This document shows, in pieces, positions 1 through 64,000 of a stretch of 64,000 nt of DNA (position 1 is its first letter; each line of letters starts with the position of its first letter). Source of the DNA: Bacteroidota bacterium (GTDB lineage Bacteria; Bacteroidota; Bacteroidia; JAHEXY01); the NCBI GenBank assembly GCA_023251875.1, contig JAHEXY010000004.1, positions 229,294-293,293 on the forward strand, in the 5' to 3' direction. The translations under genes were made by a program, and so were the position numbers. The notes under the pieces were generated by a model that searched no databases, was not told the DNA's origin, and was given only the letters and a program-made list of their open reading frames with translations.

Positions 1-2
1 TT

Positions 3-2156
3 ACGGTAAAACCACAAACAGCAGCTGTGTATGTAAACCGTCCTAATGGAGGAGAAACAATCAAAGGCGGCAGTTCCTATATGATAGAATGGGCCACCAA
101 ATACATCAGTTCTTACTATGTTAATATTTATTACTCTAGTGATAACGGTACTACTTGGAATACGGTAGCCTCTCAAGAAAGTAACGATGGTGAATACTAT
201 TGGAGTGTGCCGAGTGTTAATTCTTCAACTTGCTTAATTAAAGTTGTTGATTATGCTAGTACAAGTAACTATGATATTAGTGATGCTGTATTTACGCTTC
301 AAGGTATACAACTTATTTCACCTAATGGAACCCTTGGTCTTGATGAATGGGGTGGTTGTACATCAACTACCATTAACTGGTATAAAAATGGAGCTTCCGG
401 ATATTATAATCTATACTATTCAATTGATGGGGGAAGCAATTGGACAACTATTGCATCTAACTATTCCTCAACGGCAAGTTCTCCTACCTATGTTTGGTCA
501 ATACCTGATTTAAATTCATCAAATTGTTTGGTAAAAGTGAGTGATTATCAAAATTCACAAAATTATGATTTAAGTGATAGCGCATTTACCATTCTTGAAC
601 CCATTACAATTTCCTATCCAAGTGCATCTGGTATTACTATTAAACCAAGTTCTACAGATACAATAAAATGGAGCTTAAATGGAATTTCAGATTATGTGAA
701 TATCTATTATTCAATTGATAATGGAACAACATGGAATACTATAGTATCTAATTATACAACTACAAGTGGATCTTATCCATGGTCGGTTCCAAATGTAAGT
801 TCAACACAATGTTTAATAAAGATTACGGATTACATTAGTTCATGTAAAACAGATGTTAGTGATAATGCGTTTGCTATTTCTAATACTATTACCACTGTTT
901 CATTGGCGGGGCTTATAGCTACTGAAGGTGGAAGTCAGGTTAATACTGCAACCGTAACATTATCCGGTTCTTCATCTAGTACTTATACAACTTCAACAGA
1001 TGGCCTATATTCATTTACAGTAAATTCCGGAAGTAGTTATACCATTACTCCGGATAAATCAAATGATGTGAATACCAATAATGGAATATCAACACTGGAT
1101 ATTTTATTGATTCAAAAACATATTTTGAATATGGATACGTTGGATTCTCCATACAAAATTATTGCAGCCGATGTTAATTTTTCATCTTCAATTTCAACAC
1201 TTGATATATTGTATATCAAATCACTTATTTTGCAAAATACTACCAGTTTCCCGAATGGAAAACTATGGACCTTTGTAAACAGTGATTATACATTTAGTGA
1301 TGCCTATAATCCATTCCCTTATGATAATTATAGATCCTATACTAGTGCATCTCAAAAAAGCAATCAAAATTTTGTGGCTGTTAAATTGGGAGACGTAAAT
1401 GGAAGTTGGGATAAATCAGTTGCTAAAACTGCTTATACAGGACAAGTTACTTTTATGATGGATAACCAAACCGCAAAACCTGCGGATACAATAACGGTTG
1501 CTGTTAAAGTAAAAGACTTTACAAATATTACCGGATATCAATATACTATGGAATGGGATCCAACAGTATTAAGTTTTGTTTCTACAAGCAATGGAGCATT
1601 GAGTCCAAATTTTGGAACTAACAATATTGCAAACGGACAATTAACTTCTCTTTGGTATGATCAAAATGCAGTAGGAGTGAGTTTGCAAGATGGCTCCGTA
1701 ATTTATGAATTGAAATTTGTTGTACTTGCCAATGGTAATACGAAAGCAAATGTATCCATAAATTCATCAGTAGTTGCCAGTGAAGCGTATGATAATAATT
1801 TTAATACGTTAGCAGTAGTGCCTGTTAATGCTGAAATATCTGTAAATAATACAGTAACTTCAGTTACAACTATTGATAACAACGGATATAGTTTATCTCA
1901 AAATATTCCAAATCCGTTTAGTGCTTCAACACAAATTTATTTTTCAATTCCTAAACAGGATTATGTGGAATTGATCATTACTAATTTATTGGGACAAAAT
2001 ATCAAGAATCTTGGAGGTATATATTCTCAAGGCCAACATCAAATTATTTGGGATGGAATTGATAATAGAGGTAATGCATTGCCAACAGGCTATTACATTG
2101 TAAAAATGCAATCGGGTAATTTTATTGAATCAAAGAAAATTCAGATTGTGAGGTGA
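3..2156 (+). CDS. T9SS-exported protein with beta-sandwich repeats, dockerin-like and cohesin-like domains (5' partial)
   Basis: The frame is open to the left edge of the window, so the N-terminus and signal peptide are missing. Counting from the GTG at 27, residues about 1-290 hold three copies of a roughly 95-aa beta-sandwich module with recurring motifs such as YYSxDxGxxW, WSxPxxxS and CLxKxxDY. A dockerin-like stretch follows (about 340-430), with two Ca-loop/helix repeats containing ISTLDIL and a trailing GDVNGSW. A cohesin-like beta-sandwich covers about 455-600. The last 85 residues are a T9SS type A sorting domain (PNPF near its start, GYYIVK and KKIQIVR at the end). The protein is therefore likely secreted or surface-attached through the T9SS. 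Its catalytic role, if any, would lie upstream and cannot be seen. Confidence 0.85.
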   Translation, partial: TVKPQTAAVYVNRPNGGETIKGGSSYMIEWATKYISSYYVNIYYSSDNGTTWNTVASQESNDGEYYWSVPSVNSSTCLIKVVDYASTSNYDISDAVFTLQGIQLISPNGTLGLDEWGGCTSTTINWYKNGASGYYNLYYSIDGGSNWTTIASNYSSTASSPTYVWSIPDLNSSNCLVKVSDYQNSQNYDLSDSAFTILEPITISYPSASGITIKPSSTDTIKWSLNGISDYVNIYYSIDNGTTWNTIVSNYTTTSGSYPWSVPNVSSTQCLIKITDYISSCKTDVSDNAFAISNTITTVSLAGLIATEGGSQVNTATVTLSGSSSSTYTTSTDGLYSFTVNSGSSYTITPDKSNDVNTNNGISTLDILLIQKHILNMDTLDSPYKIIAADVNFSSSISTLDILYIKSLILQNTTSFPNGKLWTFVNSDYTFSDAYNPFPYDNYRSYTSASQKSNQNFVAVKLGDVNGSWDKSVAKTAYTGQVTFMMDNQTAKPADTITVAVKVKDFTNITGYQYTMEWDPTVLSFVSTSNGALSPNFGTNNIANGQLTSLWYDQNAVGVSLQDGSVIYELKFVVLANGNTKANVSINSSVVASEAYDNNFNTLAVVPVNAEISVNNTVTSVTTIDNNGYSLSQNIPNPFSASTQIYFSIPKQDYVELIITNLLGQNIKNLGGIYSQGQHQIIWDGIDNRGNALPTGYYIVKMQSGNFIESKKIQIVR

Positions 2157-2160
2157 TAAA

Positions 2161-2206
2161 ATGCAAGAAATAGTTTTTGAGAATATTCGAAGACTATTTC
2201 TTGCAT
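2161..2206 (+). terminator. Hairpin after the T9SS-exported protein gene
   Basis: A perfect 14-bp stem (2161-2174 with 2193-2206) and an 18-nt loop begin 4 nt after the stop codon. No strong T-run follows (CTATTTATT), so it is a terminator-like or mRNA-stabilising hairpin rather than a textbook intrinsic terminator. Confidence 0.55.
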
Positions 2207-2255
2207 CTATTTATTCCATTTTCGAACTTCTATCATTAGTATAAAACTCCAATCC

Positions 2256-2287
2256 TTGGGCATTTAAATAAAATGGGTTAAATTTGC
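2256..2287 (+). promoter_or_regulatory. Bacteroidota-type promoter of the cytochrome gene
   Basis: TTG at 2256-2258, a 20-bp spacer and TAaaTTTGC at 2279-2287 match the TTG/TAnnTTTG pattern of Bacteroidota primary-sigma promoters. The -7 box covers the upstream TTG codon at 2284, which supports the ATG at 2314 as the start. Confidence 0.6.
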
Positions 2288-2313
2288 TTTCAATTCCCAA
2301 AATAATAAATGCC

Positions 2314-3750
2314 ATGAAGAAACTTATAACTGTATCATTTATATTAGTAAGCATTTTTACTAGTATTCTTCTTTCGCCTTCATGTAAAAAAGATCAAACT
2401 AGTGATAATAATAGCAACAATAATAATACAGATACATCCAATACTATTCCTTCCGGAACCGAATACATAGAACCCAGTACACAACGTACCGGTGATGCAC
2501 AAAAAGGATATGATTTTTTAGTAAATGGCGATTACAATTGGAGTGGTATACCATTTTCAATGTTTGCAACTACAAGTACAGCCAACGAATTAAATAGAAC
2601 CGGAGACAATGCAAACATGCCCTATTCTTATACTGTAGTAACAGCCAAAAATGGAGTTAAAGTTGCCGTTCCAAATTGTTTGACTTGTCATGCAAGCTAT
2701 TTAAATGGTCAATTTATTATGGGGCTTGGCAATTCAATGACTGATAATACAACCAATACAAGTACAGCTATTTCTTTATCTGATTTTTATATTCAACTGT
2801 TATACGGTGCCAATTCTCCTGAGTGGGATGCATATGAAATGTTTAGTACTGTGAGTAAAACAGTAGCTCCAGATATAATGACGGAATGCAAAGGAGTAAA
2901 TTCTGCAGATAGATTATTTGCCATACTTGCAGCACATAGAGATCCTCAAAGTTTAGAATGGAGTGATACTCCCATTTCTGAAATACCGAATTTAGGTGTT
3001 ATACCTACTGATGTTCCGGCATGGTGGTTGTTAAAAAAGAAAAATGCCATGTTTTATACTGCTCTTGGCCAAGGAGATTTTTCTAGAATTATGATGGCTT
3101 CGGCTTTACTTACTTTAAGCGACTCTTCTGATGCGCGCTATGCTGATGATCATTTTGCTGATGTATATGCGTATTTAAATACTATTGAAGCACCTGCCTA
3201 TCCACAAACCATTGATCAAGCTCAAGCGGATAAAGGAAAAACTATTTTTGAAAATAATTGTTCTGCCTGTCATGGAAAATATGGCTCAGAAGAAAGCTAT
3301 CCTAATTTATTAGTTCAAGCAAATGTTGTAGGAACCGATTCTCTTTTGGCTTATAGCTATTCTGCATTTTCGGCCTATTTGGAATGGTTTAACAATGGTT
3401 GGTTTGGACAAGAACCTCATAGTGCGGCATTGGTAAATACAGGTGGATATGTTGCTCCTCCTCTTGATGGAATATGGGCAACGGCTCCATATTTGCATAA
3501 TGGTTCAGTTCCAACATTAGAAGATTTATTAAACAGTACTGAGCGTCCGGTTTATTGGCAAAGATCGTTTACAGATACGGATTATGACTTTACTAAAATG
3601 GGTTGGAATTATTCTGTAGAAACATCTGCTAGCAGTACTTCCGTATATAACACTACTTTATCAGGTTATGGAAATGGTGGTCATACTTTTGGGGATAAAT
3701 TAAGTACTGATGAAAGAACTGCTCTTATTGAATATTTAAAAACCCTCTGA
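2314..3750 (+). CDS. Di-heme c-type cytochrome lipoprotein, RoxA/cytochrome c peroxidase-like
   Basis: This 478-aa protein starts at the ATG at 2314, just after a promoter. The N-terminus is a lipoprotein signal with lipobox LSPSC, followed by a Ser/Asn/Thr-rich linker. Two CxxCH haem sites are visible: CLTCH at residues 122-126 and CSACH at 316-320. The C-terminal stretch WATAPYLHNGSVPTL is typical of the large di-heme cytochromes related to cytochrome c peroxidase MauG and rubber oxygenase RoxA. It is likely attached to a membrane on the periplasmic or outer face and involved in electron transfer or oxidative chemistry. The substrate cannot be inferred. Its 3' end overlaps the convergent cyclase gene by 15 bp. 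Confidence 0.8.
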   Translation: MKKLITVSFILVSIFTSILLSPSCKKDQTSDNNSNNNNTDTSNTIPSGTEYIEPSTQRTGDAQKGYDFLVNGDYNWSGIPFSMFATTSTANELNRTGDNANMPYSYTVVTAKNGVKVAVPNCLTCHASYLNGQFIMGLGNSMTDNTTNTSTAISLSDFYIQLLYGANSPEWDAYEMFSTVSKTVAPDIMTECKGVNSADRLFAILAAHRDPQSLEWSDTPISEIPNLGVIPTDVPAWWLLKKKNAMFYTALGQGDFSRIMMASALLTLSDSSDARYADDHFADVYAYLNTIEAPAYPQTIDQAQADKGKTIFENNCSACHGKYGSEESYPNLLVQANVVGTDSLLAYSYSAFSAYLEWFNNGWFGQEPHSAALVNTGGYVAPPLDGIWATAPYLHNGSVPTLEDLLNSTERPVYWQRSFTDTDYDFTKMGWNYSVETSASSTSVYNTTLSGYGNGGHTFGDKLSTDERTALIEYLKTL

Positions 3751-6700
3751 TAGTTTTTTAATTCTGCTATTATATTCTTTACACGGATGTAGCTGATTGT
3801 ATAATTTTAAAGATTGGGTTCTATAAAATTCCGTTTTTTCAGAAGATAGCGAATTTGATTTCGCCATTTCCCACATGTTATACAATTGATATGCTTTCTG
3901 TTTTACATCTTCATTTTTCATTATTATACTTTCCAATTGTGGAACTAAACTATTATTCTTAGTTATTCCATATTCAGCTTGTAATAAAACTATTTGTAAA
4001 TCTTGGGATAAATCATAATGCATGGTTTTTCCTAAGGTCATTTGTTGCGACTTTAATGCCCATTTTTTAGCTTCCTCATATTTTTTTAAACATAAAAGTG
4101 AAGATGCTTTATACATATAGAGTGTCGGTAAATTTCTACCGCTTTTTATTTCCAAATAACCTTTAATTGATTTATTAAAACAACTCAAAGCTTTTGTATA
4201 TTCAAACATTGAAAAATGAGTTATACCAATATTCATTAACATTAAACTCATGCCTGTTTTATCTCCTATCTTTCTTGAAAATTCAAAACGATATTTAAAG
4301 AGTTCAAATGCTTTATCATATTCCCCTGATCTTTCATAAGCATAACCCAAATTGCCTGTATAAATAGCAGCTGAATATTCTTTTCTTATTTTCTTACATT
4401 CTTCAATGTACTTGCTATATGATTCAATTACCTTTTCGTTCTCTATACCTTGCATAACAAAAAGCGTGGCCATTTCTGCTTGCGTTCTGGCTTCTTCAAA
4501 AGTATCACCAATAGACTTTGCAATTGATTTTCTGGTTTCCAATAATGTTTTTGCTTCTTTAAATTTACCCAAATGCCATAATGCTGTATTCAAATAACTC
4601 ATTGGCCTAAAAACACTTTTTTTATCTGAAAATTGATTGCAAATTTTTATCGATTTTTCGAGATAGGGAATAGCAGGTTCAAATTCACCTTTTTGATTGT
4701 GTACATGCCCTCGTAAATACATTGCAGTAGCAAGGCCTTTATGGTATAAAATACTTTCTGAAATTTCAGTAGCTTGAATAATGTGATGCAAAGCCCAATC
4801 AAAATGCCCTAAAATAATTAATATCTCTGATAGGTTATTTAAAATATCAACTTTTAAGGTAATCTTCTTACCATCATTTTCAATGTATTTTAATAGCCGT
4901 TTAAATTGGTTAAGCGCAACTTCATTGTTATATTCCTCTTTTGCTTTTTCTGCAGCTGTTTCTAAATAATAAACTGCTTTATCGTAATTTTCAGCCTTGT
5001 CATAATGATAAGCCAATTCATATAACAAATCAGATTTATTCTCGGAATAGTTTTCTTCAATTATTTCAGCAATTAAGCCATGCAATATCTTTTTGTTAGA
5101 ATGTAAAATAGTATCATAAGCAACCTCTTGTGTAATTACGTGCCTAAATAAATAAGTATTTTTCTCAATTAGGTTCGACTGAATAAAATTTTGCGATATC
5201 AATTCCTGAATAGCAACATCCAATTCAGTAGTATCGTTTAATTTTTTTTGTAAGGTATAAAGTGTTTGATAATGAAATTGCCTCCCAATAACGGAAGCTC
5301 TTTGTAAAATATTTTTATATTTTTCATCCAACTGATCAATCCTAGAAAGAACCAACTTGTTTAATGTTCCCGGAACAGAAAAATCAAATTCATTAATCAA
5401 TTGCATTTCTTTTGATTCGTCAAGCAGTTTGCTATTATTAATCATCGATACTAGTTCTTCAAGATAAAAAGGATTACCTGCAGAACGAGCAAGAATAGAT
5501 GTTTTTACTGCTTCAGGAATATTATGTTTAGATATAATGGATTGAATTAAATGTACAGCATCTTTATTTTTTAAGGGCAATAAAGCTATTTCTTCAAACT
5601 TTTGATTGTGATTAATAATGTTTTGAATAGAATAATTTGGCCTATAGGATAAAATAAAAATAACCGATAAATTTTTATGTTGTGAGAAAGAATCAAATAA
5701 GTGTTTTAATACTGCAATTGAAGTTTCATCTGCCCAATGCAAATCTTCTACCACTAAAATAAATGGAAACCCTTTTTCGTTGGCTCTATTAATAATGGCT
5801 TCTATAAATAGCCGTATTGCAAGTTGTATTTGTACTTGTAAATCAATACCACCCACTTTAACTTGCACATCGGTGTTTCTTACACCAAGTAAAGTTCCAA
5901 TAAATACAGCATTCTCCTTTATGAGTTTTTTTAAACTGGCTTCTGAAATTGAATGCAGTAAACTTTCAGTTCCTGAATCAAATTTTAATTTTATTTGTTC
6001 TTCATTATCGGTTTCTACAATTGCGAAATATCTTTTTATTAATAAAATAAAAATTCTATAGGGATTTTGAATTGAGGCAGACGCATTTCCTATTGCCAAA
6101 TAATTATTCTTTGTATCTACATTATATTGAAGCCGGAGAAATTCTCTTATCAATCTCGATTTACCCATCCCTGCATCTCCTTTTATTCCAACCAAAACAG
6201 ATTTTATATTTTTTGCTTTATTTTCAAGTAGTTCTTTTTGTTGGTAATAAAATGAAAATAATGTGAGTATTTCTTTTTTACGCCCCGTAAATACCGAACG
6301 ACTTTCTTTCCAAGTTTTTTCTTTTACTGCCGTTACTACATATACCAGTAAAGGAGCAACTTTACCTTTAATGGGAATATGCCCGTATGTTTGAAAATAA
6401 AAATCGTTCTTTACCAAATCCATTGTTTCTGCCGGAAGCATAATGGAATTAACAGGAGCATTTGATTCCATTCTAGATGCAATATTAACAGCATCTCCAT
6501 AAACTGTAAAATCCCCTTCGCGCTCCTCTCCTACTTTTCCTGTGGTTACTAGTCCGGTATTAATTCCAATTCTTACACCCAAATCAAAAACGATATTTTT
6601 ATATTCTGTACGTTTTGAAAGATATTCATTGAATTTTTTTAACTGAACAATCATTTCAAGTGCACAATAAATAGCTCTTTGAGTATCTTCTTCACTGGCT

Positions 6701-6975
6701 TTTTTTGCACCAAATAAGGCCATTACCAAATCTCCTTGATACTTATCTACATATCCATCGTATTTTTTTATACAATGGGTAAATATTTTTAAAATATTAT
6801 CAAATATGGCTCTGATTTGTTCGGGATCTAATTGTTCACCAATTGCGGTAAATCCTTTTATATCGGCAAATAAAATAGAAACAATACGCCTCTCGCCATC
6901 CTTAAGTTCAAGCGTTTCAGGCTTTACGGCAACAACACTACCTAGAAGTTCATTCTTAAAAAAATCTGTAAACAT
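3736..6975 (-). CDS. Class III adenylate/guanylate cyclase fused to an AAA-type ATPase and TPR repeats
   Basis: This 1079-aa cytoplasmic protein has three parts. Residues about 25-215 form a class III nucleotide cyclase domain. It has both metal-binding aspartates (D38 in FADIKGFT and D82 in KYQGD) and the GDAVNIASRME segment with the catalytic Asn and Arg, so it looks active. Residues about 230-520 form an AAA/STAND-type ATPase with Walker A GDAGMGKS and Walker B FILVVEDLHWAD. The remaining C-terminal half is helical TPR-type repeats. This architecture is known from many bacterial signal-integrating cyclases, where the ATPase and TPR parts are thought to sense ligands or partners. Whether it makes cAMP or cGMP cannot be decided here. 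The stop codon lies inside the convergent cytochrome gene. Confidence 0.87.
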   Translation of the reverse strand: MFTDFFKNELLGSVVAVKPETLELKDGERRIVSILFADIKGFTAIGEQLDPEQIRAIFDNILKIFTHCIKKYDGYVDKYQGDLVMALFGAKKASEEDTQRAIYCALEMIVQLKKFNEYLSKRTEYKNIVFDLGVRIGINTGLVTTGKVGEEREGDFTVYGDAVNIASRMESNAPVNSIMLPAETMDLVKNDFYFQTYGHIPIKGKVAPLLVYVVTAVKEKTWKESRSVFTGRKKEILTLFSFYYQQKELLENKAKNIKSVLVGIKGDAGMGKSRLIREFLRLQYNVDTKNNYLAIGNASASIQNPYRIFILLIKRYFAIVETDNEEQIKLKFDSGTESLLHSISEASLKKLIKENAVFIGTLLGVRNTDVQVKVGGIDLQVQIQLAIRLFIEAIINRANEKGFPFILVVEDLHWADETSIAVLKHLFDSFSQHKNLSVIFILSYRPNYSIQNIINHNQKFEEIALLPLKNKDAVHLIQSIISKHNIPEAVKTSILARSAGNPFYLEELVSMINNSKLLDESKEMQLINEFDFSVPGTLNKLVLSRIDQLDEKYKNILQRASVIGRQFHYQTLYTLQKKLNDTTELDVAIQELISQNFIQSNLIEKNTYLFRHVITQEVAYDTILHSNKKILHGLIAEIIEENYSENKSDLLYELAYHYDKAENYDKAVYYLETAAEKAKEEYNNEVALNQFKRLLKYIENDGKKITLKVDILNNLSEILIILGHFDWALHHIIQATEISESILYHKGLATAMYLRGHVHNQKGEFEPAIPYLEKSIKICNQFSDKKSVFRPMSYLNTALWHLGKFKEAKTLLETRKSIAKSIGDTFEEARTQAEMATLFVMQGIENEKVIESYSKYIEECKKIRKEYSAAIYTGNLGYAYERSGEYDKAFELFKYRFEFSRKIGDKTGMSLMLMNIGITHFSMFEYTKALSCFNKSIKGYLEIKSGRNLPTLYMYKASSLLCLKKYEEAKKWALKSQQMTLGKTMHYDLSQDLQIVLLQAEYGITKNNSLVPQLESIIMKNEDVKQKAYQLYNMWEMAKSNSLSSEKTEFYRTQSLKLYNQLHPCKEYNSRIKKLSEGF

Positions 6976-7052
6976 ATATCATTTAATAGGAAGGCAAAAC
7001 CTAATTTGGGTAAACAAATATAGATATTTATTTAAAAACTTCTTGTACGTAA

Positions 7053-7682
7053 TTACAGCTTAATTAAAACTTCTTTTAGTTCAGCAAGCATCATGGCTGT
7101 AGCCCCCCATACAATACGGCCTTGAATAATATAGCAAGGTGCGTTAATGGTAATATTATCTTTTATTATAAACTGAGTGGTACTGACAATATCGTTCCTC
7201 ATAATTTCGATAAGCGGAACTTCAATTAACTCTTTTACTTCTTTTTCATTAATATTAAAAGACGGATATTGATTGCTTATGGCAACAAATGGATTGACCC
7301 AAAATCCGCTTACGGGAATATACAATCCACTTAATTTGCCAATAATATCAATAGTAGATGAATCAATGCCAATTTCTTCTTCTGTTTCTCTTAAAGCAGT
7401 AGCTTCAGGTGTTGGGTCTCTTTCTTCTGTTTTTCCTCCAGGAAAACTAATCTGCCCGCTATGTGCCCCTTTATAATTATGCCTTAATGTAAGTACTAAG
7501 TGAGGTTTATTTTCTTTAGGATAAAATAAAATAAGTACACAACTTTTTTTAGGATTGGGATTGTATTTTAAATATTCTTCTGTAGAAACTCTATGTTGGG
7601 GAGCCATGATATGCTGGGCTTTTTCACCCGGAAGCGTTTGCTGCAAGGCTAGTTTTATTTGATGAGAAAATTCAGTAAACAT
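7053..7682 (-). CDS. Nudix hydrolase, CoA pyrophosphatase type (NudL-like)
   Basis: This 209-aa enzyme carries the complete Nudix box (GGK...REtEEEiGI, roughly residues 80-105) for Mg-dependent pyrophosphate hydrolysis. The segment just before it (LTLRHNYKGAHSGQISFPGG) matches the extended signature of the CoA-pyrophosphatase subgroup, which cleaves coenzyme A or its derivatives to phosphopantetheine and 3',5'-ADP. It is probably cytoplasmic. It lies 10 bp downstream of cmk on the same strand, so the two may be co-transcribed. The exact substrate is inferred from family resemblance only. Confidence 0.82.
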   Translation of the reverse strand: MFTEFSHQIKLALQQTLPGEKAQHIMAPQHRVSTEEYLKYNPNPKKSCVLILFYPKENKPHLVLTLRHNYKGAHSGQISFPGGKTEERDPTPEATALRETEEEIGIDSSTIDIIGKLSGLYIPVSGFWVNPFVAISNQYPSFNINEKEVKELIEVPLIEIMRNDIVSTTQFIIKDNITINAPCYIIQGRIVWGATAMMLAELKEVLIKL

Positions 7683-7692
7683 AGAAGAATAT

Positions 7693-8418
7693 TTACTTTA
7701 ATGAAGTCTCAGAACTACATTTTTTATTTTTTCTTTCAATAACAAGTGATAAAACAAACTCCAGTTGCTCTTCTCTAGTAATGCCGGAATTATCTAAAAC
7801 TACTGCATCATTAGCTTTTATTAATGGATCTTCTTTTCTGTGCGTATCAACAAAATCTCTGTGAATTAAATTTTCTTTTACTTGTGCCATCGAAACTTTA
7901 TGGCCTTTTGCCATAAGTTCATCATATCTCCTTTGCATGCGAATATCCACATCGGCAGTCATAAATATTTTTAATTCAGCATCAGGAAAAACAACCGTTC
8001 CAATATCTCTACCATCCATTACAATTCCTTTTTCTCTTCCCATTAATTGCTGCAAAGTCACTAATTTTTTTCTTACTTCTTTTATTTCGCTTACGCGACT
8101 CACATTTTCCGATACATCTATCTTTCTTATTTCTTGTTCAACATTCTCTCCATCTAAAAAAGTTTCAGAAGTTCCTGTTTCTACGTTGTACCTAAAACGA
8201 ATGTATATTTTACCTAAATCATCAATAAGTAATGTTGAATTTACTGCTCCATCTTTTATGTAGCCATTTTTCATGGCATATAAGGTTACTGCGCGGTACA
8301 TAGCCCCCGTATCTATATAGGCATAATGCAATTGTTTTGCAATAGCTTTAGCTAGCGTACTTTTTCCGCAAGATGAATATCCATCAATAGCAATAGTAAT
8401 TTTTGTATCAGCAGCCAT
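7693..8418 (-). CDS. cmk: Cytidylate kinase
   Basis: This 241-aa protein begins with the P-loop DGYSSCGKST and continues with IDTGAMYRAVT, the recognised N-terminal signature of bacterial CMP kinase. MDGRDIGTVVFPDA and RRYDEL complete the nucleotide-binding and lid regions. The enzyme phosphorylates CMP and dCMP to the diphosphates for nucleotide synthesis. It is followed by the Nudix gene (10 bp) and preceded by porQ (35 bp) on the same strand. The cmk-porQ neighbourhood recurs in other Bacteroidota as I recall it. A TAccTTTAC box lies about 24 bp before the start, inside the end of the intergenic gap. Confidence 0.95.
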   Translation of the reverse strand: MAADTKITIAIDGYSSCGKSTLAKAIAKQLHYAYIDTGAMYRAVTLYAMKNGYIKDGAVNSTLLIDDLGKIYIRFRYNVETGTSETFLDGENVEQEIRKIDVSENVSRVSEIKEVRKKLVTLQQLMGREKGIVMDGRDIGTVVFPDAELKIFMTADVDIRMQRRYDELMAKGHKVSMAQVKENLIHRDFVDTHRKEDPLIKANDAVVLDNSGITREEQLEFVLSLVIERKNKKCSSETSLK

Positions 8419-8453
8419 TCTTTAGTATCGATAAAACTCGGGTAAAGGTAGGA

Positions 8454-9497
8454 TTATTCTTTCTTTTTAGAATGAAATTGGGATAAATTAGTGGTAATGG
8501 TAAAATTATTTGAAGTACCGCCTAGATGATAAGTTGCCATAGCATAACTCAATTGAAACATTGAAATTTTAACACCAAATCCCCAAGAAAATCCTACAAA
8601 GCCCATTTTAGCATCAATACCTAATTCGCTTCTTCTTCTAAAATTGTAGCCAAACCTTACAGAAAAATGTTTTGATGGTAAGAATTCTCCTCCAAAAATA
8701 AAATGTTCTGCTATTTTAGTGCCTAAACTTGGTTCAATTTGAGTTACTTCTTGGGTTACAATATCCGTAGTGGTTTCTGTAGGATCTGTAAACGAAATAT
8801 CTGGTTTTTCAAGATGATCTGCAATAATAGATAACCTAAAAGGCATGTGAGCCAAACGTTTTGAAATTCCCAACTGTATATTAAGAGGTAATCTTTCTCT
8901 ATTTCCTGCAACATAAGGCTTTAGTTCTACTCCTAGATTTTTAACCAAAAGTGCAGCGGTAAACCTATATTTTTCATTGCTATAAGTTCCCGATAAATCA
9001 GTAGCAATGCCATAGGCACTATAGGATTCAATATTGGAATACATATTTTTTAAATTGGCTCCTACAGAAAACCCATATTTAATGGCACGCCCCCATCCAA
9101 TATTTAAGGTATAATCTCCGGCCGTAAATTCTCCTGTTTGCAATCCGGTTTCATCTGTTAAAGCAAAGGTTCCATAATTAATGTATTGCATGCCGATATC
9201 GAATACTCCGTATTTAGGAATTGTTTTGGCATATGCCACATAACCATAATTGATATCGGTAAAATAATTCACATAGCTTAAAGCAAGTTGATTATCCATT
9301 GAACTATCAAGCAATGAAGGGTTTTTAATGGCCAAGTTAATATCTCCGTCTTTTACACAAATTAAATTGCCTCCCAGAGCAGCTTCTCGTGCAGAATTAA
9401 CCAAATCAAGTGAAGCAAAAGTTGAACTCCCACCTATTTGAGCATAGGCAGATAGAAAAAGAAAAAATGAAATTAATAGAGAATAAACCTGCTTCAT
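8454..9497 (-). CDS. porQ: Type IX secretion system protein PorQ
   Basis: This 347-aa protein has a signal peptide ending in SAYAQ, then the segment SSTFASLDLVNSAREAALGG, characteristic of the N-terminus of PorQ. The rest has the alternating hydrophobic/aromatic pattern and glycine turns of a beta-barrel outer-membrane protein (for example GYVAYAKTIPKYGVFDIG and FGYNFRRRSELGID). In Porphyromonas, PorQ acts with PorU, PorV and PorZ in the outer-membrane attachment complex of the T9SS. That fits the two T9SS cargo proteins in this window (ends at 2156 and 27753). The other T9SS genes are not here. Confidence 0.85.
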   Translation of the reverse strand: MKQVYSLLISFFLFLSAYAQIGGSSTFASLDLVNSAREAALGGNLICVKDGDINLAIKNPSLLDSSMDNQLALSYVNYFTDINYGYVAYAKTIPKYGVFDIGMQYINYGTFALTDETGLQTGEFTAGDYTLNIGWGRAIKYGFSVGANLKNMYSNIESYSAYGIATDLSGTYSNEKYRFTAALLVKNLGVELKPYVAGNRERLPLNIQLGISKRLAHMPFRLSIIADHLEKPDISFTDPTETTTDIVTQEVTQIEPSLGTKIAEHFIFGGEFLPSKHFSVRFGYNFRRRSELGIDAKMGFVGFSWGFGVKISMFQLSYAMATYHLGGTSNNFTITTNLSQFHSKKKE

Positions 9498-9557
9498 ACT
9501 CGCAATATATACAAAATGTTGGAAATGAAGAACGAGGTTTTAATGGAAATATTATAA

Positions 9558-9600
9558 ACAATTAGCTAATTAGCTGATGAGATAATTAGCTAATGAAAAA
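9558..9600. repeat. TTAGCTAA simple-repeat cluster between porQ and rlmD
   Basis: The 8-bp palindrome TTAGCTAA recurs in this cluster (AATTAGCTAATTAGCTGATG, then TAATTAGCTAATGA). Another copy lies at 9684-9694 beside the rlmD stop codon, and the same motif occurs at 40704-40722. The 9498-9696 gap between the two genes holds no recognisable gene. Confidence 0.6.
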
Positions 9601-9696
9601 AATTAATTAGAATTTTAATATTAAACAATCCATTAGTAATATTTAAAGTTCTTCTCTGCACTAATAACATCTGCTAATTAACCAATTAGCTAATCA

Positions 9697-11169
9697 TCAC
9701 ATTAACTCAACAACTAATTTTTCTAATAATACAACATTCTCTACATGATGCGTATGGGGAAACATATCAACAGGTTGTACTTTTTTAATAGCATAATGCT
9801 CTTTCATAAAAGCCAAATCTCTTGCTTGAGAGGCAGGATTACAACTTACGTATACAATACGATCAGGTTTTATCTCCAGTATTTTATTTACTACATCAAG
9901 ATGCATACCGGCTCTGGGAGGATCTGTAATAATGATATCAGGAGTACCGTGTTCAGCAATAAAATCATTGCTGAGCACATCTTTCATGTCTCCTGCAAAA
10001 AAACTAGTGTTTGTAATTTTATTAATTATCGAATTTTCTTTGGCATCTTCAATAGCTTCAGGCACAAACTCAATACCTATTACTTTTTTAGCTTGAGAAG
10101 CAATAAAATTGGCAATGGTTCCGGTTCCGGTATAAAGATCGTATACAATTTCCTTTCCGGTTAAACCTGCATAATCTCTCGTTATTTTATAAAGCTCATA
10201 AGCCTGAGTGGTATTGGTTTGAAAAAATGATTTAGGCCCAATCTTAAATTGAATGCCCTCCATTTCTTCCATTAAAAAAGCATTGCCTTTAAAGCAAATA
10301 ATTTCTAAATCATTAATGGTATCATTTCTTTTAGGATTGATAACATAGTTTAAAGATGTAATTTGCGGAAATTTCACATTCAAAAAACTTAATATATTCT
10401 CTGCAATTTGCTTTACCTCTAGGCTGTTTTCAGCCCTCTCCTTCGGAGAGGGGAAGGGGGAGAGGTTTACAATCACCATCCAGTCTCCTTTTGCATTGTT
10501 TCTGATAATTAGATTTCGCAAAAGTCCATTTTGGTCTCTTAAATCAAAAAATGAAATCTTATTTTCAAGGGCATATTTCTTCACACTTTCGCGGATTTTA
10601 TTGGATAAATCAGGTTGTAAAAAACATTCATGAATATCCAATACTTTATCAAACCTACCCGGAACATGAAAACCCAATCCTTCATGAATTACCTCACCCC
10701 AACCCTCTCCAAAGGAGAGGGAGTTAGCCAACTCCTCATTAGTAAGCCATTTTTTATGAGAAAAAGTATATTCTAGTTTATTTCTATAATACCTTTCATT
10801 CCTTGATGGAAGAATAGGATTAATCTCAGTAACATCTAATTTACCCAATCGTATTAAAGCATCATGAACTTGTTTTTGTTTGTAAAACAATTGATGCTCA
10901 TATTGCATAAATTGCCATTTGCAACCACCACACACTCCAAAATGTTCACAAAAAGGCTCCGAACGTTTGTTTGAATAATGATGCCAATGAATGGCATTTC
11001 CTTCAGCATAGGAGTTTTTCTTGCGTGTAAGTTGAATATCCACTACATCACCTGGAACTGCATTTTTTAAAAACACAACCAATTTATCAACTTTAGCAAT
11101 TGATTTACCCTCTGAACCCGCATCGGTAATGGGAATATTATATAGTATAGGAAGTGGCTTCTTGCTCAT
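9697..11169 (-). CDS. rlmD: 23S rRNA (uracil-C5)-methyltransferase RlmD/RumA family, with two in-frame palindromic-repeat inserts
   Basis: This 490-aa SAM-dependent RNA methyltransferase has an N-terminal TRAM domain (about 10-65) and the iron-sulfur cysteines of CEHFGVCGGCKW. Its C-terminal methyltransferase domain carries VYDLYTGTGTIANF (SAM loop), TDPPRAG and the catalytic-cysteine segment VYVSCNPA. The family methylates U1939 (RlmD) or U747 and related sites of 23S rRNA; the exact site is not decided by sequence. Two short peptides, SLSFGEGWGEV and NLSPFPSPKERAE, are encoded by GC-rich palindromic elements at 10690-10726 and 10430-10467 and are not family features. They keep the frame, and all catalytic motifs are intact. 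Confidence 0.88.
   Translation of the reverse strand: MSKKPLPILYNIPITDAGSEGKSIAKVDKLVVFLKNAVPGDVVDIQLTRKKNSYAEGNAIHWHHYSNKRSEPFCEHFGVCGGCKWQFMQYEHQLFYKQKQVHDALIRLGKLDVTEINPILPSRNERYYRNKLEYTFSHKKWLTNEELANSLSFGEGWGEVIHEGLGFHVPGRFDKVLDIHECFLQPDLSNKIRESVKKYALENKISFFDLRDQNGLLRNLIIRNNAKGDWMVIVNLSPFPSPKERAENSLEVKQIAENILSFLNVKFPQITSLNYVINPKRNDTINDLEIICFKGNAFLMEEMEGIQFKIGPKSFFQTNTTQAYELYKITRDYAGLTGKEIVYDLYTGTGTIANFIASQAKKVIGIEFVPEAIEDAKENSIINKITNTSFFAGDMKDVLSNDFIAEHGTPDIIITDPPRAGMHLDVVNKILEIKPDRIVYVSCNPASQARDLAFMKEHYAIKKVQPVDMFPHTHHVENVVLLEKLVVELM
10430..10467. repeat. GC-rich palindromic element, copy 1 (inside rlmD)
   Basis: The palindrome CCCTCTCCTTCGGAGAGGGG is followed by AAGGGGGAGAGG. It lies in frame in rlmD and encodes LSPFPSPKERAE on the minus strand. 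It has the layout shared by all copies: a CCCTCTCC/GGAGAGGG hairpin plus a CCTCnCCC flank on one side. Confidence 0.85.
10690..10726. repeat. GC-rich palindromic element, copy 2 (inside rlmD)
   Basis: CCTCACCCCAACCCTCTCC runs into AAAGGAGAGGG. It is in frame in rlmD and encodes SLSFGEGWGEV on the minus strand, the same peptide as copy 7 inside the DUF2851 gene. Confidence 0.88.
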
Positions 11170-11175
11170 TTAAGT

Positions 11176-11184
11176 ACAAAAGTA
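11176..11184 (-). promoter_or_regulatory. -7 box upstream of rlmD
   Basis: On the minus strand TActTTTGT lies 7 bp before the rlmD ATG, matching TAnnTTTG. No clear -33 box was found. The transcript would have a very short leader. Confidence 0.45.
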
Positions 11185-11370
11185 CTCATCTTTGACTGAA
11201 GAATAATATTTACGCAGCATTTACTTAGATAATAGTTCGATAATTTTTTCAACACTTTATCCTGTCCATAAGAGTGCTCAATTAATTTTTTTATTGTTTC
11301 AACATTTTCAACATCTATAATAGAGATTATATAAGTTAAGCAACATATCAATAAATATTCATTTTCTTAT

Positions 11371-11405
11371 GCCCTCACCCTACCCCTCTCCCAAAGGAGA
11401 GGGTA
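11371..11405. repeat. GC-rich palindromic element, copy 3 (intergenic)
   Basis: CCTCACCCTACCCCTCTCCC runs into AAAGGAGAGGG. It lies in the 11170-11498 gap between the TlpA-like gene and rlmD, which otherwise shows only the rlmD -7 box. A 61-codon open frame there has no recognisable features. Confidence 0.85.
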
Positions 11406-11498
11406 AGTTTGGAATTGTATATAATACCTTAACTTATATAAACCTTAATGGTATAGGGTTCTAATCCAAAAGAAGAAACTGAAAGCCTAGTACCTTGT

Positions 11499-12689
11499 TT
11501 AAGTATGTTTATCGGTTTCTAAAATTTCTCTAATCTTCTTTGTCAAATCAATTCCCTTTAAACCTTTGGCAATAATTTTTCCATCCGGCCCAATTAACAT
11601 AGAAAAAGGAACATTTTTCAACTTATAATCTTTTGCAATTTGAGAGTTTAATCCCACTAAATCACTTACATGATTTTCCCAAATGAGAGAATCTTGATGA
11701 ATGGCATTGATCCAATCTTCTCTCTTGGTATCAAACGAAACACTAAAAATTTCTAATCCTTTGTCGTGATAATTTTTATACAATGAAGCTAACGTACGAT
11801 TTTCCATTCGGCAGGGTTTACTTAAGGAAGCCCAAAAATCTAACAATACCAATTTGCCTTTAAGAGAAGAAAGAGCTACTATTTTGCCTTGTGGACTCAT
11901 TGAAACAATATCAGGAGGAGTGGCGCCAACAGCAAATATTTTTAATTCTTCCACTTTTTTATGAAGATCTGTTAAGTAGGCTGAATTAGGATATTGAATT
12001 GTTAAAGTAGAATCTACTTTTTTGATGTATTCAAAATCTTCATTTTGATCAAGCCTTGCCATTGCAATTAAACTTGCTAATGAATTGGCATGCGCATCAA
12101 TAAATCCCCTGATGTATTGTTTGTGTTCAGTATATTTATCTCTAATGCTTTTCTCTTCTAGCATCATTACTTTAAAAAGAGAATCTCTTTTTGTTTTACC
12201 TGAATCGGTTTGCATAGTAGCCATCATATTTTTGCGAAGGTTTTGATAGCCCATAACCAATTTCTCTAATTTTACCTGATGTTGGTTTAGTTCTTTAATT
12301 AAATTACAATCCTCTGAACCTTCAACCGTATAATTAGAAGCTAAACTGTCTTTAGTCCCCGCAATTTCAATTTTATCTTTTGGAGAAATTAAAAGAATCA
12401 CCATTTGCCTATTGGTAAGTTTCAAATTATAAAAAGCCGTTTCAGTAGGTTCAAAAGAAAATTTAAATGCCCCATCTTTATCGGTTACTGTGGTCAATTT
12501 TTGATTGGGCTCTTTTTTATCCGCTGCCTTTGGCATTAATTTTTCCAAAACCAAAGTATCGTTTGCAGATGAAGTAATGCTTCCAGAAATTTCTGTTTTG
12601 CCAGAATTACAGCTAGTAGCGATTATACAATATACCAATATACCAATGTAGCAGTGTAATAAAAGGATAAGGTTATTATTTCTTTTCAT
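11499..12689 (-). CDS. TlpA-like thioredoxin-fold lipoprotein with DUF4369 domain; one redox cysteine missing
   Basis: The start at 12689 gives a 396-aa protein with a lipoprotein signal (lipobox ATSC). The N-terminal part (about 30-130) resembles DUF4369, then comes a helical linker, and residues about 250-396 form an AhpC/TSA-TlpA thioredoxin fold (GATPPDIV, GKLVLLDFWAS, KNVPFSMLIGPDGKII). This two-domain arrangement is common in Bacteroidota periplasmic proteins. The active site reads WASLSKPCR where the family usually has WASWCGPCR. The first cysteine of CxxC is replaced by serine, so classical dithiol exchange is unlikely. It may still form mixed disulfides, act as a peroxiredoxin-like protein, or be non-catalytic. 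Confidence 0.82.
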   Translation of the reverse strand: MKRNNNLILLLHCYIGILVYCIIATSCNSGKTEISGSITSSANDTLVLEKLMPKAADKKEPNQKLTTVTDKDGAFKFSFEPTETAFYNLKLTNRQMVILLISPKDKIEIAGTKDSLASNYTVEGSEDCNLIKELNQHQVKLEKLVMGYQNLRKNMMATMQTDSGKTKRDSLFKVMMLEEKSIRDKYTEHKQYIRGFIDAHANSLASLIAMARLDQNEDFEYIKKVDSTLTIQYPNSAYLTDLHKKVEELKIFAVGATPPDIVSMSPQGKIVALSSLKGKLVLLDFWASLSKPCRMENRTLASLYKNYHDKGLEIFSVSFDTKREDWINAIHQDSLIWENHVSDLVGLNSQIAKDYKLKNVPFSMLIGPDGKIIAKGLKGIDLTKKIREILETDKHT

Positions 12690-12739
12690 AATTTGTGCCA
12701 TTTTACAAATTCAACAAACATTCAATAGATTTTTTCTCG

Positions 12740-12748
12740 GCAAAGGTA
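12740..12748 (-). promoter_or_regulatory. -7 box upstream of the TlpA-like gene
   Basis: On the minus strand TAccTTTGC matches the Bacteroidota -7 consensus exactly, about 50 bp before the start. No convincing -33 box at 19-21 bp was seen. Confidence 0.5.
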
Positions 12749-12882
12749 AAAAACTTTGCGCTTGCATAGTAAAATAGTACAGTTGTATTAAAAGCCTACC
12801 AATTACCCAACGCCATTTTCACATTAGCCTCTTGCTTTTAAGATTACAAATCAATAATTATTAATTTATATAACACAGCATA

Positions 12883-12914
12883 TTGTATTGTAATAAAATT
12901 ATTTATAAATTTGT
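12883..12914 (+). promoter_or_regulatory. Bacteroidota-type promoter of the M19 peptidase gene
   Basis: TTG at 12883-12885, a 20-bp spacer and TAaaTTTGT at 12906-12914, followed by the ATG at 12935, form a complete TTG/TAnnTTTG promoter. Confidence 0.6.
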
Positions 12915-12934
12915 ATAACATTAACCCCTGATGT

Positions 12935-14296
12935 ATGAACACCCCTTGTAAGAATAGAGCTCTTCTATTTATTTTATTTTCATTTTTTATTATCCATTTT
13001 AAAGTTTCCGGTCAAATAGTAGAAGAATATTTAGACTTGCAAATTCATACTTCCATGCATATTCCTTATCCAATTTTTGGAAAGGCCTTAACGTATTTTG
13101 ATAAAGACAAAGAACCCCATTTAACCTATAAACACACGCTTAAAAATGTAAGCTATGCCAATTACCTTGAACACAATAAGGGCTCAAGAATTATTATCAA
13201 TGGCGCACTCGGTCATGAATACGTAAAATCTGCAAAAAAAGCGCGCAAGCTTATTATGAAGCAAATTGCATATGTAAATAAGTTTGCAGAAGAACATTCC
13301 GACAATTTTGTAGTTGCCAAAAATCCAACTGAAGTAAGAGAATATTTAAAAAATACAGATAAAACAATTATCATTCATTCCATTGAAAATGGAAGAAAAT
13401 TAGTGAATAGTGCAGAAGATGCTCAATTTTGGGCAAACCAAGGCGTATCTTTTATTACACTTATACATTTAGCAGATATCAATTATGGAGGCTCCGCTAT
13501 ATGGATTGAACTGGCAGCTAAAATAGTTAATTTGAAAGGCGTATTTAAAAAAGCTAGTAAGAGAGGTTTAACAGAGGATGGAAAACAAGCCATACTTTGG
13601 TTGGCCAACGAAGGTATTATGACAGATGTTACCCACATGTCTGATTTAACCAGAAAAGAAGCCATTACTTTTATGGCAGAAAATAATATCCCTCCTTTAT
13701 CAACCCATGCTGGTTTTAGACCCATCCAAAATCATGATCTTGGATTAGATTCAAGTGATATCATTACTATTTATAAAAGTAATGGACTTGTAGGTTTGGC
13801 TAGCAGTGGTAAATTTCTAAAAGCTTATCATCCTGATGAAAAGTACAAAAAGCAATTAGATAGTTTGGGTAATTGTTTTTGTAATGGATCAATAGACTCT
13901 TATAAGTTTACTTATAATGCTATGAAAAATTTAATTGAAAATAATATTCCCTTAATTTTTAATGACTCTTCAAAAACATTAGCCACATTAACAAAAGAAG
14001 AAAAAGTGAGGATTTCTATTGGATATCAAAGTGATTTTAATGGATGGATTGATCACGACAGGCCCCGATATGGAAAAAAAGGTTGTTACCATACTGCAAT
14101 TCCTGATTCTGCCTTTATAAAAAGTGAAACACTAGGACTTGCGCATCCCGGAATGATGGAAGAACATTGGAAACTCTTAGAAAAAGAAGGGGTAGATTTA
14201 GAACCTATACGACTTTCTTCTGAGAAATTTTTACAAATGTGGGAATTTATGTTGGATAGAAAGAAGTCTTTTGATAATGCAAGTAGTCAAAAATAA
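12935..14296 (+). CDS. Membrane dipeptidase-like protein (peptidase family M19), exported
   Basis: This 453-aa protein has a signal peptide (hydrophobic FILFSFFIIHF, cleavage near VSGQ). Motifs follow the renal-dipeptidase fold: a D-x-H pair near the start (DLQIHTSMH), SIENGRKL where the family has the bridging Glu, GVSFITLIHLADINYGG, GLTEDGKQA, MTDVTHMS with a metal-ligand His, PPLSTHAGFR and IGYQSDFNG with the late Asp. These indicate a zinc-dependent M19 enzyme that would cleave dipeptides outside the cytoplasm. Spacing differs from the best-known members, so the substrate is uncertain and the enzyme may be divergent. It has its own promoter and convergent neighbours. Confidence 0.75.
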   Translation: MNTPCKNRALLFILFSFFIIHFKVSGQIVEEYLDLQIHTSMHIPYPIFGKALTYFDKDKEPHLTYKHTLKNVSYANYLEHNKGSRIIINGALGHEYVKSAKKARKLIMKQIAYVNKFAEEHSDNFVVAKNPTEVREYLKNTDKTIIIHSIENGRKLVNSAEDAQFWANQGVSFITLIHLADINYGGSAIWIELAAKIVNLKGVFKKASKRGLTEDGKQAILWLANEGIMTDVTHMSDLTRKEAITFMAENNIPPLSTHAGFRPIQNHDLGLDSSDIITIYKSNGLVGLASSGKFLKAYHPDEKYKKQLDSLGNCFCNGSIDSYKFTYNAMKNLIENNIPLIFNDSSKTLATLTKEEKVRISIGYQSDFNGWIDHDRPRYGKKGCYHTAIPDSAFIKSETLGLAHPGMMEEHWKLLEKEGVDLEPIRLSSEKFLQMWEFMLDRKKSFDNASSQK

Positions 14297-14319
14297 TTTT
14301 ATTCTTTTGAACTAAATCC

Positions 14320-15771
14320 TTATTTCTCCAACTCCTCCCCCAACATCTTACTTGTAAGTTTAGGATCAGCTTTACCTCCGGAAAGTTTCATTACTTCTCC
14401 CATAAACAATCCCAGTAAACCTTTTTTGCCGCTTTTGTATTCACTTACTTTTTCAGGAAATTTAGCAATGGCTTGCTTTACATATTCATGTAACGAATCA
14501 GTATTACTTTCAATAATCCAATTGTTTTTAATGGCTATTTGCTCTGGTGTAAGATTTTTTTCTTGCATCATGGCAGGAAACAATTGTTGCGAAGCAATGG
14601 TACTGCTTACTTTTCCGGTATCAACAAAATTGATGAGTTCAGCAATGCGTATAGGAGAAATTGGAAAATCTTTTATGTGAATGGCTCTTTCGTTGATGTA
14701 TGATTTTACTCCACCCATTATCCAATTAGAGGCAGCTTTATAATTAGTGGTATGTTTAATAATTTCTTCAAAAAATAAAGCAACTTCTTTTGTGCTGGTT
14801 AAAACATCTGCATCATATTCTGATAAACCTAAATGTTCGATATATTTTTTAAATAGTTCAGCTGGTAAAGCCGGCATATCAGCTTTTATCTTAGCAATGT
14901 ATTCTTCCGTAACAAAAACAGGAGAAAGATCGGGTTCAGGAAAATAACGGTAATCATTAGCAGCTTCTTTGCTTCGCAACGTAAACGTAGTGCCATTGGT
15001 AGCATCAAAACTCCGCGTTTCTTGGTCAACTGTTCCTCCTGCTTCAATAATATCCACTAATCGTTTGCTTTCATATTCAATTGCTCTCTGCACATTACGC
15101 ACCGAGTTCATGTTTTTTACCTCTACTCTTTTTCCAAACGCTTTTTCACCATGTAGGCGAACTGAAATGTTGGCATCGCAACGCATGCTGCCTTCTTCCA
15201 TATTACCATCACAAATTTCCAAGTAACGAACAATCTTACGCATTTCAGTAAGATATTGATAGGCATCTTCACCGGAGCGAATAACAGGTTCAGAAACCAC
15301 TTCAAGCAAAGGAACTCCGGCACGGTTTAAATCTATCAACGAATCAAATGGGTCTTGATCATGAATGCTTTTTCCGGCATCCTCTTCCATGTGAATACGC
15401 GTCAATTCAATATTTTTAGGCTTGCCGTCTTTGCCTTTAATGGTTACATAACCACCATTGCAGATAGGCGTTTTATCTTGTGTTATTTGATAGCCTTTAG
15501 GTAAATCGGCATAAAAATAATTTTTACGAGCAAATTGATTTTCATAACGGATATTGCATTTGCAAGCTAGGCCTAACTTAACAGCATATTCAATTACTTT
15601 TTCGTTGAGCATGGGCAGTGTACCCGGGTGCCCAAGCGTAATAGCACTTACTTGCGTATTGGGCATGGATCCAAAATCAGTAGAATCGGCAGCATAAGCT
15701 TTGCTTTTTGTTAAAAGCTGTACATGAATTTCAAGTCCAATTACAGTTTCGTATTTATCGTAAATGCTCAT
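14320..15771 (-). CDS. gatB: Aspartyl/glutamyl-tRNA amidotransferase subunit B
   Basis: The preferred start at 15771 (MSIYDKYETVIGLEIHVQL) gives 483 aa. The upstream ATG at 15798 lies at the edge of a hairpin repeat and adds only nine unconserved residues. The protein shows the GatB signatures GLEIHVQL, YPDLPKGYQI-like YADLPKGYQIT, HMEEDAGK, DLNRAGVPLLEVVSEP and DYRYFPEPDL. The C-terminal YqeY-type domain ends with GKADPKLTSKML. GatB is the kinase/transamidation subunit of GatCAB, which amidates Glu-tRNA(Gln) or Asp-tRNA(Asn) in the cytoplasm. gatA and gatC are not adjacent, which is common in this phylum. Confidence 0.95.
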   Translation of the reverse strand: MSIYDKYETVIGLEIHVQLLTKSKAYAADSTDFGSMPNTQVSAITLGHPGTLPMLNEKVIEYAVKLGLACKCNIRYENQFARKNYFYADLPKGYQITQDKTPICNGGYVTIKGKDGKPKNIELTRIHMEEDAGKSIHDQDPFDSLIDLNRAGVPLLEVVSEPVIRSGEDAYQYLTEMRKIVRYLEICDGNMEEGSMRCDANISVRLHGEKAFGKRVEVKNMNSVRNVQRAIEYESKRLVDIIEAGGTVDQETRSFDATNGTTFTLRSKEAANDYRYFPEPDLSPVFVTEEYIAKIKADMPALPAELFKKYIEHLGLSEYDADVLTSTKEVALFFEEIIKHTTNYKAASNWIMGGVKSYINERAIHIKDFPISPIRIAELINFVDTGKVSSTIASQQLFPAMMQEKNLTPEQIAIKNNWIIESNTDSLHEYVKQAIAKFPEKVSEYKSGKKGLLGLFMGEVMKLSGGKADPKLTSKMLGEELEK

Positions 15772-15787
15772 ATAATTTCTCAAATTA

Positions 15788-15914
15788 ATTTCTCGCAAAG
15801 GCGCTAAGACGCAAAAAGTAAAAGTTTATCGGGTTGCCTGCAATATCATTAAATTTAATACTTAATTTTTTCTTACATTTTCTTTGCGACTCTGCGCCTT
15901 TGCGAGAGATTTAT
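15788..15914. repeat. Long inverted repeat (MITE-like hairpin) between gatB and punA
   Basis: The left arm, starting with TCTCGCAAAGGCGC at about 15791, pairs with the right arm GCGCCTTTGCGAGAGA at about 15893-15908. Pairing extends over roughly 28-30 bp with a few mismatches and encloses an AT-rich interior. The arms carry the CGCAAAGGCGCnnAGACGCAAA theme that also appears in the 42154-42318 element. The right end includes the last codons of punA. Confidence 0.7.
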
Positions 15915-16726
15915 AATGACGAAATAAGTTCCTTCAAAATCAAAGTCATTTTAGGTTCGCTTTCAGCCGCTACTCTTTGCACATCTGTATGTGTTGTAAA
16001 TTCAATTTTGCCCGGCACACCCAAATCTGTTATAATTGAAACTGCAAAACATGGTATACTCATGTGGTGCGCAGCTATTACCTCCGGAACCGTACTCATA
16101 CCTACGGTATCTCCACCAATGGCTCTTACATAACCGTATTCGGCTTTTGTTTCGAGGCATGGGCCGGATAAACCAACATAAACACCCTGTTGTACTTTTA
16201 TAGAATGTGCTTTTGCAATAGATACCGCTTTTGCAATTAAGTTTTTATCATATGCTTTACTAAAATCCGGAAAGCGAGGACCTAATTCATCAATGTTTGG
16301 TCCAATAAGTGGATTGCTTGGAAACTGATTAATATGATCATTAATAATCATGATATCTCCTACTTCAAAATCAGGGTTCACTCCACCCGATGCATTTGAA
16401 ACCACAAGATTTTTTATTCCTAAAAACTTCATTACTCTAACAGGAAACACCACTTGATGCATGGTATAACCTTCGTAATAATGAAAACGGCCTTGCATGG
16501 CCACAATATTTTTCCCTCCAAGGGTTCCAAAAATTAAATTTCCCGAATGGCCTTCAACGGTTGAAACCGGAAAATCAGGAATACTTTTATATTCAAGCTT
16601 GTGGATGATATTAATTTCTTTTACTAAGCCTCCTAATCCGGTTCCTAAAATAATTCCAACTTCAGGAGTAAAATTATTTACTCTTTCATGTATGTGTTTT
16701 GCAGTTGCTTTAATGGTTGCGAGCAT
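15911..16726 (-). CDS. punA: Purine nucleoside phosphorylase, trimeric type
   Basis: Starting at 16726 (MLATIKATAKHI) this is a 271-aa protein. A longer frame from 16762 would start inside the -7 promoter box and is rejected. Signatures of trimeric PNP are clear: GIILGTGLGGL, SGHSG-like VEGHSGNL, MQGRFHYYEG, VSNASGGVNP, GPNIDELGPRFPDFS, YVGLSGPCLETKAEY and GMSTVPEVIAAHH. The enzyme phosphorolyses inosine and guanosine to the free base and ribose-1-phosphate in the cytoplasm. The stop codon lies in the right arm of the hairpin repeat shared with the gatB upstream region. Confidence 0.95.
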   Translation of the reverse strand: MLATIKATAKHIHERVNNFTPEVGIILGTGLGGLVKEINIIHKLEYKSIPDFPVSTVEGHSGNLIFGTLGGKNIVAMQGRFHYYEGYTMHQVVFPVRVMKFLGIKNLVVSNASGGVNPDFEVGDIMIINDHINQFPSNPLIGPNIDELGPRFPDFSKAYDKNLIAKAVSIAKAHSIKVQQGVYVGLSGPCLETKAEYGYVRAIGGDTVGMSTVPEVIAAHHMSIPCFAVSIITDLGVPGKIEFTTHTDVQRVAAESEPKMTLILKELISSL

Positions 16727-16760
16727 AAAAATAAAATTTCTTTTTCTGTTTATAATGGGC

Positions 16761-16769
16761 ACAAAGGTA
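16761..16769 (-). promoter_or_regulatory. -7 box upstream of punA
   Basis: On the minus strand TAccTTTGT is a perfect TAnnTTTG match about 35 bp before the preferred ATG at 16726. It supports that start over the upstream one. No good -33 box was seen. Confidence 0.5.
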
Positions 16770-16872
16770 CAATGAAATTAATGATATTGAAATAGAATAA
16801 TATTGATCTTCATAAAATTAAATTTTGCTTTTAATTAAAAAGTTTTATATTGTGGCAAACCCTTAAAAGAAA

Positions 16873-18318
16873 TTGGAAGAAAATTCCGAATACATTGAAT
16901 TAGATACCAATCTGCAACAGCTGTTAACGGCTGAGCAGGCATGGCACTATCATATTGTTCCTAAAAAAACAAATGATACCGATATTGAATTTTATATTCA
17001 AGCTGGAGAAGATATTGACACTTTAACCGAAGAGCTTGAAATGCTTTTTGGAAAAACCGTTCGGCTTCATGAAACGCCTGAAGACAAAATTCATAAAACA
17101 TTAGGGCGTTATTACAGAAAAGGGGGATCAAAAAATACCAAGTCGCAATCTACCATTGATCCTAAAAATTTCGAAGATTTACTTCCTCAATTGATTACTG
17201 AAGCTAGAAATTTAGGAAGTAGCGACATTCATTTCGAAATATACGAAGAAAAAGCCCGCGTACGTTTTAGGATTGATGGCTTATTAGTTGAACGTTACTC
17301 GATAGAAAAAGATGAATACGCAGGATTGATCAATAAAATAAAAATTAAATCGAATCTTGACATTGCTGAAAAACGATTACCGCAAGATGGACGTATATTT
17401 TTTGATACAGGAGAATCGAAATTTGACATCAGATGTTCAGTATTACCTACTTTATATGGAGAAAAAGTTGTACTCAGGATTTTAGGTAATGATGCAGGAA
17501 ATATCGACATATTAGAGATTGGTATGTCGGAATATGATTTAGCTAATTATCTAGAAGGTATCAAAAAACCCAATGGTATTATTTTAATTAGCGGGCCTAC
17601 CGGTTCAGGAAAAACAACTACACTATATGCAACATTAAAGTTGCTTAATAAAGAAACTACAAATATCGTTACTATTGAAGATCCGGTTGAGTATACCCTT
17701 CCGGGAATTAATCAAGTACAATTAAAAGAATCCATAGGGTTAGGATTTGAAACCGCGCTTAAATCGTTTTTGCGACAAGATCCTGATATTATTATGTTGG
17801 GTGAGATACGTGAAAAAAGCACAGCTCAAATGGCCATTCGCGCTGCACTAACAGGTCATTTGGTTTTATCAACCATACATACAAATTCAGCTTGGGCAAC
17901 CATTTCAAGGTTAACGGATATGGGTATTCCGCCTTTAATTATTGCATCAACACTTAATTTGTCAGTAGCACAACGCTTGTTGAGATTACTGTGCCCTGTT
18001 TGTAAAAGGTTAGAGAAATTCGACTCTACACTTATGCCTAGATCCTATAAACCACCTGTTGAAGTAAAAGAACACTATGTACATGTAGGTTGTGCCGATT
18101 GTTATTATACAGGTTATTTTGGTAGAACTGCTATTTATGAAGTGGTACCAATTGATGGTGAAGTTGGAGACTTAATCAAAACGGGAGAATCTGATCCATC
18201 GAAATTATTAAAAGAAAAAGGAATAAAAACATTAAGTTATCAAGCATTTGAAGTATTTCGTTTTGGAGACACGTCATTGGAGGAAATTTATTCTTATTTA
18301 TTAAATACCGAATACTAA
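16873..18318 (+). CDS. gspE: Type II secretion/type IV pilus assembly ATPase (GspE/PilB family)
   Basis: This 481-aa cytoplasmic ATPase starts at a TTG codon (LEENSEYIEL read as Met). It has a short N-terminal domain, then SSDIHFE, KRLPQDGR, Walker A GPTGSGKTT (residues 241-249), TIEDPVEY (Asp box), GEIREKSTAQMA (Walker B), TGHLVLSTIHTN (His box) and a zinc site formed by CPVC (374-377) and CADC. It powers assembly of pseudopili or pili. It opens the operon 16873-23604, in which secretin and inner-membrane assembly genes follow. The family does not separate GspE from PilB by sequence alone; I name it for the secretin context. Confidence 0.9.
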   Translation: MEENSEYIELDTNLQQLLTAEQAWHYHIVPKKTNDTDIEFYIQAGEDIDTLTEELEMLFGKTVRLHETPEDKIHKTLGRYYRKGGSKNTKSQSTIDPKNFEDLLPQLITEARNLGSSDIHFEIYEEKARVRFRIDGLLVERYSIEKDEYAGLINKIKIKSNLDIAEKRLPQDGRIFFDTGESKFDIRCSVLPTLYGEKVVLRILGNDAGNIDILEIGMSEYDLANYLEGIKKPNGIILISGPTGSGKTTTLYATLKLLNKETTNIVTIEDPVEYTLPGINQVQLKESIGLGFETALKSFLRQDPDIIMLGEIREKSTAQMAIRAALTGHLVLSTIHTNSAWATISRLTDMGIPPLIIASTLNLSVAQRLLRLLCPVCKRLEKFDSTLMPRSYKPPVEVKEHYVHVGCADCYYTGYFGRTAIYEVVPIDGEVGDLIKTGESDPSKLLKEKGIKTLSYQAFEVFRFGDTSLEEIYSYLLNTEY

Positions 18319-18357
18319 TAGCTGTTGGCTGATAGCTTTTGGCTATTAGCTTTTGGC
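18319..18357. repeat. 14-bp tandem repeat before the secretin gene
   Basis: Two 14-mers, TGATAGCTTTTGGC and TATTAGCTTTTGGC (18330-18357), follow an 11-nt partial unit TAGCTGTTGGC. The unit is twice 7 bp, like the other start-proximal arrays. It ends 14 nt before the secretin ATG at 18372. Confidence 0.75.
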
Positions 18358-18371
18358 GTAAAATATATACT

Positions 18372-20291
18372 ATGATGAAATACATTCTTACCATCAGCAT
18401 TGCATTTTTTAGCGTATTCTGCACAATTGCGCAAGATCGTTTTAGTGTGATAGAGCAAAAACTGACTGTATTAACTCCTGATAATCCAGGTTTAAATGGG
18501 AAAGTAGAATTATCTGTTAGTGGAGCTCCTCTTCAAGAAATGATAAGAGGAATAGCTCAGGTAAATGGACTCAATATTAGTGTAGATCCGGATGTAAATG
18601 TTAATGTTGTCAATAATTTTTCTAACGTAACAGTAAAAGATGTAATTCTTTTTATTGCAAGAGAATACAATCTTGATGTGAGTTTTGTTGGATCTATTAT
18701 TACATTTTCAAATATTGCTGCCCCTAAAGTCGAAGCTCCTGTTTTTACACCCAAGGCAATAGAAATAAAATATGATAAAAAAACGGACCAGCTTACACTT
18801 AATTTAAAAAACGACACATTATTTGCGGTTGCAAAAGAAATAACCAGCGTTACGGGAAAAAATGTAATCTGTGCACCGGGTCTTGGAACTTCTATTGTTA
18901 GTTCATATGTATATGCACTACCCTTTTTAGATGCATTAAACAGTATGGCATTTTCTAATGATTTTAAAATAGACCTAACACCCAATAATGTATATACCAT
19001 TAGTAAAAAAGAAGTGGCAAATGAAGTCCGTCAAAATTCAGCTGATGGAGCCAGTGGTGGCAAAAAAGGCAAAAAAGGCATCAATGCAACTGATGATGCA
19101 ACTCCGGATGGACTTTCTCTTGAAATGGATGAGGCCGGCCTTATATCAGTAATAGCTGGAAACGTTCCTTTACTTGATGTCATTAAAGCCGTTTCTCAAA
19201 AAGCAAAAATGAACTATTTTTTAGTTTCTGAAATTACCGGAAATATTTCATTTAATATAAGTGGACTTAGCTATGAAGATTTTTTAAAATATGTTTTTAA
19301 TGGAACCAATTTTTCATATAAAAAAGACGGAAGCATTTATATGATGGGAGATAGAACTTTTGAAGGCTTAAGAGCTACTTCCATGATTCCAATTCGATAT
19401 AGATCTATACAAGATGTTGCTGAGATGATTCCTTCAAACATTAAAAAAGGTGTTGAAATAAAAGCATTCGAAGAACAAAACAGCTTGCTTATTACAGGTT
19501 CTCAAGAAGCTATTGATGAAATAGAATCCTTTATTAGAGGAATTGATAAAACAGTTCCTGTTGTTTTAATTGAATTAATTGTTACAAACGTAACCAACAA
19601 AGTTCAAATTTCATCGGGTATATCAATGGGTGTTGATAGCAAAGTAGCTAAAGGCGGTACTTTAAATCCTAAATTTAATTATACGTTTGGCACAACCTCC
19701 ATTAGTAAATTACTTTCTGTTTTAGGAGGAGGGGGCTTAATTAATTTAGGCAATGTTTCTTCCGATTTTTATGTAAATCTGCAAGCCTTGGAAGAACAAG
19801 GCTACATAAAAGTAAAATCAATGCCTAAGCTGGCTACACTAAACAGTCATGAAGCATCCATGTCAATTGGAGAAACAGAATATTATTCTCAAACTTCAAG
19901 CACCGTCATTCCTGGAACTACTCCCACTACCGTATCGCAAACAACCTATAATGCAGTAAATGCAAGTTTTCAATTGACTATTAAACCCTATTTATCAAGT
20001 GACGATTATGTAACCCTTGAAGTAAGTGTTACTCAAGCTGATTTTACCGCCAGAATTTCACCAGAAGCCCCACCTGGGCAAACCAATACTACATTTAAAT
20101 CATTAATACGTGTAAAAAACAATGAAATGGTAGTATTAGGTGGATTAGAAAAAAAATCCGTAACCGAAACAGGCTCTGGAGTTCCTTTTTTATCTAGAGT
20201 TCCGGTATTAAAATATTTCTTTAGCAAAAGAAGTAGAGAAAGTAAAACTGAAAAACTCAGCATATTTATTAAACCAACTATTATTTATTAG
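18372..20291 (+). CDS. gspD: Secretin (GspD/PilQ family)
   Basis: The ATG at 18372 gives a 639-aa precursor with a clear signal peptide (ISIAFFSVFCTIAQ). An STN-like N0 domain follows (SGAPLQEMIRGIAQVNGLNIS), with further N-type repeats (GNVPLLDVIKAVSQ and IRYRSIQDVAEMIP to SLLITGS) separated by a Gly/Lys-rich linker. The C-terminal secretin domain begins near VVLIELIVTNV, includes LQALEEQGYIKVKSMPKLAT and ends with VVLGGLEKK and VPVLKYFFSKRS. It forms the multimeric outer-membrane channel of a T2SS or T4P-like machine. It lies between the E ATPase and the assembly genes on the same strand. Confidence 0.92.
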   Translation: MMKYILTISIAFFSVFCTIAQDRFSVIEQKLTVLTPDNPGLNGKVELSVSGAPLQEMIRGIAQVNGLNISVDPDVNVNVVNNFSNVTVKDVILFIAREYNLDVSFVGSIITFSNIAAPKVEAPVFTPKAIEIKYDKKTDQLTLNLKNDTLFAVAKEITSVTGKNVICAPGLGTSIVSSYVYALPFLDALNSMAFSNDFKIDLTPNNVYTISKKEVANEVRQNSADGASGGKKGKKGINATDDATPDGLSLEMDEAGLISVIAGNVPLLDVIKAVSQKAKMNYFLVSEITGNISFNISGLSYEDFLKYVFNGTNFSYKKDGSIYMMGDRTFEGLRATSMIPIRYRSIQDVAEMIPSNIKKGVEIKAFEEQNSLLITGSQEAIDEIESFIRGIDKTVPVVLIELIVTNVTNKVQISSGISMGVDSKVAKGGTLNPKFNYTFGTTSISKLLSVLGGGGLINLGNVSSDFYVNLQALEEQGYIKVKSMPKLATLNSHEASMSIGETEYYSQTSSTVIPGTTPTTVSQTTYNAVNASFQLTIKPYLSSDDYVTLEVSVTQADFTARISPEAPPGQTNTTFKSLIRVKNNEMVVLGGLEKKSVTETGSGVPFLSRVPVLKYFFSKRSRESKTEKLSIFIKPTIIY

Positions 20292-20317
20292 TTCAAAGTT
20301 TGAAGGTTCAAGGTTCA
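20290..20317. repeat. Four heptamers directly before the PilM-like gene start
   Basis: AGTTCAA, AGTTTGA, AGGTTCA and AGGTTCA occupy 20290-20317, flush with the ATG at 20318. They fill nearly the whole gap after the secretin stop codon. Confidence 0.8.
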
Positions 20318-21559
20318 ATGAAAAACAAAATAGCTAACATATTTAAAAGTACTCGTGCTGCTGGCATAGAAGTGGTTTTTCTTCCTGAAGGTGGATTCTC
20401 AATAAATATTGCACTCATAAAAGTAAGTAGAGGTAATTTAAGTATTGAAAAAACTATTTCAGGCATTGAAGACATAAACGAAATTAAAACACACATTTCT
20501 TCTGATACACCTCTTTGCCTCGTTTTTAATGGCAAGGGAATTATTCACAAAAATGTAGAAATAACAGAAAAAGATATCGACAAAACCCTTGTTAGAAAAG
20601 TAATACCGAATGCCAATATAAAAGATTTTCATTTGCAAGCCCAACCAAGAGTAATTGGCCATGGCTTTGTATCAATCATTCGAAAAGCCATTGCAGATGA
20701 TATTATCAGTAAATTAAAAAGCAATGGCTATTTTATTGTAAGCGTACAATTGGGGGCATTTTCTTTAATGCCCATTGCTTCACTTATTGATGAAGAATTA
20801 AAAGATAAAACCTCTTTTGAACTTAAAATTGTTGGCCATAACATTACTATCAATAACAATTCAGTTGAAGAATATTTATTTGACAAAACTTCTGCTTCTG
20901 TAAAAAAAGAAATAAATATTGATGGCAAACCTATTTCTACAGATGTACTTATTGCACTTTCAGCTGCCCTTGGTTATTTACAGCCTACTATTAAAACTGC
21001 TGTGGCTGATGTAGCAGAAGTAGCAATTGACCAAGAGGAATTTCAACAAAAAAAGATTTTTACAACAGTAGGTTGGAGTGCATTGGTATTTTTTATGATA
21101 GTACTGCTAGTGAATTACATGCTTTTAGATAATTATTCTAAAATGGCTGCTGATAAAGAAGCGGAAGCAACTCAATATGCCGGTATAGAAAAAGAAAAAG
21201 AAAAACTGGAAGCTGAAATGAATGAGAAAAAGGTTTTTATTGAAAGCATGGGTGTTGCAGAGTCATCAAATACTTCTTATTATTCTGATAGGCTTGTTAC
21301 CAGTGTACCACATGACATTGATCTTACTAAAATGGTAATTCATCCATTAGCCAAAAAAATTAAAAAAGATGAACGTATAGAATTCAATAACAATGTCATT
21401 ATTGTTGAGGGAGAATGTAGTAAAAGCAAAGATCTAGACGATTGGGTACAAAGCATGAAAAAAGAATACAATTGGGTGAAGCAAATAACTGTAGTAGGCT
21501 ATAGCCAAAATAATTCTCAAGAAAAAGGAGCATTTCAATTATCCATAAATTTAAAATAG
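20318..21559 (+). CDS. PilM/PilN- or GspL-like assembly protein of the secretion operon
   Basis: This 413-aa protein starts at the ATG at 20318. The first ~230 residues are soluble and arranged like the actin-like domain of PilM/GspL, though no nucleotide motif is obvious. A single transmembrane helix (WSALVFFMIVLLVNYMLL, about 250-268) precedes a charged coiled coil (KEAEATQYAGIEKEKEKLEA) and a C-terminal periplasmic domain like PilN/GspL. This suggests the PilM and PilN functions, or GspL, in one chain linking the ATPase to the periplasmic part of the machine. The call rests on topology and operon position rather than strong motifs. The next gene begins immediately at its stop codon. Confidence 0.65.
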   Translation: MKNKIANIFKSTRAAGIEVVFLPEGGFSINIALIKVSRGNLSIEKTISGIEDINEIKTHISSDTPLCLVFNGKGIIHKNVEITEKDIDKTLVRKVIPNANIKDFHLQAQPRVIGHGFVSIIRKAIADDIISKLKSNGYFIVSVQLGAFSLMPIASLIDEELKDKTSFELKIVGHNITINNNSVEEYLFDKTSASVKKEINIDGKPISTDVLIALSAALGYLQPTIKTAVADVAEVAIDQEEFQQKKIFTTVGWSALVFFMIVLLVNYMLLDNYSKMAADKEAEATQYAGIEKEKEKLEAEMNEKKVFIESMGVAESSNTSYYSDRLVTSVPHDIDLTKMVIHPLAKKIKKDERIEFNNNVIIVEGECSKSKDLDDWVQSMKKEYNWVKQITVVGYSQNNSQEKGAFQLSINLK

Positions 21560-22093
21560 GTGTTTGAAAATTTAACATATAAAAAGAAAAACCAAGCGCT
21601 TGCATTAGGCTTGTTTGTATTTTTGATATTGGTGTATTTTTTAGCCATTCAAAAAACGATAACTGCATATAAGAGCTATACCGAAAATAAAGAAAAAGTA
21701 GACAATGCAAATTCTGCACCTCAAAAAGTTGCTTACTATAAAAAGAAACTAGCCGATATAGAAAATATTATTAAACGGCAGCAAGGCTCAGGCATGGATA
21801 ACCAACAATTGTTATTAAATGTGGTGTCTGATTATTGTAATCAAAATGATCTGGTATTAAAAGAATTTCCACTCCCAGTTATATTTAACGACAAAGATTA
21901 TACCATTGAAACCAACATATTTGAAATTCAAGGAGGATTTATAAAATTGGTTAATTTAGTATATGAGTTGGAACAAAAAACCATTGTAGGAAAAGTAATG
22001 AGCGTTGACTACCAAATTAAAAAAAATTACAAAACTAAATCATACGCTTTAACGGCCATTATCTATTTACAAAACATTAAAAAAAACAAATAA
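21560..22093 (+). CDS. PilO/GspM-like inner-membrane assembly protein
   Basis: This 177-aa protein begins with GTG directly after the preceding stop codon, indicating translational coupling. It has a short cytoplasmic N-terminus, one transmembrane helix (ALALGLFVFLILVYFLAI), a coiled coil (about 40-75) and a compact C-terminal alpha/beta domain. This is the layout of PilO and GspM, which pair with PilN/GspL at the inner membrane. No strong sequence signature is visible, so the assignment is by topology and operon position. Confidence 0.65.
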   Translation: MFENLTYKKKNQALALGLFVFLILVYFLAIQKTITAYKSYTENKEKVDNANSAPQKVAYYKKKLADIENIIKRQQGSGMDNQQLLLNVVSDYCNQNDLVLKEFPLPVIFNDKDYTIETNIFEIQGGFIKLVNLVYELEQKTIVGKVMSVDYQIKKNYKTKSYALTAIIYLQNIKKNK

Positions 22094-22094
22094 A

Positions 22095-23051
22095 ATGAAT
22101 ATACAACTGCTGAGAAACAAAACGATCTTTCCCTTATTAATAATGATTGGTATTATCGTTACATCCTGCGAAGACATGATTCGTGAGAATATGGAGAAAA
22201 AAACCGTAACCATTCTTTCTCCTCCTAATAATTATGAAAGTGATGCACTAAGCATGACATTTTATTGGAATGAAGTTGAAGGCGCTGATTATTATAATTT
22301 GAGAATCTATAATGATAAAGGCATTTTACTTTTAAACTCAAATATTGACACAACTCTGTACGAATATACTTTTCCGTATTTTGGCACTTTTACATGGGAG
22401 GTAAAAGCCGTAAATAGCGCAACAGAATCACCCTATACAATATATACAATATACATCGATTCAACAGACGATTTAAGCCAAACTACTTTATATTTAACTT
22501 CTCCCGATGATAATTATTATTATAATGATATGGATGTAATTTTCACATGGGATACTTTGTACAATGCCGATGATTACCGTTTTGAAATTACAGACTTAAA
22601 TGGAAATTTAATAGATAATACTATTATTACAACTTACGATTCTATTGCTTATACTTTTGCTGAAGAAGGAGATTACATTTGGAAAGTTCGTGGACAAAAT
22701 TCCTCTAGCAATACGGAATATTCAACCAGATACATAACCATTGATACTACAAACCCAAATACTCCTGAGCAAATATATCCAATTAAAAAAGATACTATTA
22801 GTACCTATCCATTTACCATGTCGTGGCACAGATGGGGAGAAACAGGTTCTCCTATAACAGATAGTTTACATCTTGCTTACGATTCATTATTTACAAAAAC
22901 TAATGTAATTTTAAAAACCATTTCATCAGATTCTACTTATTCAGTTTCTGATACTTTAACAAGTGGTAAATGTTTTTGGTTCATTACCTCTTATGATGCT
23001 GCAGGCAATATAAGTTCAAATAGCGATACCATTAAATTTTACGTGAAATAA
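22095..23051 (+). CDS. Lipoprotein with three fibronectin-like repeats in the secretion operon
   Basis: This 318-aa lipoprotein (lipobox VTSC) has three beta-sandwich repeats of about 90 aa. Each carries a pattern like LxSPxxxxxYxxxxxxFxWxxxxxADxYxxxI ending in FxWxVxxxN. It has no known counterpart among the core T2SS or T4P proteins. It sits between the PilO-like and PilP-like genes with 1- and 4-bp gaps, so it is almost surely co-expressed with them. An outer-membrane or periplasmic accessory role (pilotin-like, secretin support or substrate capture) is a guess from context. I do not recognise the gene itself. Confidence 0.75.
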   Translation: MNIQLLRNKTIFPLLIMIGIIVTSCEDMIRENMEKKTVTILSPPNNYESDALSMTFYWNEVEGADYYNLRIYNDKGILLLNSNIDTTLYEYTFPYFGTFTWEVKAVNSATESPYTIYTIYIDSTDDLSQTTLYLTSPDDNYYYNDMDVIFTWDTLYNADDYRFEITDLNGNLIDNTIITTYDSIAYTFAEEGDYIWKVRGQNSSSNTEYSTRYITIDTTNPNTPEQIYPIKKDTISTYPFTMSWHRWGETGSPITDSLHLAYDSLFTKTNVILKTISSDSTYSVSDTLTSGKCFWFITSYDAAGNISSNSDTIKFYVK

Positions 23052-23055
23052 AATA

Positions 23056-23604
23056 ATGAAGAATAATAAAGCCATAACCTATGTTTTAGTCCTTGCGGTA
23101 GTTGCCGTATGGGGTTGGGTTATTTATAATATTATTAAAAAACATGGACCTAGTAATAATAACAATATTTCTTTCGACAATATTGGAAAAACAGAAACCA
23201 GTAATGCACAACTAGATACTTTTAGTTTAATTGCAGATTACAGAGACCCCTTTGTGATTAAATATGTAAGTATGAATGCAGCTCAGGACTTAAATCTTGA
23301 AGAAGAAAAAGTAAAAGAAGTAATTGTTAAACCAATTATTGAATGGCCCCTTATCAAATATGGAGGTACTGTAAAAAATAAAAGCTCAGACAAAAAATTA
23401 GCCCTTATTAATATTGGTGAGCAAAACCATTTGTTGGGTATTGGAGATACTGCACAAGAAATAAAAATTTATGCCATCTATCCCGATTCTTTAATTTTAG
23501 TATATAAAAATGATCGGAAAACAATTGCCAAATCTAAAAATGAAACTTTAGAATCTACTCCTAAAACAGAAGAAAAAGAAAGAAAAAAGAAAGGTCGGCA
23601 ATAA
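23056..23604 (+). CDS. PilP/GspC-like periplasmic linker protein
   Basis: This 182-aa protein has an N-terminal membrane anchor (ITYVLVLAVVAVWGWVIY), an Asn-rich linker and the segment YRDPF, resembling the DPF motif before the homology domain of PilP and GspC. The domain itself (WPLIKYGGTVKN to SLILVYKNDRKTI) has the small beta-barrel pattern with a conserved GxGD-like turn (LLGIGDTAQEIKI). PilP and GspC connect the inner-membrane platform with the secretin. The C-terminus is a charged Lys/Glu tail. It is the last gene of the operon. GspF, pseudopilins and prepilin peptidase are absent from this window. Confidence 0.7.
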   Translation: MKNNKAITYVLVLAVVAVWGWVIYNIIKKHGPSNNNNISFDNIGKTETSNAQLDTFSLIADYRDPFVIKYVSMNAAQDLNLEEEKVKEVIVKPIIEWPLIKYGGTVKNKSSDKKLALINIGEQNHLLGIGDTAQEIKIYAIYPDSLILVYKNDRKTIAKSKNETLESTPKTEEKERKKKGRQ

Positions 23605-23611
23605 AATCGTT

Positions 23612-24331
23612 TTAATATCCTGAAGCCAAAACATCAGCCAAATGCATAATCTTAACTGGCTTTTGATTTTTCTTGATGTAGCCATCTAAATGCATAAGAC
23701 AAGAAATATCTGTAGAAACAAGATAATTGGCTCCTGTTTCATCAACATTATTCATTTTTTGCTCAGCCATACCCACTGCAATGGGCTCAAACTTTACTGA
23801 AAAAGTACCTCCAAAACCACAACACGTTTCTGAATCTTTTAATTCTCGTAATTCAAGGCCTTTTACTTTTCTAAGTAGCGTTCTCGGCTCTTCTTTTACA
23901 CCATATTCACGCAAGGCACTACATGCATCATGGTAGGTTGCAATGCCCTCTAATTGCGCTCCAACATCTGTTACTTTTAAAACATTTACAAGAAAATCAG
24001 AAAATTCAATAATGTTTTTTCTTACCTGTTTGTATTGGTTATGCAAGGCAGAATTATGAAACAAATCACCATAATAATTTTTTATCATACCCGCACAAGA
24101 GGCTGAAGGAATTACAATATATCTGTCATTCGGGAATTCTTTAATAAACTTTTCGCCAATCTCTTTAGCAACATCAAAATAACCACCATTAAAAGCAGGC
24201 TGTCCACAACACGTTTGCTCCGGATTATAATTAACGCCACAACCTTGTTTTTCTAACACCTTTACCATATTCATGGCTGTTTGTGGAAACATTTGATCAA
24301 TAAAACAAGGAATAAAAATATCAACAATCAT
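23612..24331 (-). CDS. Fe-S oxidoreductase subunit of the LutA/YkgE family (two CCG domains)
   Basis: This 239-aa cytoplasmic protein has two cysteine-rich CCG domains: CCGQPAFNGG with C-x-x-C-like upstream residues, and CCGFGGTFSVK, followed by STDISCLMHLDG. This is the LutA (YkgE) pattern. LutA works with LutB and LutC in L-lactate oxidation and related pathways. No lutB or lutC homologue lies next to it, so its role here is inferred from the family alone. It is convergent with the secretion operon, whose last stop codon is 7 bp away, and lies 44 bp downstream of hemE. Confidence 0.85.
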   Translation of the reverse strand: MIVDIFIPCFIDQMFPQTAMNMVKVLEKQGCGVNYNPEQTCCGQPAFNGGYFDVAKEIGEKFIKEFPNDRYIVIPSASCAGMIKNYYGDLFHNSALHNQYKQVRKNIIEFSDFLVNVLKVTDVGAQLEGIATYHDACSALREYGVKEEPRTLLRKVKGLELRELKDSETCCGFGGTFSVKFEPIAVGMAEQKMNNVDETGANYLVSTDISCLMHLDGYIKKNQKPVKIMHLADVLASGY

Positions 24332-24375
24332 AATCTTAAAATCTAGAAAAATAAAACCTCACAAAAATACTATTT

Positions 24376-25422
24376 TTATGCGTATTGAAGCTCAAATTGA
24401 TGCGCTTTTACCGTCTCAATAAAACACTTTACTTTATCAGCATCTGTGTCAGGCTGTATGCCATGACCCAAATTGGCAATGTGTTTTGATGGGCCAAAAA
24501 GATTAAGCATTTTAATGGTTTCCTTTTTTATTACATCGTAATCAGCATATAATAAACAAGGATCCATATTACCTTGAAGTGTTTTATTATTTCCAATAAT
24601 ACTTCTGGTTTCTTTTATATTCATGGTCCAATCTAAACCAATAACATTGCATTTTAATTTTGCCAATTCAGTTCGAGCAAAATAAGCTCCCCTTGAAAAT
24701 ACTATTACCGGGGCTTCATCTATTCCATTGCAGATTTCATTAATATAAGGCAAAGCAAATTCTTTATACATATCAGGGCTCAAATCGCCTGCCCAGGAAT
24801 CAAATAATTGAACAATATTTGCCCCTGCATTTATTTGTGCTTTAAGATAGGCCAAAGTAGTAGCTGTTATTTTTTTTAGTAATGCATGCGACCAATCGGG
24901 TTGGGTATACAACATTTTTTTAGCCTTAGAAAAATTTTTGGAGCCTTGGCCTTCTACCATGTATGAAAAAATAGTCCAGGGAGCACCTGCAAAACCAATC
25001 AAAGGCACACGATTATTCAATTCTAATTTAGTAAGTTTTATAGCCTCCAAAACATAATTTAACTCCTCATACGGATTTGCAATTTTTAGTTTTTCAATAT
25101 CCTTTATATCCTGAATTGTATTTTCAAACCATGGCCCCTTACTCTCAATCATTTTATAGGGCAAACCCATTGCCTCAGGTACAACCAAAATATCAGAAAA
25201 AATGATTGCCGCATCCACACCTAAAATATCAACAGGTTGTATTGTTACTTCACAAGCTGCTTCCGGAGTTTTTACCAATTCTTTAAAATCTTTTAATTTT
25301 TCTCTCACCTTTCTGTATTGCGGAAGTACTCTTCCAGCCTGACGCATCAACCAAACTGGCGTACGTTCTGTTTTTTCTCCAAGTGCAGTTCTTAAAAGTA
25401 AATCGTTTTTTAGATTTCCCAT
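24376..25422 (-). CDS. hemE: Uroporphyrinogen decarboxylase
   Basis: This 348-aa enzyme carries the canonical HemE signatures: [10 protein letters not shown] near the N-terminus (substrate-binding Arg residues), [12 protein letters not shown] with the catalytic Asp region, [28 protein letters not shown] and [10 protein letters not shown]. It decarboxylates uroporphyrinogen III to coproporphyrinogen III in haem synthesis. Haem supply suits the di-heme cytochrome encoded earlier in the window. It has its own -7 box 18 bp before the start; lutA lies downstream. Confidence 0.97.
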
Positions 25423-25440
25423 TTATATGTTATTTATGGT

Positions 25441-25449
25441 GCAAAGATA
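25441..25449 (-). promoter_or_regulatory. -7 box upstream of hemE
   Basis: On the minus strand TAtcTTTGC matches the Bacteroidota -7 consensus, 18 bp before the hemE ATG. No clear -33 box. Confidence 0.5.
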
Positions 25450-25595
25450 CTTAATGAATTATAAAAATGAAGTATCTATCCATTATGCGAAGTTTATTTC
25501 AATTAGATCAAATACCCTTGCATTTAATTAGTCCACAAATATTCATAAAAAGGAAGTCATTGATACCTAACATTGCATTATTTGATTTTTCGCTT

Positions 25596-25615
25596 GTTCG
25601 AAATTTAATTCGAAC
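25596..25615. promoter_or_regulatory. Inverted repeat GTTCGAA-N6-TTCGAAC in the hemE/subtilisin gap
   Basis: A 7-bp perfect inverted repeat with a 6-nt AT spacer lies about 240 bp upstream of the subtilisin gene and 170 bp from hemE, in a divergent gap. It has the size of a dimeric-regulator operator. Function is unproven. The rest of the 25423-25851 gap (429 bp) holds only the hemE -7 box and AT-rich DNA. Confidence 0.35.
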
Positions 25616-25851
25616 ATACTTCTCAAATAATAACCAGCCTTAACAAGTAATACTTTAAAGATACAAAGCGCTTATATTCTGATTTATATAAATGTAATTT
25701 ATAGAATTAAACAGTAAGAAATTGCATTATCGTATTTCATTTCATCCTCCGATTGATGCATTTTTGATAGTAAATAAAAACAAGTGTATTAGAAAACCTT
25801 TGTGAAAAAATATTTGAAACACTATTATCGAACTTATAAAAACTTATTGAT

Positions 25852-27753
25852 ATGAAACTATTCGTAGCAACAGGATTATTTTTATTTCTTGTACATTTTT
25901 TATCTGCACAAGCTTCAGAAAAAATTATTGAAAAAGGCTTAATTATTTTATGCAAAGACAGTATAGAAAATAAAGAACTAGATAAAATAATTTCAACAGA
26001 ATCTATTTTGAATAAAGAATCTTACAATTTTATTAATGGAGATAAAAATACAATACAAATTTTGTTCATGGGCAGACCCACTCCTGAAGAGATTAAAATT
26101 TGCAAAAGCAATCTTTGTAAAAATGAAAAAATAACTTGTGTAAATACGCTTTGGCAAATTGACCAGCATGGCCCATTTGCTTCATTAGAAGAGTTCTATA
26201 TTAAGTTAAAATCAGAAAAAGATACTGTAATATTAAACGAATTAGCAATGGAAACCCACTGTAAAATTATTAAAAAACATGATTTTATGAAAGATGTATA
26301 TATTCTATCAGCAGACAAAAATGCAAGCGGTAATGCAATTGAAATGGCGGCAAATTTTAATGAAACAAAGTATTTTGAATATGCATCACCCAATTGTTTA
26401 ATATCTATTTCATCAAATACAGTAAACGATCCTTATTTTACTGCCCAATGGGCACTTAAAAATACAGCTCAACAAAGTTACTACACTAATAACGCTGATA
26501 TGAATGTAGGGGAAGCGTGGAATATTACAAATGGAAAAGCTAACATTAAAATTGCAGTAATTGACGTTGGAGTAGATACAAACCATATAGATTTGCAAGA
26601 ACAATTGCTGCCCGGTTATGATGCCCTTAATGGAATAACAAAAGGATATCCAGATGTAAATAATAATGAAGCACATGGTACTGCTTGCGCAGGTATTATT
26701 GCAGCTAAGGCTGATAATGATATTGGAATAGCAGGTATTGCAAACTCTTGTAAAGTTATACCAATAAGAGTTTATGCTGGAGGAGAATCAAATTATACCA
26801 CAAACACAAATGCCCTTGTTAATGGAATTAGTTGGGCATGGCAGGTAGGAAAAGCAGATGTTATTAGTTGTTCAATTGGAATAGATGATGAATATCTTAA
26901 TCTAGCGATTTTATTTTTAGGACTTGACACCACTGTAATTGCGGATGCTATCAGACAAGCTGCTATCAATGGCAGAGATGGGAAAGGGCTACCAATATTT
27001 TTTTCTGCAGGTAATTCCTATAAAAGTTCAACAATTTGGCCTAGCCGACTATCTGAAGTAATTGCAGTTGGCGCAACAAATATGTGCGATCAATTAAAAT
27101 CTCCAGACGATTGCTCTTCTGAAAATTGGGGAAGCTGTTATGGAAAAAATCTTGACGTTTGTGCTCCAGGTGTAGAAATTTATTCTACCGACCTAAGTGG
27201 ATCTAATGGTTATACTAATAATGATTATACCTCATTATTTAATGGCACTTCTGCAGCTTGTCCAAATGCTGCCGGTGTAATGGCTTTGGTTTTATCAATA
27301 AATGGAAATTTATCATTGGAAGAAGCCAGATTAATCTTGGAGTCAACATGTGATAAAGTAGGTGGTTATTCTTATTATAATAACCTTGATCAGCCTAATG
27401 GCACTTGGTCAAATGAGTTAGGATATGGCAGAGTAAATGCTTTTAATGCAGTAGAAAAGACACTATCATACACCTCAAAAATCAATTCAATAGATCTGAA
27501 TACAAAAAATTTAAGTTGGTACTCTCAAATGGGGAAAATTTATTTGTCTTATATCCTTCACAATACGGCAAATGTTACTATTGAGCTTTATGACTTGACT
27601 GGAAAAAAAGTTGCAAATTATTTTAGGATTAATCTTGAAAAAGGAACCCAATGCATGTCATTAAATACCGAAAAGTTTTCTAATGGAATTTATATCATTA
27701 AAGCAAATATAGATGAACAAGTTTCATATTTGAAAATAGCCATTCAAAAATAG
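25852..27753 (+). CDS. Secreted subtilisin-like serine protease (S8) with T9SS sorting domain
   Basis: This 633-aa precursor has a signal peptide (FLVHFLSAQA), a propeptide of about 180 residues and an S8 catalytic domain. The triad is D238 (VIDVGVD), H275 (AHGTACAG) and S467 (NGTSAACPN), with oxyanion Asn388 (FFSAGNSY). CAPG precedes the serine block as in other subtilases. The C-terminal ~85 residues form a T9SS type A sorting domain (ELYDLTGKKV, SNGIYIIKA). The protease is thus likely secreted or surface-bound through the T9SS and may process extracellular protein. All catalytic residues are present, so activity is expected. Confidence 0.92.
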   Translation: MKLFVATGLFLFLVHFLSAQASEKIIEKGLIILCKDSIENKELDKIISTESILNKESYNFINGDKNTIQILFMGRPTPEEIKICKSNLCKNEKITCVNTLWQIDQHGPFASLEEFYIKLKSEKDTVILNELAMETHCKIIKKHDFMKDVYILSADKNASGNAIEMAANFNETKYFEYASPNCLISISSNTVNDPYFTAQWALKNTAQQSYYTNNADMNVGEAWNITNGKANIKIAVIDVGVDTNHIDLQEQLLPGYDALNGITKGYPDVNNNEAHGTACAGIIAAKADNDIGIAGIANSCKVIPIRVYAGGESNYTTNTNALVNGISWAWQVGKADVISCSIGIDDEYLNLAILFLGLDTTVIADAIRQAAINGRDGKGLPIFFSAGNSYKSSTIWPSRLSEVIAVGATNMCDQLKSPDDCSSENWGSCYGKNLDVCAPGVEIYSTDLSGSNGYTNNDYTSLFNGTSAACPNAAGVMALVLSINGNLSLEEARLILESTCDKVGGYSYYNNLDQPNGTWSNELGYGRVNAFNAVEKTLSYTSKINSIDLNTKNLSWYSQMGKIYLSYILHNTANVTIELYDLTGKKVANYFRINLEKGTQCMSLNTEKFSNGIYIIKANIDEQVSYLKIAIQK

Positions 27754-27856
27754 AATAATTAACTAAACTAATTCTAATTTATGTTTTCTCAATCAATGGG
27801 GAGCTATGATAAAGTAAAGTAATGTGGATGAAAAGGGAACGTGTGAGCTAAACACA

Positions 27857-27887
27857 AAAAGCCGCCCGAATTAACCGAACGGCTTTT
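27857..27887. terminator. Bidirectional intrinsic terminator
   Basis: The stem AAAAGCCG (27857-27864) pairs with CGGCTTTT (27880-27887), giving T-runs on both strands. It lies between the convergent subtilisin and DUF4476 genes and can serve both. Confidence 0.8.
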
Positions 27888-27910
27888 GTAACAGAAACAA
27901 GCAGATTTAA

Positions 27911-28642
27911 CTACTTGTGCGCATATATATAGTATTCTAATTCATCAATACTTGTACTGTAACCAAATTCTTTGTTTACCAAATAATAATCTTCTTTATT
28001 AATGGTTTTTTGATAGGCAGCTTTTGCTAAATCAATTTTATCACTTTCATAAGGCATTAAACTTACTAATTGTGCAGTTTGTTCAGCCATAAGATAGTTG
28101 TTATTAATAGCCATCATAGCTATACTCTTTTTATCACTTGCATATACTTTACTTTCAATAACATTCTTTAAGTTCTGAAATTCTCCATAACTCATGTGTT
28201 CAATAGTTGCATGGCAATTATCATAAGCACAATTATTAACATGAGCCATATTATTGATAATTACCGGTTCTGGCATCTTAAGCAATGCACAAGTATTGCC
28301 AATTACCAAATCATCATACTTATTTATATAAGCATCAACATGAGTATTTGGGTGAATTTTTACATATCTATCGCAAAGCATAACCTTTTGTACATGATAA
28401 CCACAAGCATACTTACCATATTTACCATAATTAATATACTTTATAGCTTCTATATGGTGTAATCCCGGATCAATGTTTGGGACAAACAGTTTCTTATACA
28501 CATTTGGATACACTACGCCATCAATAACAATAGTATAATCGCCCGGTTTAAATAATTCAAGTGAAAGTTCAGATGCATTATAATTTGCTTTTACACTAGC
28601 AATACTAAGCATAAAAGCTGCGATGAATAATAAATTTTTCAT
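27911..28642 (-). CDS. Exported DUF4476-containing protein
   Basis: This 243-aa protein has a signal peptide ending near SVKA. A Cys/His/Tyr-rich beta domain (about 25-145) precedes a C-terminal helical domain of DUF4476 type (SYGEFQNLKNVIESK, YESDKIDLAKAAY, YYLVNKEFGYSTSIDELEYYI). DUF4476 proteins are common in Bacteroidota, exported, and of unknown function. A sigma-54-like promoter lies 51 bp upstream, which could place it under an enhancer-binding activator. A shared bidirectional terminator follows. Confidence 0.8.
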   Translation of the reverse strand: MKNLLFIAAFMLSIASVKANYNASELSLELFKPGDYTIVIDGVVYPNVYKKLFVPNIDPGLHHIEAIKYINYGKYGKYACGYHVQKVMLCDRYVKIHPNTHVDAYINKYDDLVIGNTCALLKMPEPVIINNMAHVNNCAYDNCHATIEHMSYGEFQNLKNVIESKVYASDKKSIAMMAINNNYLMAEQTAQLVSLMPYESDKIDLAKAAYQKTINKEDYYLVNKEFGYSTSIDELEYYIYAHK

Positions 28643-28692
28643 AATTTGCTCCTCCTGTTTTTTTATTTTTTAATTAGAGATGTTATTGCATT

Positions 28693-28710
28693 TTCAAGTA
28701 TCGTGCCACA
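28693..28710 (-). promoter_or_regulatory. Sigma-54-like promoter of the DUF4476 gene
   Basis: On the minus strand TGTGGCACGATACTTGAA fits TGGCACG-N4-TTGCW except at the last two -12 positions (TTGAA for TTGCA). It ends 51 bp before the start codon, a normal sigma-54 leader length. Confidence 0.45.
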
Positions 28711-28766
28711 TTCATAAAACTCAAATTTTATTTTGTGAAACAAATAAAATTTGTTAGTTGAATGAA

Positions 28767-28798
28767 TCCCGATAGCAAGGCGTATCGGGAATTTTTTT
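28767..28798 (+). terminator. Terminator-shaped hairpin in a divergent gap
   Basis: TCCCGATA (28767-28774) pairs with TATCGGGA (28783-28790), followed by AT7. It faces the plus strand, where no gene lies upstream; the DUF4476 gene diverges. It could end a short leader or small RNA, or be a copy of a TCCCGAT/ATCGGGA palindrome like those at 41301-41316 and 44516-44532. Confidence 0.5.
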
Positions 28799-28849
28799 AG
28801 CTCCAATTGTTAAACAGCGTTAAGTTCCGTTTTGCCTCTAAAAAACCTA

Positions 28850-28880
28850 TTTGTAGTTCAAAAGCTTTCATTACCTTTAC
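28850..28880 (+). promoter_or_regulatory. Promoter candidate for the uppS operon
   Basis: TTTG at 28850-28853, an 18-bp spacer and TAccTTTAC at 28872-28880 come just before the ATG at 28890. One base of the -7 box differs from TAnnTTTG. Confidence 0.45.
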
Positions 28881-28889
28881 GCACTCAAA

Positions 28890-29648
28890 ATGCACATGCA
28901 AGAATTAAAAGAAAAAATAGATAAGAAAAATTTGCCTTCTCATATTGCCATTATTATGGATGGTAACGGTCGATGGGCAAAAAAGAAAGGGCTTATGCGC
29001 GTATTTGGCCATGAAAGTGGTGTTAAATCAGTACGCGAAGCTGTTGAAGGCGCTGCAGAAATTGGCATTAAATACCTTACTCTCTATGCTTTTTCCACAG
29101 AAAATTGGAATAGACCCCAGTATGAAGTAAATGCCTTGATGAAGCTTTTGGTTAAAACCATCAATAAAGAAACCAAAACTTTAATGGATAATGATATTAA
29201 ATTAAATGCCATTGGAGATTTACAATCACTACCCAAAGATTGTTTTGACGAATTACATGAAGCCATTGCAAAAACCAGTAACAATAAACACATGACTTTA
29301 ACGTTAGCGCTCAGTTACAGCTCACGTTGGGAAATTGTAAAAGCCGTTAAAGAAATTGCCGAAAAAGCTGAAAAAGGTTTATTAAAATCAAATGATATTA
29401 CAGAAGATATATTTACTTCACACTTGGTTACTGCTAATATACCCGATCCGGAATTATTAATCAGAACCAGTGGAGAGCACCGCATTAGTAATTTTTTAAT
29501 GTGGCAATTATCGTATGCTGAATTGTATTTTACAAAAAAGTTATGGCCTGAATTTAACCGAAACGATTTATTTGAGGCCATATATGATTATCAGCAAAGA
29601 GAAAGAAGATTTGGAATGACAAGCGAACAATTAGAGAATGTAAAATAA
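28890..29648 (+). CDS. uppS: Undecaprenyl diphosphate synthase (isoprenyl transferase)
   Basis: This 252-aa enzyme shows IAIIMDGNGRWAKK with catalytic D24, GHESGVKSVREAV, LTLYAFSTENWNRP and RTSGEHRISNFLMWQLSYAE, the conserved regions of cis-prenyltransferases. It makes the C55 lipid carrier for peptidoglycan and polysaccharide synthesis. Met3 at 28896 is an alternative start. bamA begins 4 bp downstream, and the uppS-bamA-skp order is a known envelope-biogenesis arrangement, so the genes are likely co-transcribed. Confidence 0.95.
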   Translation: MHMQELKEKIDKKNLPSHIAIIMDGNGRWAKKKGLMRVFGHESGVKSVREAVEGAAEIGIKYLTLYAFSTENWNRPQYEVNALMKLLVKTINKETKTLMDNDIKLNAIGDLQSLPKDCFDELHEAIAKTSNNKHMTLTLALSYSSRWEIVKAVKEIAEKAEKGLLKSNDITEDIFTSHLVTANIPDPELLIRTSGEHRISNFLMWQLSYAELYFTKKLWPEFNRNDLFEAIYDYQQRERRFGMTSEQLENVK

Positions 29649-29652
29649 AAAC

Positions 29653-32271
29653 ATGAACCAAAAGAAATATACTTTTTTACTTTCTCCTTTATTTATTTTT
29701 TTAATAAATATTTGTTTTGCACAGCAAGATATTCCTATTGATACCGGTATAGTAAAGTTAATCCCAACCGATAACGCTACCCTGCTAAATGATACTAGCA
29801 TTTCTGAATCTGATCACGGACATCAAGAATTATTATTAGATTATTCGTCACCCAAAGAATACGAAATTGGAGGTATTGTTATTAGTGGAACAGATCACTT
29901 AGATCATACCGCTGTTCGTTTACTATCAGGTCTCACTATTGGAGATAAAATTCAAGTTCCAGGTAATGCATTAACAGATGCGATCAAAAAATTATGGGAT
30001 CAAGGTCTGTTTTCTGATGTTAAAGTATATGTTACCAAAATTGAAGGCAATTATATTTTCTTTGAAATTGCATTGCAACAAAAACCTCGATTATCAAAGT
30101 TTTCTTTTGATGGAATAAGTAAGAGTGATGCAGATAATTTAAGAGAAAAATTGCACATCGAAAAAGGAGATGTGGTAAATGACCATCTTTTAATGACCAC
30201 ATCTAATATTATTAAAAATTATTATATCGATAAATCATATTTAAATGCTGAAGTAAGCTTTGAACAAAAGAAAGATACAGCTGAACTTAATCAAGTTATT
30301 TTAGATATAAAAATTAAAAAGAACAGTAAAATTAAAATCAATCAAATTATTATTTTAGGAAATACTTCTGCTCTAAGTGTTCGTAAAATAAAAAAAGCAA
30401 TGAAGGATACTAAAGAAAAAAGCATTAAAACCATTTTTAGTTCATCAAAATATGTAGATAAAAGCTATCAAGACGATAAACAAAAAATAATTGCTAAATA
30501 CAATTCACTTGGCTACCGCGATGCAAGAATTGTAGCAGATTCCGTTTTCAGCTATTCTGATAAAGCCGTAAATATTTATATACAAATTAACGAGGGCCGT
30601 AGGTATTATTTTAGAAACATTACTTGGGTTGGAAATGCCAAATACAACGATTCACTTTTAACCACAATATTGGGGATTCAAAAAGGCGATATCTACGATC
30701 AATCGAGATTAGATAAAAGATTATTTATGGATCCGAATGGAACCGACCTTAGTTCACTTTATCTTGATGATGGATACCTTTTCTTTTCCGTTACTCCTGT
30801 TGAATCTTATGCTGATAACGATTCAATAGATATGGAAATGCGTATTTATGAAGGCCCTCAGGCCAAAGTAAATAAAGTAACCATTTCGGGAAATACAAAA
30901 ACAAATGACCATGTTGTATTACGAGAAATACGTACACGTCCGGGAGATTTATTTAAACGCTCTGACGTAATTCGTTCGCAAAGAGAACTAGCCCAATTGG
31001 GTTATTTTGATCCGGAGCAAATGCAGGTAAATCCTACTCCCAACCCGGCTAACGGTACAGTTGATATTGATTATGTAGTAGTAGAAAAACCTTCTGATCA
31101 AATTGAAGTTTCTGGTGGTATTGGAGGGAAAACACTAGTAGGTACATTAGGTGTAGTATTTAATAATTTTTCATTAGCAAATATTTTTACTAAAAAAGCT
31201 TGGCAACCGCTTCCTTCCGGTGATGGACAAAAACTAAGCCTTAGAGGCCAATCCTATGGATTTAGAGCGCAATCTGTTACTTTTTCATTTATTGAACCTT
31301 GGCTTGGAGGAAAAAAACCAAACTCTTTTAGTACTTCGTTCAGCTATACGGTTCAAAAAACAGGTACTGATAAAACAGCAGATACTTATGGAACATTTAA
31401 AATTTTAGGTACCAGTGTGGGTTTGGGTACACGCTTAAAAAAACCGGATGACTTTTTTACTGCTTATGCTGAATTAGGATACCAAAAATATATACTTAAT
31501 AATTTTACCGGCTTATACGGCTCTAAATTTCCTTTTTCAACTGGCTCTTCAAACATTATTGATTTAAAAGGAATTATTGGAAGAAGTTCTATTGATCAAC
31601 CTATTTATCCAAGATCAGGATCTAAATTTACTTTTACACTTGATCTTACTTTACCCTATTCCTTTATAAACAATAGCATACTTGGAAAAGATATTGATTA
31701 TGCTTCAAAATCTACTGAAGATAAATACAAATGGATTGAATATCATAAATGGAAATTTGATGGAGGTTGGTTTACTCCTATCTGGAAAAATCTTGTATTG
31801 TTTAACCACGCTAATTTTGGTTATTTAGGATCCTATAACAAAGATGTAGGTACTTCTCCATTTGGCCGTTTCTTTGTGGGAGGAGCCGACATGCTCAATA
31901 CTTATAATTTTATTGGTAGCGAATGGATTGATTTACGAGGTTATGAACAAGGATCTCTTTCTACCAGTTCAAATGGCGCAGGAAGTGTTTTGTACAATAC
32001 ATTTAGTACTGAATTAAGGTATCCAATATCATTAAATCCTTCAGCCACTATTTTTATAAAAGCTTTTGCCGAAGGTGGCAATGCATGGAATAGTATGAGT
32101 GAATACAATCCTTTTAGTTTAAAACGTTCAGCCGGATTGGGAGTAAGTTTATACATGCCTATGTTTGGATTAATTGAAGTAAATTGGGGTTATGCATTTG
32201 ATGATATAACAGGCGTTACAAGAAAACAACCTTTTATGTTTCACTTTAGAATTGGTGGACAAGGATTTTAA
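29653..32271 (+). CDS. bamA: Outer-membrane protein assembly factor BamA
   Basis: This 872-aa precursor has a signal peptide (LFIFLINICFAQ), then POTRA repeats over about residues 70-490 (for example GIVISGTDHLDHTAVRLLSGL, ITWVGNAKYNDSLL and KVTISGNTKTNDHVVLREIRTRPGD). A C-terminal Omp85 beta-barrel follows (about 500-872), with the lid-lock-type VRGY equivalent read as LRGYEQGS. The protein ends FHFRIGGQGF, with the terminal Phe typical of barrels. It inserts outer-membrane proteins. It follows uppS and precedes two chaperone genes, matching the usual bamA-skp link. Confidence 0.95.
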   Translation: MNQKKYTFLLSPLFIFLINICFAQQDIPIDTGIVKLIPTDNATLLNDTSISESDHGHQELLLDYSSPKEYEIGGIVISGTDHLDHTAVRLLSGLTIGDKIQVPGNALTDAIKKLWDQGLFSDVKVYVTKIEGNYIFFEIALQQKPRLSKFSFDGISKSDADNLREKLHIEKGDVVNDHLLMTTSNIIKNYYIDKSYLNAEVSFEQKKDTAELNQVILDIKIKKNSKIKINQIIILGNTSALSVRKIKKAMKDTKEKSIKTIFSSSKYVDKSYQDDKQKIIAKYNSLGYRDARIVADSVFSYSDKAVNIYIQINEGRRYYFRNITWVGNAKYNDSLLTTILGIQKGDIYDQSRLDKRLFMDPNGTDLSSLYLDDGYLFFSVTPVESYADNDSIDMEMRIYEGPQAKVNKVTISGNTKTNDHVVLREIRTRPGDLFKRSDVIRSQRELAQLGYFDPEQMQVNPTPNPANGTVDIDYVVVEKPSDQIEVSGGIGGKTLVGTLGVVFNNFSLANIFTKKAWQPLPSGDGQKLSLRGQSYGFRAQSVTFSFIEPWLGGKKPNSFSTSFSYTVQKTGTDKTADTYGTFKILGTSVGLGTRLKKPDDFFTAYAELGYQKYILNNFTGLYGSKFPFSTGSSNIIDLKGIIGRSSIDQPIYPRSGSKFTFTLDLTLPYSFINNSILGKDIDYASKSTEDKYKWIEYHKWKFDGGWFTPIWKNLVLFNHANFGYLGSYNKDVGTSPFGRFFVGGADMLNTYNFIGSEWIDLRGYEQGSLSTSSNGAGSVLYNTFSTELRYPISLNPSATIFIKAFAEGGNAWNSMSEYNPFSLKRSAGLGVSLYMPMFGLIEVNWGYAFDDITGVTRKQPFMFHFRIGGQGF

Positions 32272-32338
32272 AAATTGTGGTATGGTTATTGTTTTTGTTG
32301 TGCAAAACTTAATAAATAAACAAACTAAATAAATAATT

Positions 32339-32851
32339 ATGAAAACGATTCTTGCAACATTATTGCTTGTATTTACATTTGCAGGCATTACACAAGCTCA
32401 AAAATTTGCTTATGTAGATACTGAATATATTTTGGATAATATTCCCGAATATAAAGATGCTCAGAAAAAATTAGATGAATTATCTAAAGCTTGGCAAAAA
32501 GAAATAGAAGATAAATATGCTGAAATTGATAAAATGTATCAATCGTACCAAGCAGAACAAATTCTTCTCACCGATGAAATGAAAACCAAACGCGAAAATG
32601 ATATTGTAGAAAAAGAAAAGGCTGTTAAAGATATACAAAAACAAAGATTTGGAACAGATGGAGAGCTTTTTAAAAAACGCCAGGAATTAATAAAGCCTTT
32701 GCAAGATAAAGTTTACAATACCGTAAAAGAAATAGCTGACGAAGGTTCTTATGCTTGTATGTTTGATAAAGCTGGAACCAATATGTTATATGCCAATTCC
32801 AAATATGATAAAAGTGATGAGGTTCTCGCAAAAATGGGCTATAAGAAATAG
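32339..32851 (+). CDS. OmpH/Skp family periplasmic chaperone (first copy)
   Basis: This 170-aa protein has a signal peptide (LLLVFTFAGITQAQ). The mature part starts with the typical KFAYVDTEYILDNIPEY strand and has a long charged central coiled coil, then GSYACMFDKAG near the end. It resembles Skp/OmpH, which holds outer-membrane proteins in the periplasm before BamA inserts them. It lies 67 bp after bamA and 131 bp before a second copy. Confidence 0.9.
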   Translation: MKTILATLLLVFTFAGITQAQKFAYVDTEYILDNIPEYKDAQKKLDELSKAWQKEIEDKYAEIDKMYQSYQAEQILLTDEMKTKRENDIVEKEKAVKDIQKQRFGTDGELFKKRQELIKPLQDKVYNTVKEIADEGSYACMFDKAGTNMLYANSKYDKSDEVLAKMGYKK

Positions 32852-32945
32852 CCATACATAAACAGTTCACAAGGACTAATGAACATTAAATGGCTTATAC
32901 CATATGACTTTTAATAAACAAATAATGTACATATGAAATAAATAT

Positions 32946-32954
32946 TATATTTGC
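32946..32954 (+). promoter_or_regulatory. -7 box upstream of the second skp gene
   Basis: TAtaTTTGC matches TAnnTTTG exactly, 28 bp before the ATG at 32983. No -33 box was identified. It suggests the second copy can be transcribed separately. Confidence 0.45.
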
Positions 32955-32982
32955 ATTCATTAACTCTAAAACTTATTTATAC

Positions 32983-33504
32983 ATGATTTCTTTTGCAAAA
33001 AAAATTACCGGCATATTTCTTTTTATTGCCTTAATTAGTGTATCTGTCGCTAATGCTCAAATAAAAGGGAAACTAGGGCACGTTGATTCTAATAAATTAC
33101 TTGAATTAATGCCTGAAAAAGCTACTGCACAAACAAAATTGCAAGATTTTGCTAAACAGTTACAAGACCAATTAGTGGCTATGCAAGGGGAATACGATAC
33201 TAAAGTGCAAGATTATCAAAAAAATCAGGCTACTTATTCTGATTTAATTAAGCAAACAAAAGCAAAAGAAATTGGTGATTTAGAGCAACGTATAACTGCC
33301 TACCAACAATCTGCACAAGAAGAATTGCAAAAAAAGCAAGAAGAATTATTACAACCCATTATTGATAAAGCTAAAAAAGCAATTCAAGATGTGGCCAAAG
33401 AACAAGGTTATTCTTATGTTTTTGATTCAAGTGTAGGTGTATTATTATATTTTCCTGATACAGATGACATACTTTCATTGGTAAAAACGAAACTTGGATT
33501 GTAA
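32983..33504 (+). CDS. OmpH/Skp family periplasmic chaperone (second copy)
   Basis: This 173-aa protein has a signal peptide (FLFIALISVSVANAQ), then KLGHVDSNKLLELMPE, a Gln/Lys-rich coiled coil and a C-terminal GYSYVFDSSVGVLLYF. It is related to the first copy but clearly diverged, so it may favour different clients. Tandem skp copies beside bamA are frequent in Bacteroidota. A strong terminator follows and a -7 box precedes it. Confidence 0.9.
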   Translation: MISFAKKITGIFLFIALISVSVANAQIKGKLGHVDSNKLLELMPEKATAQTKLQDFAKQLQDQLVAMQGEYDTKVQDYQKNQATYSDLIKQTKAKEIGDLEQRITAYQQSAQEELQKKQEELLQPIIDKAKKAIQDVAKEQGYSYVFDSSVGVLLYFPDTDDILSLVKTKLGL

Positions 33505-33527
33505 AAAAATATAAGCGAAGAAATTGA

Positions 33528-33566
33528 GCCTCGTTTAACAAATAATTTGTTGAACGAGGCTTTTTT
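33528..33566 (+). terminator. Strong intrinsic terminator after the skp genes
   Basis: GCCTCGTT (33528-33535) pairs with AACGAGGC (33553-33560). Inner AACAAA/TTTGTT pairing extends the stem, and T6 follows. It separates the bamA-skp block from murI. Confidence 0.9.
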
Positions 33567-33582
33567 ATAGACATTTGTTTTG

Positions 33583-34383
33583 ATGAACAATAATCCGATT
33601 GGCATATTTGATTCAGGTATTGGTGGACTAACCGTTGCCAATGCCATTAGGCAAGTAATGCCCAATGAAAGTATCGTTTATTTTGGAGATACCGCTCATT
33701 TACCTTATGGCGATAAATCTCCCGAATTGATTATTAATTATTCCAAAAGCATTTCTGATTTTTTACTCACAAAACGATGTAAAATTATTGTTATTGCTTG
33801 CAATACGGCTTCTGCCCATGCATACGAAGCAGTTAAAAAGCATCTAAGTCATAAAATAGAAGTAATAGATGTAATCAATCCGGTAGTAGAATATGTTGCT
33901 AAAAACTATTCTAATAAAAAAGTAGGCATTATAGGAACAAAAGGAACCATTCAATCGAATGTGTATGAAAAAAAGCTAAGCCAACTCAATGCAAATATTC
34001 AAACTACATCACTTGCTACCGGTTTATTTGCCTCTATGATTGAAGAGGGATTTATTAATAATGCAGTAAGTAAAGCGGTAATTAAAGAATATTTTTCCAT
34101 TCCCGGTTTTAGAGATATTGATGCTCTAATATTAGGCTGTACGCATTACCCATTAATTAAAGATGAAATCAATGATTTTTTTGAAGACAGTGTTGAAGTA
34201 ATTGATACTGCTGGCATTGTTGCCCAATATTTAAAAAATAAATTAATTGAACTAAATCTAAATACATCACAAACCAAGCCCTCAGAAGAATTTTATATCT
34301 CAGATTCCACACCTTATTTTGAAAAAGTGGCTGGAGCCTTTTTTAAAGGAACCATTCAACTTCAAATGGCATCAATATGGTAA
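33583..34383 (+). CDS. murI: Glutamate racemase
   Basis: Starting at the ATG at 33583, this is a 266-aa protein. A TTG one codon upstream is less likely. It has IGIFDSGIGGLTV, YFGDTAHLPYG, the catalytic-cysteine segment VIACNTASA and the second cysteine in LGCTHYPL, all hallmarks of MurI. It supplies D-glutamate for peptidoglycan. Transcription likely starts after the preceding terminator. fmt follows on the same strand. Confidence 0.95.
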   Translation: MNNNPIGIFDSGIGGLTVANAIRQVMPNESIVYFGDTAHLPYGDKSPELIINYSKSISDFLLTKRCKIIVIACNTASAHAYEAVKKHLSHKIEVIDVINPVVEYVAKNYSNKKVGIIGTKGTIQSNVYEKKLSQLNANIQTTSLATGLFASMIEEGFINNAVSKAVIKEYFSIPGFRDIDALILGCTHYPLIKDEINDFFEDSVEVIDTAGIVAQYLKNKLIELNLNTSQTKPSEEFYISDSTPYFEKVAGAFFKGTIQLQMASIW

Positions 34384-34424
34384 TTTAAAGTATGGAGAAT
34401 AACTATTTACCAACAAAAAATAAT

Positions 34425-35372
34425 ATGCGAATTATTTTCATGGGCACGCCTGAATTTGCTGTTGCCTCATTAGATATACTAATCAAAAATCATTACAATG
34501 TAGTTGCTGTAATTACAGTACCGGATAAACCTGCCGGTAGGGGAAGGCAAATAAATGAATCTGATGTAAAAAAATATGCGAAAGAACATCAATTAAAAAT
34601 TCTTCAACCAGAAAAATTAAAAAACGAAGATTTTATTAATGAACTACAAGCATTACAACCAGATTTGGGTATTGTAGTTGCTTTTAGAATGCTGCCTGAA
34701 ATTGTTTGGAATATGCCACGCTTGGGTACATTTAATTTGCACGCTTCTTTATTGCCTCAATACAGAGGTGCTGCTCCCATTAATTGGGCTATTATCAATG
34801 GAGAAAAAGAAACCGGTGTAAGTACTTTCTTTTTACAACACGAAATAGATACGGGTAATATTCTTTTTCAAGAAAAAACCAAGATTGGGGAAAATGAAAC
34901 AGCAGGAGCATTACACGATAAGCTAATGCTTATTGGAGCTGATTTGGTTCTAAAAACAGTACAATCAATTGAAGCCAATAATTACTCACTTACCAATCAA
35001 ACCGCATTAGCAAGTAACCTCAATATATTAAAATCAGCACCCAAAATTTTTAAAGAGAATTGTAAAATTAATTGGAATTTGCCTGTCAATAAAATTCATG
35101 ATTTTATTCGCGGGCTAAGCCCCTACCCTGCCGCATGGACAACCTTTAATGCTGCTGATGGGAAACCTCATATTGCAAAAATATTTTCTGCAACAGTCGA
35201 ACAAAAACCTCACAACCTTATTGTAGGAAAAGTAGTAAGCGATAATAAAACGTATTTAAAAATTGTAGCTCAAGATGGTTTTATTAATATTCAAACCCTA
35301 CAATTAGCCGGCAGAAATAAAATGAGTGTACAAGAACTTTTAAGGGGATTTAAAATGCAAGTAGATTTCTAA
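34425..35372 (+). CDS. fmt: Methionyl-tRNA formyltransferase
   Basis: The ATG at 34425 (MRIIFMGTPEFAVASLDIL) is preferred over one at 34392 because conserved sequence begins there. The 315-aa protein shows VPDKPAGRG, FNLHASLLPQYRGAAPINWAI with the catalytic His, and EIDTGNIL with the catalytic Asp, then the C-terminal OB-like domain. It formylates initiator Met-tRNA in the cytoplasm. It lies 41 bp after murI and converges on a decayed gene whose stop codon is 1 bp away. Confidence 0.95.
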   Translation: MRIIFMGTPEFAVASLDILIKNHYNVVAVITVPDKPAGRGRQINESDVKKYAKEHQLKILQPEKLKNEDFINELQALQPDLGIVVAFRMLPEIVWNMPRLGTFNLHASLLPQYRGAAPINWAIINGEKETGVSTFFLQHEIDTGNILFQEKTKIGENETAGALHDKLMLIGADLVLKTVQSIEANNYSLTNQTALASNLNILKSAPKIFKENCKINWNLPVNKIHDFIRGLSPYPAAWTTFNAADGKPHIAKIFSATVEQKPHNLIVGKVVSDNKTYLKIVAQDGFINIQTLQLAGRNKMSVQELLRGFKMQVDF

Positions 35373-35373
35373 T

Positions 35374-35692
35374 CTATGCAGCTTTCTTTTTAAGAAGATG
35401 AATTGAATTTTTTATTTCGTCTCGCAGAAAACCTTTTAAGCTTAAATCTTCATCCAAATCAGGCCAGTGAACACCTGTTCCTCCTCCAATTAATTTATAA
35501 TTGCTTAATTGCTTATAAGTAGCTTTTTTTAGTCTTGGATAAATTGAAACGGGTTGCTGAAAATTTTTTTTTATTATTAAGTACAATCAACATCATATCT
35601 ATATCTTGATGAAAATGGATAGCCTTTATTCTCAAGCCTCCTTTATAGATTAATGTTTCTAATTCATCACATTCATTTACGAAAGAACTCAT
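35374..35692 (-). pseudogene. DUF2442 family gene broken by a one-base expansion in a poly-A run
   Basis: Reading from the ATG at 35692 gives MSSFVNECDE and IKAIHFHQDIDMMLIVLNN, then frame is lost in a run of nine A (plus-strand T9 at 35564-35572). With eight A the reading would continue KKNFQQPVSIYPRLKKAT to GTGVHWPDLDEDLSLKGFL, a complete DUF2442 protein of about 105 aa. DUF2442 proteins usually pair with DUF4160, and a DUF4160 remnant lies just upstream. The break may be real decay, slippage-based variation or a sequencing error in the homopolymer. The 3' end is 1 bp from the fmt stop codon. Confidence 0.75.
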
Positions 35693-35760
35693 ACCATTTA
35701 GCTATTAATAATTTATAATTTTTTGCAACAATTTCTTCAATCTCTTTTTTTTCTTTAGTC
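35673..35760 (-). pseudogene. Truncated DUF4160-like gene (3' end only)
   Basis: A short frame ending KKEIEEIVAKNYKLLIAKWY then EFFRK resembles the C-terminus of DUF4160 proteins. Its stop codon overlaps the DUF2442 start by 20 nt, the expected pairing. Nothing of the first two thirds remains. The frame breaks off where the TTAGAGCCTGTTTAAA repeat begins, with an in-frame stop a few codons further on. It is best read as a gene cut by insertion of, or recombination at, that element. Confidence 0.6.
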
Positions 35761-35930
35761 TTAGAGCCTGTTTAAAATTTATTTGAAAAAATGATTATAT
35801 CCTTTTTTTAGGGCGAAAGCCCGTATCTTTGATTGATTTTTAACCCCAGACTTAAGTCTGGGGTTGTAAAATGAGATGTAAAAAGGGGCTTTAGCCATGA
35901 CAGTAAAATAAGGATATATAATTAAAATAG
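35761..35930. mobile_element. MITE-like palindrome-rich insertion beside rpsU
   Basis: The segment begins with TTAGAGCCTGTTTAAA, the same end sequence as both termini of the 42154-42318 element. ATTATATCC near the left pairs with GGATATATAAT near the right (about 35912-35922). Between them are a GGGCGAAAGCCC hairpin (35811-35822), a 24-bp perfect palindrome centred on CTTAAG (35842-35865) and GGCTTTAGCC (35888-35897). No coding capacity. Its left edge coincides with the break in the DUF4160-like gene. Confidence 0.6.
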
Positions 35931-35959
35931 AAAACCGCTACAGTTTTATACTATAGCGG
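35931..35959 (-). terminator. Intrinsic terminator of rpsU
   Basis: On the minus strand, CCGCTATAG pairs with CTGTAGCGG (35951-35959 with 35935-35943) and is followed by TTTTCTATTTT. It lies about 30 bp after the rpsU stop codon. Confidence 0.75.
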
Positions 35960-35989
35960 CTAAATTTATTCTGATCGAAACGGAATATT

Positions 35990-36187
35990 TTACTCTTCAG
36001 ATTCGGCTTGTCTTAACTTATAAATATAAATAGACTTTAATTTGCTTTGTCTTCTTTTTTCAGAAGGCTTTTCATATTTCTGTCTTTCTCTTAACGCTTT
36101 TACAACGCCTGTTTTTTCAAATTTCTTTTTGAATTTTTTAAGCGATCTTTCTACGTTTTCGCCTTCTTTTATTGGTACAATTATCAT
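35990..36187 (-). CDS. rpsU: 30S ribosomal protein S21
   Basis: The 65-aa product starts at 36187 (MIIVPIKEGENVERSLKKF). A longer frame from 36247 would run through the promoter and is rejected. Basic composition and the KEGENVERSLKKFKKKFEKTG, LRERQ and KPSEKRRQSK segments identify S21, a small-subunit protein near the anti-Shine-Dalgarno region. In Bacteroidota S21 takes part in hiding that region, which fits the absence of Shine-Dalgarno sites before most genes here. It has its own promoter and terminator. Confidence 0.95.
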   Translation of the reverse strand: MIIVPIKEGENVERSLKKFKKKFEKTGVVKALRERQKYEKPSEKRRQSKLKSIYIYKLRQAESEE

Positions 36188-36219
36188 ACGTTTATTTAAA
36201 ATAATGTTATTTACAAGCT

Positions 36220-36251
36220 GCAAAGGTAGTAAAACTCTTGCAATCAATCAA
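36220..36251 (-). promoter_or_regulatory. Promoter of rpsU
   Basis: On the minus strand, TTG (36249-36251), a 20-bp spacer and TAccTTTGC (36220-36228) form a complete Bacteroidota-type promoter 33 bp before the ATG. Confidence 0.7.
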
Positions 36252-36254
36252 CAA

Positions 36255-37427
36255 TTAATGTAAAATTTGACGACTAATTACTAATTTTTGTATTTCAGAA
36301 GTACCCTCCCCGATTGTACATAGCTTAGAGTCACGGTAATACTTCTCAACCGGAAAATCTTTGGTATATCCATAACCACCAAATATTTGCACTGCTTCAG
36401 TAGCCACTTTTACAGCTACTTCAGAAGCATAATACTTAGCCATTGCAGCCTCTTTGGTCATTTTCATACCTTTATTTTTCATGTCTGCTGCACGGTAAAT
36501 AAGTAATTCAGAGGCTTCTATTTCGGTAGCCATATCCGCCAATTTAAATGCTATTCCCTGAAAATTAGAGATGGGTTGGCCAAATTGTTGACGTTCTTTT
36601 GAATACTTAATAGCTGCTTCATAAGCGCCTTTAGCAATACCTAAAGAAAGAGCCGCAATAGAAATACGCCCCCCATCCAATACTTTCATAGCTTGAACAA
36701 ATCCATCGCCTTCTTTACCCAACATATTACTTTTATGTACGCGGCAATTTTCGAAAATAAGTTCTGTAGTTTCAGAAGCTCGCATGCCTAATTTATTTTC
36801 TTTACGACCGGCTTTAAAGCCCGGAGTGCCTTTCTCAATTGCAAAAGCACTCATACCATGAGAATCTCCTTTTTCACCGGTACGCACAATAACTACGGCA
36901 ATATTGCCTGATTTTCCGTGGGTAATAAAATTTTTACTTCCGTTGATTACATAATAATCACCATCTTTTACTGCTGTAGTTAACATCCCTCCTGCATCAG
37001 AGCCTGTACCCACCTCTGTTAAGCCCCATGCTCCAATCCACTCACCACCGGCTAATTTCGGTATCCATTTGCGTCTTTGTTCTTCAGTAGCAAAAGTAAA
37101 AAGATGGTTGGTACAAAGTGAATTGTGTGCAGCCACTGAAAGCCCTATAGATCCACATACTTTGGCTACCTCTTCAATTACTTTAACATATTCTAAATAG
37201 CCCATACCGGCACCTCCATATTCAGTTGGGATAAGAACGCCCATTAAACCCAGTTTTCCCATTTCATGAAATAGATCAACCGGAAATTCTTGCGTTTCAT
37301 CCCACTCCATCACATGTGGTCGAATATTTTTTTCCGCAAAATTTTTGACCATATCGGCCACCATTTTTTGGTTTTCGGTAAAATCAAAACTCATTGCTTG
37401 TCCTACGGCATCTGCTGTTGCTTGCAT
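36255..37427 (-). CDS. Acyl-CoA dehydrogenase
   Basis: This 390-aa flavoprotein has the acyl-CoA dehydrogenase layout: N-terminal helical domain ([19 protein letters not shown]), the [20 protein letters not shown]/substrate segment, and a C-terminal helical domain ending [20 protein letters not shown], where the Glu of GEGTSEIQ is the usual catalytic base. It likely oxidises short- or medium-chain acyl-CoA in the cytoplasm. Two starts are possible, 37427 and Met12 ([10 protein letters not shown]) at 37394; the latter matches family N-termini better. It lies 11 bp downstream of apt. Confidence 0.93.
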
Positions 37428-37438
37428 GATATATTGTT

Positions 37439-37966
37439 TTAGTAATTGATTAAACTAATAACTTGATCTGAATATTTTTTTAACACATCTCTTCCCTTTA
37501 AAAAATCGAGATTGATCAGAAACGCAAAACCTGCTATTTTTCCTTTTTGCATTTGAATCAATTCAGCAGCAGCTGCGGCTGTGCCACCTGTAGCCAATAA
37601 ATCGTCATGAATTAACACCCTACTACCTGGTTTTACCGCATCAATATGCATTTCAACAGTGGCAGTACCGTATTCTAAACTATATTCATACGAATTGGTT
37701 TGGTATGGCAATTTACCTTTTTTACGCACCGGAATAAATGGAATTTGTAATTTATTGGCAAGCATAAAGCCAAATAAAAATCCACGAGCTTCAACACAAG
37801 CCAATGCATCAGGTTTTAAAACGGCAACTTTTTTAGCCATTTCATCTATAATTTCAGAAGAAAGTACATGATCTTTTAAAATAGGCGTAATGTCTTTAAA
37901 CATGATTCCTTTTTTAGGAAAATCAGGCACATCACGAACTGCAGATTTTATTTTTGCGTCTAACAT
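37439..37966 (-). CDS. apt: Adenine phosphoribosyltransferase
   Basis: This 175-aa enzyme has [23 protein letters not shown] at its start, the RGF base-contact segment, and the PRPP-binding loop [17 protein letters not shown]. It converts adenine and PRPP to AMP for purine salvage, complementing punA in this window. It is 11 bp upstream of the acyl-CoA dehydrogenase gene on the same strand. A GC-rich palindromic element lies 13 bp beyond its start codon. Confidence 0.95.
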
Positions 37967-37978
37967 TTAAATTTTTTA

Positions 37979-38014
37979 GCCCTCACCCTGCCCCTCTCCC
38001 AAGGGAGAGGGAGG
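37979..38014. repeat. GC-rich palindromic element, copy 4 (intergenic)
   Basis: CCCTCACCCTGCCCCTCTCC runs into CAAGGGAGAGGG between apt and the ComEA-like gene. Confidence 0.85.
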
Positions 38015-38024
38015 CTTGGAATTA

Positions 38025-38798
38025 TTATTTTAAAGATAAATATGGTTTCAATTTTTTGTATTGCTCATCAGTAATAAATACTGCATTTCTAACATCCTCA
38101 ATTCTCTCAAAATTACCAGCTTGCTTGCGGTAATTAATGATTTCTTTTGCTTTATCATAATGCAAATAGGGATGTTTACCCATAAGCTGAACATCGGCAA
38201 AGTTAATATTTATCTTTTGAATTGCATCAGGGTTTACACTTATAAAAGCCTGAATACTTTGATACAAAACAGAATCTACACCGTATACTTCTTTCAATTG
38301 GTCCTTAGAAGTAAAACCACCCAACATATCGCGGTATTTGATAATGCGAGAAGCAAAAACTTTTCCAATACCTTTGAGTTGCATAAGGGCAGTTGTATCA
38401 GCAGAATTTAATTCAATAACATCAGCCCAAGCCCATTCGGCCGAAGCCCTTCCCCCAGCCCCTTCCCTTAGGGAAGGGGAGTTGTACTTCGAATCACCTT
38501 TTGTGTAATAATTTTTAAAGTTTTCTTTTTTATAGTTATAAGAATAGTTTTTGCCCTTGTATTTATCTTGATAGGCTTCATTTAATGAATCTTTAAATTC
38601 TTGTTGTGCTATAGCACGTGCAGTATAAAATGAATCTATTTGTTTTTCAAACGGAGAAAAATCTGTTTTTTTTTGAGGAATAAGATAATCGAAAGAATAA
38701 AGCACTACAATCAACAATAAAATAATGCTTATAAATACAATGCTGCCTCTACGTTCTGTTCTGGAAAAAGTGAAGTAATCTTTGAGATGGGGAAACAT
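38025..38798 (-). CDS. Membrane-anchored helix-hairpin-helix protein (ComEA-like) with in-frame repeat insert
   Basis: This 257-aa protein has one transmembrane segment (GSIVFISIILLLIVVLYSF) near the N-terminus and two HhH regions: ELNSADTTALMQLKGIGKVFASRIIKYR and ININFADVQLMGKHPYLHYDKAKEIINYR. HhH domains bind DNA backbone non-specifically. ComEA-type proteins capture DNA during uptake, and this could do so at the cell surface; a competence role is inferred only from the fold. Between the anchor and the first HhH, the peptide SPSLREGAGGRAS is encoded by a GC-rich palindromic element (38449-38484), in a flexible region where it should be tolerated. Confidence 0.78.
   Translation of the reverse strand: MFPHLKDYFTFSRTERRGSIVFISIILLLIVVLYSFDYLIPQKKTDFSPFEKQIDSFYTARAIAQQEFKDSLNEAYQDKYKGKNYSYNYKKENFKNYYTKGDSKYNSPSLREGAGGRASAEWAWADVIELNSADTTALMQLKGIGKVFASRIIKYRDMLGGFTSKDQLKEVYGVDSVLYQSIQAFISVNPDAIQKININFADVQLMGKHPYLHYDKAKEIINYRKQAGNFERIEDVRNAVFITDEQYKKLKPYLSLK
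38449..38484. repeat. GC-rich palindromic element, copy 5 (inside the ComEA-like gene)
   Basis: CTTCCCCCAGCCCCTTCCCT runs into TAGGGAAGGGG. It is a variant arm (CCCTTCCC instead of CCCTCTCC) but keeps the hairpin and flank layout. In frame, it encodes SPSLREGAGGR. Confidence 0.75.
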
Positions 38799-38816
38799 AA
38801 AACTATTACAAAAACA

Positions 38817-38990
38817 TTAAGCTGCTGGATTAATAATATCTCTGGCTTTCACTTTTACTATTTTACCATTTTGTGAGATAATCAATTCTTCATTATTTTT
38901 TGCAGCTTGTTGCCATAAACGCTCAAAGGCAAGTTTTACACCCAATTTAATTTTTTCTTGAATTTCTATAAGTTTATTTCTATCTGCCAT
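38817..38990 (-). CDS. Small protein, candidate partner/antitoxin of the zeta-type kinase
   Basis: A 57-aa frame with ATG at 38988-38990 begins MADRNKLIEIQEKIKLGVKL and ends VKVKARDIINPAA. It contains a helix and then ELIISQNGKIVKVKA, predicted beta strands. It starts 3 bp after the stop codon of the zeta-toxin-family gene and is surely co-transcribed. As I recall, similar small proteins follow this short class of zeta-like genes in other Bacteroidota and cyanobacteria. An antitoxin role is inferred from position and size. It is distinct from the classical epsilon antitoxin, which precedes zeta. Confidence 0.75.
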   Translation of the reverse strand: MADRNKLIEIQEKIKLGVKLAFERLWQQAAKNNEELIISQNGKIVKVKARDIINPAA

Positions 38991-38993
38991 AAA

Positions 38994-39560
38994 TTAAAAT
39001 TTAAGAACTTGAGACCAAAGGTAAGAATTATGAATTGTAAGTTTATCTAGTTTAATACATTCAGCTATTAGCTCTGGAACTGTTCCCGAATTATCGAAAA
39101 CACACCATTGGTCAACAATTGGGATAAATAATTTTTGGAGATTAATTAAGCCCTTTTTATATCTTCTATGCACAACTTCATCTTGAATATGATGTCCTCC
39201 CATTTGAACTCTTTTCTTGATACGCAAGATAGCTTCTTCAATACTATTTAACCAAAAAAATGTAAGCGATACCGAATATCCCATTTCCTGGGCTTGCTTT
39301 ACAAGATTAACATAGCTCTTTGTTGAAAGCGTAGTTTCAATTGCAAAATCTACTTTTTGGTTCAACAGCTGGTTAATTCTTTCAAGCATTAAACGGCCAG
39401 CTAAGAATGCAACAGTTTCAGGTTGAAAAGGTGAAAGCCCTGCAGCAATAGCATCAGCATTTACAAATTCCTTACATCCCAAAATTTCAGGCAATAGTGT
39501 TTCAGATGCAGTTGTTTTTCCTGCTCCATTGCAACCGGCTATAATATATAAAGTTGGCAT
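38994..39560 (-). CDS. Zeta-toxin family P-loop kinase
   Basis: This 188-aa protein starts with LYIIAGCNGAGKTTASETLL (Walker A GCNGAGKTT), then FVNADAIAAGLSPF and DFAIETTLSTKSYVNLV, as in short zeta-toxin/Doc-like kinases. TFFWLNSIEEAILRIKKRV resembles the lid region. Classical zeta toxins phosphorylate UDP-N-acetylglucosamine and block cell-wall synthesis. Whether this short form does the same is unknown. A 57-aa partner gene follows by 3 bp, and an L,D-transpeptidase gene ends 4 bp before its start. Confidence 0.82.
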   Translation of the reverse strand: MPTLYIIAGCNGAGKTTASETLLPEILGCKEFVNADAIAAGLSPFQPETVAFLAGRLMLERINQLLNQKVDFAIETTLSTKSYVNLVKQAQEMGYSVSLTFFWLNSIEEAILRIKKRVQMGGHHIQDEVVHRRYKKGLINLQKLFIPIVDQWCVFDNSGTVPELIAECIKLDKLTIHNSYLWSQVLKF

Positions 39561-39564
39561 CTTA

Positions 39565-40332
39565 TTATTTAAAAATATATTTTCCGGCCTTATCTACAGA
39601 AATTATTGGCAGTTTTTTATTGACTTCAAAATAATCATAACCTTCTTTTATATTTTTCCAAAAATTGTACAAATCATAATTTAGAGACTGAAAGCCCATT
39701 AATTTTTCCCAATCCATAAAAGCATTATCCATTTTAGCAGGAAAACTATATACTTGAATTTTAGACTGGCCATGTGAACGAGCTTCTACTGCTAAGGTAT
39801 ATACTTCTTTAATTTTATCATCCGTAATGGGAATGCAGCCAATGGTAACACAATTGCCATGTATCATTATATCTCCACCTAAATCGCCTTTACCACCTAG
39901 TATTTTATCACTTTGATTGGGATAGCTAAGACCTAAAGAAAGATAGTAGCTGCTATAAGGATTAAAAACACTTACTTCATAAAAGCCTTCAGGCACTTGG
40001 CCATCGCCTTGTTTACGTTTTGGCCCCAATTCTCCTGAGGAGGAGCAAATATCATAAGAATGAAAGAGTTTATAACTATCATCTTTTGAGGACTTAATCC
40101 ATACTTCTAATTGTGCTTCTTTTTTAAAAATTCTAATAAAAATGTTGAATGAATTTGTGTCGATATCTAAATCCTTTAATTGTGTTTTTAATACGGCCCA
40201 TTTCTCAGCATAGGCTTGTTTTACATGGGCAGATTTAAATTGTTCTGCCTTAAAATTATCATTTATTGTAAATGAAACTAGGCTTATAAAAACACAGAAT
40301 AAAAGAGTTAATTGTAGTAACCTAGTTTTCAT
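39565..40332 (-). CDS. L,D-transpeptidase (YkuD fold, YafK/DpaA-like)
   Basis: This 255-aa exported protein has a signal peptide (LLFCVFISLVSFTI). The catalytic region IMIHGNCVTIGCIPITDDKI has the HG...xGC motif of YkuD enzymes (His and Cys nucleophile). SGELGPKRKQGDGQVPEGFY upstream matches the YafK/DpaA subgroup, some of which detach proteins from peptidoglycan rather than crosslink it. It acts in the periplasm on the cell wall. The zeta-type gene starts 4 bp after its stop codon; a link between wall enzyme and zeta kinase is possible but unproven. Confidence 0.85.
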   Translation of the reverse strand: MKTRLLQLTLLFCVFISLVSFTINDNFKAEQFKSAHVKQAYAEKWAVLKTQLKDLDIDTNSFNIFIRIFKKEAQLEVWIKSSKDDSYKLFHSYDICSSSGELGPKRKQGDGQVPEGFYEVSVFNPYSSYYLSLGLSYPNQSDKILGGKGDLGGDIMIHGNCVTIGCIPITDDKIKEVYTLAVEARSHGQSKIQVYSFPAKMDNAFMDWEKLMGFQSLNYDLYNFWKNIKEGYDYFEVNKKLPIISVDKAGKYIFK

Positions 40333-40437
40333 TATATTTCTTTGGGGGATCCTTTTTATCTTATTTTTATGAATTCCCTATTGGCCAATAATTTGTTTTA
40401 TTAATATAAAAAGCAAATAAATTTAATATTTACTAAG

Positions 40438-40671
40438 CTATAAATCCCAAACACTTGTACGTTTCTCAAATAAAGATTTTTTAAGTTCTAAAACAGCAGC
40501 CATAATGAAATACACTATTACAGGAGATCCAAATGTAAAAAAGGAAAGGTAAATAAATATTAATCGAATACTTTGTGTAGAAATTTTTAATTTATCACCC
40601 CACCAAGCACAAACACCAAAGGCTTGTTTTTCGAAATAGGCAACTATTTTATTAATTATAGATTGAAACAT
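40438..40671 (-). CDS. Small PspC-domain membrane protein
   Basis: This 77-aa protein carries a PspC-like segment: AFGVCAWWGDKLKISTQSIR followed by a hydrophobic stretch (LIFIYLSFFTFGSPVIVYFIMAAVL) able to form one or two membrane helices. PspC proteins respond to envelope stress in other bacteria. No pspA or pspB gene is near. The 40333-40437 gap before the transpeptidase gene is AT-rich. Confidence 0.7.
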   Translation of the reverse strand: MFQSIINKIVAYFEKQAFGVCAWWGDKLKISTQSIRLIFIYLSFFTFGSPVIVYFIMAAVLELKKSLFEKRTSVWDL

Positions 40672-40703
40672 TTTTAAAAAATTACTGATGAAAAATAAAA
40701 CCC

Positions 40704-40722
40704 ATTAGCTAATTAGCTAATC
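40704..40722. repeat. TTAGCTAA simple repeat
   Basis: ATTAGCTAATTAGCTAATC lies beside the DUF2851 stop codon, matching the cluster at 9558-9600. Confidence 0.6.
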
Positions 40723-42103
40723 AACGAATTATCGAATTAAATAAACTGCAATTTAAGCATTTTTTATGAGAACAGTATTCATTTTTGAGCTGTAATAAGG
40801 CCTGTGAGCTATGGGCACTATCTATTTTAATTCCTAGATTTTTCCAATTTTTAATGATCGCATTATTCTCGGGTTTTAGTTGCTCCAATAAAGCCAATGC
40901 TTTGTCTTTGTATTCTTCTTTGTTTTTTTGTTGGCCGTATGTAAATAAAAAAGGAACGATGGTATTGATTATAATTAATTCTGAAGAAGCTAGCCCTAGT
41001 GATTTTTTGCTGTATTTTACCGGTTTATTAAACACATAATGCGTATTCCAATAATCAGAAACGGAAACAGTAAATAATTTGAGTAAATCATTTACATTTT
41101 TAGCTTCAATAATTTCAGAAAACAGATTACTACTCTTATAAAGTAGCTGTGCAAACTGCGCTATTCTTATGGTCGGAAAATTTGATGGTCGCAAGCGCAA
41201 AAATTTCCATTGAGAGTTGTCAATTGGATTTAGATTAAATTTTGCTTTTAGATTTTCGTATTCTCTTTGAAGAAGTTTTAAATAGCCCTCACTCTGTCCC
41301 TCCCGAAAAAACGGGACAGGTTCTCCCAAGGGAGAGGGTACCACATAGCTAAGTTCCTTGCTTAAAAATTCGGCTTGGCCGAAAAGCAAAGCTTCAATTT
41401 GAGTTAAATCATTTTTATGTTTTAAGATAATAGATAATGGCAATGATTTTGCCAACATTTCAAATGCATCAGCATTAATATTAAAACCGAAATTGCGTGC
41501 TAAACTTATGTATAAAGTCTCTTCCCAATTGTTATTGGTGTACCTAAGTAATTCGGAAATATAGGTTGATTTGCTTTCAAGTCTCTCCAACAACAATCGG
41601 ACCTCTCCCCAACCCTCTCCGAAGGAGAGGGAGCTTGGCTCCTGCAAGAAATTTTCTTTTTGCAAATTTGCATTTTTAGCTGCTAAATATGGGGCCAGTA
41701 ATTTTTCGCAAGGAATAAATTGATAGGGCTTTTGTATGGATTGATATTGTTCAATTAATTTTTGATCAATTAATTTTTTAAGTTCTATGGCAGGTATTTC
41801 TTGGCCAATATGATTTTTCACTTCTACATCATGCTCGTATGAGACATGAAGAATAGTATTGTTATAAGCAGCATCTAGTTGATGTTTGTGGTCATTCCAG
41901 TTTGAAGATTTCACATGAATTTCAACATTTCCGGCCCATAGAGTATTGCCAATTTTTATTCTGGCATTAAAAAAATCAGGGCCTGCATTGGTGTTGTGTT
42001 CTCCGGCTTTAAGGATTTCAACTTCTTCTCCATCTATTGTTTTGAGACCATTTTTACTAAAAAGTTTGAATTTCCAGATGTAGTGGAGAAAGGATTCGGT
42101 CAT
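40721..42103 (-). CDS. DUF2851 family protein with two in-frame repeat inserts
   Basis: This 460-aa protein begins MTESFLHYIWKFKLFSKNGL, with the family's GEEVEILKAGEHNTNAGPDF, and WAGNVEIHVKSSNW. DUF2851 is a Bacteroidota family of unknown function; a nuclease-like fold has been suggested by others as I recall, and I do not assert it. Two GC-rich palindromic elements interrupt it in frame: SSLSFGEGWGEVR (41598-41636) and PSPLGEPVPFFREGQSEG (41286-41340). The second also carries a nested CTGTCCC...GGGACAG palindrome. A CxxxxxxxxCxxC cluster closes the protein (YCSHKKCLNCSL), possibly a metal site. Confidence 0.85.
   Translation of the reverse strand: MTESFLHYIWKFKLFSKNGLKTIDGEEVEILKAGEHNTNAGPDFFNARIKIGNTLWAGNVEIHVKSSNWNDHKHQLDAAYNNTILHVSYEHDVEVKNHIGQEIPAIELKKLIDQKLIEQYQSIQKPYQFIPCEKLLAPYLAAKNANLQKENFLQEPSSLSFGEGWGEVRLLLERLESKSTYISELLRYTNNNWEETLYISLARNFGFNINADAFEMLAKSLPLSIILKHKNDLTQIEALLFGQAEFLSKELSYVVPSPLGEPVPFFREGQSEGYLKLLQREYENLKAKFNLNPIDNSQWKFLRLRPSNFPTIRIAQFAQLLYKSSNLFSEIIEAKNVNDLLKLFTVSVSDYWNTHYVFNKPVKYSKKSLGLASSELIIINTIVPFLFTYGQQKNKEEYKDKALALLEQLKPENNAIIKNWKNLGIKIDSAHSSQALLQLKNEYCSHKKCLNCSLFNSIIR
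41286..41340. repeat. GC-rich palindromic element, copy 6, with nested palindrome (inside DUF2851 gene)
   Basis: The flank CCCTCACTCTGTCCC and the hairpin TCTCCCAAGGGAGAGGG are separated by TCCCGAAAAAACGGGA (41301-41316), also readable as CTGTCCC/GGGACAG arms. It looks like one small palindrome inserted into another. The frame is kept. Confidence 0.78.
41598..41636. repeat. GC-rich palindromic element, copy 7 (inside DUF2851 gene)
   Basis: CCTCTCCCCAACCCTCTCC runs into GAAGGAGAGGGAG, encoding SSLSFGEGWGEVR, almost the same peptide as copy 2 in rlmD. Confidence 0.88.
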
Positions 42104-42153
42104 TGTTTAGATTGAAAGATTAAAAATTTGAAGATTGGAAAATTTAGAGATTA

Positions 42154-42318
42154 AGAGCCTGTTTAAATTTTAATTGAAAAATTTTTTTACGGATATTTTC
42201 TACCGCAAAGAACGCTAAGAAAAATTCGCAAAGTACCCAAAGAAGAAATTTTTCTTCGTGTTCTTTGTGAAAAACTTTGTGCTCTTTGCGGTTAAAAATA
42301 GAAATTTAAACAGACTCT
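42154..42318. mobile_element. MITE-like element with terminal inverted repeats and a long internal hairpin
   Basis: AGAGCCTGTTTAAATTT (42154-42170) is mirrored by AGAGTCTGTTTAAATTT on the other strand (42302-42318), a 16/17 match. The interior is a large imperfect hairpin whose arms both begin ACCGCAAAGA and end near AAGAAGAAATTT/AAATTTCTTC. It has no coding capacity. The same terminal sequence borders the 35761-35930 element, and the CGCAAAG theme recurs at 15788-15914. The adjacent 42104-42150 stretch shows degenerate ~7-bp periodicity. No transposase lies in the window. Confidence 0.72.
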
Positions 42319-42351
42319 AAAAGTAATAAATCGGTTTACTTATTCAAAAAA

Positions 42352-43608
42352 CTAAAGCTTCATACGCTGTAAAACCCTTTCAGGAATTTTTAACTCTATT
42401 TTATTTTTCTTACAAAGATTAGCATATTGCAGATAATACTTTTTTGCATTCGTTTTTTCCCCTAAATCATATAATGCATCTGCCATATTTAAATAAGCAA
42501 CTGTTCGCTCCGGGTGATGGTAAATAATTTGCTTTAGCAATACAACCGCCAAACTATCATAAGGCCCTAATTGAAGAAAATAAGCGAAGTCGTTTACTTT
42601 GGTGGTGTATTCTGGGTCGTTGGGGATGAATTGGTAACATGGAAATTTAGAATCGCTATAGTTAAGATTTACAGGACTGTGATTATCATAAATTATATAT
42701 CCCAGTTTTTCTAGTTTTCGAGCTGTATCAACAACACTCTGAAAATTACTTTGTGTTGTTATATTAACATTATGTTGATGAAAGAAATCAGTACTTGTAA
42801 GAAAAGGAAAACAATAACCATCTTTTTCATTATATATAAATAAGGGCTTATATAAAATGCTATTTGTTAAGTTAGCTGCATTCACAGTATCTCCCCTTAT
42901 TAAACTTTCCAAAGCATATTTATGAGTATAATCAAGGAAATCAAGAAATAAGTTTTGTGGGTAAAGATAGGTATCATATCCTGGATAAGGATCAGAAATT
43001 TCATAGAAGTCTTTTTGCTTAACCTTTTGCAATGCAAAAGTATATTCACCTTTTGAAAGCAGGTTTTGAATTTCTGAAATCTTTTGGTTAAACTCACTAC
43101 CTGTAACCATTTGGTCTTTTAAACGAAATTGACGACTTTCTTTGTCCCATTCAAAAACATACGTAATATAATAACCATCAACTCCAAGATCAATATCATA
43201 AAATTTAGCAGGAATTATAAGGGAGTATTCACTTTTCTTTTTTGAAGATGGTGATTCAAATTCATATTTAGTATTCAGTACCACTTTATCAAAAATTATA
43301 TTCTCATCTACTACCATTAATTGCTTTTCCCCGGCAGACGATGCTAGTATTTGAAAAATTTTATTTTTATTAGCATTATAACAACTATCATTTGAATTGA
43401 GTTCCGTAATAGATTTTAAATCTTTATTAGTAATGTTTGTATCAGATAATAATATCCAAGTATACAAATCATGATGCATTGAGTAATGAAAATCTTCATA
43501 GAGATATAACTTTTTTCCATCAACCCTTCCAATGTATCTTTTATTTTGAGCATTGGTTGAAACATAAACTATAACAAAAAGAAAGATGAGTAAAATTTTA
43601 AATTTCAT
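42352..43608 (-). CDS. Exported protein with C-terminal TPR-like repeats
   Basis: This 418-aa protein has a signal peptide (LLIFLFVIVYVSTNAQ). I recognise no named family in the first 340 residues, which are mixed and tyrosine-rich (GRVDGKKLYLYEDFHYSMHH, VFEWDKESRQFRLKD). The C-terminus (SLAVVLLKQIIYHHPERTVAYLNMADALYDLG) is TPR-like. It is likely periplasmic or surface-exposed and probably mediates protein contacts. A sigma-54-like promoter lies about 35 bp upstream, making it a possible member of an RpoN regulon with the DUF4476 gene. Confidence 0.75.
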   Translation of the reverse strand: MKFKILLIFLFVIVYVSTNAQNKRYIGRVDGKKLYLYEDFHYSMHHDLYTWILLSDTNITNKDLKSITELNSNDSCYNANKNKIFQILASSAGEKQLMVVDENIIFDKVVLNTKYEFESPSSKKKSEYSLIIPAKFYDIDLGVDGYYITYVFEWDKESRQFRLKDQMVTGSEFNQKISEIQNLLSKGEYTFALQKVKQKDFYEISDPYPGYDTYLYPQNLFLDFLDYTHKYALESLIRGDTVNAANLTNSILYKPLFIYNEKDGYCFPFLTSTDFFHQHNVNITTQSNFQSVVDTARKLEKLGYIIYDNHSPVNLNYSDSKFPCYQFIPNDPEYTTKVNDFAYFLQLGPYDSLAVVLLKQIIYHHPERTVAYLNMADALYDLGEKTNAKKYYLQYANLCKKNKIELKIPERVLQRMKL

Positions 43609-43640
43609 AGAATAGAACTTTTATTTGGTTGGCTGGCATT

Positions 43641-43660
43641 TAGCTAAAATTGTGCCACAA
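43641..43660 (-). promoter_or_regulatory. Sigma-54-like promoter
   Basis: On the minus strand TTGTGGCACAATTTTAGCTA has GG-N10-GC spacing and fits TGGCAC-N5-TTGCW, with one mismatch in the -12 box (TAGCT). It lies 33 bp before the ATG at 43608. Confidence 0.55.
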
Positions 43661-43683
43661 TCTCAAAATACCCATTTATTAAC

Positions 43684-44073
43684 TTAAGCATTTAAGTTAT
43701 TTCTAAATCTTAGTTTTATTGTTTCGCCAGTATTCTCAGCAACTAATATAAATGGAAACAAAAAATCAAAATCTTGCTGAATTATTGTTTTAATAGAACT
43801 AATGGTAAAGGAAGGATCAATGTGACCTGGCCGTAGATAAATGATGCCTAAAAATGGACTTTTATTTTGATAAATCAATTTACCAAAATCGCTATCATGT
43901 GTTAAAATTACTCTATCTTCTTTAAAAGCCATTTCAATAATGGCTTTATCTGGCATGCTCTGAAAATTTTTATCGTTGATGCTATAAATATCAATCTTAT
44001 TCTCCTTTAAAAATTCCACAACTGATTGCTGAATATTTTCATCTGCAATAAATTTAAGATTCCCCCACTTCAT
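43684..44073 (-). CDS. DUF5615 PIN-like toxin
   Basis: This 129-aa protein has the PIN-like pattern of DUF5615: LKFIADENIQQSVVEFLKE at the start (acidic D-E pair), DKAIIEMAFKEDRVILTHDSDFG with the acidic catalytic residues, and GIIYLRPGH. Such proteins are RNase-like toxins. The ATG overlaps the stop of the upstream DUF433 gene by 4 bp, the standard toxin-antitoxin coupling. The acidic residues are intact, so it may be functional. Confidence 0.85.
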   Translation of the reverse strand: MKWGNLKFIADENIQQSVVEFLKENKIDIYSINDKNFQSMPDKAIIEMAFKEDRVILTHDSDFGKLIYQNKSPFLGIIYLRPGHIDPSFTISSIKTIIQQDFDFLFPFILVAENTGETIKLRFRNNLNA

Positions 44074-44306
44074 GCTACTTTTCTTGTTTCAATAATAATA
44101 TCATTTTGCATAAAATGCGAAGCATAAAGAATGGCTTCTTTAATGGCTTCAGGAGAAAGATTTGGGTAATTAGTTGCTATTTGCGGTATTGATGCACCTG
44201 AGGCAAGTAACTCTAAAATAAAATCAACACTTATGCGCGTATTTTTTATACATGGCTTTCCTCCTAATATTTCAGGATTGGCAATAATATGATCAAATTT
44301 TACCAT
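44070..44306 (-). CDS. DUF433 antitoxin
   Basis: The start at 44306 (MVKFDHIIANPEILGGKPCI) gives 78 aa. A frame from 44330 would begin inside the -7 box. DUF433 hallmarks NPEILGGKPCIKNTRISVDFILELLASG and YPNLSPEAIKEAILYA are clear. This is an HTH-type antitoxin family that usually precedes DUF5615 toxins. It overlaps the toxin gene by 4 bp and likely represses its own operon. Confidence 0.87.
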   Translation of the reverse strand: MVKFDHIIANPEILGGKPCIKNTRISVDFILELLASGASIPQIATNYPNLSPEAIKEAILYASHFMQNDIIIETRKVA

Positions 44307-44326
44307 AATAATTTTACTGATGTTTT

Positions 44327-44358
44327 TCAAAAGTACTGCAATATCTATTTAAATCAAA
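44327..44358 (-). promoter_or_regulatory. Promoter of the DUF433/DUF5615 operon
   Basis: On the minus strand, TTTG (44355-44358), a 19-bp spacer and TActTTTGA (44327-44335) form a complete Bacteroidota-type promoter 21 bp before the antitoxin start. Confidence 0.65.
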
Positions 44359-44385
44359 GTTTGAGAGAAGTTCTACTCTCAAACT
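44359..44385. promoter_or_regulatory. Inverted repeat abutting the TA promoter, possible operator
   Basis: AGTTTGAGAG (44359-44368) and CTCTCAAACT (44376-44385) are perfect 10-bp inverted arms with a 7-nt spacer, directly next to the -33 box. A dimeric antitoxin binding here could repress the operon. No T-run follows, so a terminator is less likely. Confidence 0.5.
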
Positions 44386-44498
44386 AAACCCAAAAATGTT
44401 TTATGATTCGATTAGCATCATTTATGCAAACATTACATATTTTTATTTAATTTGCGTGCTTAAAATAATTAGGGCTTTAAATATTGGATTATTTATAT

Positions 44499-44538
44499 CC
44501 TCTCCCTTAATCCCTTCCCGATTTAATCGGGAGGAGAG
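44499..44538. repeat. GC-rich palindromic element, copy 8, with nested TCCCGAT palindrome
   Basis: CCTCTCCCTTAATCCCT is followed by TCCCGATTTAATCGGGA (44516-44532) and GGAGAG. The inner palindrome sits where other copies have only a short loop. It lies 60 bp upstream of sucB. Confidence 0.72.
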
Positions 44539-44597
44539 ATAAATGACAATTTTTAGAAAGCCCATAAGCCTAATTAGAATTAATAAATTTTAATACC

Positions 44598-45860
44598 ATG
44601 ACAATAGAAATAAAAGTACCTAGCCCGGGAGAATCAATTACTGAAGTGCAAATTGCCCGTTGGATAAAAGCGGATGGCGAATATGTAGAAAAGGATGAAG
44701 AAATTTGTGAGATAGATTCTGATAAAGCTACGCTTGCTGTTTCGGCTGAAAGCAGCGGTGCACTTAAACAAATGGCTAAAGAAGGCGATACTGTAAAAGT
44801 AGGATCGGTACTTGCAAAAATAGATACGAGGGTAAAAGGAGAATCGACAAAAGCTGCGGCTAAAGTTGAAGTTAAAAAAGAAGAAAAAACTGTAGTTGCT
44901 GAAAAAGTAGCTCCTGTTAAAGAAACTGTTGCTGCTGAAACAAAAGAGAAATCTTATGCGAATGGAGTACCATCTGTATCTGCTAAAAAATTAATGGATG
45001 AGAGCAACGTAAAATCTACTCAAATTGCCGGAAGTGGCAAAGACGGTAGAATTACAAAAACGGATGTGATGCAAGCTTTAGCTAAAGGTTTTCCTAAAGC
45101 GGAAGAAGCTGCCGGAGCTTGGGGAGGAACAAGAGAGTTAGAACGCAAAAAAATGACGGCTCTACGTAAAAAACTAGCCCAACGTTTGGTAATGGTAAAA
45201 AACCAAACAGCCATGCTCACTACTTTTAATGAGGTAGACATGAGTCCGGTGATGAACATGCGAACAAAATACAAAGATCAGTTTCAAAAAACACATGGTG
45301 TTGGATTAGGCTTTATGAGCTTTTTTACAAAAGCTGTTACAGAAGCATTAAAATTATTTCCGGCAGTAAATGCACAAATAGAGGGAGAAGAAATTGTTTA
45401 TTATAATTATGCTGATGTGGGTGTAGCTGTTAGCACCCCAAAAGGATTAATGGTTCCTATTCTTCGCAATGCTGAAACGATGGGCCTTGCTCAAATAGAA
45501 TTAGAAATAAAAAATCTTGCAACGAAAGCCCGTGATGGAAAACTTTCATTAGAAGAAATGAGTGGAGGAACTTTTACCATTACTAATGGAGGTGTATTTG
45601 GTTCTATGTTATCTACCCCTATTTTAAATCCACCCCAAAGTGCCATTTTAGGAATGCACAATATTGTTGAAAGGCCTGTTGCTATAAATGGTAAAGTTGA
45701 AATACGCCCTATTATGTATGTTGCATTATCTTATGACCATCGCATTATTGATGGTCGTGAATCTGTTGGTTTTTTAGTGAAAGTAAAAGAGATGCTTGAA
45801 AATCCTACTCGTTTATTATTTGGAGGTAAAGAGCCTGCTGAATTGGTATTGGGATTGTAG
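44598..45860 (+). CDS. sucB: Dihydrolipoyl succinyltransferase, E2 of 2-oxoglutarate dehydrogenase
   Basis: This 420-aa enzyme has an N-terminal lipoyl domain with the modified lysine K43 (EIDSDKATL), an Ala/Glu/Lys-rich linker, a peripheral subunit-binding domain ([18 protein letters not shown]) and a C-terminal catalytic domain with [13 protein letters not shown] (catalytic His and Asp). Domain sizes fit SucB/OdhB rather than pyruvate E2. It transfers succinyl groups to CoA in the TCA cycle. No sucA or lpd is adjacent in the window, so it may form its own transcription unit. Confidence 0.9.
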
Positions 45861-45873
45861 TCTTAAAAATTTT

Positions 45874-46347
45874 ATGCAATTAATTTTTAGATTTGTATTG
45901 CTATTCAATTTGGCATTTCATTGCTGTTTTGGGCAATTGCATTTAATTGGAGATTCTACTGTAAAAAAATCACTCTTTTCGCAAGAAAAAGATTCAACTT
46001 ATAATGACACAACTACAGCCTTAAAATACCCAATCAAAATTGAATCTTCAAATTCATTTATAGAAGCAGACATAGATGAATTACTAGTAATTAAATATTC
46101 AATGGATGTTACTGGTAAGCAATTAAATTTTCAATGGATTTTACCTCCATTGAGCAATTTTGATTTAGTTAGTAGAACAAAAGAATATCTCTTTAAAGAA
46201 GATGTTAAAACAAGGAATCTAATTCTGAAATTAAGGCCTAAGAAAGAAGGTGAACTAACAATTTACCCCATACTATATACAGTAGATCAAATAGTGTATC
46301 GATCAAAAATTATTTCGGTGTTTGTTTCTGATCCAAATTTCAAGTAA
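45874..46347 (+). CDS. Exported protein with one BatD-like beta domain
   Basis: The start at 45874 (MQLIFRFVLLFNLAFHCCFG) gives 157 aa with a signal peptide. An upstream frame overlapping sucB is not needed. The mature part (IEADIDELLVIKYSMDVTG, WILPPLSNFDLV, ILKLRPKKEGELTIYPI, YRSKIISVFV) resembles the first domain of BatD aerotolerance proteins, but most of a normal BatD and its membrane anchor are absent. It may be a stand-alone paralogue or a remnant. It lies 13 bp after sucB and ends 1 bp from the convergent TPR gene. Confidence 0.6.
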   Translation: MQLIFRFVLLFNLAFHCCFGQLHLIGDSTVKKSLFSQEKDSTYNDTTTALKYPIKIESSNSFIEADIDELLVIKYSMDVTGKQLNFQWILPPLSNFDLVSRTKEYLFKEDVKTRNLILKLRPKKEGELTIYPILYTVDQIVYRSKIISVFVSDPNFK

Positions 46348-46348
46348 T

Positions 46349-47335
46349 CTATTTTTTAACTCTTCTTAGTCCATCTAATGCCAATTCATATTGCGGATTA
46401 AGATTCAATGCTAATTCATAATCTTTTTTTGCATTACCAATATCTCCTAAGCGTTCGCTCATGAGCCCACGCATATAAAATGCTTCAATATAATTGGGAT
46501 CGTAACGCGCTGCTTTACTATAATAATTTCTCGCTTCGCTATACAAGCTTAATAATTCTGAATGTATGTATCCTAAATTATAGTAGGCTTTTGAAAATGT
46601 AGAATCAATATTGCTAACAATAATGGTGTACTCTTGAATGGCTTTATTTAAGTCGTCAATATTTTGATAATATACTCCTAAATCGAAATGGGCTTCTATG
46701 CTTTTGGGATTAATGTTTAATGCATTGTTATAATAATTAACGGCTAATTTATTTTTTTTTGCTCCAAATAAAATTCCCAATTGTATATAAGCCTCATAAT
46801 ATTTTTGGTTCTTATCAACTGCAATTTGCATATTCGAAATGGCCTTGGCAGAGTCTCCTGTTTCTTTGTAATTATAGCCTTTCATAAAATAAGCAGTGGC
46901 ATTATCCGGTTCTATTTCTAATGATTTATTGATGTATGCATTTGATAGATCGTATAATTTTACCACAGTATAAATTTCTGCAAGCTTAAGCATAGCTTTG
47001 GTATTTTTAGGATCGAGAGAAACACATTTTTCCAATGCTTCTTTTGCTTGTCGCGATTGGTTTTTAAAAAGAAATAAATCTGATAAACTGAAATAATATG
47101 TTGCGTTATTAGCATTGAGACTAATTGCCTTTTGCAAATCACTAATAGCTGCATCAATTTTCTTTTCTTTTTTATATAAACCGGCTCGTTTAAAATACAA
47201 ATCGGCATTAGAAGAATCGCTGGTTATTAATACGGAAATGCTATCAAGAGAGTTTTGGGGAGTTTCTTGTTTTATTGTTTTTGAATTACATGCAAAAATA
47301 AAAAACAGTAACAGGATAAAAAACATGCTTCTCAT
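46349..47335 (-). CDS. TPR-repeat lipoprotein
   Basis: This 328-aa lipoprotein (lipobox IFAC) contains about eight consecutive TPRs, each near 34 residues (for example ADLYFKRAGLYKKEKKIDAA, ATAYFMKGYNYKETGDSAKA, IEAHFDLGVYYQNIDDLNKA and YELALDGLRRVKK at the end). TPR lipoproteins scaffold envelope complexes, including some T9SS or peptidoglycan machinery. No specific partner can be named. Its stop codon is 1 bp from that of the convergent BatD-like gene. Confidence 0.85.
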   Translation of the reverse strand: MRSMFFILLLFFIFACNSKTIKQETPQNSLDSISVLITSDSSNADLYFKRAGLYKKEKKIDAAISDLQKAISLNANNATYYFSLSDLFLFKNQSRQAKEALEKCVSLDPKNTKAMLKLAEIYTVVKLYDLSNAYINKSLEIEPDNATAYFMKGYNYKETGDSAKAISNMQIAVDKNQKYYEAYIQLGILFGAKKNKLAVNYYNNALNINPKSIEAHFDLGVYYQNIDDLNKAIQEYTIIVSNIDSTFSKAYYNLGYIHSELLSLYSEARNYYSKAARYDPNYIEAFYMRGLMSERLGDIGNAKKDYELALNLNPQYELALDGLRRVKK

Positions 47336-47380
47336 AAATACAATTTTTAATATGCTAATTTACTTAATAGTTGGGAAACC

Positions 47381-47456
47381 GAAGTTGGAAGACAGAAGTC
47401 GGAAGTCGGAAGAAAGAAGAAAGTTTACTTCTTGCTTCCGTCTCCCGACTTCTAAC
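47381..47456. repeat. GAAGTCG heptamer array forming an inverted repeat
   Basis: Six heptamers (GAAGTTG, GAAGACA, GAAGTCG twice, GAAGAAA twice) at 47381-47422 are mirrored by CTTGCTTCCG and CCCGACTTCTAACTT at 47430-47456. Together they could fold into a long hairpin in the gap between the TPR and SCO genes. Confidence 0.75.
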
Positions 47457-47461
47457 TTATA

Positions 47462-48115
47462 TCATTTACTACACACTTCTTTCTTTAACAACTTAATATC
47501 CGCTATCAAACGTTGCATTTCCAATGCTAATGTTCCATTGTATATACCACGAATTCTAGATTTTTTATCGATTAACAATACATGCTCTGTATGTAAAAAT
47601 TCAGAGGAATCTCTGGTAAAGCCTGGCTCTTCTTCAGCAAAATATGATTTGCGAGCCAATTCATATATTTCAGATTTTTTACCGGTAACCAAATGCCATT
47701 GAAGATCATTTATTTTGTATTCATTAGCAAAAGATTTTAATACGGCTACTGAATCCTTCCAAGGTGTTACGCTATGAGATAAAAGTAAAACATCCGTATC
47801 ATTTGCAAAAGCTTTTTGAACTTCTAATAAATTATTCATCATTTTAGGACAAACACTGGAGCAAGCAGTAAAGAAAAAATTAGCAACATATATTTTATTT
47901 TTAAAGGTTGCATGGGTAATGCTTGTATTATTTTGATCGGTAAATTGAAATGCAGCTATTGTATGTATTGAGTCAGGAGTCTTTACTGTTGACCATATTG
48001 GGGTAAAGTCAGGAGTGTTGTAATAGGGCAAGCCATCTGTTTGCTTTTTTATTTGGCAAGCAGATAAAAAAACAAATAAAAATACTATCCAAAAACTATT
48101 ATATCGAATCTGCAT
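47462..48115 (-). CDS. SCO1/SenC family lipoprotein
   Basis: The start at 48115 (MQIRYNSFWIVF) gives 217 aa with lipobox LSAC. The thioredoxin fold carries the SCO copper site: TACSSVCPKMM (CxxxC) and the distal His in HTEHVLLID. SCO proteins help insert copper into cytochrome oxidase or act in redox sensing. All three metal ligands are present. It follows the YwqK-like gene, overlapping it by 17 nt, and the YHYH-domain gene, a grouping I recall from other Bacteroidota. Confidence 0.88.
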   Translation of the reverse strand: MQIRYNSFWIVFLFVFLSACQIKKQTDGLPYYNTPDFTPIWSTVKTPDSIHTIAAFQFTDQNNTSITHATFKNKIYVANFFFTACSSVCPKMMNNLLEVQKAFANDTDVLLLSHSVTPWKDSVAVLKSFANEYKINDLQWHLVTGKKSEIYELARKSYFAEEEPGFTRDSSEFLHTEHVLLIDKKSRIRGIYNGTLALEMQRLIADIKLLKKEVCSK

Positions 48116-48644
48116 CGCCAACTGTAACACAATTTTTAACTCCGGTTAATCCATACTTTCTGCCCTCTTTTATTATATAATTTACCTTTATTCTTCCATC
48201 TGATTTATAAGCTTTTTGTTGCCCAAATTCGTGGCCATTGTGATAATAAAAATCTCTGTATAATTGTCCACTTTCGTACCATTCTTTTACATTACCTTCA
48301 TATACATCATTGCTAAAATGATAAATAAATTTTACCCGATTATTTTCCCACCAAGCTTTTTCTAAACCTTGTTTTTTTCCATTATAAAATGAAATTATTT
48401 TTGCGGTATCTCCATTGGCATATAAACTATATTGCCAACCAGAAAACACCTTTTTGTTATATAAAAGCATTCCATTTTTTATAGTAAAAGAGGGACTATT
48501 TTGTAAAATAAAAACGCTAGGAATGTTCACCTCCTCATTTGAACATGAAAATTGCAATGAAATAAAAAGCCATAACACAAGAGCAATTCTAAAAATTGTT
48601 TTTTTTATCTCCTCACCCTTTCTCCCTCTCAAAGAAAGGGACAC
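48099..48644 (-). CDS. YwqK/MORN-repeat lipoprotein with uncertain start
   Basis: The frame covers a lipoprotein signal (KKTIFRIALVLW...FSC, lipobox FSC) and MORN/YwqK-type repeats (YANGDTAKIISFYNGKKQG, WYESGQLYRDFYYHNG). The signal would begin exactly at an ATA codon (48606-48608) where ATG is expected. The nearest usable starts are GTG at 48644 or TTG at 48632, both inside palindromic element copy 9, which would add 28-36 odd residues. A still longer ATG frame from 48713 overlaps the YHYH gene and is unlikely. MORN-type repeats may bind surfaces or proteins. Its 3' end overlaps the SCO start. Confidence 0.7.
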   Translation of the reverse strand: MSLSLRGRKGEEIKKTIFRIALVLWLFISLQFSCSNEEVNIPSVFILQNSPSFTIKNGMLLYNKKVFSGWQYSLYANGDTAKIISFYNGKKQGLEKAWWENNRVKFIYHFSNDVYEGNVKEWYESGQLYRDFYYHNGHEFGQQKAYKSDGRIKVNYIIKEGRKYGLTGVKNCVTVGDADSI

Positions 48645-48650
48645 AAATTG
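48608..48650. repeat. GC-rich palindromic element, copy 9 (degenerate)
   Basis: TCCTCACCCTTTCTCCCTCTC runs into AAAGAAAGGGACA, a diverged copy. It lies at the 5' end of the YwqK-like gene and reads VSLSLRGRKGEE. Confidence 0.6.
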
Positions 48651-48669
48651 ATAATTTTCAGAATTGCTC

Positions 48670-49458
48670 TTACTGAGTAACCGTACCGGCAGTACCATAA
48701 AATCCATCTCCATTTATATATGGGTCTTCAGCAGTAATATGATAATGATAAATTCCATTAGGATAATCTGCAGTTACAGCAAAATGTCCATGGTAACTAT
48801 CCAAATCAGCATTGGTAATGGTATTGCCATTTTCAACAGGACCATATACCGGAAATCCATCTAATAAAAACCCAATTAAAGCATCACTACCAATTGTTTG
48901 AGTTAGATAAACAGGTTCTATATGATAATGATAGGATCCTTGTTGTTGCGGATGCCCATTGTATTGATCAAATGTATTCATTTCTTGCGTGAGATCATCA
49001 CCGGGGGCAGCATATTGATTATAAAGGGCTACTCCATTTACAGCCACTCCAAATGCACCATAAGGTGTTGCTTCATGATTAGCATCTTCAGCCGGATTTA
49101 AGGGAATACGAAATGTATAATCTTGTTCAGCAATTTTATTGGGATTTTGGTTGTAGCTTGAATTTGTTCCATTGTATGCTTCGTACATAGTAGATTGCCA
49201 TTGAGTGCCCTGATAATAGGGGCTTTTATGATCCGGCAATCCTTTAACCTTTATTACTACTTCATTACCATCTATTGTAATACTTGTGGCCCCATATATT
49301 TTTTTATATACATCAGGTACAGTACTTGTGTCAGTACTTGTTGTATCTGAATTATTATTGTTATTATTATTTGAATCTTCTTTCTTCTTACAACTTTGCA
49401 ATGAATAAAAAGAAACTACAAATACGATTAATAATAAAAAAATATTTTTTTCTCTCAT
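48670..49458 (-). CDS. YHYH-domain lipoprotein
   Basis: This 262-aa lipoprotein has lipobox LQSC, an Asn/Thr/Ser-rich linker, and the YHYH domain: GSYHYHIEPV, GFLLDGFPVYGP and NGIYHYHITAEDPY. The paired Y-H-Y-H motifs and clustered His and Asp suggest metal binding. The family is of unknown function but often lies near SCO genes, hinting at copper handling. Its C-terminus shares 44 bp with a frame of the next gene that is not used. Confidence 0.85.
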   Translation of the reverse strand: MREKNIFLLLIVFVVSFYSLQSCKKKEDSNNNNNNNSDTTSTDTSTVPDVYKKIYGATSITIDGNEVVIKVKGLPDHKSPYYQGTQWQSTMYEAYNGTNSSYNQNPNKIAEQDYTFRIPLNPAEDANHEATPYGAFGVAVNGVALYNQYAAPGDDLTQEMNTFDQYNGHPQQQGSYHYHIEPVYLTQTIGSDALIGFLLDGFPVYGPVENGNTITNADLDSYHGHFAVTADYPNGIYHYHITAEDPYINGDGFYGTAGTVTQ

Positions 49459-49543
49459 ACAGATACATTTATAATTATTTGTATTGACTAGGTTTTTATA
49501 AAAATATACATTTTATTATAACGACAAAATAGATTCAAAAAAA

Positions 49544-49572
49544 TCCCGTACCCAATAAAATTGAGTACGGGA
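49544..49572 (-). terminator. Intrinsic terminator of the 49604-50104 lipoprotein gene
   Basis: On the minus strand the arms TCCCGTAC and GTACGGGA (49544-49551, 49565-49572, with two further pairs inside) are followed by T7 at 49543-49537. Confidence 0.85.
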
Positions 49573-49603
49573 AATAAAATTCAACAATCAAAATACAAAT
49601 GCT

Positions 49604-50104
49604 TTACTTTACAAAAGTGATGGTTGATACAGTACCATGTCCATCATCGGTTTTAAAAGAAAGTTTATTGGGAGTAAGTTCAGCAACATCTTCCGTTTTT
49701 TCTTTCCCTTTTATATTGGTAGTAATTTTTTTACCATCATCACTTAATTTCCAAGTTCCGGTTTGTGTTTCTGATTTTCCACCCATGGCTGCATTAAATG
49801 TAACTTCACCGCTAGCAGTAAACTCATAAGTGGTTGTTTTTTTCATTTCTGTCATCATGGCATCCCATTGTGCTTTTTTATCTGCAGGAATTGGGCGACC
49901 CATATCCATATTATCAAACTGCCATTTGCCTACAATAGTTTCTGAAGGTTTTGCAGCTGTAGTTGTAGCTTCTGCAGTAGGTGTAGTTGCTTCAGTTGTT
50001 GCAGGAGTTGTAGTTGAGGCCGTTTCTGTTGTTGCAGGTTGTGAGCAAGAACTTAACAAGCCTGCTGTTGATAAAAACAATAAAGTGTGTTTCATTAATT
50101 TCAT
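49604..50104 (-). CDS. Lipocalin-like lipoprotein (first of two)
   Basis: This 166-aa lipoprotein has lipobox LSSC and a Thr/Ala-rich spacer (about 20-50). The domain runs IVGKWQFDNMDMG ... YEFTASGEVTFNAAMGG ... GTWKLSDDGKKITTN ... ELTPNKLSFKTDDG, the lipocalin-like pattern (GKW followed by GTWxLsxDGKxIt). It resembles the protein at 52127-52591. These small beta-barrel lipoproteins are common in Bacteroidota, and ligands are unknown. It has its own terminator and lies 62 bp from the LytTR regulator gene. Confidence 0.8.
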   Translation of the reverse strand: MKLMKHTLLFLSTAGLLSSCSQPATTETASTTTPATTEATTPTAEATTTAAKPSETIVGKWQFDNMDMGRPIPADKKAQWDAMMTEMKKTTTYEFTASGEVTFNAAMGGKSETQTGTWKLSDDGKKITTNIKGKEKTEDVAELTPNKLSFKTDDGHGTVSTITFVK

Positions 50105-50166
50105 AAAAAATTGATTTTAGTTAGTTTAACAAATTTAATATAATTTATTTATTCAAAGAGATTTAT

Positions 50167-50916
50167 TTATATTTTTTGAAGCATTTCCACTAATTTTTCT
50201 TTCTTACGATAGGATACGGGAAGTCGTGAACCTGTTGACATGTTTACATATCCTCCTTCAGCCTTTTCATAATTAACAATATGTTTAAAATTGACGAGAT
50301 ACGTTTTATGAATACGAATAAATTGATGTTCCTCTAAAAGTTCTTCATATTCTTTAAGTGTTTTTGTGACCAATATTTGAGTTTTATCAAGAAGATAAAA
50401 CAAAGTATAATTGATACTTGCTTCACAATATACTACATCATCAATTTTTACAACATGTATTTTATCTTGCGTAGATAACACTATCTTTTTAGGATTTGCT
50501 ATATCTGTACGCAAATTTTCAATTAAAGTATGCAAAGAGATATTGTCTTTTCCATTTTTAATGGTAGAACGATATTTTTCTATACTAATTTTTAGATCTT
50601 CAACATCAATAGGTTTTAATAGATAATCAAAAGCACTATACTTAAACGCTTTTATGGCAAATTGATCGTAAGCGGTAGTAAAAATAATTTTAAAATCAAT
50701 TGTTGAAAATTTTTCCAACAAATCAAATCCACTACCACCCGGCATTTGAACATCTAAAAACACAAGATCTGGCTTTAGATTAGAAATTAAAGTGTAGCCC
50801 AACTTAATATTTTCGGCTTCGCCAATAACAAGAACATCGTTACAAGAAAGTGCAAGTATATTTTTTAAACTTGATCTCGATTCTGCTTGATCGTCAATAA
50901 TAATTGCTTTGATCAT
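50167..50916 (-). CDS. LytTR-family response regulator
   Basis: This 249-aa protein has a receiver domain (MIKAIIIDDQAESRSSL acidic pocket, phospho-acceptor Asp in LVFLDVQMPGGSG, Thr/Lys region TTAYDQFA and LLKPID) and a C-terminal LytTR DNA-binding domain (KIHVVKIDDVVYCEA, HQFIRIHKTYLVN, RLPVSYRKKEKL). It is likely the partner of the LytS-type kinase at 54484-56613, from which it is separated by five genes on the same strand. Such pairs in Bacteroidota often control envelope or surface functions. Confidence 0.93.
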   Translation of the reverse strand: MIKAIIIDDQAESRSSLKNILALSCNDVLVIGEAENIKLGYTLISNLKPDLVFLDVQMPGGSGFDLLEKFSTIDFKIIFTTAYDQFAIKAFKYSAFDYLLKPIDVEDLKISIEKYRSTIKNGKDNISLHTLIENLRTDIANPKKIVLSTQDKIHVVKIDDVVYCEASINYTLFYLLDKTQILVTKTLKEYEELLEEHQFIRIHKTYLVNFKHIVNYEKAEGGYVNMSTGSRLPVSYRKKEKLVEMLQKI

Positions 50917-50952
50917 TTTTTATTTAGAATTATTCATACTAAAGATAAAAAT

Positions 50953-51375
50953 TTATTTATTGTTCATCGGTTCTAGAATTTGATTGGCCTGAGGATCATA
51001 AATAATACAATCGTATTCTTTAGCAATAAATTCTTCAATATTCAATGTATCATTAAAATAATCCATATCAGGGTCATCATCACCCCATGCTTCAATTCTA
51101 AATGATGGATTAATTTCATTTTGATAGGGATTAAGCACAGTAGTGAATTGAAATATTTCTTGGTTCTCTGCCAAAACATAATGTGCATCATTAAATCTTA
51201 AATAATATTTCCAGTTTTTTTTGCTAATGGTTATACTTTTTTGCTGCTGCTCAACGCTTATTTTTCCATTATAGCGTTCATTAAAATACCTAGCAAGAAT
51301 ATTTCCTAGTTCGTTAAAATCAAATGTTTCATTTTCTTTTAACCAGATTGTTTTTTGATAATAGATGTAAGCCAT
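50953..51375 (-). CDS. Uncharacterised acidic protein
   Basis: This 140-aa soluble protein has no signal peptide or membrane segment that I can see. It contains an aromatic-rich region (KNWKYYLRFNDAHYVLAE) and an acidic cluster (GDDDPDMDYFND). I recognise no family. It lies 36 bp upstream of the regulator gene on the same strand and 19 bp downstream of the next membrane protein, so it probably belongs to this locus. Confidence 0.6.
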   Translation of the reverse strand: MAYIYYQKTIWLKENETFDFNELGNILARYFNERYNGKISVEQQQKSITISKKNWKYYLRFNDAHYVLAENQEIFQFTTVLNPYQNEINPSFRIEAWGDDDPDMDYFNDTLNIEEFIAKEYDCIIYDPQANQILEPMNNK

Positions 51376-51394
51376 TTTTCTTTCGTTTGAAATT

Positions 51395-51880
51395 TTATAA
51401 TTTATTTTGTTTATATTTTTCAGCTAACTCAGCAGAAAATCCAACATGGCAAGATGCATTAAAATACAAAACCAGAGCTTTCATAAAATCAGTTACCGAA
51501 TATGGTTTGAGATTTCTTTTTTCTATCTCAAGAATTATTTTATTGGTAAAATTGAGAACTACATATTCCGTTGTAACACCATTTCTTGTAATATATTTAG
51601 GATATACCCATTGCAATGCATTTGGGTTTGTATTTAACACACTTTTAATAACTGTTAGCTTTTTAATTACTGATTTATATCCAAAATAAAGAGCCAATGC
51701 TATAATGGATATTAAAATTGAAAAAAGGATCATTATATTTCCTGTATTATTATGGAATAAAACTCCAACGAAAATTGAAATTGCACATAGTATCAGCATT
51801 ATTAACCCAACCAAGCTTGTATTTTTTGACTTCTTTTCTATTTTATTCAATATTTGAAATATGTGTTCTTTTGTTACCAT
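51395..51880 (-). CDS. Membrane protein with two transmembrane helices
   Basis: This 161-aa protein has a short cytoplasmic start (IFQILNKIEKKSKNT), two transmembrane helices (TSLVGLIMLILCAISIFV and IMILFSILISIIALALYF), then a soluble domain of ~85 aa (SVIKKLTVIKSVLNTNPNAL ... FTNKIILEIEKRNLKP). I do not recognise the family. It lies 3 bp from the next small membrane protein gene. Confidence 0.6.
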   Translation of the reverse strand: MVTKEHIFQILNKIEKKSKNTSLVGLIMLILCAISIFVGVLFHNNTGNIMILFSILISIIALALYFGYKSVIKKLTVIKSVLNTNPNALQWVYPKYITRNGVTTEYVVLNFTNKIILEIEKRNLKPYSVTDFMKALVLYFNASCHVGFSAELAEKYKQNKL

Positions 51881-51883
51881 ATA

Positions 51884-52117
51884 TTAATTTTTTAAAGAAT
51901 GATTAATTTCTTTTAAATGAAGCAACCCTTTTTTTCCTATCCAATGAGCCAAGCATAAAATAAAAAAATAAGAAAGCAAGTGTCCTACTACTAAACCATA
52001 ACCATAAGAAGAATGAGGAATAGTTATTTTTAGAAAGTATTGAATGAAAGTAATTATATTGGCAATGCTTATTACAATTGCCAATATAATTAACATAAAT
52101 GCTTTTGTTTTTTTCAT
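51884..52117 (-). CDS. Small membrane protein
   Basis: This 77-aa protein has two hydrophobic segments (FMLIILAIVISIANIITFI and GLVVGHLLSYFFILCLAHWI) and a short charged tail. No family is recognised. Its 3-bp and 9-bp gaps to the flanking genes indicate one transcript with the lipocalin-like lipoprotein and the membrane protein at 51395-51880. Confidence 0.6.
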   Translation of the reverse strand: MKKTKAFMLIILAIVISIANIITFIQYFLKITIPHSSYGYGLVVGHLLSYFFILCLAHWIGKKGLLHLKEINHSLKN

Positions 52118-52126
52118 CTTAATAGA

Positions 52127-52591
52127 TTATTTCTTGCAGATCCATTTCATATCACCGCTTTCATCTTTTAAAGTGATAATAAGATTTGTTTCATCTAGTT
52201 TTTCTACGACTAAGTCAACAAGCTCCTCTTCTCCTTCTTGATTAGATTTTACGGTAATACTTTTACCATCTTCACTCATTGTCCAGGTTCCCTTAATAAA
52301 ATCTTCGCCTGCCATTTTACTAGAAATTTTTCCATCAGGGCTAAATTGCATCCATGAAGTACTTCTTAATTCTTTTAAAGCTTCTTCATCTAATGGCTCT
52401 TCACCTTTTGCTGTTATATTATCTACACCCCATTTACCTGCTATTAATTCAGTAGGCATTTTCACCTTGGTTGCTTCAGCTTTACTAAGCTCAGTTGTAC
52501 CAGAATCAGCAGGCGCTGTGTTGCTATCAGAGCAAGATGAAAGAATAGTTACAAGAGTAAGAGATGCAAGTAACATTTTTGTTTTTTTCAT
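52127..52591 (-). CDS. Lipocalin-like lipoprotein (second of two)
   Basis: This 154-aa lipoprotein has lipobox LSSC. The domain ELIAGKWGVDNITAKGEEP ... MQFSPDGKISSKMAG ... GTWTMSEDGKSITVKSN ... VEKLDETNLIITLKD repeats the GKW and GTWxxSxDGKxIT layout of the protein at 49604-50104, so the two are probably diverged paralogues of one locus. It sits between the small membrane protein and the large exported protein. Confidence 0.8.
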   Translation of the reverse strand: MKKTKMLLASLTLVTILSSCSDSNTAPADSGTTELSKAEATKVKMPTELIAGKWGVDNITAKGEEPLDEEALKELRSTSWMQFSPDGKISSKMAGEDFIKGTWTMSEDGKSITVKSNQEGEEELVDLVVEKLDETNLIITLKDESGDMKWICKK

Positions 52592-52651
52592 AAAAAATAA
52601 ATTTAAATTGATTAATAATTAAGATAATCAGGGGGAATTAAAAGTAAATTA

Positions 52652-54349
52652 TTAGAGGTTATTACAATTGTATTCAACAATATCTCCTCCGGGATAGGTA
52701 TTGTCAATTAAAGATTTTCCATATTTACCTCCACCCTCATATTCTTGCACTATCCAGAAATAATGATAGAGGCACTTACTTGGATTTACTTTATCTTTAA
52801 AACCCACACAAGCTTGCATTTTTCTTCTCAGTGGCAAACCCGAATATTTATTTTTTTCAATTTCCCAGGCTGCATACGTTAAACTAACTTTAGTGAGTGT
52901 AACATTACCCGACATAGCCGAAGGAAACAGCGTTTTAAAATCCTTTTCTATTGTAGCATCAACCATAGCAGCTTTAGGAAATGTAGTTTTTGAAACCAAT
53001 TCTGTTATATTTTTCTGAAATATTTTATCATAGGGTTCATAAATTAAATAGGATTTATCAGTAGATGCAGAACAATCGTAATCAAATTCGGTGTAATAGC
53101 ATACTTCGTTAAATGAATTGGGCCTATCAGCAACAATTTGTATTTCTATTTTATGTGTTCCGGTCTTAAGATTTTGAAGTAAGTTTCGAGTTAATAAAGG
53201 AGCTCCATAAGTTGTAGCATGATCTTTAGAGGTAATTAAATCAAATACCAATTGTTTTGATGATTTATCAGCATCTTTATAATAAAGTTCCTTCTTTTTA
53301 TCAATGGCATATTGATACGGAATTTTATCTTTTGATGATACGTATAATACCTTTCCTTCTAGTGCATACGGATCCTTTTTAGCAAATTCTTCTGAATTAA
53401 TATATTTTATTGCCCATGTACTTGCATTTTTACCATCTACCCATATACTTAATGTAAAAGGGGCATCACCCGTTCCTCTATCAGGAAAAATTTCACCAAG
53501 TGTTTTTTCGGTTTTAAATACGGCTTTTATTTCATCTCCATCCTTAAAAATTTCTTGTTTTGAATTTCCACTGTATGAAGCAACAAAGAAATCAGATTTT
53601 GTGATGTAATTTTTATACGATTGAAGCATTGTTCTCAATTTGGGATGCCTTACAATACTTTCAAAATCAAATTCACTTACACCCACAATAATAGGTTCAG
53701 GATAATTATCTTTTTGAATCTGGATTTTATATTTACCACTGCTGGCATGATTATAAAAAAAGTGAGTTAGCATATAAGACTCAAATGAACTAGTATTATT
53801 TTGAGGAGCCATTAAAGTAAATACAAGTTTATCGTTTGATCTAGTAGCCTCATCAAAATAAATTCGTTTTGCATCTAATGTTTTATCGGCATAGGGATCT
53901 TGCGATTTATATTCTGTGGCATTTACAAATCTTAAAGGAAAAGTCTCAAGATAAGCGCCATCTTTATAAATTACCATTTGGTATACATCATTTGTGTTAG
54001 GTCCGTCAAAAGGCATGGCATTTTTTATTGCTTTTTCAGTTTTTATAACGGCTTTCACAATATCTCCTTCTTTAAAAGAAGTGAGTTTTGTATTTACATC
54101 AACAGAAGAAAAATAAAGCTCTGCACTGGCAGTTAATGCCGATTTAATTGAAGTACTTGCAGTATTTCCTGAATTGCCTCCAGAAGTATTATCACTTCCC
54201 ATAGTATTATCAACTTTAGATTTGGCAGATTTTACTTTGTCTGTTGCATCTTTTAGTTTCCCCAATCCTCCAAATTGAGCATAAGAAAAATGAGCATAAA
54301 TAATAGCAATAAACAGCACACTTGTTTTTAATTTATTAAACGATTTCAT
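52652..54349 (-). CDS. Exported protein with two tandem copies of an unknown domain
   Basis: This 565-aa protein has a signal peptide (VLFIAIIYAHFSYAQF) and a Gly/Ser/Lys-rich linker, then two related domains of about 165 aa. Shared landmarks include FKEGDIVKAVIKTEKA / FKDGDEIKAVFKTEKT, KSQDPYADK / AKKDPYALE, KLVFTLMAPQN / QLVFDLITSKD and SGKYKIQIQ / TGTHKIEIQ. A C-terminal domain of ~130 aa ends YPGGDIVEYNC. I recognise no named family. Extracytoplasmic location is likely, and internal duplication is clear from the motifs. It may be the effector or sensor partner of this regulatory locus. Confidence 0.7.
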   Translation of the reverse strand: MKSFNKLKTSVLFIAIIYAHFSYAQFGGLGKLKDATDKVKSAKSKVDNTMGSDNTSGGNSGNTASTSIKSALTASAELYFSSVDVNTKLTSFKEGDIVKAVIKTEKAIKNAMPFDGPNTNDVYQMVIYKDGAYLETFPLRFVNATEYKSQDPYADKTLDAKRIYFDEATRSNDKLVFTLMAPQNNTSSFESYMLTHFFYNHASSGKYKIQIQKDNYPEPIIVGVSEFDFESIVRHPKLRTMLQSYKNYITKSDFFVASYSGNSKQEIFKDGDEIKAVFKTEKTLGEIFPDRGTGDAPFTLSIWVDGKNASTWAIKYINSEEFAKKDPYALEGKVLYVSSKDKIPYQYAIDKKKELYYKDADKSSKQLVFDLITSKDHATTYGAPLLTRNLLQNLKTGTHKIEIQIVADRPNSFNEVCYYTEFDYDCSASTDKSYLIYEPYDKIFQKNITELVSKTTFPKAAMVDATIEKDFKTLFPSAMSGNVTLTKVSLTYAAWEIEKNKYSGLPLRRKMQACVGFKDKVNPSKCLYHYFWIVQEYEGGGKYGKSLIDNTYPGGDIVEYNCNNL

Positions 54350-54483
54350 TTTTATTATAATTTAGTTTATCAATAATTTTAACAGAAGCAAAATTAGATA
54401 AGTGATACGCCTTTAAAATGAGAAACTATTTAACGCAAGAGGTATTCTATTAAATGCAAGGCTATGTGTGCTTAAACGCAGTA

Positions 54484-56613
54484 CTAATTATAAATAGCCG
54501 GGAATGAAATAAGGGCTTGAGTTCCTAGGGGAGTTCCAGCGCTATCTTTTTTATCAATAATAGTTGTAGTAATATGCTTGTTATTTTCTTTATTAAATAT
54601 TTCTATTCTTTCTTGAGTAATCAATAATCCAACAGATTTATGAAAATCGCCTCCCGATTCTTTTTTTAATACATTGGCCTTTTCTCTTCCTATTCCATCG
54701 TCATCAATTTCAACACAAACACTATTATCTTTCATGCTAAACCGCATTGTAATGTTGCCTGTATTTTCTTTGTTTAATACACCATGAATAATTGCATTTT
54801 CAACATACGGTTGAAGAATCATGGGAGGTATTTTTACTTCTTCATCAATAGTTTCATCCACTTCTATTTTAAAATTAAATTTTTTGCCGTAACATAGTTG
54901 CTGTAACTCCAGATAATAACCCAACATTTTTATTTCATCTTCCAAAAAAACCAATTGTGATCTCGAGCTTTCAAGAATCAATCGCATCAGTTTTGCAAAT
55001 TTTGATAAAAACAAAGAGGCTTGTATAACATCTTTTGAAGTAATAAAAGATTGTATGGAATTAAGTGCATTAAAAATAAAATGTGGATTCATTTGTGATT
55101 GTAAAGCCTTTTGCTCTAGCTCAATCATTTGCTTTTCGAGTTGTAACTTATATTTTTCAAGTTGAATTTGTCTTCTATTTTGCTCTCTTTTTCTTAACCT
55201 ACTTAAAAGAAAAAGTGATAAGGAAATTAAAATAGCAATAACTGTAATGGAGCCAAAAACATAGCGTTCTCTTATTGTTTTTTCTTCTTTTATTTCTTGA
55301 TCTTTTTTCAGCAAAGAAATTTCTTGATCTTTTTTCTCGGTTTCAAACTTCGTTTGCATTTGTGCAATTGCATTATTCTTACTTTCACTTAAAATACTAT
55401 CTCTATTTTCATACGCTTTTGTTTTAAAATAAAGGGCATTTTTAAAATCAAGGTCCGCTTCATAAGCCTTTGCTATATTATTATATAAATCTACTAAAGG
55501 CGATGTGTGATTTGATTGCAAACATTCATTGATACTTTCTTCATAAGCTCTTATTGCTTTTTTATATTCATGAATCCCATAATAAGCATTTCCTAGTGAT
55601 TGGTAGGATGAAATTAATTCATCCGATATTTCTGTCTGTTTATTAATTTCGATTGCTTCTAAAGCATACTTTATTGCTTTATCATATAGTTTCTTTATTG
55701 TATATATATCGCTTAATAAAGCAAGGGCAGAGGCCTGAGACTCTAATCTATTATTTATCTTTGCAAAGTCTAATGATTTATTATAGCAGGCCTCTGAAGA
55801 ATCAATTTTATGTATGGCTTGAAACGCTAAGCCTAAATTTAAATAATAATCACCAATAGGACCTAAATTTTTTATTCGAAAACAAATATCAATAGCTTTT
55901 TTTATATATAAGATAGCATCCTCATACTTAGCTTGGTGATAATAAATATCTGAAATCTCAGCATATCCAGTCGTTAAAAGTGTAGAATCTTTTGTTTTCT
56001 CCGCAATTTTTAAAGACAGTAAATAATATTTATATCCATTCACAAAATCAGCATTGTTACTAAAAATATCACCTAACACATTATAAGAAAATGCCATTCC
56101 TATACTGTCTTTTAATTCTTGCTTTACTTGTAGCGACAAATTTATGTAGTCAATTGCTTTATCTTTATTGCCAATTTTTGAATATGCTGAACCTAAATTC
56201 CCATATACCTTTGCAAGTCTTGATTTATTATTAACCATTTTTAATTGATCCACTAGATTCAAATTAATCTCAATAGACTTTTTCATGTTCCCTTCTATCA
56301 TATACCCTATCGCCAAACTTCCGGTAGCCAATATATTTCCACTTGTATAGTTTAATTTATTACTCAATTCAATCGCCTTTTGGCTATAAAATAAAATGGA
56401 ATCAGGATACTCTTTTATACATTGAATAGCAATTTGGTTTAATAAATTTACCTTGTTGGTATCTTCCTTTGCTTTCGAAAGTTTTACATATAAACTATCA
56501 ATACTACTTGAATACAAGTGTAAGGCTTGTATATAAAATAATATAAAGAATATAAGTTTTAGAAATCGATTATTTTCTCTTATAAAGCGGAACTGTAGAA
56601 CAAGCTTCTCCAA
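54484..56613 (-). CDS. TPR sensor histidine kinase of LytS/YehU type
   Basis: This 709-aa protein has a hydrophobic N-terminus (LKLIFFILFYIQALHLYSS), about eight periplasmic or cytoplasmic TPRs (residues ~40-400), one transmembrane helix (RYVFGSITVIAILISLSLFLL), a coiled coil (RQIQLEKYKLQLEKQMIELE) and a LytS-type kinase core. The core has the phospho-acceptor His in MNPHFIFNALNSIQ, and the ATP-binding motifs ILQPYVENAIIHG and IDDDGIG. It likely phosphorylates the LytTR regulator at 50167-50916. Its start overlaps the DUF2480 gene by 44 bp, indicating coupling. Confidence 0.9.
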   Translation of the reverse strand: MEKLVLQFRFIRENNRFLKLIFFILFYIQALHLYSSSIDSLYVKLSKAKEDTNKVNLLNQIAIQCIKEYPDSILFYSQKAIELSNKLNYTSGNILATGSLAIGYMIEGNMKKSIEINLNLVDQLKMVNNKSRLAKVYGNLGSAYSKIGNKDKAIDYINLSLQVKQELKDSIGMAFSYNVLGDIFSNNADFVNGYKYYLLSLKIAEKTKDSTLLTTGYAEISDIYYHQAKYEDAILYIKKAIDICFRIKNLGPIGDYYLNLGLAFQAIHKIDSSEACYNKSLDFAKINNRLESQASALALLSDIYTIKKLYDKAIKYALEAIEINKQTEISDELISSYQSLGNAYYGIHEYKKAIRAYEESINECLQSNHTSPLVDLYNNIAKAYEADLDFKNALYFKTKAYENRDSILSESKNNAIAQMQTKFETEKKDQEISLLKKDQEIKEEKTIRERYVFGSITVIAILISLSLFLLSRLRKREQNRRQIQLEKYKLQLEKQMIELEQKALQSQMNPHFIFNALNSIQSFITSKDVIQASLFLSKFAKLMRLILESSRSQLVFLEDEIKMLGYYLELQQLCYGKKFNFKIEVDETIDEEVKIPPMILQPYVENAIIHGVLNKENTGNITMRFSMKDNSVCVEIDDDGIGREKANVLKKESGGDFHKSVGLLITQERIEIFNKENNKHITTTIIDKKDSAGTPLGTQALISFPAIYN

Positions 56614-57073
56614 ACATCAATGATTTTACTATGGGTTTTAACAGGTGGGTTATTTCAACATAAGCAGATTCCGGAACAGGTACTTGGCTACATCCTTTTA
56701 TAATTACACGCTCATCACGATATTCATCAATATTAATTTTACTCAATGCTTCATTAAACAATATAGTTTCGAGCGTGGTTAAATTCCCAAATACAATTTT
56801 TTTGGCATAGGGTTCAAGATAAGTGGCTACTAACATATATGCCCAAGTAGGTACTATAGCATCAGTTGAACAAAAAACAGCAACATATTTATCTTTATAA
56901 TTTGTCCAATCTAAATTAAGCAGAGCCGTTCTAAAATCTTTTTCTTTTAAAATGATTTCTTGAAAAAGGTAATTTTTTACATCAAACAGTATCCTTTCAC
57001 CTTTAGGATAATAATCCTCAAGATTAAAAGTGATCAATCCACTCTCTGCAACTTTGTTTATGATTTCATCCAT
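56570..57073 (-). CDS. DUF2480 family protein
   Basis: This 167-aa protein (MDEIINKVAESGLITFNLEDYYP at the start; DWTNYKDKYVAVFCSTDAIV, IIKGCSQVPVPESAYVEI) matches DUF2480, a conserved Bacteroidota family of unknown function. It is cytoplasmic by sequence. Three cysteines (CSTD, GCS, ACS) are conserved-looking, but no motif can be named. Its 3' end overlaps the kinase gene by 44 bp. Confidence 0.82.
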   Translation of the reverse strand: MDEIINKVAESGLITFNLEDYYPKGERILFDVKNYLFQEIILKEKDFRTALLNLDWTNYKDKYVAVFCSTDAIVPTWAYMLVATYLEPYAKKIVFGNLTTLETILFNEALSKINIDEYRDERVIIKGCSQVPVPESAYVEITHLLKPIVKSLMFGEACSTVPLYKRK

Positions 57074-57116
57074 CCTATCAATTTTCCACTTCTTTATTGA
57101 ATCGCACTGTCCAAAG

Positions 57117-57153
57117 TCCCTCTCCTTCGGAGAGGGATTTAGGGAGAGGTTTT
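57117..57153. repeat. GC-rich palindromic element, copy 10 (intergenic)
   Basis: CCCTCTCCTTCGGAGAGGG is followed by ATTTAGGGAGAGG, the same layout as copy 1. It fills the gap between the bacilliredoxin stop and the DUF2480 gene and touches the stop codon at 57152. Confidence 0.85.
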
Positions 57154-57565
57154 AACAATACTTTTCAAATGCACCCATTAAATTTGATGCAACCATGTCT
57201 GCTGATGCACCCTCTATTTGATGACGTTCGATAAAATGAACCAATTTCCCATCTTTAAATAAAGCCATTGATGGCGATGATGGTGGATAGGGAACAAAAA
57301 ATTCTCTGGCTTTGGCTACTGCTTCAGTATCAAACCCTGCAAAAACTGTTGCAATTACATCGGGTTTTTTAGTGTATTGAACAGCTTTTTTTGCTCCCGG
57401 TCGTGCATTACCTGCAGCGCAACCGCAAACGGAATTTACAACCATTAACACCGTTCCTTTTGTGTTTTTAATTAAACTTTCTACTTCCGCAGATGTTGTT
57501 ACATCTTTGAATCCGGCCGATGTTAGATCTTCTTTCATCGGCATAACTATTTGTGGAGGATACAT
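57152..57565 (-). CDS. BrxA/BrxB family bacilliredoxin
   Basis: This 137-aa protein carries the family CGC active site (VNSVCGCAAGNARPGA, about residues 45-58), FVPYPPSSPSMALFKDGKL and the RHQIEG segment. Bacilliredoxins remove bacillithiol or related thiols from proteins after oxidative stress. Whether this organism makes bacillithiol is not known from the window. A perfect -7 box lies upstream. The palindromic element copy 10 touches its 3' end. Confidence 0.88.
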   Translation of the reverse strand: MYPPQIVMPMKEDLTSAGFKDVTTSAEVESLIKNTKGTVLMVVNSVCGCAAGNARPGAKKAVQYTKKPDVIATVFAGFDTEAVAKAREFFVPYPPSSPSMALFKDGKLVHFIERHQIEGASADMVASNLMGAFEKYC

Positions 57566-57590
57566 ATTATTATGATTTAATTATTTAATA

Positions 57591-57599
57591 CAAAGGTAA
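57591..57599 (-). promoter_or_regulatory. -7 box upstream of the bacilliredoxin gene
   Basis: On the minus strand TAccTTTGT matches the -7 consensus exactly, 26 bp before the start. No -33 box at the usual distance. Confidence 0.5.
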
Positions 57600-57621
57600 G
57601 CAGAAAAATCAATTTTGAATG

Positions 57622-58746
57622 TTATTTATTAGGAATGTCCCAGCCCAATACCTTTAAGAATTTATAAAAAATGTCGGTATTATCATATACTCCGGCAAAT
57701 TCTTGAGCATTTGCACCATCAGCAAAAACAGGAATCATGGTTGCGGTATGGTAATCTGTTGTAAAAGCCGATTGAACCGTTTTATTTTCAAGACTTCCTC
57801 CATTGATTGAAAAGCCTCCCGTTTCATGATCAGCCGTTACCACAATCAAGGTATTGCTATCTAATTGTGCAAATTTTAATGCTTCAGCAATGGCTTGATC
57901 AAACTCTATCGTTTCTTTTATTATATAATCTGAATTGTTTTCATGCCCACCCCAATCAATTTGAGAACCTTCAACCATAAGAAAAAAACCCTCTTTGTTA
58001 TTTTTTAACAACTCAATAGCCTTTGCAGTAGCTTCAGGCAAATAACTTTTTCTTCCATTAAGCAGGCTTACCGGTTGTTCGGGTGCCATTAAACAAACTA
58101 ATTTTCCCTCATGTATATTTCTTGCTTCGCTTATACTATCAATAACATTAAATCCTTTTTTCTTAAGTGTATCTAATAAATTATGTTTATCGGTTCTCTC
58201 CATAAAATATTTTTTTCCTCCTCCAACCAAAACATCTACTCCTGAATTTACAAATGCAGAAGCCAGCTGTTCATTCACATTAGAACGCGTAGGCTGATGA
58301 CCATAAAATGCAGCAGGAGTAGCATGTGTAACCGTACAAGTAACAACAATACCTGTAGCCATCTTGTTTTCTTCTGCCATTTCCATAATGGTTTTTAATG
58401 GCTTGGCATTTACATCCATTGCCAAGGAACCATTATTTGTTTTATGTCCGGTTGAATAGGCTGTAGCCCCAGCTGCTGAATCTGTAATAAGATGTGATGC
58501 TGAATAGGTTTTTACCAATCCCACTACAGGAAATTGTTCTAGATTTAAAAAATTACCATTTACGATTGAAGCCGCAGTAATTTCTGAAAGCCCCATTCCA
58601 TCTCCAATAAAAAAGATGATGTTCTTTACTTTTTTTGTGGTGGATTTATTTTGAATAGGAGGTTCTATTTCTGTATAAGCAAAAGTAATAATGGCTACTG
58701 TAATTAATACAAGTATGTAAAAAATGCGGTAGGTAGTAAACTTCAT
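57622..58746 (-). CDS. Alkaline phosphatase
   Basis: This 374-aa exported protein has an N-terminal hydrophobic segment (YRIFYILVLITVAIITFAY) and the alkaline phosphatase core: NIIFFIGDGMGLSEI (metal), LITDSAAGATA with the nucleophile Ser, TRSNVNEQL and VTADHETGGFSI (metal His and Asp). MVEGSQIDWGGHEND-like MVEGSQIDWGGHEN completes the second metal site. The enzyme hydrolyses phosphomonoesters in the periplasm or at the surface; phosphate-limited expression is typical but no Pho box was identified. Confidence 0.92.
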   Translation of the reverse strand: MKFTTYRIFYILVLITVAIITFAYTEIEPPIQNKSTTKKVKNIIFFIGDGMGLSEITAASIVNGNFLNLEQFPVVGLVKTYSASHLITDSAAGATAYSTGHKTNNGSLAMDVNAKPLKTIMEMAEENKMATGIVVTCTVTHATPAAFYGHQPTRSNVNEQLASAFVNSGVDVLVGGGKKYFMERTDKHNLLDTLKKKGFNVIDSISEARNIHEGKLVCLMAPEQPVSLLNGRKSYLPEATAKAIELLKNNKEGFFLMVEGSQIDWGGHENNSDYIIKETIEFDQAIAEALKFAQLDSNTLIVVTADHETGGFSINGGSLENKTVQSAFTTDYHTATMIPVFADGANAQEFAGVYDNTDIFYKFLKVLGWDIPNK

Positions 58747-58853
58747 AATGGTAATTTTTTAGAAAACTTTAAAGATAGTTATAAATAAATCTCTCTTATG
58801 ATTTTCATTGGTGCAATAGCATGGCATAGCATCTATTATATTTAAAAAAAAAA

Positions 58854-58870
58854 TTGGCACGATTCTAGTT
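58854..58870 (+). promoter_or_regulatory. Weak sigma-54-like site before the 52-aa membrane peptide
   Basis: TTGGCACGATTCTAGTT has a perfect -24 half (TTGGCACG) but a poor -12 half (TAGTT for TTGCT; GG-N10-GT). It lies 39 bp before the ATG at 58910. Confidence 0.35.
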
Positions 58871-58909
58871 TAGAGTAAAACAATTACTAATCTTTTAAAA
58901 TTTAATTTT

Positions 58910-59068
58910 ATGAAAACTTTAAAAAAACTCCCCGTTAGCTTAGAAAGTTCGGCAACTGAAAACATCGCTATTAAAAGTATTTCTCTAATTGAAAAAACTT
59001 ATTTTACCATTATAACAGCTGCATTTGTTTTAACCATTGCTAGCATTATTAAAGATGCAATGTTATAA
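58910..59068 (+). CDS. Small single-pass membrane peptide (52 aa)
   Basis: The frame starts MKTLKKLPVSLESSATEN and ends with a hydrophobic helix (TYFTIITAAFVLTIASIIKD) before MAML-like residues (KDAML). Basic N-terminus and one helix are typical of small membrane proteins. No family is recognised. A weak sigma-54-like site lies upstream. The surrounding 58747-59365 region (619 bp) otherwise holds only AT-rich sequence and the -7 box at 59227. Confidence is limited by the short length. Confidence 0.5.
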   Translation: MKTLKKLPVSLESSATENIAIKSISLIEKTYFTIITAAFVLTIASIIKDAML

Positions 59069-59226
59069 TCAATTACACTTAAACTCATTTATTTCCATTT
59101 TAATATTGCTCTTGCATGATATAAATTTATTCTCTTAATACGGATAGTCTTCGATATAGTATATTTTCTGTTTCTCCCGTTTCATTTCCACAAGATACTA
59201 CATATCAACCCATTAATATTTTCTTG

Positions 59227-59235
59227 TAAATTTGT
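59227..59235 (+). promoter_or_regulatory. -7 box for the 59366-59941 gene
   Basis: TAaaTTTGT matches TAnnTTTG, about 130 bp before the ATG at 59366. No clear -33 box. A long leader would result. Confidence 0.35.
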
Positions 59236-59365
59236 TGCTGAAGCCTTCATTCCGTTTGAGATTCGGCAAATTAAATTATTTGTTTTTTCATTAATAATAC
59301 GCAAGCTTTATCTTTATTAATAAGGCTAGGAGAAGAAATAGCCAATAATTAATAAATTTAATTTT

Positions 59366-59941
59366 ATGAAGAAAATTATACTCACTTATTGCTTGTTTGC
59401 TTTAGTACTCATTAAAATACAGGCACAGCAAAAAATATCGGTTCAAATACCCGATTCTAAATTAGGCATAAGCACTGCTTACAAATTAAATGAAGGTCAA
59501 TCTGGGTTTGGGATACGATACATCCTTCAAGGAACTAGTAAAATTGATATTTCAATAAATTATACCAAAGGATGTTTCTTTAAAACAAATGAAGATTATA
59601 AAGTATTAAGCACTTCAGATTTTGATTTAGATGCACATTACAAATTTTTTAAACCACAATTATTCAATTTATATATTTTAGGAGGATTTAATATAAATAC
59701 CAACAAATGGGTTGGCTTGTATAATAATTCCTATTCAAAAAACTTAGACTTAAAGGGTGGAATTAATGCAGGGTTAGGAATAGAATTTAATGTTGGCGTA
59801 TTCTCCATTTTTGCAGAATCTAAAACAATTGTAATGAATAAAAATTTATTTGCTGTAGCAGGTATATTGTATCATTTTCATAAAAATCAGGCAAAATTAA
59901 GTACGGGAAAAACAATTCAGTCGAGAAGTTTAAAACGATAG
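59366..59941 (+). CDS. Putative outer-membrane beta-barrel protein
   Basis: This 191-aa protein has a signal peptide (ILTYCLFALVLIKIQAQ). The rest alternates hydrophobic and polar residues with aromatic girdles (GFGIRYILQGTSKIDISINY, FNLYILGGFNIN, LGIEFNVGVFSIFAES), like a small eight-stranded barrel. The last strand ends about 20 residues before the C-terminus, which is a basic tail. No family name is given. A strong bidirectional terminator separates it from tatA. Confidence 0.65.
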   Translation: MKKIILTYCLFALVLIKIQAQQKISVQIPDSKLGISTAYKLNEGQSGFGIRYILQGTSKIDISINYTKGCFFKTNEDYKVLSTSDFDLDAHYKFFKPQLFNLYILGGFNINTNKWVGLYNNSYSKNLDLKGGINAGLGIEFNVGVFSIFAESKTIVMNKNLFAVAGILYHFHKNQAKLSTGKTIQSRSLKR

Positions 59942-60015
59942 TTTAGGCCCCAAAAACAAATGAATTGAGACACAAATTTCACAAATTAGCACGAAGAATA
60001 AAATATGAATGAAGC

Positions 60016-60054
60016 AAAAAAGGCTCTGAGAAAAATAATCTCAGAGCCTTTTTT
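60016..60054. terminator. Bidirectional intrinsic terminator
   Basis: AAGGCTCTGAGA (60020-60031) pairs perfectly with TCTCAGAGCCTT (60039-60050); flanking A4/T4 extends the stem. It serves the converging 59366-59941 and tatA genes. Confidence 0.92.
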
Positions 60055-60062
60055 ATTCAATC

Positions 60063-60284
60063 CTATCCTAACAATTGCTTTTTAATATCATCACCCTCTT
60101 TTTTTACAGGTTCTGCAGCATCATGTATTTCACGTTGAATATTATTAGCGGCATCTTTAAACTCCCTCATGCCCTTTCCTAACCCTCTTGCCAATTCCGG
60201 AATTTTGCTCGAGCCAAAAAACAAGAGGAATACAAAGAGTACCACTACTACTTCACCACCACCAAGATTTAAAAAGAGTAACAT
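60063..60284 (-). CDS. tatA: Twin-arginine translocase subunit TatA/E
   Basis: This 73-aa protein has one N-terminal membrane helix (GGGEVVVVLFVFLLFFG), the hinge FGSSKIPELARGLGKGMREF and an amphipathic helix, followed by a charged tail. These are TatA features. TatA oligomers form the translocation pore for folded proteins. Its start codon directly abuts a 5-unit heptamer array (60285-60319). secDF lies upstream on the same strand. Confidence 0.93.
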   Translation of the reverse strand: MLLFLNLGGGEVVVVLFVFLLFFGSSKIPELARGLGKGMREFKDAANNIQREIHDAAEPVKKEGDDIKKQLLG

Positions 60285-60320
60285 GTTAGTTGTTAGTTGT
60301 TAGTTGTTAGTTGTTAGTTG
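60285..60320. repeat. Heptamer array (GTTAGTT)5 flush with the tatA start codon
   Basis: Five identical GTTAGTT units (AACTAAC in the tatA direction) end exactly at the tatA ATG complement (60282-60284). A partial copy at 60344-60375 runs in the opposite sense (CGAACAACCAATAA), giving some hairpin potential. Confidence 0.9.
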
Positions 60321-60376
60321 CAGAAATGCTAAATAATCTTTTTTCGAACAACCAATAAAAACAACCGACAACGAAT

Positions 60377-63300
60377 TTAACTTGCTGTTGAGTATTCTTT
60401 CTTTTGAGCAACTGTATTAGGTTGCTCTTCTTTTTCTTTTGTAAAGTCAACCACAGTTGGTATTGCAATTGCAATAGATGAATAGGTACCTGAAATAACT
60501 CCTATCAATAAAGAAAAAGTAAATCCTCTTACGATATCACCACCAAATAAGAATGTAGTTGCCAATACTAATATTACTGTTAATGCTGTATTAACCGTTC
60601 TACTCATGGTATCGTTAATAGCTTTATTAATAACAGGTATCAATTGTGATTTTCCCATTTGAGAAAAATTAGGAGCATTTTCTCTAATTCTATCAAATAC
60701 AACAACCGTATCATTGATTGAATATCCTACAACAGTTAATAAGGCTGCAATTAATTCTTTATCTACTTCCAATACAAATGGAACTCTTCCCCATAATAAA
60801 GTATAACCTGCTAATACAAATAATACGTCATGAAAAAGTGAAAACAATGCACCTAAACCAAATCTCCAGTTTCTAAATCTCAAGGCAACATACAAGAAGA
60901 TGGCTGTTAAAGCAAAGAACACAGATAAAATTGCCGACCATTTTAAGTCATCTGCTACCGTAGGTCCAACTTTTTGTGAACTTTCAATAGTAACCGTGCT
61001 ACTAATTGAACTCAACCCGCTTGTTAATGCAGCTTCTACTTTTGCATCAGCATTTTCAGATTTATCTTCAATTAAATAATTACTGGTAATTTTTAATTGA
61101 TTGTTGGTACCATAAACTTTTACTTGCGGTACTTCATTATCAAAATTAGCTTTTAGTGCGTTTTGTGCTTCTTGCGGGCTTACTACTTTATCAAAGCTAA
61201 CTACATAACTTCTTCCACCGCTAAAATCAATACCGTAATTAAAACCCCTTATGGCAAAAGAAATAGCCCCAAAAATGATAAATGCAGCAAAGATTCCATA
61301 AAACACTCTGCGTTGTTCAACAAATTTGATGTTTAAATGTTTTAGAAAACCTTCTGTTAATTTGGTTGAAAATTTAATATCAACTTTTTTATCCAATAAC
61401 CATAAAAATACGAGGCGGGTAATAAATACACTTGTAATAAATGAAGTAATTACACCAATAATGAATGTGATAGCAAAACCTTGAATAGGCCCCGAGCCAA
61501 ATACAGCAAGAATGGTTCCTGTAATAATGTGGGTAGCGTTGGCATCTATAATGGGACTTAATGCTCTTTTGTATCCAACGTCAATAGCTGTTCTTAAGCC
61601 TTTTCCTAAAGCCAATTCATCTCGCACACGTTCATTAATAAGTACGTTGGCGTCAACTGCCATACCCATTGTAAGCACAATACCCAATATACCGGGAAGT
61701 GTTAATACAGCTCCAAAAGAAGCAAGTACACCCACCAAGAAAAATAAGTTGATTAAAAGAGCAAGATTCGCATTCCATCCTGAATTGCTATAGTAAAATA
61801 CCATAAACACAAGAATCAATAGAAATGCTACTGCAAATGACATTAAACCATCATGAATGGCTTGCGCTCCTAAAGATGGCCCAACAACAGCTTCTTCCAC
61901 TATACGTGCAGGAGCTGGAAGTTTACCAGCTTTTAATACGTTAGCTAAATCTTTGGCTTCGTTTAAAGTAAAATTTCCATGTATGGATGTTCTTCCGTTT
62001 GGAATTTCTCCTTCAACCACCGGATTTGAATAAACATAATTATCCAATACAACAGCAATACATCTTTTAGGTTCTTCTTTTGAAGCAGCAGCAGTCATCA
62101 ATTTCCAGGTATTAGCACCTTCTGCATTCATGCTCATGCTAATTTCCACATTGTTATTTTGTCCAAAATCTGGCCTTGCATCGGTAACAACATCTCCTTC
62201 AAGTGGAGCTTTATTATCAGATCCCTTTACTTTTATTGCAACCAATGATAAAAACTCCTCTCCTTTTGCATTTTTTTCAGATTTGGCTGTCCATAATAAT
62301 CTTAAATTAGGAGGCATTACATTAGCAACTTCTTTTTGAGCAAGCATAGCATTAACAGCAGCTGTATCACGAACTAGGCAATGTCCAACAACACAACCAG
62401 AACCTAACTGATATCCTTTTTCTGTTTGAACAATGTTTGGATTAAGAAGGATGAACAAAGGATTGTCTTCCTTGCTTGCATTCATACTTGAGTCTCCACT
62501 TGCGGCAGTAGTTGAATCATTTTTATGAAGAAATGAAAATGAAGAATCGGATTTCGCTGTAGCACTTGAATCTGGCTCTGTACTTTTAGCGCTTGCAGTT
62601 TGTTTACCACTTAATGAATCTTGTGCAGCTTTTTCAGCTTTTTTCATCGCTTTTAAACGAGTATTGGCTTCTCCTAAATATTGGTAGGCCTCAGAATTTT
62701 GGTACGTATCCCAAAATTCAAGTTTTGCAGTTCCTTGTAATAATTTACGAACACGATCAGGTTCTTTTACTCCGGGTAATTCAATTAATATTCTACCCGA
62801 TGTTCCTGCTTTTTGAATATTGGCTTGTGCCACACCAAAACGATCGATACGTGTACTTAAAATTTGGTAAGTACGATCAATAGCATCGTTGGCTTCTTTT
62901 CTAATTACTTCTAATACTTCTGCATTAGTAGAATTAAAAGTTATTTTTTCACTTTTACTTCTTACTGCTCCAAAAATGGCAGCTAATTTTGCATTAGGAT
63001 CTATTTGCTCAAATGCTTTTCCAAATAAAGTAACAAAATCATCTTGGCTGTGTTTTTGCATTTCTTCAGCTTTAACAATTGCCTTGTTAAAGGTTGAATC
63101 AGTCGTATTTTCAGCCATCGCTTTGATAAGATCCACCACAGATACCTCCATAGTAACGTTCATACCGCCTTTTAAGTCGAGCCCAAGATTAATTTCTTTT
63201 TCTTTACAATCTAAATAAGTATACGACCAAAGCCATACCTTCTGATTTTTTAAAGAATCAAGATAGATGGCTTCTTTTTCTGGATCTCCATTAGCAAATG

Positions 63301-63409
63301 CCTTAGCATTACTTTCAACGTAATGCGTTACAAATGTAAACGCTAATTCATACAGACATGCAATTGCTAATAAAATGGCAAAAAGTTTAATTACTCCTTT
63401 GTTATTCAT
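60377..63409 (-). CDS. secDF: Fused protein translocase subunit SecDF
   Basis: This 1010-aa protein joins SecD and SecF. SecD has LGLDLKGGMNVTMEVSV near the N-terminus (D/L-K-GG motif), a large periplasmic P1 region, NVLKAGKLPAPARIVEEAVVGPSLG and the transmembrane block around GMAVDANVLINERVRDELA. SecF has FNYGIDFSGG, GPTVADDLKWSA, VGYSINDTVVVFDRIREN and a final helix block. About 12 transmembrane helices are expected. A Ser/Lys/Asp-rich low-complexity insert (about residues 255-320) interrupts P1. SecDF uses the proton gradient to help Sec export. A -7 box and two heptamers lie upstream. Confidence 0.95.
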   Translation of the reverse strand: MNNKGVIKLFAILLAIACLYELAFTFVTHYVESNAKAFANGDPEKEAIYLDSLKNQKVWLWSYTYLDCKEKEINLGLDLKGGMNVTMEVSVVDLIKAMAENTTDSTFNKAIVKAEEMQKHSQDDFVTLFGKAFEQIDPNAKLAAIFGAVRSKSEKITFNSTNAEVLEVIRKEANDAIDRTYQILSTRIDRFGVAQANIQKAGTSGRILIELPGVKEPDRVRKLLQGTAKLEFWDTYQNSEAYQYLGEANTRLKAMKKAEKAAQDSLSGKQTASAKSTEPDSSATAKSDSSFSFLHKNDSTTAASGDSSMNASKEDNPLFILLNPNIVQTEKGYQLGSGCVVGHCLVRDTAAVNAMLAQKEVANVMPPNLRLLWTAKSEKNAKGEEFLSLVAIKVKGSDNKAPLEGDVVTDARPDFGQNNNVEISMSMNAEGANTWKLMTAAASKEEPKRCIAVVLDNYVYSNPVVEGEIPNGRTSIHGNFTLNEAKDLANVLKAGKLPAPARIVEEAVVGPSLGAQAIHDGLMSFAVAFLLILVFMVFYYSNSGWNANLALLINLFFLVGVLASFGAVLTLPGILGIVLTMGMAVDANVLINERVRDELALGKGLRTAIDVGYKRALSPIIDANATHIITGTILAVFGSGPIQGFAITFIIGVITSFITSVFITRLVFLWLLDKKVDIKFSTKLTEGFLKHLNIKFVEQRRVFYGIFAAFIIFGAISFAIRGFNYGIDFSGGRSYVVSFDKVVSPQEAQNALKANFDNEVPQVKVYGTNNQLKITSNYLIEDKSENADAKVEAALTSGLSSISSTVTIESSQKVGPTVADDLKWSAILSVFFALTAIFLYVALRFRNWRFGLGALFSLFHDVLFVLAGYTLLWGRVPFVLEVDKELIAALLTVVGYSINDTVVVFDRIRENAPNFSQMGKSQLIPVINKAINDTMSRTVNTALTVILVLATTFLFGGDIVRGFTFSLLIGVISGTYSSIAIAIPTVVDFTKEKEEQPNTVAQKKEYSTAS

Positions 63410-63420
63410 ATTAATTTTTT

Positions 63421-63439
63421 GTTCGTTGTTAGTTGTTAG
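63421..63439. repeat. Heptamer units upstream of secDF
   Basis: GTTCGTT, GTTAGTT and GTTAG lie 11 bp before the secDF ATG complement (63407-63409), the same unit as before tatA. Confidence 0.75.
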
Positions 63440-63477
63440 ATATTTCTACTAAAACCATAAAATTTTAAATTCAGGCG

Positions 63478-63486
63478 ACAAATATA
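63478..63486 (-). promoter_or_regulatory. -7 box upstream of secDF
   Basis: On the minus strand TAtaTTTGT matches the consensus, about 68 bp before the start. The heptamers would then lie in the mRNA leader. Confidence 0.45.
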
Positions 63487-63542
63487 AACTTTCTTATTCT
63501 AAAAGTATAATATTTGTTTGCGAATACTGTTTTCTTTTTTCT

Positions 63543-63657
63543 CGAACAACTAACAACGAGCAACTAATAACTAAGCAAATAGTCAAAATAGAAAGATTAT
63601 TTTTAACTTGCGTCCCGAAAAAATTTGGTTGTTAGTTATTCGTTGTTAGTTGTTGGG
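63543..63657. repeat. Heptamer clusters in both orientations between secDF and the permease gene
   Basis: CGAACAA, CTAACAA, CGAGCAA and CTAATAA units (63543-63577) face TTGGTTG, TTAGTTA, TTCGTTG and TTAGTTG units (63627-63657), so the two clusters could pair into a cruciform. The 63410-63837 gap holds these arrays, the secDF -7 box and AT-rich DNA, but no other gene that I can see. Confidence 0.7.
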
Positions 63658-63750
63658 GATGAATTTAAATAAAATTCCTTTCTAGACTTTTAATATATAA
63701 CATGATGGTAGCTCTAAACTAATTCTTAAAGGAAAAATACTACTAAGAAA

Positions 63751-63837
63751 TAACGAACAACTAATAACGAACAACTAACAACTAATAACTAATAACTAAT
63801 AACTAATAACTAACAACCAACAACCAACAACTAAACT
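63751..63837. repeat. Twelve-unit heptamer array before the permease start
   Basis: Twelve consecutive units of the form YAACNAA (TAACGAA, CAACTAA, TAACTAA x4, CAACCAA x2 among them) fill 63751-63834. ACT and the ATG at 63838 follow. Units differ at the first and fifth positions only. Confidence 0.92.
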
Positions 63838-64000
63838 ATGTCTCTATTCGCAAAAAAATCAATTGAGTCTTTAATAAAGGAATCGTCAGTAGAAGATAAA
63901 CACAGTTTAAAACGAAGCTTAAGTGCTGCAAATTTAGTTGCATTAGGTATTGGTGCTATTATTGGGGCGGGCTTATTTGTTCGCACAGCTTCTGCAGCGG
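63838..64000 (+). CDS. Amino acid permease, APC superfamily (3' partial)
   Basis: Only the first 54 codons are in the window; the gene continues past the right edge. MSLFAKKSIESLIKES is followed by KRSLSAANLVALGIGAIIGA, with the GIGAIIGAGLFV glycine-rich first helix of APC-family (cationic or general amino acid) transporters. A cytoplasmic-membrane amino acid transporter is likely; the substrate cannot be told. The start codon lies 3 bp after a 12-unit heptamer array. Confidence 0.85.
   Translation, partial: MSLFAKKSIESLIKESSVEDKHSLKRSLSAANLVALGIGAIIGAGLFVRTASAA

Follow-up and report, generated by a model that had tools for sequence, protein, structure and literature searches.

A putative family of 21- or 24-nucleotide mini-hairpins nested within TM/PIT and other palindromes of Bacteroidia

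The window analyzed here, a 64,000-nucleotide stretch of the genome of a Bacteroidota bacterium (contig JAHEXY010000004.1, positions 229,294 to 293,293), contains a DUF2851 gene that carries two copies of a dispersed palindrome, one of which holds a smaller palindrome within its own arm. We propose that the smaller palindrome represents a separate family of mini-hairpins that inserted into pre-existing TM/PIT hairpins and may move on its own, giving two stacked levels of insertion; from sequence comparison, we put the probability of this reading at roughly 60%. Aligned paralogues show exact net insertion of the inner unit, with empty and filled forms, at two positions and in several unrelated host hairpins and genomes. 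From these fixed insertions, we infer that the inner unit may be mobile independently of its host.

The outer element

The outer element is a dispersed repeat of approximately 33 nt with the consensus CCTCWCCC-n-CCCTCTCC-loop-GGAGAGGG, in which the right arm GGAGAGGG complements the left arm CCCTCTCC. Perfect CCCTCTCC-n-GGAGAGGG hairpins number 122 in the genome, compared to 0 for the reversed-pattern control. Across the class, 98 of 295 genomes contain the hairpin, and the genome studied here has the highest number. When reversed, the head CCTCTCCC is identical to CCCTCTCC, while CCTCACCC is one base off. Because the head mirrors the left arm of the hairpin in this way, the layout is that of the TM motif, and from its sequence, which matches the tabulated TM_ECO copies, we identify the outer element as a member of the G/C-rich intrastrand-triplex motif (TM/PIT) already known from other bacteria. 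The pyrimidine strand and the pyrimidine-purine hairpin could in principle fold as an intrastrand triplex.

In the portion of the E. coli TM literature consulted here, the E. coli sequence CCCTCTCCCTGTGGGAGAGGGCCGGGGTGAGGGC resembles CCCTCTCCCTTGGGAGAGGGGCAGGGTGAGGGC (the reverse complement of the copy at 37980) in both sequence and layout. According to the same portion, the TM motif is widespread in bacteria, and the E. coli copies (TM_ECO) are, like those of the genome studied here, numerous and dispersed, but invariably intergenic (Holder et al. 2015, PMC4666352). The elements described here are sometimes intragenic: in an unbiased sample of 1.02 Mb (contig C5, positions 1-400k of C11, and positions 1-260k of C22), 10 of 57 empty TM copies fall well within ORFs of at least 150 aa, versus the 76% expected from the share of bases. 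TM elements are therefore depleted in genes, yet not excluded from them. A further difference is the nested hairpin inserts present here, of which the consulted portion of Holder et al. makes no mention for the E. coli TM.

Within the window, empty TM copies lie at 10434-10465 (minus strand) and 10691-10723 (plus strand), both inside the ORF at 9697-11169 (minus strand), which is thus another ORF holding two TM elements. Intergenic empty copies are found at 37980-38012 (plus strand) and 57117-57149 (minus strand). Searching the whole window against Rfam at the gathering score gave no match.

Two inserts in a DUF2851 gene

The DUF2851 gene (PF11013; 40721-42103, minus strand) is intact and encodes a protein of 460 aa, which matches the PF11013 profile with 462 bits over residues 3-414 (profile positions 1-374 of 375). 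An alignment with seven homologues (41-52% identity) reveals two additional segments of approximately 19 aa in this protein, around EPSSLSFGEGWGEVR and VVPSPLGEPVPFFREGQSEG. Because these are absent from all seven homologues, we regard them as genuine in-frame inserts, in agreement with a preliminary description of this DNA. The DUF2851 protein is encoded in 56 of 60 genomes of the same class with a best identity of 55%, and as the nearest genomes compared belong to the same class only, the empty state of the gene is demonstrated at the protein level only.

Both inserts are copies of the TM/PIT element. The one we refer to as copy 7 (41601-41633, plus strand; SSLSFGEGWGEV on the minus strand) is empty and reads ...SSLSFGEGWGEVR... 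on the minus strand. The other, copy 6 (41286-41338, plus strand), is a compound of the TM/PIT hairpin and a nested small hairpin; it reads CCCTCACTCTGTCCC-TCCCGAAAAAACGGGA-CAGGTT-CTCCCAAGGGAGAGGG and adds approximately VVPSPLGEPVPFFREGQSEG on the minus strand. Its inner hairpin, TCCCG..CGGGA at 41301-41316, is followed by a CAGG tail. The inserted 21-nt unit, CCCGAAAAAACGGGACAGGTT at 41302-41322 (plus strand), splits the 5' arm between CCCT and CTCC, giving the layout CCCT-[CCCGAAAAAACGGGACAGGTT]-CTCCC, and the same net insertion of 21 nt recurs in 10 other copies.

The sequences that the preliminary description reported for copies 6, 7, and 8 and for the hairpin at 28767 were all found where it placed them. 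It was right that copy 6 contains a nested palindrome, but this palindrome sits inside the 5' arm, at CCCT^CTCC, and not between flank and hairpin. Likewise, the CTGTCCC/GGGACAG pairing exists in copy 6 but does not characterize the family, as it is made up of outer bases plus the insert tail and is absent from other compound copies.

Form and position of the inner unit

The inner unit has the form TCCCGA-loop-TCGGGACARG plus 2 nt. Among the loci of this genome that were examined, 17 compound copies carry the unit in an arm, with a net gain of exactly 21 or 24 nt; the 21-nt inserts have an AAAAA-type loop and the 24-nt inserts an AAxCAAGTT-type loop. In nearly all compound copies the CARG tail (CYTG on the reverse strand) adjoins TCCCGA..TCGGGA, so the unit of insertion is 21 or 24 nt including its tail and not the bare palindrome that was originally described. 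The orientation of the unit is fixed relative to the hairpin arm, with the tail towards the apex, and the outer TM arms can still pair with each other despite the insert between them (CCTT..AAGG or CCCT..AGGG). At loci L018 and L097, the unit is mirrored and lies in the loop, at CTCCT^TTGG. No target duplication around the unit is visible in the compound copies or in the empty and filled pairs. The 24-nt insertion is not perfectly clean, however, because one junction base is also changed from C to T.

No exact inner unit was free-standing among the 49 copies examined in context in this genome, and every 16-nt TCCCGAAAAATCGGGA among them sits either in a TM element or in one other palindromic repeat. 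An imperfect palindromic repeat, CCGATTATACATCCGTAATAGTC...CCTAAACGGCTGTTATATCGG, has TCCCGAAAAATCGGGA at its center in all three of its copies (L019 at 14902, L042 at 19960, and L065 at 16022); an empty form of this palindrome was sought at these three loci and not found. This genome also contains TGTCACGCTGAG..AAGCGTC palindromes that usually carry CGGAGTCG at their apex but in some cases a TCCCG hairpin instead. In addition, two TM elements of the same genome (L046 at 12839 and L056 at 3999) harbor a nested hairpin of another, unrelated kind (CTTCGACTCCGCTCAGGATAAAC and a variant).

The genome was analyzed through stretches that make up about a quarter of it, together with pattern searches. 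The 4.81 Mb genome contains 52 matches to the pattern TCCCG-n2-22-CGGGA, versus 11 to the reversed pattern, and the unbiased 1.02 Mb contains 15, versus 0-3 in first-order Markov simulations; these palindromes are therefore present beyond chance. TM elements accommodate 23 of the 49 TCCCG-type copies examined in context. In the unbiased sample, TM elements cover 0.20% of the sequence yet hold 5 of the 15 palindromes (6 by eye, counting the one at 44516). This amounts to an approximately 166-fold enrichment inside these GC-rich elements, with a binomial P of about 1e-10 that overstates independence, because some compound copies have probably been copied as whole units.

Empty and filled counterparts

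A repeat of approximately 150 nt holds a 24-nt insertion at three loci, L101, L110, and L057. Its terminal inverted repeats are approximately 19 nt long (AGAGTTTATATAAGTTAAG in L101), and an empty paralogue lies in the window at 11318-11443 (plus strand), with its TM element at 11372-11403. In a second repeat of approximately 90 nt, GGGCAGTTCTAAAAATTG...AATTTTTAGAACTGCCC, L103 is empty and L095 is filled, and the sole differences between the two are the 21 nt CCCGAAAAATCGGGACAAGTA and one substitution. For this last pair, L103 was reverse-complemented and compared with L095 by eye, as MAFFT had aligned the strands as given. Similarly, L021 is empty and L109 is filled by 21 nt, and at the loop position (CTCCT^TTGG) L042 is empty and L097 is filled by 24 nt. 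These exact pairs supply the empty versions for which the preliminary description had suggested looking.

When nearest relatives are compared, the copies most similar to L095 and L109 are empty (for L095, a score of 78 versus 57.5), while those most similar to L057, L101, and L110 are filled. L027 with L066 and L057 with L101 are mutual nearest relatives among the compounds. It follows that the unit has been inserted (or excised) and that ready-made compounds have also been copied; some compound copies have clearly spread within a larger repeat.

Copy 8 (44472-44563, plus strand) is a TM element within imperfect terminal repeats GGGCTTT...AAAGCCC. Its hairpin with TCCCGATTTAATCGGGA, at 44516-44532, includes the nested TCCCGAT/ATCGGGA noted previously but has no CARG tail; rather than a typical insert, it is by its structure a tail-less, aberrant variant. 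An empty relative of approximately 90 nt with a degenerate TM core lies at 48580-48670 (plus strand), between 18-nt inverted repeats (AGAGCAATTCTAAAAATT) with one mismatch. MITEs combine terminal inverted repeats with a target-site duplication; terminal inverted repeats bound the larger host repeats at both 11318-11443 and 48580-48670, where a duplication was not established. The TCCCGATAGCAAGGCGTATCGGGA hairpin at 28767-28790 (no strand assigned) had been proposed as a free copy, a view we abandon because this hairpin has no CARG tail and has flanks like those of the GTAAGTCGAACTAA-TCCCG repeat family (L025, L026, L062, and L063).

TM cores within repeats of approximately 90 nt are present at 48580-48670 in the window and at L017, L019, L055, L056, L058, L095, and L103. 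The inner terminal inverted repeat TTCTAAAAATT is conserved among these, while the outermost arms vary from copy to copy yet match each other, as if the repeats had been inserted into different pre-existing palindromes. The window also contains one copy (32874-32960) of a repeated leader, CACTGATGAACATTGAATGGCG ... TGACTTTTAAAAAACAAATAATGTACATATG, which recurs at L028 (7878), L043 (11692), and L102 (979) and seems to precede gene starts; in the window copy the TCCCGATTCATCGGGA hairpin is missing, whereas the other copies have it fully or nearly so. Heptamer-like tandem repeats (TTAGTTG / AACTAAT) are found at 60272-60315 and 63528-63841.

The inner unit in other Bacteroidia

Across the class, 12 of 295 genomes contain a compound pattern. 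In genomes G145 and G175 the host hairpin, CTCCCCCTTAGCAGGGGGAG, differs from TM, and empty copies lie a few hundred bases away. Outside the genome studied here, the loci L128, L126, and L115 yield the filled form CTCCC[TCCCGAATCAAGTTCGGGACAGGAT]CTTAGCAGGGGGAG versus the empty form CTCCCCCTTAGCAGGGGGAG, as well as the filled form CATCTCC[TCCCGATGTAAAATCGGGACAAGCT]CTTAGCAGGGGAG, whose empty form is also present. At L115 the inserted unit itself holds TCCCGATAGCTATCGGGA, forming a triple nest, CTCCC[TCCCGATTA[TCCCGATAGCTATCGGGA]CGGGACAAGCT]CTTAGCAGGGGGAG, and a further triple nest occurs at L161 in genome G013. L052 and L128 share the sequence TCCCGAATCAAGTTCGGGACAGG without any difference. Together with the enrichment, the empty and filled pairs, and the two positions, these hairpins of other genomes bear out the suggestion that a smaller palindromic family inserts into the first.

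Hairpins of similar type also stand within partial tRNA copies. In genome G013 (L144, 1501 and 1903), a TTGTCCCGATGTATCGGGA hairpin takes the place of the anticodon loop in a partial tRNA-Ala copy, and in genome G126 (L152), TCCCG hairpins take the place of the anticodon loop together with a portion of the 5' half in tandem partial tRNA-Met copies. The latter form a tandem array of ~93 nt, with TCCCG..CGGGA hairpins, near an intact tRNA-Met. Rfam searches on the tRNA-like copies returned nothing useful besides intact tRNAs.

How the unit may move

We propose that the TM/PIT element inserted in frame twice into the DUF2851 gene, and that the inner unit then added a net 21 or 24 nt to an existing hairpin, in fixed orientation and with no visible target duplication. 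The unit would move by itself into hairpins exposed as single strands. The simplest mover would be a transposase of the single-strand kind (HUH/Y1-type) that acts in trans. Transposases of this type leave no target duplication and recognize hairpins in single strands, and it is because of this chemistry that we consider them the simplest candidate. Once formed, a compound could also be copied within a larger repeat. The genome contains seven Y1_Tnp genes, and neither the inner nor the outer element was found within 500 bp of any of them; because no Y1_Tnp gene is flanked by the unit, we put forward the HUH/Y1 step as a proposal only. Two Y1_Tnp genes (L007 1194-2090 and L003 1917-2172) lie amid arrays of short hairpins (CAACCCTTTCAGGGTTG, GCGTGCCTAAAGGCACGC, and similar) in a REPtron-like arrangement. 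A more far-reaching hypothesis, which we hold tentatively and would not favor over its negation, is that a 21-24-nt hairpin carrying no gene transposes precisely and without target duplication into single-stranded hairpins, as a Bacteroidia-wide parasite of palindromes. Its targets would be TM/PIT elements, other REP-like palindromes, its own copies, and perhaps the anticodon arms of tRNAs.

Several compound copies have another compound copy as their nearest relative, as would be expected if compounds spread ready-made; this argues against independent movement, as does the absence of a free-standing exact unit among the 49 copies examined. The compounds could then be one or two old TM subfamilies, each founded by a single insertion and later copied whole, with the empty copies explained as precise deletions of the hairpin. 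Orientation and position are indeed fixed in most copies, L101, L110, and L057 have insert and flanks in common, the pairs L027/L066 and L057/L101 are mutually nearest, and slippage could plausibly delete a hairpin with precision. We nevertheless consider this history unlikely, as it must contend with arm and loop positions that each have their own empty counterpart, with different inner types in different outer types, with inner units in non-TM hairpins of other genera where empty forms exist too, and with the closeness of L095 to an empty copy.

That the inner hairpin arises locally, through template switching or quasi-palindrome repair while the outer hairpin replicates, appears improbable to us. 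Every insert lies inside a hairpin, where polymerases switch templates, and the outermost arms of copies with terminal inverted repeats covary on both sides, suggesting that palindromes may be homogenized; but the insert sequence is conserved across unrelated loci and genomes, as with TCCCGAATCAAGTTCGGGACAGG, and is not derived from its neighborhood. Least credible of all is the idea that, in a GC-rich context, these palindromes arose by chance or simply act as terminators of transcription. Although T-runs follow some other TCCCG hairpins (28767 and L107), none directly follows a compound copy, one compound lies within a coding gene, and neither the fixed unit with its tail nor the enrichment within TM elements fits such an origin. 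The palindromes occur neither at chance level (15 versus 0-3 in 1.02 Mb) nor only as terminators, and for the compound copies the pattern counts refute both.

Relation to known systems and significance

The small dispersed repeats (SDR) of cyanobacteria are very short, mobile-looking hairpins that occur within other repeats and within structured RNAs; they belong to another phylum, and we liken them to the present unit by description only. REPs have been described within palindromes (GTAG-15 of A. variabilis, GTAG-23 of T. roseum, and CGTC-1 of H. neapolitanus), as have in-frame REP insertions in genes (Di Nocera et al. 2013, PMC3733652). Like these, the inner unit is a small tagged hairpin inside another palindrome, but its tag would be CYTG (reverse strand) instead of GTAG or CGTC. 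Furthermore, exact empty and filled pairs and several host palindromes are available here, whereas no empty target palindromes were found in two of the three cases in PMC3733652. The inner unit shares with REP/RAYT systems a short tag adjoining the hairpin and many dispersed copies, but has no GTAG/CGTC tag and does not occur within 500 bp of the seven Y1_Tnp genes. Rickettsia palindromic elements (RPE), in the description cited in PMC3733652, are palindromic repeats lying in frame in protein genes. They differ from the inserts reported here in sequence and phylum, the likeness is one of description only, and relative to that brief description the nesting of a second family is new here. Palindromic repeats are also hot spots for IS insertion (Tobes and Pareja 2006, PMC1525189), but in that case a full IS with a transposase gene enters REP palindromes, whereas the units considered here are gene-less and 21-24 nt long.

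Literature searches of non-exhaustive coverage on the inner sequence and on nested repeats yielded nothing on the inner unit. The outer TM element, and a REP inside another palindrome in three other species, are already known; within the reach of those searches, the unit itself, its exact 21- and 24-nt insertions for which empty counterparts exist, and its occurrence in a number of unrelated hairpins across Bacteroidia are new.

How tiny palindromic repeats (REP, PIT/TM, and SDR) move is largely an open question. Clean empty and filled pairs and a fixed 21- or 24-nt unit constitute a defined substrate and product, and the reaction is therefore testable. In the DUF2851 protein, the outcome is a pair of in-frame peptide inserts of approximately 19 aa, with 7 aa in the compound copy coming from the nested unit. 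If hairpins are indeed targets for such units, this would help to explain the mosaics seen among bacterial palindromic repeats, as well as the origin of in-frame peptide inserts in conserved proteins.
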